Origin: Treponema sp.
Lineage (GTDB): Bacteria; Spirochaetota; Spirochaetia; Treponematales; Treponemataceae
Assembly: GCA_021442965.1 (NCBI GenBank)
Contig: JABUUX010000133.1
Location: forward strand, 1 to 9,293
Direction: 5' to 3'
Length of the DNA: 9,293 bases
Shown piece after piece: positions 1 to 9,293 of the stretch. The notes below the pieces were generated by a model that worked only from the letters and a program-made list of their open reading frames with translations, searched no databases and was not told where the DNA came from. How positions within the stretch are numbered: the first letter of the stretch is position 1; each line of letters opens with the position of its first letter. Made by a program: the position numbers and the translations under genes.

Positions 1-65
1 TCGCAAAGAACAATTTTTTTACCGGCAGCTGCCGATTTTTTCAAAAGTTCATCAACAAAACTCAT
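1..65 (-). CDS. pta: Phosphate acetyltransferase, N-terminal fragment
   Basis: Only the first 21 codons are in the window; the rest lies beyond the left edge. The translation begins MSFVDELLKK and ends with KKIVLC followed by a partial GA codon. This matches the usual Pta start (MSFV-E-L-x(n)-K-R/K-I-V-L-P/C-E). Pta interconverts acetyl-CoA and acetyl phosphate in the cytoplasm and with acetate kinase gives ATP from fermentation. The ATG at 63-65 has a good ribosome binding site, GGAAG on the minus strand, five bases upstream. The gene is transcribed away from the signalling/azlCD operon. The call rests on a short but characteristic N-terminus; another acetyl/butyryl phosphotransferase of the same family cannot be excluded. 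Confidence 0.8.
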   Translation of the reverse strand, partial: MSFVDELLKKSAAAGKKIVLC

Positions 66-107
66 AATATCTTCCTTTACCTCAATTTTTTTATTTAAAC
101 TTATAAA

Positions 108-136
108 AGAATACTGCCAAAACAGGTATTTTTCAA
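108..136 (-). promoter_or_regulatory. Candidate sigma-70 promoter for pta
   Basis: On the minus strand TTGAAA (131-136, 5/6 to the -35 consensus) is followed by a 17-base spacer and TATTCT (108-113, 4/6 to the -10 consensus). It would give a leader of roughly 35 bases before the pta ATG. The -10 is weak and AT-rich sequence yields such matches by chance; a TATAAG nearby is an alternative -10 without a well-placed -35. Confidence 0.25.
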
Positions 137-157
137 CATTGAGGTTTATGATATAAT
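130..157 (+). promoter_or_regulatory. Candidate sigma-70 promoter giving a near-leaderless mRNA
   Basis: A perfect TATAAT at 152-157 lies 16 bases after TTTTCA (130-135, 4/6 to the -35 consensus). The -10 box ends only nine bases before the ATG at 167, so transcription would start within a few bases of the start codon. No Shine-Dalgarno sequence is present directly before that ATG. The -35 overlaps the candidate -35 of the divergent pta promoter (131-136). Confidence 0.5.
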
Positions 158-166
158 TTTTGCATT

Positions 167-1462
167 ATGAAAAATATTCTTACTGCTTCCACAAATCCAA
201 AAGTTGTTACAACTGTAATTACAGCATGTAAAAAATATGCTGCTTATTTTGCCGCTGAAGTTTTCGGCGTAACTGAAGCTGTAATCAGCTATATAAATTA
301 TGAAATTCCCGAAATAAAAATTCTTGACTACTCTTCACCGGATATTGACTGTAATAAAATCTTGGAAACTATAAAGAGTGACTCGTGGCTGCATTACGGC
401 GGAATAATTGCAGTATGTGAAAATGCATCAAAAGTAGAAGAACTGGAAGAATTAAAAGATAATAATTTTATTGCAATACTTACTGTTCAGAATTTTCGTG
501 AACATTTTGAACGCATTTTACGAATACTCTGGCAGAACCAGCAGTTTCTTTTTAATCGCGGTATGCAGGATATCATTGGAGGTCAGGAAACAGGAAGTTT
601 TGTCTGCGGGAACGATCCTATGGATATCCGTTTTTACACTAATTTTCTTGTAAGTTATCTTTATAACACAAACAGGATTTCGGGAGACGACCGTTACAAA
701 CTTCAGATGACTCTAATGGAATTTCTTACCAATTCTTTGGAACATGGAAACCTTGGTATTACCTACGAAGAAAAAACAAACTGGCTTATGGCTGGGAATG
801 ATATGATAAAACTTCTGGAAGAAAAGAATAAAGATCCAAAATACTTTGGAAGAAAAATCCATATTTCTTATTCCATAGGAAAGCTTAAATCAACTTTTGT
901 AATCACAGATGACGGTGAAGGGTTTGATTGGAGAAAATATCTTGTAAAGGAATCTACTACAGAACTTCACGGACGCGGAATCAGTCTTTCAAAAGAACTT
1001 GTTAAACGCATTTCATATAATGAAAAAGGCAATGAAGTTACCTTTGAAATTCCAAACATTGTGAACTCAGTAAATACTGTACCTGGAATTATTGAACCGT
1101 TTGCCGTAATTGAATACAAAGACAAGGATATTATTGTACGAGAAAACGAAGCTTCAAATGACTTGTTCTTTATTGTTCAAGGAAGATTTGCAGTTTATGC
1201 CGCTAAAAAACTTACAACAGTTCTGACGCCAAATGACATGTTCATTGGAGAAATGGCCTTTCTTTTAAATGACAGAAGAACTGCTACAATTTTAGCGGTG
1301 GGAGACTGCCGGCTTATAAAAATTCCAAAATCAGCATTTATGTCTCTTATCAGAAAGAATCCTCACTATGGTATTTTCCTTAGTAAAATGCTTGCACAGC
1401 GTTTGCAGCGTCAGACCAGGGCAAACATTGGACTTCAGAAAATGCTTGAACAGTCAAAATGA
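167..1462 (+). CDS. HATPase (RsbW-like) / cyclic-nucleotide-binding domain signalling protein
   Basis: A cytoplasmic 431-residue signalling protein with no predicted membrane segment. Residues 1 to about 140 form an alpha/beta domain that I cannot assign, possibly a degenerate receiver. Residues about 150-295 are a GHKL-type ATPase of the RsbW/anti-sigma kind: N-box around 184-195 (MEFLTNSLEHGN, N189), G1 box DDGEGF at 248-253, and G2 box HGRGI at 268-272. There is no histidine-kinase H-box. Residues about 305-425 are a cNMP-binding domain whose phosphate-binding cassette reads GEMAFLLNDRRTA at 361-373, with the expected Gly-Glu and Arg-Thr-Ala. This suggests a switch in which a cyclic nucleotide controls an anti-sigma-like kinase or partner binding; that role is inferred. 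The start is the only good ATG, but it lacks a ribosome binding site. The stop overlaps the azlC start by four bases (ATGA). Confidence 0.85.
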   Translation: MKNILTASTNPKVVTTVITACKKYAAYFAAEVFGVTEAVISYINYEIPEIKILDYSSPDIDCNKILETIKSDSWLHYGGIIAVCENASKVEELEELKDNNFIAILTVQNFREHFERILRILWQNQQFLFNRGMQDIIGGQETGSFVCGNDPMDIRFYTNFLVSYLYNTNRISGDDRYKLQMTLMEFLTNSLEHGNLGITYEEKTNWLMAGNDMIKLLEEKNKDPKYFGRKIHISYSIGKLKSTFVITDDGEGFDWRKYLVKESTTELHGRGISLSKELVKRISYNEKGNEVTFEIPNIVNSVNTVPGIIEPFAVIEYKDKDIIVRENEASNDLFFIVQGRFAVYAAKKLTTVLTPNDMFIGEMAFLLNDRRTATILAVGDCRLIKIPKSAFMSLIRKNPHYGIFLSKMLAQRLQRQTRANIGLQKMLEQSK

Positions 1463-2208
1463 AAAAAAATTATTTCCTAAAGGCTCTCAAAATCTCATTA
1501 CCGGTTTTATTCGGTTATCTTGCCATAGGTATAGCATTTGGCCTTATGCTGGTAAAAGCGGGATATCCATGGTGGCTTGCTCCAATTATGAGTCTGACAA
1601 TGTATGCAGGAGCCGGTCAGTACATAGCGGTGGGACTTTTTTCGGCAGGCATTCCGCTTTTTATGATCCTTATTACAGAAGCACTGGTTAATATAAGGCA
1701 TATTGTATACGGGCTTTCGCTTATTTCTAAGTTTAAAGAATGCAGAAAATGGAAATACTATATGATTTTTGGTCTGACTGATGAGACTTATTCTCTCCTG
1801 ACAACTACTGACGCTCCAGAAGATTCAGACAAAGGAAAATTTTATTTTACAATTGCAATTTTAGATCACAGTTACTGGATTTTAGGAAGTATTATTGGAG
1901 CTGTTGCCGGAGCACTTATTCCGTTTGATTTTGCTGGTGTTGATTTTGCTTTGACAGCTCTTTTTGTAGTCCTGTTAATTGACCAGATTGAAAAATCTCA
2001 TGACATTATTCCCCCAATTGCAGGCTTTGCAGGAACATTAGCTGCAATAATACTTTGGAGATTCGGATTATTGAAAGATTCAAACAACATACTCCTCATA
2101 GGGCTTACAGTTGGAATCGGATTAATTTCGGCAATAAAATTTCCACAGGAGCAAAAGAAAAGAAAAGAAATCAGTCAGGCAAAAAAACAGGAGATAAAAA
2201 CGGAATGA
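1459..2208 (+). CDS. azlC: AzlC-family branched-chain amino acid exporter, large subunit
   Basis: A 249-residue integral membrane protein of the AzlC/YgaZ family, which pairs with a small AzlD/YgaH subunit to export branched-chain amino acids (and methionine in YgaZH). Family features seen: the N-terminal SLPVLFGYLAIGIAFGLM segment, MSLTMYAGAGQY in the second membrane region, and LVNIRHIVYGLSL followed by the GLTDETYSL loop. Several further hydrophobic segments run to about residue 230, and the C-terminal tail is lysine-rich and cytoplasmic. Length is normal for the family. The ATG at 1459 overlaps the stop of the signalling gene as ATGA and lacks a clear ribosome binding site, so translation is probably coupled. 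The substrate is inferred from the family; no direct specificity determinant can be read. Confidence 0.92.
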   Translation: MKKNYFLKALKISLPVLFGYLAIGIAFGLMLVKAGYPWWLAPIMSLTMYAGAGQYIAVGLFSAGIPLFMILITEALVNIRHIVYGLSLISKFKECRKWKYYMIFGLTDETYSLLTTTDAPEDSDKGKFYFTIAILDHSYWILGSIIGAVAGALIPFDFAGVDFALTALFVVLLIDQIEKSHDIIPPIAGFAGTLAAIILWRFGLLKDSNNILLIGLTVGIGLISAIKFPQEQKKRKEISQAKKQEIKTE

Positions 2209-2585
2209 ATGATACAGTTGTAACAGCATCTGAAGAACTGATAAATGAAATTACGGTTTCCCCAATTTCATTAAAAGCTGCCATAATTGCAACATTTTGC
2301 ATTGCTCTGGTAATTCTATTTGAACGGGCATTCAGTTTTATTCTGTTCTCTAAAAAGGAGCCTCCGAGTTTTATTCGGTTTATAGAAAAATACATTCCGC
2401 CAATGGTTATGGCAGCTCTGGTAATCTACTGCCTAAAAGATTTTCAGTTTACTTCAGTACACGGTTCTGTTCCAACTTTAGCTGGAATAATTGTTACTAC
2501 AGCAGCATATAAATGGAAACACAATTCCCTGGTAGCCATTTTTGGAGGAACTGTTATTTATATGATTTTACTGCGACTAATTTAA
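2205..2585 (+). CDS. azlD: AzlD-family branched-chain amino acid exporter, small subunit
   Basis: A 126-residue membrane protein with about three or four hydrophobic segments: around residues 22-48, 64-78, 84-100 and 107-125. The family pattern ERAFSFILF, then KYIPPMVMAALVIYCL, then PTLAGIIVTTAAYKWKHNSLVAIFGGT matches AzlD/YgaH. It is the obligate partner of the AzlC subunit encoded just upstream. The open frame extends further back to an ATG at 2055, but that part lies inside azlC. The ATG at 2205 forms an ATGA overlap with the azlC stop and is preceded by AGGAG at 2189-2193, eleven bases away, so it is preferred. The stop lies only two bases from the stop of the convergent glycan gene, leaving no room for a dedicated terminator. 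Confidence 0.9.
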   Translation: MNDTVVTASEELINEITVSPISLKAAIIATFCIALVILFERAFSFILFSKKEPPSFIRFIEKYIPPMVMAALVIYCLKDFQFTSVHGSVPTLAGIIVTTAAYKWKHNSLVAIFGGTVIYMILLRLI

Positions 2586-2587
2586 AC

Positions 2588-5092
2588 TCACATTTTAACG
2601 CAGTAAATTTCAACAGTATCACCAAGGTGTTTTTTCTGTGACATTTTTAAAATCCGGTTCCACTCTTCACTTCCAGGGGAAACTCCCAATTCTTTTACCT
2701 TAGTAAACCGTTCCGGATGATGGCCTGTAGAAACTGTTTTTACAACCTTAAAACCAAATCTTTTTAATACGCTTTTTGCCAATGAAGGTTCCCATACAGA
2801 AAAATGATCTGAAGGGCTTATTTTGTAAAATAAATCCTTATCTGTTAAAGCAGAAACACCTTCACCACTTGGGGTTGAAAAAGCAAAAAGTCCGCCTTTT
2901 TTTACAAGTGATGAAACTTTGTCTAATACTGTTTTTAAATCCTGAAAGTGTTCAATAACATACCACATTGTAACAGCGTCAAATTTTTCTATTTCAAATT
3001 CTTTAACAGTGTCTATATCAGGAAATGCCGAAACACAAGCTTTAAATCCAAGTTCTTTTTTTACGCTCTCTACTGCATCCTGACAAATATCAGTTCCAAA
3101 AACTTTCCATCCGTTTTCTGAAGCGGCTTTTAAAAATGGTCCGTAAGCGCATCCAACGTCTAAAACTGCAGAAGATTTTACGGGCTGTAAAATTTTATTC
3201 ATTTCTAAAACTCGTTTTACACACGATTTTTTTATATTTTCAAAATCCTCTTTATATGTCTTACCATACTGTTTTTTATAACTTTCAAAAAAATATTCTT
3301 TTTCATATTTTTTTTCCGAAACACAGGAATAAGAAATATATATAAGACCGCAGGATGGGCAACGGCGATAAGTTCTTGTTTCATTACGGGAAATAATTTT
3401 CCCGCGTTTCTCATTTTCAAGTTTTCCGCATACCGGACATGAATATGACTTTCCTCCAGAAAGATAATTTATAAAGTCATTAAAACTCTTATACTCTTCA
3501 TTACAAGAGGATGGTCTGTTGTTTTTAAAAAATCCTTCGTTATATATCTTTTCACTTTTTACTAAGTTCGAAACAAAATTGTATGAAAGATTTTTTAAAT
3601 TACAATTTGCAAATCCATATTTTTCAGAAAGTTTTTTATGCAGCTTTGATGTTGGAAGAAGAATTACTCCGCATCCACTTGCAATACTTTCAAAAGCGGT
3701 AAGCCCGTAATGAGTAAATACAAGATCATATTTTTTAAGCTGATTTTTCAAATTTGGAATGGATGAAACAAAAGTTATATTTTTTTTATCGATTCCATTT
3801 TTACATACAGCAGTAATTTTTGCAGAAGGAAAGATTTCAGAACATAGTTCTGCACAGGGATTCGTAAGCCCTTTAGGATCTTCCCCTCCAAAACAAACAA
3901 GAATACTTTTAACCTCTGAAATATCTTTTATTTTATCTTTACCAGAATGTGGAGGTAATTCAAGATACCCGATATTTTTCATATTACTCTTGTATGATTT
4001 TTCATACGATGGAATTATTTCAAGAACATAGTCACATAGATTGCGAAATTTTGAACAGTCATCTACAGCTACTAAAGTTGATGCTGAATAATATTCAGCC
4101 TCTTCTTTTGTCATAGAAAATGTATCTACAATGTAAGTACAATTAAAAGATTTTTCTGGAGGAAACTGAATTATCTGAGTCTCTTCCAAGCCTTCTGACA
4201 TAGCAGAAGTTATTATTTCTGCTATGCGGTTTGTAAATGCAATGTCATTATTATCAGAAAGTCTAAGATTAGAAATTAAAACAAAGCTGCCGGTATTTTT
4301 AGCAAGATTCAGACATCTTACAAGATGACCGGTTCCACGTCCTTTTTTAAGAGAAGGTACCAGAATAACAGGTTTTTGAATTTGATTTTTTTCAGCTGTC
4401 TTAATTATAGTTTCCGCACATAAAGGTTCATCTCTTTCTTTTCTTTCTACAGAAGTAATCAATAAAAGAGCTTTCAGATAATCACCGTAAGTATCTATTG
4501 TTGTTCTTAAATGGGGAGCAAAAAACTTTTGCGGAGCTTTTTTAAAACTGCACTTGAAAATATCTTGATGTCTGTATAAGGCAGGTCCTGCATGTTCGTG
4601 GTCGTAGGGATCATCAGTAAGTAACGCTGCTTTTAAAAGACTCTTTCCGTCAAAGACTTCAACCCCACTACCATGCGGTAAACCTGTATATGTAAAATAA
4701 TCACATTGCTCTGGAGTTCCGCGTAAGGCATCAAATTCATCTGCACTTTGAACTGCTGCTTCATAAAATAAAAAAGGATTGTCGGCTGTGGCACGTATTA
4801 CAGTATCACAATCTGTTTTTCTTATTACCATGCAGAAGCGTTCAAGAACATCTTCCAAGGGACCTTTAAAACATTCAAAACCATTTTGAATACACACAGG
4901 TTCGAGTTTTTCAAATGAGGCCTCATCTGTTGCAACATAATAAAAATCAGCCGGCACTTTTTTCATAGCATTAAGGCACCATGAAATTACCGGTTTTCCA
5001 TCCAAAGGATATAAAGCTTTTCCGGGAAGCCTTGTAGAAGAAAGCCGGCACTGTACTATTACTGCACGCTTAATTTTTTTCTGAACACTCAT
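2588..5092 (-). CDS. Trimodular SpsF cytidylyltransferase / PseG-SpsG-like / zinc-ribbon SAM methyltransferase fusion
   Basis: An 834-residue cytoplasmic fusion of three activities for sugar-nucleotide metabolism. Residues 1 to about 240 are an SpsF/CMP-sugar synthetase domain: RLSSTRLPGK at 16-25, ADNP near 103-106, GLPHGSGVEVFDG near 137-149, and a TTIDTYGD segment near 197-204. Residues about 242-520 resemble PseG/SpsG, with GRGTGHLVRC at 251-260 carrying the conserved His, then a GT28-like half with FGGEDPKG and HYGLTAFESIASGCG. After a linker comes a zinc ribbon (Cys552, 555, 578, 581). A class I methyltransferase follows: LDVGCAYG at 644-651, acidic D668, and MWYVIEHF at 709-716. In pseudaminic acid pathways PseG removes UDP and PseF adds CMP, so a CMP-activated, methylated sugar is a reasonable inference. 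The ATG at 5092 follows GGGGTGGGG. It is third in the leftward operon, 19 bases after the glycosyltransferase stop. Confidence 0.88.
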   Translation of the reverse strand: MSVQKKIKRAVIVQCRLSSTRLPGKALYPLDGKPVISWCLNAMKKVPADFYYVATDEASFEKLEPVCIQNGFECFKGPLEDVLERFCMVIRKTDCDTVIRATADNPFLFYEAAVQSADEFDALRGTPEQCDYFTYTGLPHGSGVEVFDGKSLLKAALLTDDPYDHEHAGPALYRHQDIFKCSFKKAPQKFFAPHLRTTIDTYGDYLKALLLITSVERKERDEPLCAETIIKTAEKNQIQKPVILVPSLKKGRGTGHLVRCLNLAKNTGSFVLISNLRLSDNNDIAFTNRIAEIITSAMSEGLEETQIIQFPPEKSFNCTYIVDTFSMTKEEAEYYSASTLVAVDDCSKFRNLCDYVLEIIPSYEKSYKSNMKNIGYLELPPHSGKDKIKDISEVKSILVCFGGEDPKGLTNPCAELCSEIFPSAKITAVCKNGIDKKNITFVSSIPNLKNQLKKYDLVFTHYGLTAFESIASGCGVILLPTSKLHKKLSEKYGFANCNLKNLSYNFVSNLVKSEKIYNEGFFKNNRPSSCNEEYKSFNDFINYLSGGKSYSCPVCGKLENEKRGKIISRNETRTYRRCPSCGLIYISYSCVSEKKYEKEYFFESYKKQYGKTYKEDFENIKKSCVKRVLEMNKILQPVKSSAVLDVGCAYGPFLKAASENGWKVFGTDICQDAVESVKKELGFKACVSAFPDIDTVKEFEIEKFDAVTMWYVIEHFQDLKTVLDKVSSLVKKGGLFAFSTPSGEGVSALTDKDLFYKISPSDHFSVWEPSLAKSVLKRFGFKVVKTVSTGHHPERFTKVKELGVSPGSEEWNRILKMSQKKHLGDTVEIYCVKM
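4199..4226. repeat. Perfect 10-bp inverted repeat inside the SpsG-like coding region
   Basis: The arms CATAGCAGAA (4199-4208) and TTCTGCTATG (4217-4226) are perfectly complementary around an eight-base AT-rich loop. They lie within codons for RIAEIITSAM of the fusion protein. The minus-strand mRNA could form a stable hairpin here, but no U-run follows, so it is not an intrinsic terminator. It may be chance. Confidence 0.5.
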
Positions 5093-5093
5093 A

Positions 5094-5102
5094 CCCCACC
5101 CC
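5094..5102 (-). promoter_or_regulatory. G-rich ribosome binding site deciding the fusion-protein start
   Basis: On the minus strand GGGGTGGGG precedes the ATG at 5092; the upstream GGGG is six bases from the ATG. This supports the ATG over the in-frame TTG at 5128, which lies inside the preceding gene. The sequence is only a partial anti-Shine-Dalgarno match. Confidence 0.5.
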
Positions 5103-5111
5103 AAACTTTTT

Positions 5112-6065
5112 CTATTCCCACTTTTCAATAAGTTCTGAAAGTTCCATTTTAAATTTAAACTTATTTACAAACACCCAGTCCATTGCATCAAAAAACTGAC
5201 GTCTTGCTTCAAGTATTCCACAACCGGAATGATTAAAAAATTTCCAAAAATGCATTTTTCTTATGTATGCATGATCATCTTTAAATTTTGGAAGTTCATT
5301 TTTAAGATAAAATCTTAAAGAATCAAGACATGGAGTTTTATCTTCAACAGGAGCTTCTTCTACTGAATATGAAATTTGAAGTGCAGTTGTGATTTTAATT
5401 TTTTCACCCCAAAGCCATGCTCTGATTCCAAAGTCTAAGAGCTGCCAATATGGACTTGTTATTGTATAGTCAAAACCACCAAGTTCTATAAATTTTTCCC
5501 GATGATATAGTCCTACATAATCAAAAGGATACACTGTACTAATCTGATCCTGAACAAAAGTAGAAGACTCCAGAACAAACCTGGATTTTTCTACAAAAGG
5601 TCTTTTTTGAATAGGAAGTGAATTCTTTTTAATGTCTACAAGCCTTGGTGCAGTGCAAAGGATTTCTTCTGATGTCAGATTTTCTGCAAGATTTGGAAGA
5701 ATAATACCTGATGGAATATAAAGATCATCTTTTAAAACCAAAGCATAAGTACTGCGAATTTCTGCCATGGCAACATTTATATTTTCTCCGTCAGAAACGG
5801 TCTCATGTGGAATAATAAATTTTATACTTGGATAATGACGTGAAATTTCTTCGATATTATAATTTCCACGGTCAGGCTCAATGGAAATTATTGAATCAAA
5901 ATTACATTTTATAAGTTCATCAAAAATTTTTGTTTTAAACTGACTTCCTGTTGTATTTAGAAGAATTACAGAAATATCAAGTTTTGATTCTGAAGTATTT
6001 TCACTTCCACCAAGAATTGTTCTTGTTACCTGATGTTCATTAAAAGTTAAAGGTATAGTATTCAT
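5112..6065 (-). CDS. GT2-like (GT-A fold) glycosyltransferase
   Basis: A 317-residue protein without signal peptide or obvious membrane segment. After about 30 variable residues it reads LDISVILLN (first beta strand of the GT-A fold) and SIISIEP. Then comes HETVSDGENINVAMAEI and ALVLKDDLYIP, where KDD at 112-114 sits at the DxD-like metal/nucleotide position. Later, GGFDYTITSPYW followed by LLDFGIRAWLWGEKI (about 196-223) corresponds to the GT2 'GGFDE...D-x-G-x-R...G' acceptor/catalytic region, though the canonical ED is replaced by LD. It probably transfers the sugar activated by the downstream fusion protein; donor and acceptor are unknown. The ATG at 6065 is chosen because GGGA lies six bases upstream; a GTG at 6086 is the longer alternative. 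It overlaps the end of the upstream gene by 26 bases. Confidence 0.75.
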   Translation of the reverse strand: MNTIPLTFNEHQVTRTILGGSENTSESKLDISVILLNTTGSQFKTKIFDELIKCNFDSIISIEPDRGNYNIEEISRHYPSIKFIIPHETVSDGENINVAMAEIRSTYALVLKDDLYIPSGIILPNLAENLTSEEILCTAPRLVDIKKNSLPIQKRPFVEKSRFVLESSTFVQDQISTVYPFDYVGLYHREKFIELGGFDYTITSPYWQLLDFGIRAWLWGEKIKITTALQISYSVEEAPVEDKTPCLDSLRFYLKNELPKFKDDHAYIRKMHFWKFFNHSGCGILEARRQFFDAMDWVFVNKFKFKMELSELIEKWE

Positions 6066-7623
6066 CACATTTCCCACATTTATCACAATAAGTCTTATTT
6101 ATATGATTCATAATTTCTGTATTATTTTGATTCCATATCTTTTCTAAGGTTTCAGTAAATACATTGCCAACAACTTTGTTAAAGCAAGAATGACAGAAAG
6201 TAACATCACCGTTTACTAAAATATTCATATCTCTACGAAGATGCCAGCATACGTTTCTTTCTACAGGAGAAAGATCAGCAGGCTTTCTGTCTGGAATAAG
6301 GCCGCAGAAGGAATTGTATTTTTGAATAATAAAATTACCGTTTGAACTGTTAGATTTTTCATTCCAGTATCTGAAAAAACTTTCCAGTTCCTCTTCATTT
6401 TCATTCATTCTTATAAACTGTGGATAAACAGATGAAGGAAAACACGTGGCGGCATTTTTTACACCTTGAACAGCCTTTTCAAAATCTGCTTCAGTTTTTC
6501 CGCGGATTTTAGCATACGTTTCAGAGGTAAAAGAATCTAAGTTTATGGAAATCATTATTTTTTCATAACCGTTTGTACGAGACTCTGCCTTTAAAGCCAC
6601 GTTTCTTAAAACATCAGCTGATTCTTCTGAAATATAATCGGTTTCAATAAAAACAGAAAGCCCCGGATAAGAAAGAATTTTTTCTACAATTTTTGAAAGG
6701 TCTTTATGAAATAAAGGATCTCCAAAATAAGAAAGACAAAGGACAGCATTTTCAGAAAATTCTGCTATTTGTTCAATAAGATTAAAAATCTTTTCTGTCT
6801 GCATAAATTCACCGTTTTTTGAAACAGGTGCAGAATGGGGAATATAAATAGGATTGGAATCAGAAACAGAACTTATCTGAATATTATAAAAACCAGGAAC
6901 TGTTTTTAATATATCAACATTGTTTGAAGCAAGAATAGAAACATCTTCTGCATCCAGTTCTTCAAGATTTTTATTTTTTCCGTCTTTTTCAAGAGCATTG
7001 TATAAAGCAATGCAAGCCATAAAATTTTCTTTTTTTCCGCAATCAAAACTGTATCGCAAAAGACGGTAATCATCTTCAGAAAGAACTGTTTCTATTTCAA
7101 AAGAGTTTATATCAGTGCTTAATAAATCAAAAAATGAATTTCTCGTTACTTCTTTTTCTCCGGCATCTTTTTGAATATCTTTTGAAAGTGAAGCAAGAAT
7201 GTCTGCTGTTCCACCATCTACCACTTCACAAGAAAAACCATAAGGGAAGCCTTCGGAATATGTATACTCTGCAACAAACTCTTCATGAGTTTCAAGAATT
7301 TCTTTGGTAAGCTTTCTATTCAAAAACGGACAGTCAGCAAATGCATAAACAGCTGCCTCTGCATTCTCGGCTTTAATGCAAAGTGAAACTTCTTCCATAA
7401 GCATTCGAACATTCCATTCTGATTTATAAACAAAAGAAACTTTTTCTGTAGTGTTTTCTTCAAGAAGTTTCCGAGCCTTCTCATACGCAAAAATATAAAC
7501 GGCACAATCCGTAGTTTTCTTTGCCCAAGCAAGAGCCAGGTCATAAGCCGATTTTCCGTTAAAAACCGGTTCAAACATATATTTTGTAGATTTGTCAGCA
7601 AATAAAATTACAATATTCTTCAT
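6040..7623 (-). CDS. Spiro-SPASM-type protein: degenerate SpsF-like domain plus cysteine-less radical SAM fold and SPASM domain
   Basis: A 527-residue cytoplasmic protein, first in the leftward glycan operon. Residues 1 to about 190 resemble the SpsF domain encoded two genes downstream (ADCPFLNRKL against ADNPFLFYEA; GFPYGFSCEVVDG against GLPHGSGVEVFDG). The R-x-x-S-x-R-x-P-x-K signature is absent, replaced by ADKSTKYMFEP. Residues about 245-440 follow a radical SAM barrel: YNIQISSV, then SYFGDPLFHKDL at the 'GE-P' position, then ISINLDSFTSETYAKIRG. The CX3CX2C residues are Ser254, Pro258 and Ile261. The C-terminal SPASM region keeps Cys459, 477, 480, 513, 516 and 519. I recall a spirochaete-only family called spiro-SPASM (TIGR04321) with these traits, but no search was possible. 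It probably acts as a scaffold or cluster-binding partner. The ATG at 7623 gives MKNIVILF, aligning with the SpsF first strand; an ATG at 7662 would add 13 residues. Neither has a good ribosome binding site. Confidence 0.85.
   Translation of the reverse strand: MKNIVILFADKSTKYMFEPVFNGKSAYDLALAWAKKTTDCAVYIFAYEKARKLLEENTTEKVSFVYKSEWNVRMLMEEVSLCIKAENAEAAVYAFADCPFLNRKLTKEILETHEEFVAEYTYSEGFPYGFSCEVVDGGTADILASLSKDIQKDAGEKEVTRNSFFDLLSTDINSFEIETVLSEDDYRLLRYSFDCGKKENFMACIALYNALEKDGKNKNLEELDAEDVSILASNNVDILKTVPGFYNIQISSVSDSNPIYIPHSAPVSKNGEFMQTEKIFNLIEQIAEFSENAVLCLSYFGDPLFHKDLSKIVEKILSYPGLSVFIETDYISEESADVLRNVALKAESRTNGYEKIMISINLDSFTSETYAKIRGKTEADFEKAVQGVKNAATCFPSSVYPQFIRMNENEEELESFFRYWNEKSNSSNGNFIIQKYNSFCGLIPDRKPADLSPVERNVCWHLRRDMNILVNGDVTFCHSCFNKVVGNVFTETLEKIWNQNNTEIMNHINKTYCDKCGKCDEYYTFNF
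6072..6075 (-). promoter_or_regulatory. Ribosome binding site of the glycosyltransferase, within the upstream gene
   Basis: GGGA on the minus strand lies six bases before the ATG at 6065 and decides the glycosyltransferase start. It is embedded in the codons for the last CX2CX2C cysteines of the spiro-SPASM-like protein, suggesting translational coupling. Confidence 0.5.
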
Positions 7624-7638
7624 CAATTCTTTATCGGA

Positions 7639-7667
7639 ATAAAAATTGAAGGGTTTAGTCATATCAA
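7639..7667 (-). promoter_or_regulatory. Weak candidate promoter of the glycan operon
   Basis: On the minus strand TTGATA (7662-7667, 5/6 to the -35 consensus) is followed by a 17-base spacer and TTTTAT (7639-7644, 4/6 to the -10 consensus). Initiation would fall near 7632, about nine bases before the ATG at 7623. It is incompatible with the longer start at 7662. AT-rich sequence makes chance matches common, so a promoter further upstream is equally possible. Confidence 0.22.
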
Positions 7668-7749
7668 AAAAGGTTTTAATTCAGAACTCACCAAAACTTT
7701 TCAGTAAATTCTATTAGAAATAAATATATCTTATTCGATTTTTATGCGT

Positions 7750-7755
7750 TATAAT
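7750..7755 (+). promoter_or_regulatory. -10 box of the FGGY kinase promoter
   Basis: A perfect TATAAT lies 37 bases before the kinase ATG. No convincing -35 hexamer sits 16-18 bases upstream (TATCTT and neighbours score poorly), and there is no TG extended -10. Such a weak promoter would be consistent with dependence on an activator or derepression. The palindrome at 7756-7775 abuts the box and would cover the expected transcription start near 7762. Confidence 0.5.
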
Positions 7756-7775
7756 TCAGTTAAACCTTTAACTGA
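7756..7775 (+). promoter_or_regulatory. Perfect palindrome, probable repressor operator of the FGGY kinase gene
   Basis: The arms TCAGTTAAA (7756-7764) and TTTAACTGA (7767-7775) are exact reverse complements separated by CC, giving a 20-base site directly after TATAAT. Size, symmetry and position over the expected start site fit an operator of a LacI-, GntR- or similar sugar-responsive repressor. The two-base centre makes it a poor RNA hairpin, and no T-run follows, so a terminator is unlikely. The regulator is not in the window. Confidence 0.65.
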
Positions 7776-7792
7776 TATTAATGAGGATTATT

Positions 7793-9293
7793 ATGACTAC
7801 TGATGAAATTAAAAATGAAATTAACAGCTGCCAGACTTCTCTTGGTATTGAATTCGGCTCTACCAGAATCAAAGCAGTTCTTATCAACTCAAAATACGAA
7901 CCTGTTGCGGGCGGAAGTTTTGAATGGGAAAATCAGCTTGTAGACGGCATCTGGACTTATGATTTGGAGCTTATTCACAAAGGCTTAAAGTCATGCTATG
8001 CAGATTTGAAAAAAGACGTAAAAGAAAAATTCGGACTTACACTAAAAAATGTAAAATCAATGGGAATAAGTGCCATGATGCACGGTTATCTTGCTTTTGA
8101 TAAAGATGACAATCTTCTGGTTCCGTTCCGTACCTGGCGCAACACCATTACAGGTAAAGCTTCAAAGGAACTTTCTGAAAAATTCAATTTTCCGGTTCCT
8201 GAACGCTGGAGCATTTCACATCTTTATCAGGCTATTCTGAACAAAGAAGCTCACGTTTCTTCTATAAAGAATGTTTATACACTGGCAGGATACATCCACT
8301 ATCTTTTAACAGGTCAGAAAGTTTTGGGTGTAGGAGATGCATCTGGAATGTTCCCTATAGACCGGAAAACAGGAACTTATAACGCAGCATTTGCTTCTTC
8401 CTTTAAGGAAATGACAGGCATTGATATTAACGAAGTATTTCCTAAAGTTCTTCCTGCAGGAGCAAAAGCCGGAAATCTTTCTGAAAAAGGAGCAGCCTTT
8501 TTGGATTCTGATGGAGATCTTATTGCAGGAATTCCAATGTGTCCTCCGGAAGGTGATGCAGGAACCGGTATGGCTGCAACTAATTCAGTACGTGTAAAAA
8601 CAGGTAACATCTCTGCCGGTACTTCAATCTTCAGCATGGTTGTACTTGATAAAGATTTACAAAAAACTTACCCGGGTGTAATTGACATTGTTACAACACC
8701 TGACGGAGTGCCTGTTGCAATGGTTCACGCAAATAACTGCACAGGAGAACATAACTACTGGATAAATCTTTTTAGCGAAGTAATTGAAACAATGGGACTT
8801 TCAGCAAAGAAAGGAGCTCTTTTCGATACTCTTATTACAAAATCTCTTGAAGCGGACAAAGATGTAGGCGGACTGCTTGCATATAACTATCTTTCCGGAG
8901 AAACAATTACAGGCTTCAACTCAGGACGACCTCTTTTTGTACGCTCTGAAAATGCAAACTTCAACATTGCAAACTTTATGCGTGCTCAGATGTTCACATC
9001 CCTTGGAGCTAACAGAAAAGGCATGGATATTCTGTTTGATGAAAATGTTGCCATTGATTCAATGCTTGGAGCCGGAGGATATTTCAAAACTGAAGCAGGT
9101 CTTAAATACATGGCCGCTTCAATCCACACACCTGTTTCTGCAATGGAAACAGCAGGCGAAGGCGGACCTTGGGGGATGGCACTTCTTGCTGCCTTTATGA
9201 CAGACGGTAACGGAGCTTCACTTCCAGACTTTTTGGATAACAATGTTTTTGGATCCTGCAAAAAAACTACGGCAGAACCAGAACCTGAACTTG
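7793..9293 (+). CDS. FGGY-family carbohydrate kinase (probable pentulose kinase), 3' end missing
   Basis: The frame is open from the ATG at 7793 to the window edge, giving 500 residues; about 30 more are expected for the family. It is a cytoplasmic kinase that phosphorylates a sugar with ATP. Motifs: LGIEFGSTRIKAVLI at 17-31 (phosphate-1 loop), SMGISAMMHGYLAFD at 89-103 followed by PFRTWRN, PPEGDAGTGM at 251-260 where Asp255 is the likely catalytic base, and SAGTSIF at 274-280 (adenosine-side loop). LGAGGYFKTEAG near 425-436 and ETAGEGGPWGMALLAA near 452-467 complete the C-terminal ATPase lobe. The subfamily resembles proteins labelled xylulokinase or L-ribulokinase-like; the substrate cannot be fixed from sequence, so no symbol is given. 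GAGG at 7783-7786 is a well-placed ribosome binding site six bases from the ATG. It is divergent from the glycan operon and probably heads its own sugar-use operon. Confidence 0.88.
   Translation, partial: MTTDEIKNEINSCQTSLGIEFGSTRIKAVLINSKYEPVAGGSFEWENQLVDGIWTYDLELIHKGLKSCYADLKKDVKEKFGLTLKNVKSMGISAMMHGYLAFDKDDNLLVPFRTWRNTITGKASKELSEKFNFPVPERWSISHLYQAILNKEAHVSSIKNVYTLAGYIHYLLTGQKVLGVGDASGMFPIDRKTGTYNAAFASSFKEMTGIDINEVFPKVLPAGAKAGNLSEKGAAFLDSDGDLIAGIPMCPPEGDAGTGMAATNSVRVKTGNISAGTSIFSMVVLDKDLQKTYPGVIDIVTTPDGVPVAMVHANNCTGEHNYWINLFSEVIETMGLSAKKGALFDTLITKSLEADKDVGGLLAYNYLSGETITGFNSGRPLFVRSENANFNIANFMRAQMFTSLGANRKGMDILFDENVAIDSMLGAGGYFKTEAGLKYMAASIHTPVSAMETAGEGGPWGMALLAAFMTDGNGASLPDFLDNNVFGSCKKTTAEPEPEL

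Follow-up and report, generated by a model that had tools for sequence, protein, structure and literature searches.

The spiro-SPASM proteins (NCBIfam TIGR04321) form a family that has been named without a known function, and a literature search for 'Spiro-SPASM' and 'TIGR04321' found no paper, with no title about this protein among the matches listed. The closest described systems are BtrN (4m7t), a radical SAM/Twitch dehydrogenase; SuiB (5v1s), a SPASM peptide maturase that acts on a peptide and carries its clusters; the cytidylyltransferases (6oew, IspD and TarI); and the polypeptide GalNAc-transferases. To our knowledge, few pseudoenzymes of the radical-SAM superfamily have been described.

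The window, a 9,293-nucleotide stretch of Treponema sp. DNA, carries a spiro-SPASM gene (SS) that overlaps a gene for a putative glycosyltransferase (GTx), followed by a multidomain gene (NPM). SS lacks the SAM-cluster cysteines of BtrN, has an extra N-terminal domain and differs at a pocket Ser. No activity like that of SuiB is known for SS, and the N-terminal nucleotide-binding signature of the cytidylyltransferases is not seen in its N-domain. Across relatives, TIGR04321 proved to be mixed: some members bear CX3CX2C and others have repeatedly become cluster-less, and the family shows an N-domain of the cytidylyltransferase type and an operon that recurs. The features of the window are as follows.

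6040..7623, minus strand: SS, the spiro-SPASM gene, 527 aa, ATG at 7623, stop codon at 6040-6042
6976..7623, minus strand: SS residues 1-216, cytidylyltransferase/MobA-like fold
6304..6915, minus strand: SS residues 237-440, radical-SAM fold
6841..6864, minus strand: SS residues 254-261, SDSNPIYI replacing CxxxCxxC
6862-6864, 6850-6852 and 6841-6843, minus strand: codons at the cluster positions, S254 (TCT), P258 (CCT) and I261 (ATT)
6499..6543, minus strand: SS residues 361-375, NLDSFTSETYAKIRG, probably the strand and loop of the SAM pocket
6043..6303, minus strand: SS residues 441-527, SPASM/Twitch domain, ending in CDEYYTFNF
6247-6249, 6193-6195, 6076-6078 and 6067-6069, minus strand: SPASM quartet C459, C477, C516 and C519
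5112..6065, minus strand: GTx, 317 aa, GT-A-type fold, ATG at 6065 (alternative GTG at 6086), overlapping the end of SS
2588..5128, minus strand: NPM, a cytidylyltransferase, a PseG-like part and a methyltransferase

SS matches TIGR04321 at 536.4 bits (curated cut-off 250) over positions 2-510 of 510, which bears out the family assignment made in an earlier, sequence-only reading of this DNA. An alternative in-frame ATG lies at 7662, and the family start MKxIVIL fits 7623. The folds of SS and GTx were computed as models, in which SS has the partial TIM barrel of the radical-SAM fold. In Pfam, SS belongs to the SPASM family (PF13186, 38.8 bits, gathering score 21.5) with its Cys quartet, and the radical SAM family was not matched. 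In the N-domain, D97xPF, DIN and R190 are conserved in members with and without the cluster cysteines. The usual N-terminal nucleotide-binding signature, which we take to be the cytidylyltransferase motif whose Arg/Lys binds CTP, was found in 0 of 26 aligned rows viewed by eye (L115 does not include that part), and by its absence the N-domain does not class as an active cytidylyltransferase.

Where an active radical-SAM enzyme carries the CX3CX2C that ligates its [4Fe-4S] cluster, SS has Ser, Pro and Ile (window positions 6841-6864 reversed, TCTGATTCCAATCCTATTTATATT, encode SDSNPIYI). The placing of SDSNPIYIP at CxxxCxxCP in the sequence-only reading was confirmed by ungapped alignments: a single-sequence search paired the stretch with C-N-R-T-C-W-Y-C-P of BtrN at E 0.56, which alone is not significant, and a 67-row family profile returned the same alignment at E 2.5e-6. 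Furthermore, these three columns hold all three cysteines (hereafter CCC) in 70 rows of a 240-sequence family alignment (the window protein, 120 database proteins and 119 distinct loci). The count of five base changes to three Cys codons also stands, as the minimum is 1 + 2 + 2. The 'GDP loop' named as part of the conserved fold is present, but it corresponds to the family W-G-E-P loop, which reads F-G-D-P here.

A displaced CX3CX2C was rejected: the window protein contains no other, and five of the 170 non-CCC rows carry one, each only at the SPASM end. A sequencing or assembly error was also rejected, because all ten rows of the window clade share the loss and the contigs of other losses exceed 2 Mb; the change is thus neither strain-specific nor a single sequencing error, as had been maintained. 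The loss of the cluster site is virtually certain to be real, and the window protein very probably performs no SAM chemistry, in agreement with the original claim that the SAM-cleaving cluster had lost its site.

All three cluster cysteines are present in 70 of the 240 rows, none in 140 and one or two in 30; the corresponding counts among the 120 genome-derived rows are 43, 58 and 19. The database rows are the best 120 of 658 matches, so that close relatives weigh more, and loci L001-L106 are biased to high scorers. L111 (internal stop), L135 (split) and L136 (618 aa, its match falling into two stretches) were removed before counting, as were 14 further loci, each identical to a retained one. 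The loss had been put down as a trait of the family, yet 43 of the 120 genome-derived members keep CX3CX2C, and the trait is recurrent rather than uniform. The 77 genome-derived non-CCC rows display 51 different triplets, most of whose residues are non-ligands (V, S, L, A, P and I among them), and the middle Cys is the sole survivor in 17 of the 30 partial rows. Since CCC occurs in 12 of 35 rows of the deepest group and in related enzyme families, we infer that it is the ancestral state.

On the tree of the protein itself (FastTree, 240 rows, motif columns removed), 17 changes were counted, 9 of them forced by well-supported branches. A tree of three neighbouring genes from 66 loci was used as well, because decay of SS cannot bias it, and this gave 6 changes with FastTree and 7 with IQ-TREE, 5 being forced in each. 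Holding the 45 non-CCC loci together on the neighbour-gene tree (45 rows against 21) lowered the log-likelihood by 1175 (p-AU 4e-8), and a single change was rejected. A second test (7 rows against 35, p 7e-56) is not relied on, because its rows were chosen after the tree had been viewed. Under irreversible loss with midpoint roots, at least 11 losses are needed on the own tree and at least 7 on the neighbour tree when forks below 95 are collapsed, rising to 35 and 11 when each subclade is counted apart; the counts vary with tree and rule. The cluster site has almost certainly been lost repeatedly.

Confusion of paralogues is unlikely, because gene order is retained and none of 30 genomes holds two separate over-cut-off TIGR04321 members; the match in G010 is two stretches of one frame, and the two part-matches of G028 sit on separate contigs and each score below the cut-off. 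The same survey bears on the proposal that SS is a pseudoenzyme partner, with another radical-SAM protein of the same cell supplying the SAM cluster in trans. Other ORFs do weakly match the radical-SAM part of the family in many of the 30 genomes, but given the lack of a second over-cut-off member and of any radical-SAM gene among the annotated recurrent neighbours, supply in trans is highly improbable.

Further changes accompany the loss of the cysteines within the radical-SAM domain. By similarity-weighted frequency, Ser361 falls from 73% with the cysteines to 13% without, Gly375 from 80% to 31% and Trp300, a neighbour of the GGE-like loop, from 68% to 24%. Residue 361 is presumably the strand residue that forms part of the SAM pocket in MoaA-like enzymes, and residues 361-375 probably lie in that pocket; SS has Asn at 361 where the family has Ser, and retains R374 and G375. 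Among independent pairs on supported branches, the Ser361 change was concordant in a mean of 6.2 of 9 pairs, with 0 against (median p 0.03). This test covered 148 columns, uncorrected and with the 30 partial rows excluded, and only position 361 reached p 0.05. At Trp300, Gly375, Pro264 and Arg374 the trend is similar but falls short of 0.05, and the residues gained after the loss (Y260 and others) likewise miss that level.

Release of the SAM-pocket positions is compatible with a relaxed remnant, in which many lineages no longer need the radical step and the domain is in decay. Mean distances in the radical-SAM domain, across four bins of increasing outer distance, were 0.207, 0.370, 0.484 and 0.610 with the cysteines and 0.249, 0.388, 0.478 and 0.576 without them, so that the two nearer bins fit decay whereas the two farther bins run against it. 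Moreover, E327 stands at 100% (rounded, weighted) in the CCC, partial and Cys-free classes, DEYYTFNF is retained even in a clade free of Fe-S sites, and the gene keeps its place across whole clades, which makes general decay very unlikely. Outside the SAM pocket there is no consistent speed-up or loss of constraint, and, taken with the loss of Ser361 alongside the cysteines, it therefore seems that the SAM site was released while the fold was kept.

The auxiliary-cluster quartet C459/C477/C516/C519 (CX12GX4C...CX2C) is complete in 70 of 70 CCC, 139 of 140 Cys-free and 27 of 30 partial rows. Six conserved SPASM cysteines had been counted in the sequence-only reading, and only these four hold, C480 being Cys in 4, C513 in 97 and C440 in 75 of the 240 rows. 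Four conserved cysteines fall short of the two-auxiliary-cluster pattern, which we take to comprise seven (CX9-15GX4C-CX2CX5CX3C-C). The window protein nevertheless retains a one-cluster quartet, consistent with the auxiliary Fe-S cluster suggested for it.

Such retention would suit a protein that depends on the SPASM cluster alone and serves to carry electrons or sense redox state, a role of the kind proposed at the outset. The rows without the full quartet are L114, where the contig ends, and one clade formed by L003 (gene at 8001-9590 of that locus), L082 and L086. In this clade all four cysteines have become D, Y, S and Y, with unchanged neighbours (WHLRRDM, DEYYTFNF); L003 has no SAM-cluster Cys, and L082 and L086 have the middle one (SCS). 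The contigs that carry L082 and L086 measure 2.66 and 2.63 Mb, and both loci have the operon through FlaA. Maintenance of an Fe-S-free member together with its operon speaks against redox chemistry as the function that the family has in common, and a shared redox role, thus weakened, is distinctly unlikely.

Gene order was compared at 77 loci, one of them counted twice (L009 and L094). On the same strand after SS lie GTx (67 loci), NPM (68), an ATP-grasp protein (57), an N-acetylmuramoyl-alanine amidase (55) and a GerMN protein (51); FlaA lies within six genes of SS on the same strand at 41 loci, and xseA is divergent and upstream at 42. Once L009 and L094 are counted as one, all 21 CCC loci and 45 of the 55 non-CCC loci hold both GTx and NPM, and FlaA lies within six genes at 9 of 21 and 31 of 55, respectively; gene order is much alike with or without CCC. 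The ten loci without both genes are eight of the QNL lineage, L014 at a contig end and L075, which has no GTx. Among lower-scoring loci, 14 of 19 have an NPM-type gene adjoining or near SS, and the Cys-free L141, L150 and L153 retain the amidase, GerMN and FlaA genes. In the window, SS, GTx and NPM follow one another with overlapping ends, after which the order breaks, and FlaA is not adjacent. Neither this operon nor the cytidylyltransferase-type domain at residues 1-216 figured in the sequence-only reading, which was incomplete to that extent. The QNL lineage (L071, L079, L084, L085, L087, L088, L103 and L104; spiro-SPASM proteins of 476-479 aa) has another gene context, with a release-factor-like gene upstream (by eye) and no GTx or NPM nearby.

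The GTx model is closest to the polypeptide GalNAc-transferases at 8-12% identity and has their GT-A fold. It differs from them in having no lectin domain and no DxH metal motif, reading D113-x-L115 (D113 in 50 of 50 rows, Leu115 in 46 of 50). GTx has no Pfam match of its own, and its profile returned two matches against PDB sequences, at E 0.07, to an unrelated oxidoreductase. Because a clear metal-binding DxD/DxH motif is missing from its sequence, GTx may be inactive or unusual. NPM overlaps the end of GTx if TTG 5128 is its start; its cytidylyltransferase part (PF02348) has an intact signature, RLSSTRLPGK, and its PseG-like part scores 30.5 bits, below the cut-off. A CxxC pair was noted by eye in the NPM ORF, and about ten relatives have NPM in separate parts, as 78 pieces were counted at 68 loci.

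TIGR04321 exceeds its cut-off in 290 of 392 phylum genomes and in 0 of 14 control genomes, 10 of which have weaker matches. FliM was tested in 144 of the 392 genomes: 73 without any family match, 16 of 29 with sub-cut-off matches and 55 of 290 over the cut-off. It reached at least 200 bits in 54 of 55 family genomes (the other, G366, has 33.8 bits), 38 of 73 match-free genomes and 8 of 16 sub-cut-off genomes. Of the 38, 36 appear to be Borrelia-like (0.9-1.9 Mb, FliM 302-303 bits). Fisher p is 1.4e-10, or 3e-19 without these 36, values that are descriptive, as related genomes are non-independent and were sampled by family status. The family occurs in flagellated spirochaetes and is not required for flagella as such, because strong FliM also occurs in genomes that lack the family, namely the 36 Borrelia-like ones and 10 others.

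Flagellin glycosylation in T. pallidum and relatives was reportedly described by Wyss in 1998, and we know of no established genes that make or attach a spirochaete flagellin glycan. In Leptospira FlaB1, density at Ser/Thr, likely a glycan, is proposed to mediate sheath contact (PMC13144727). SpsG is required for legionaminic acid and SpsF for its transfer (PMC7439481), and the two offer a possible parallel to NPM. A legionaminic or nonulosonic acid pathway would combine SpsF-like and SpsG/PseG-like domains with a synthase, and NPM shows the first as PF02348 and the second below its cut-off. A flagellar-glycan context for the locus is reasonably likely, the flagellar link being one of neighbourhood and co-occurrence only. 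The amidase and GerMN protein in the operon of relatives would also fit a locus that makes a cell-envelope polysaccharide or peptidoglycan-linked sugar, with the flagellar gene a mere neighbour. However, the family occurs in only 1 (G366) of 44 sampled genomes without strong FliM, though all have envelopes, and the GTx model is nearest to protein O-glycosyltransferases; an envelope sugar is unlikely.

Since the site was lost many times while the gene was kept beside a possible protein-glycosylating enzyme and, in relatives, flagellar genes, SS is probably a non-catalytic helper for which enzyme chemistry is an optional extra. More specifically, and tentatively, SS may be the non-catalytic substrate-binding or adaptor (scaffold) subunit of a spirochaete flagellin O-glycosylation locus. 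The site loss, its recurrence, the accompanying loss of a SAM-pocket residue, the lack of consistent relaxation elsewhere, gene order, the link to flagellated genomes and the modelled folds of SS and GTx come from computation, to which this reading adds by inference that the process is glycosylation, that it acts on flagellin and that a binding or adaptor role was retained. The SS N-domain, a cytidylyltransferase relative seemingly unable to activate a sugar, may still hold one, and the radical-SAM/SPASM half would hold either an acceptor, be it a glycan or a segment of flagellin, or GTx, whose gene adjoins and overlaps that of SS. NPM would supply a methyltransferase and a cytidylyltransferase with intact signature, and GTx would put the sugar on Ser/Thr of flagellin. 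The ancestral subunit could also have performed a radical-SAM tailoring step, which would have been dropped many times, the window organism included, with the binding role kept and the SPASM cluster mostly a structural staple.

Counting against the adaptor reading are the lack of a clear DxD/DxH motif in GTx, the genomes with strong FliM but no family member, the eight QNL loci that keep SS away from GTx and NPM, the flagellar link by neighbourhood and co-occurrence only, with FlaA not adjacent in the window, and the somewhat greater divergence of the radical-SAM domain in closer pairs without the cysteines (0.249 vs 0.207). A bolder and rather doubtful version is that endoflagellar flagellins are glycosylated by a bacterial GalNAc-transferase-like enzyme with a dead radical-SAM/cytidylyltransferase adaptor, in which radical chemistry would be a dispensable tailoring step with at least 7-11 losses and the adaptor of one lineage would be Fe-S-free. 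The family presents one orthologous, operon-bound protein in which the change is seen repeatedly, with half-way stages (30 of 240 rows) and an end point without an Fe-S site. It also provides natural pairs in which to study the role left to a radical-SAM fold once its chemistry is gone, and a concrete candidate gene set for the synthesis and attachment of the glycan on spirochaete flagellin.

Elsewhere in the window, positions 167-1462 encode a HATPase_c_2 domain joined to a cyclic-nucleotide-binding domain, possibly a stress or sigma-factor switch.
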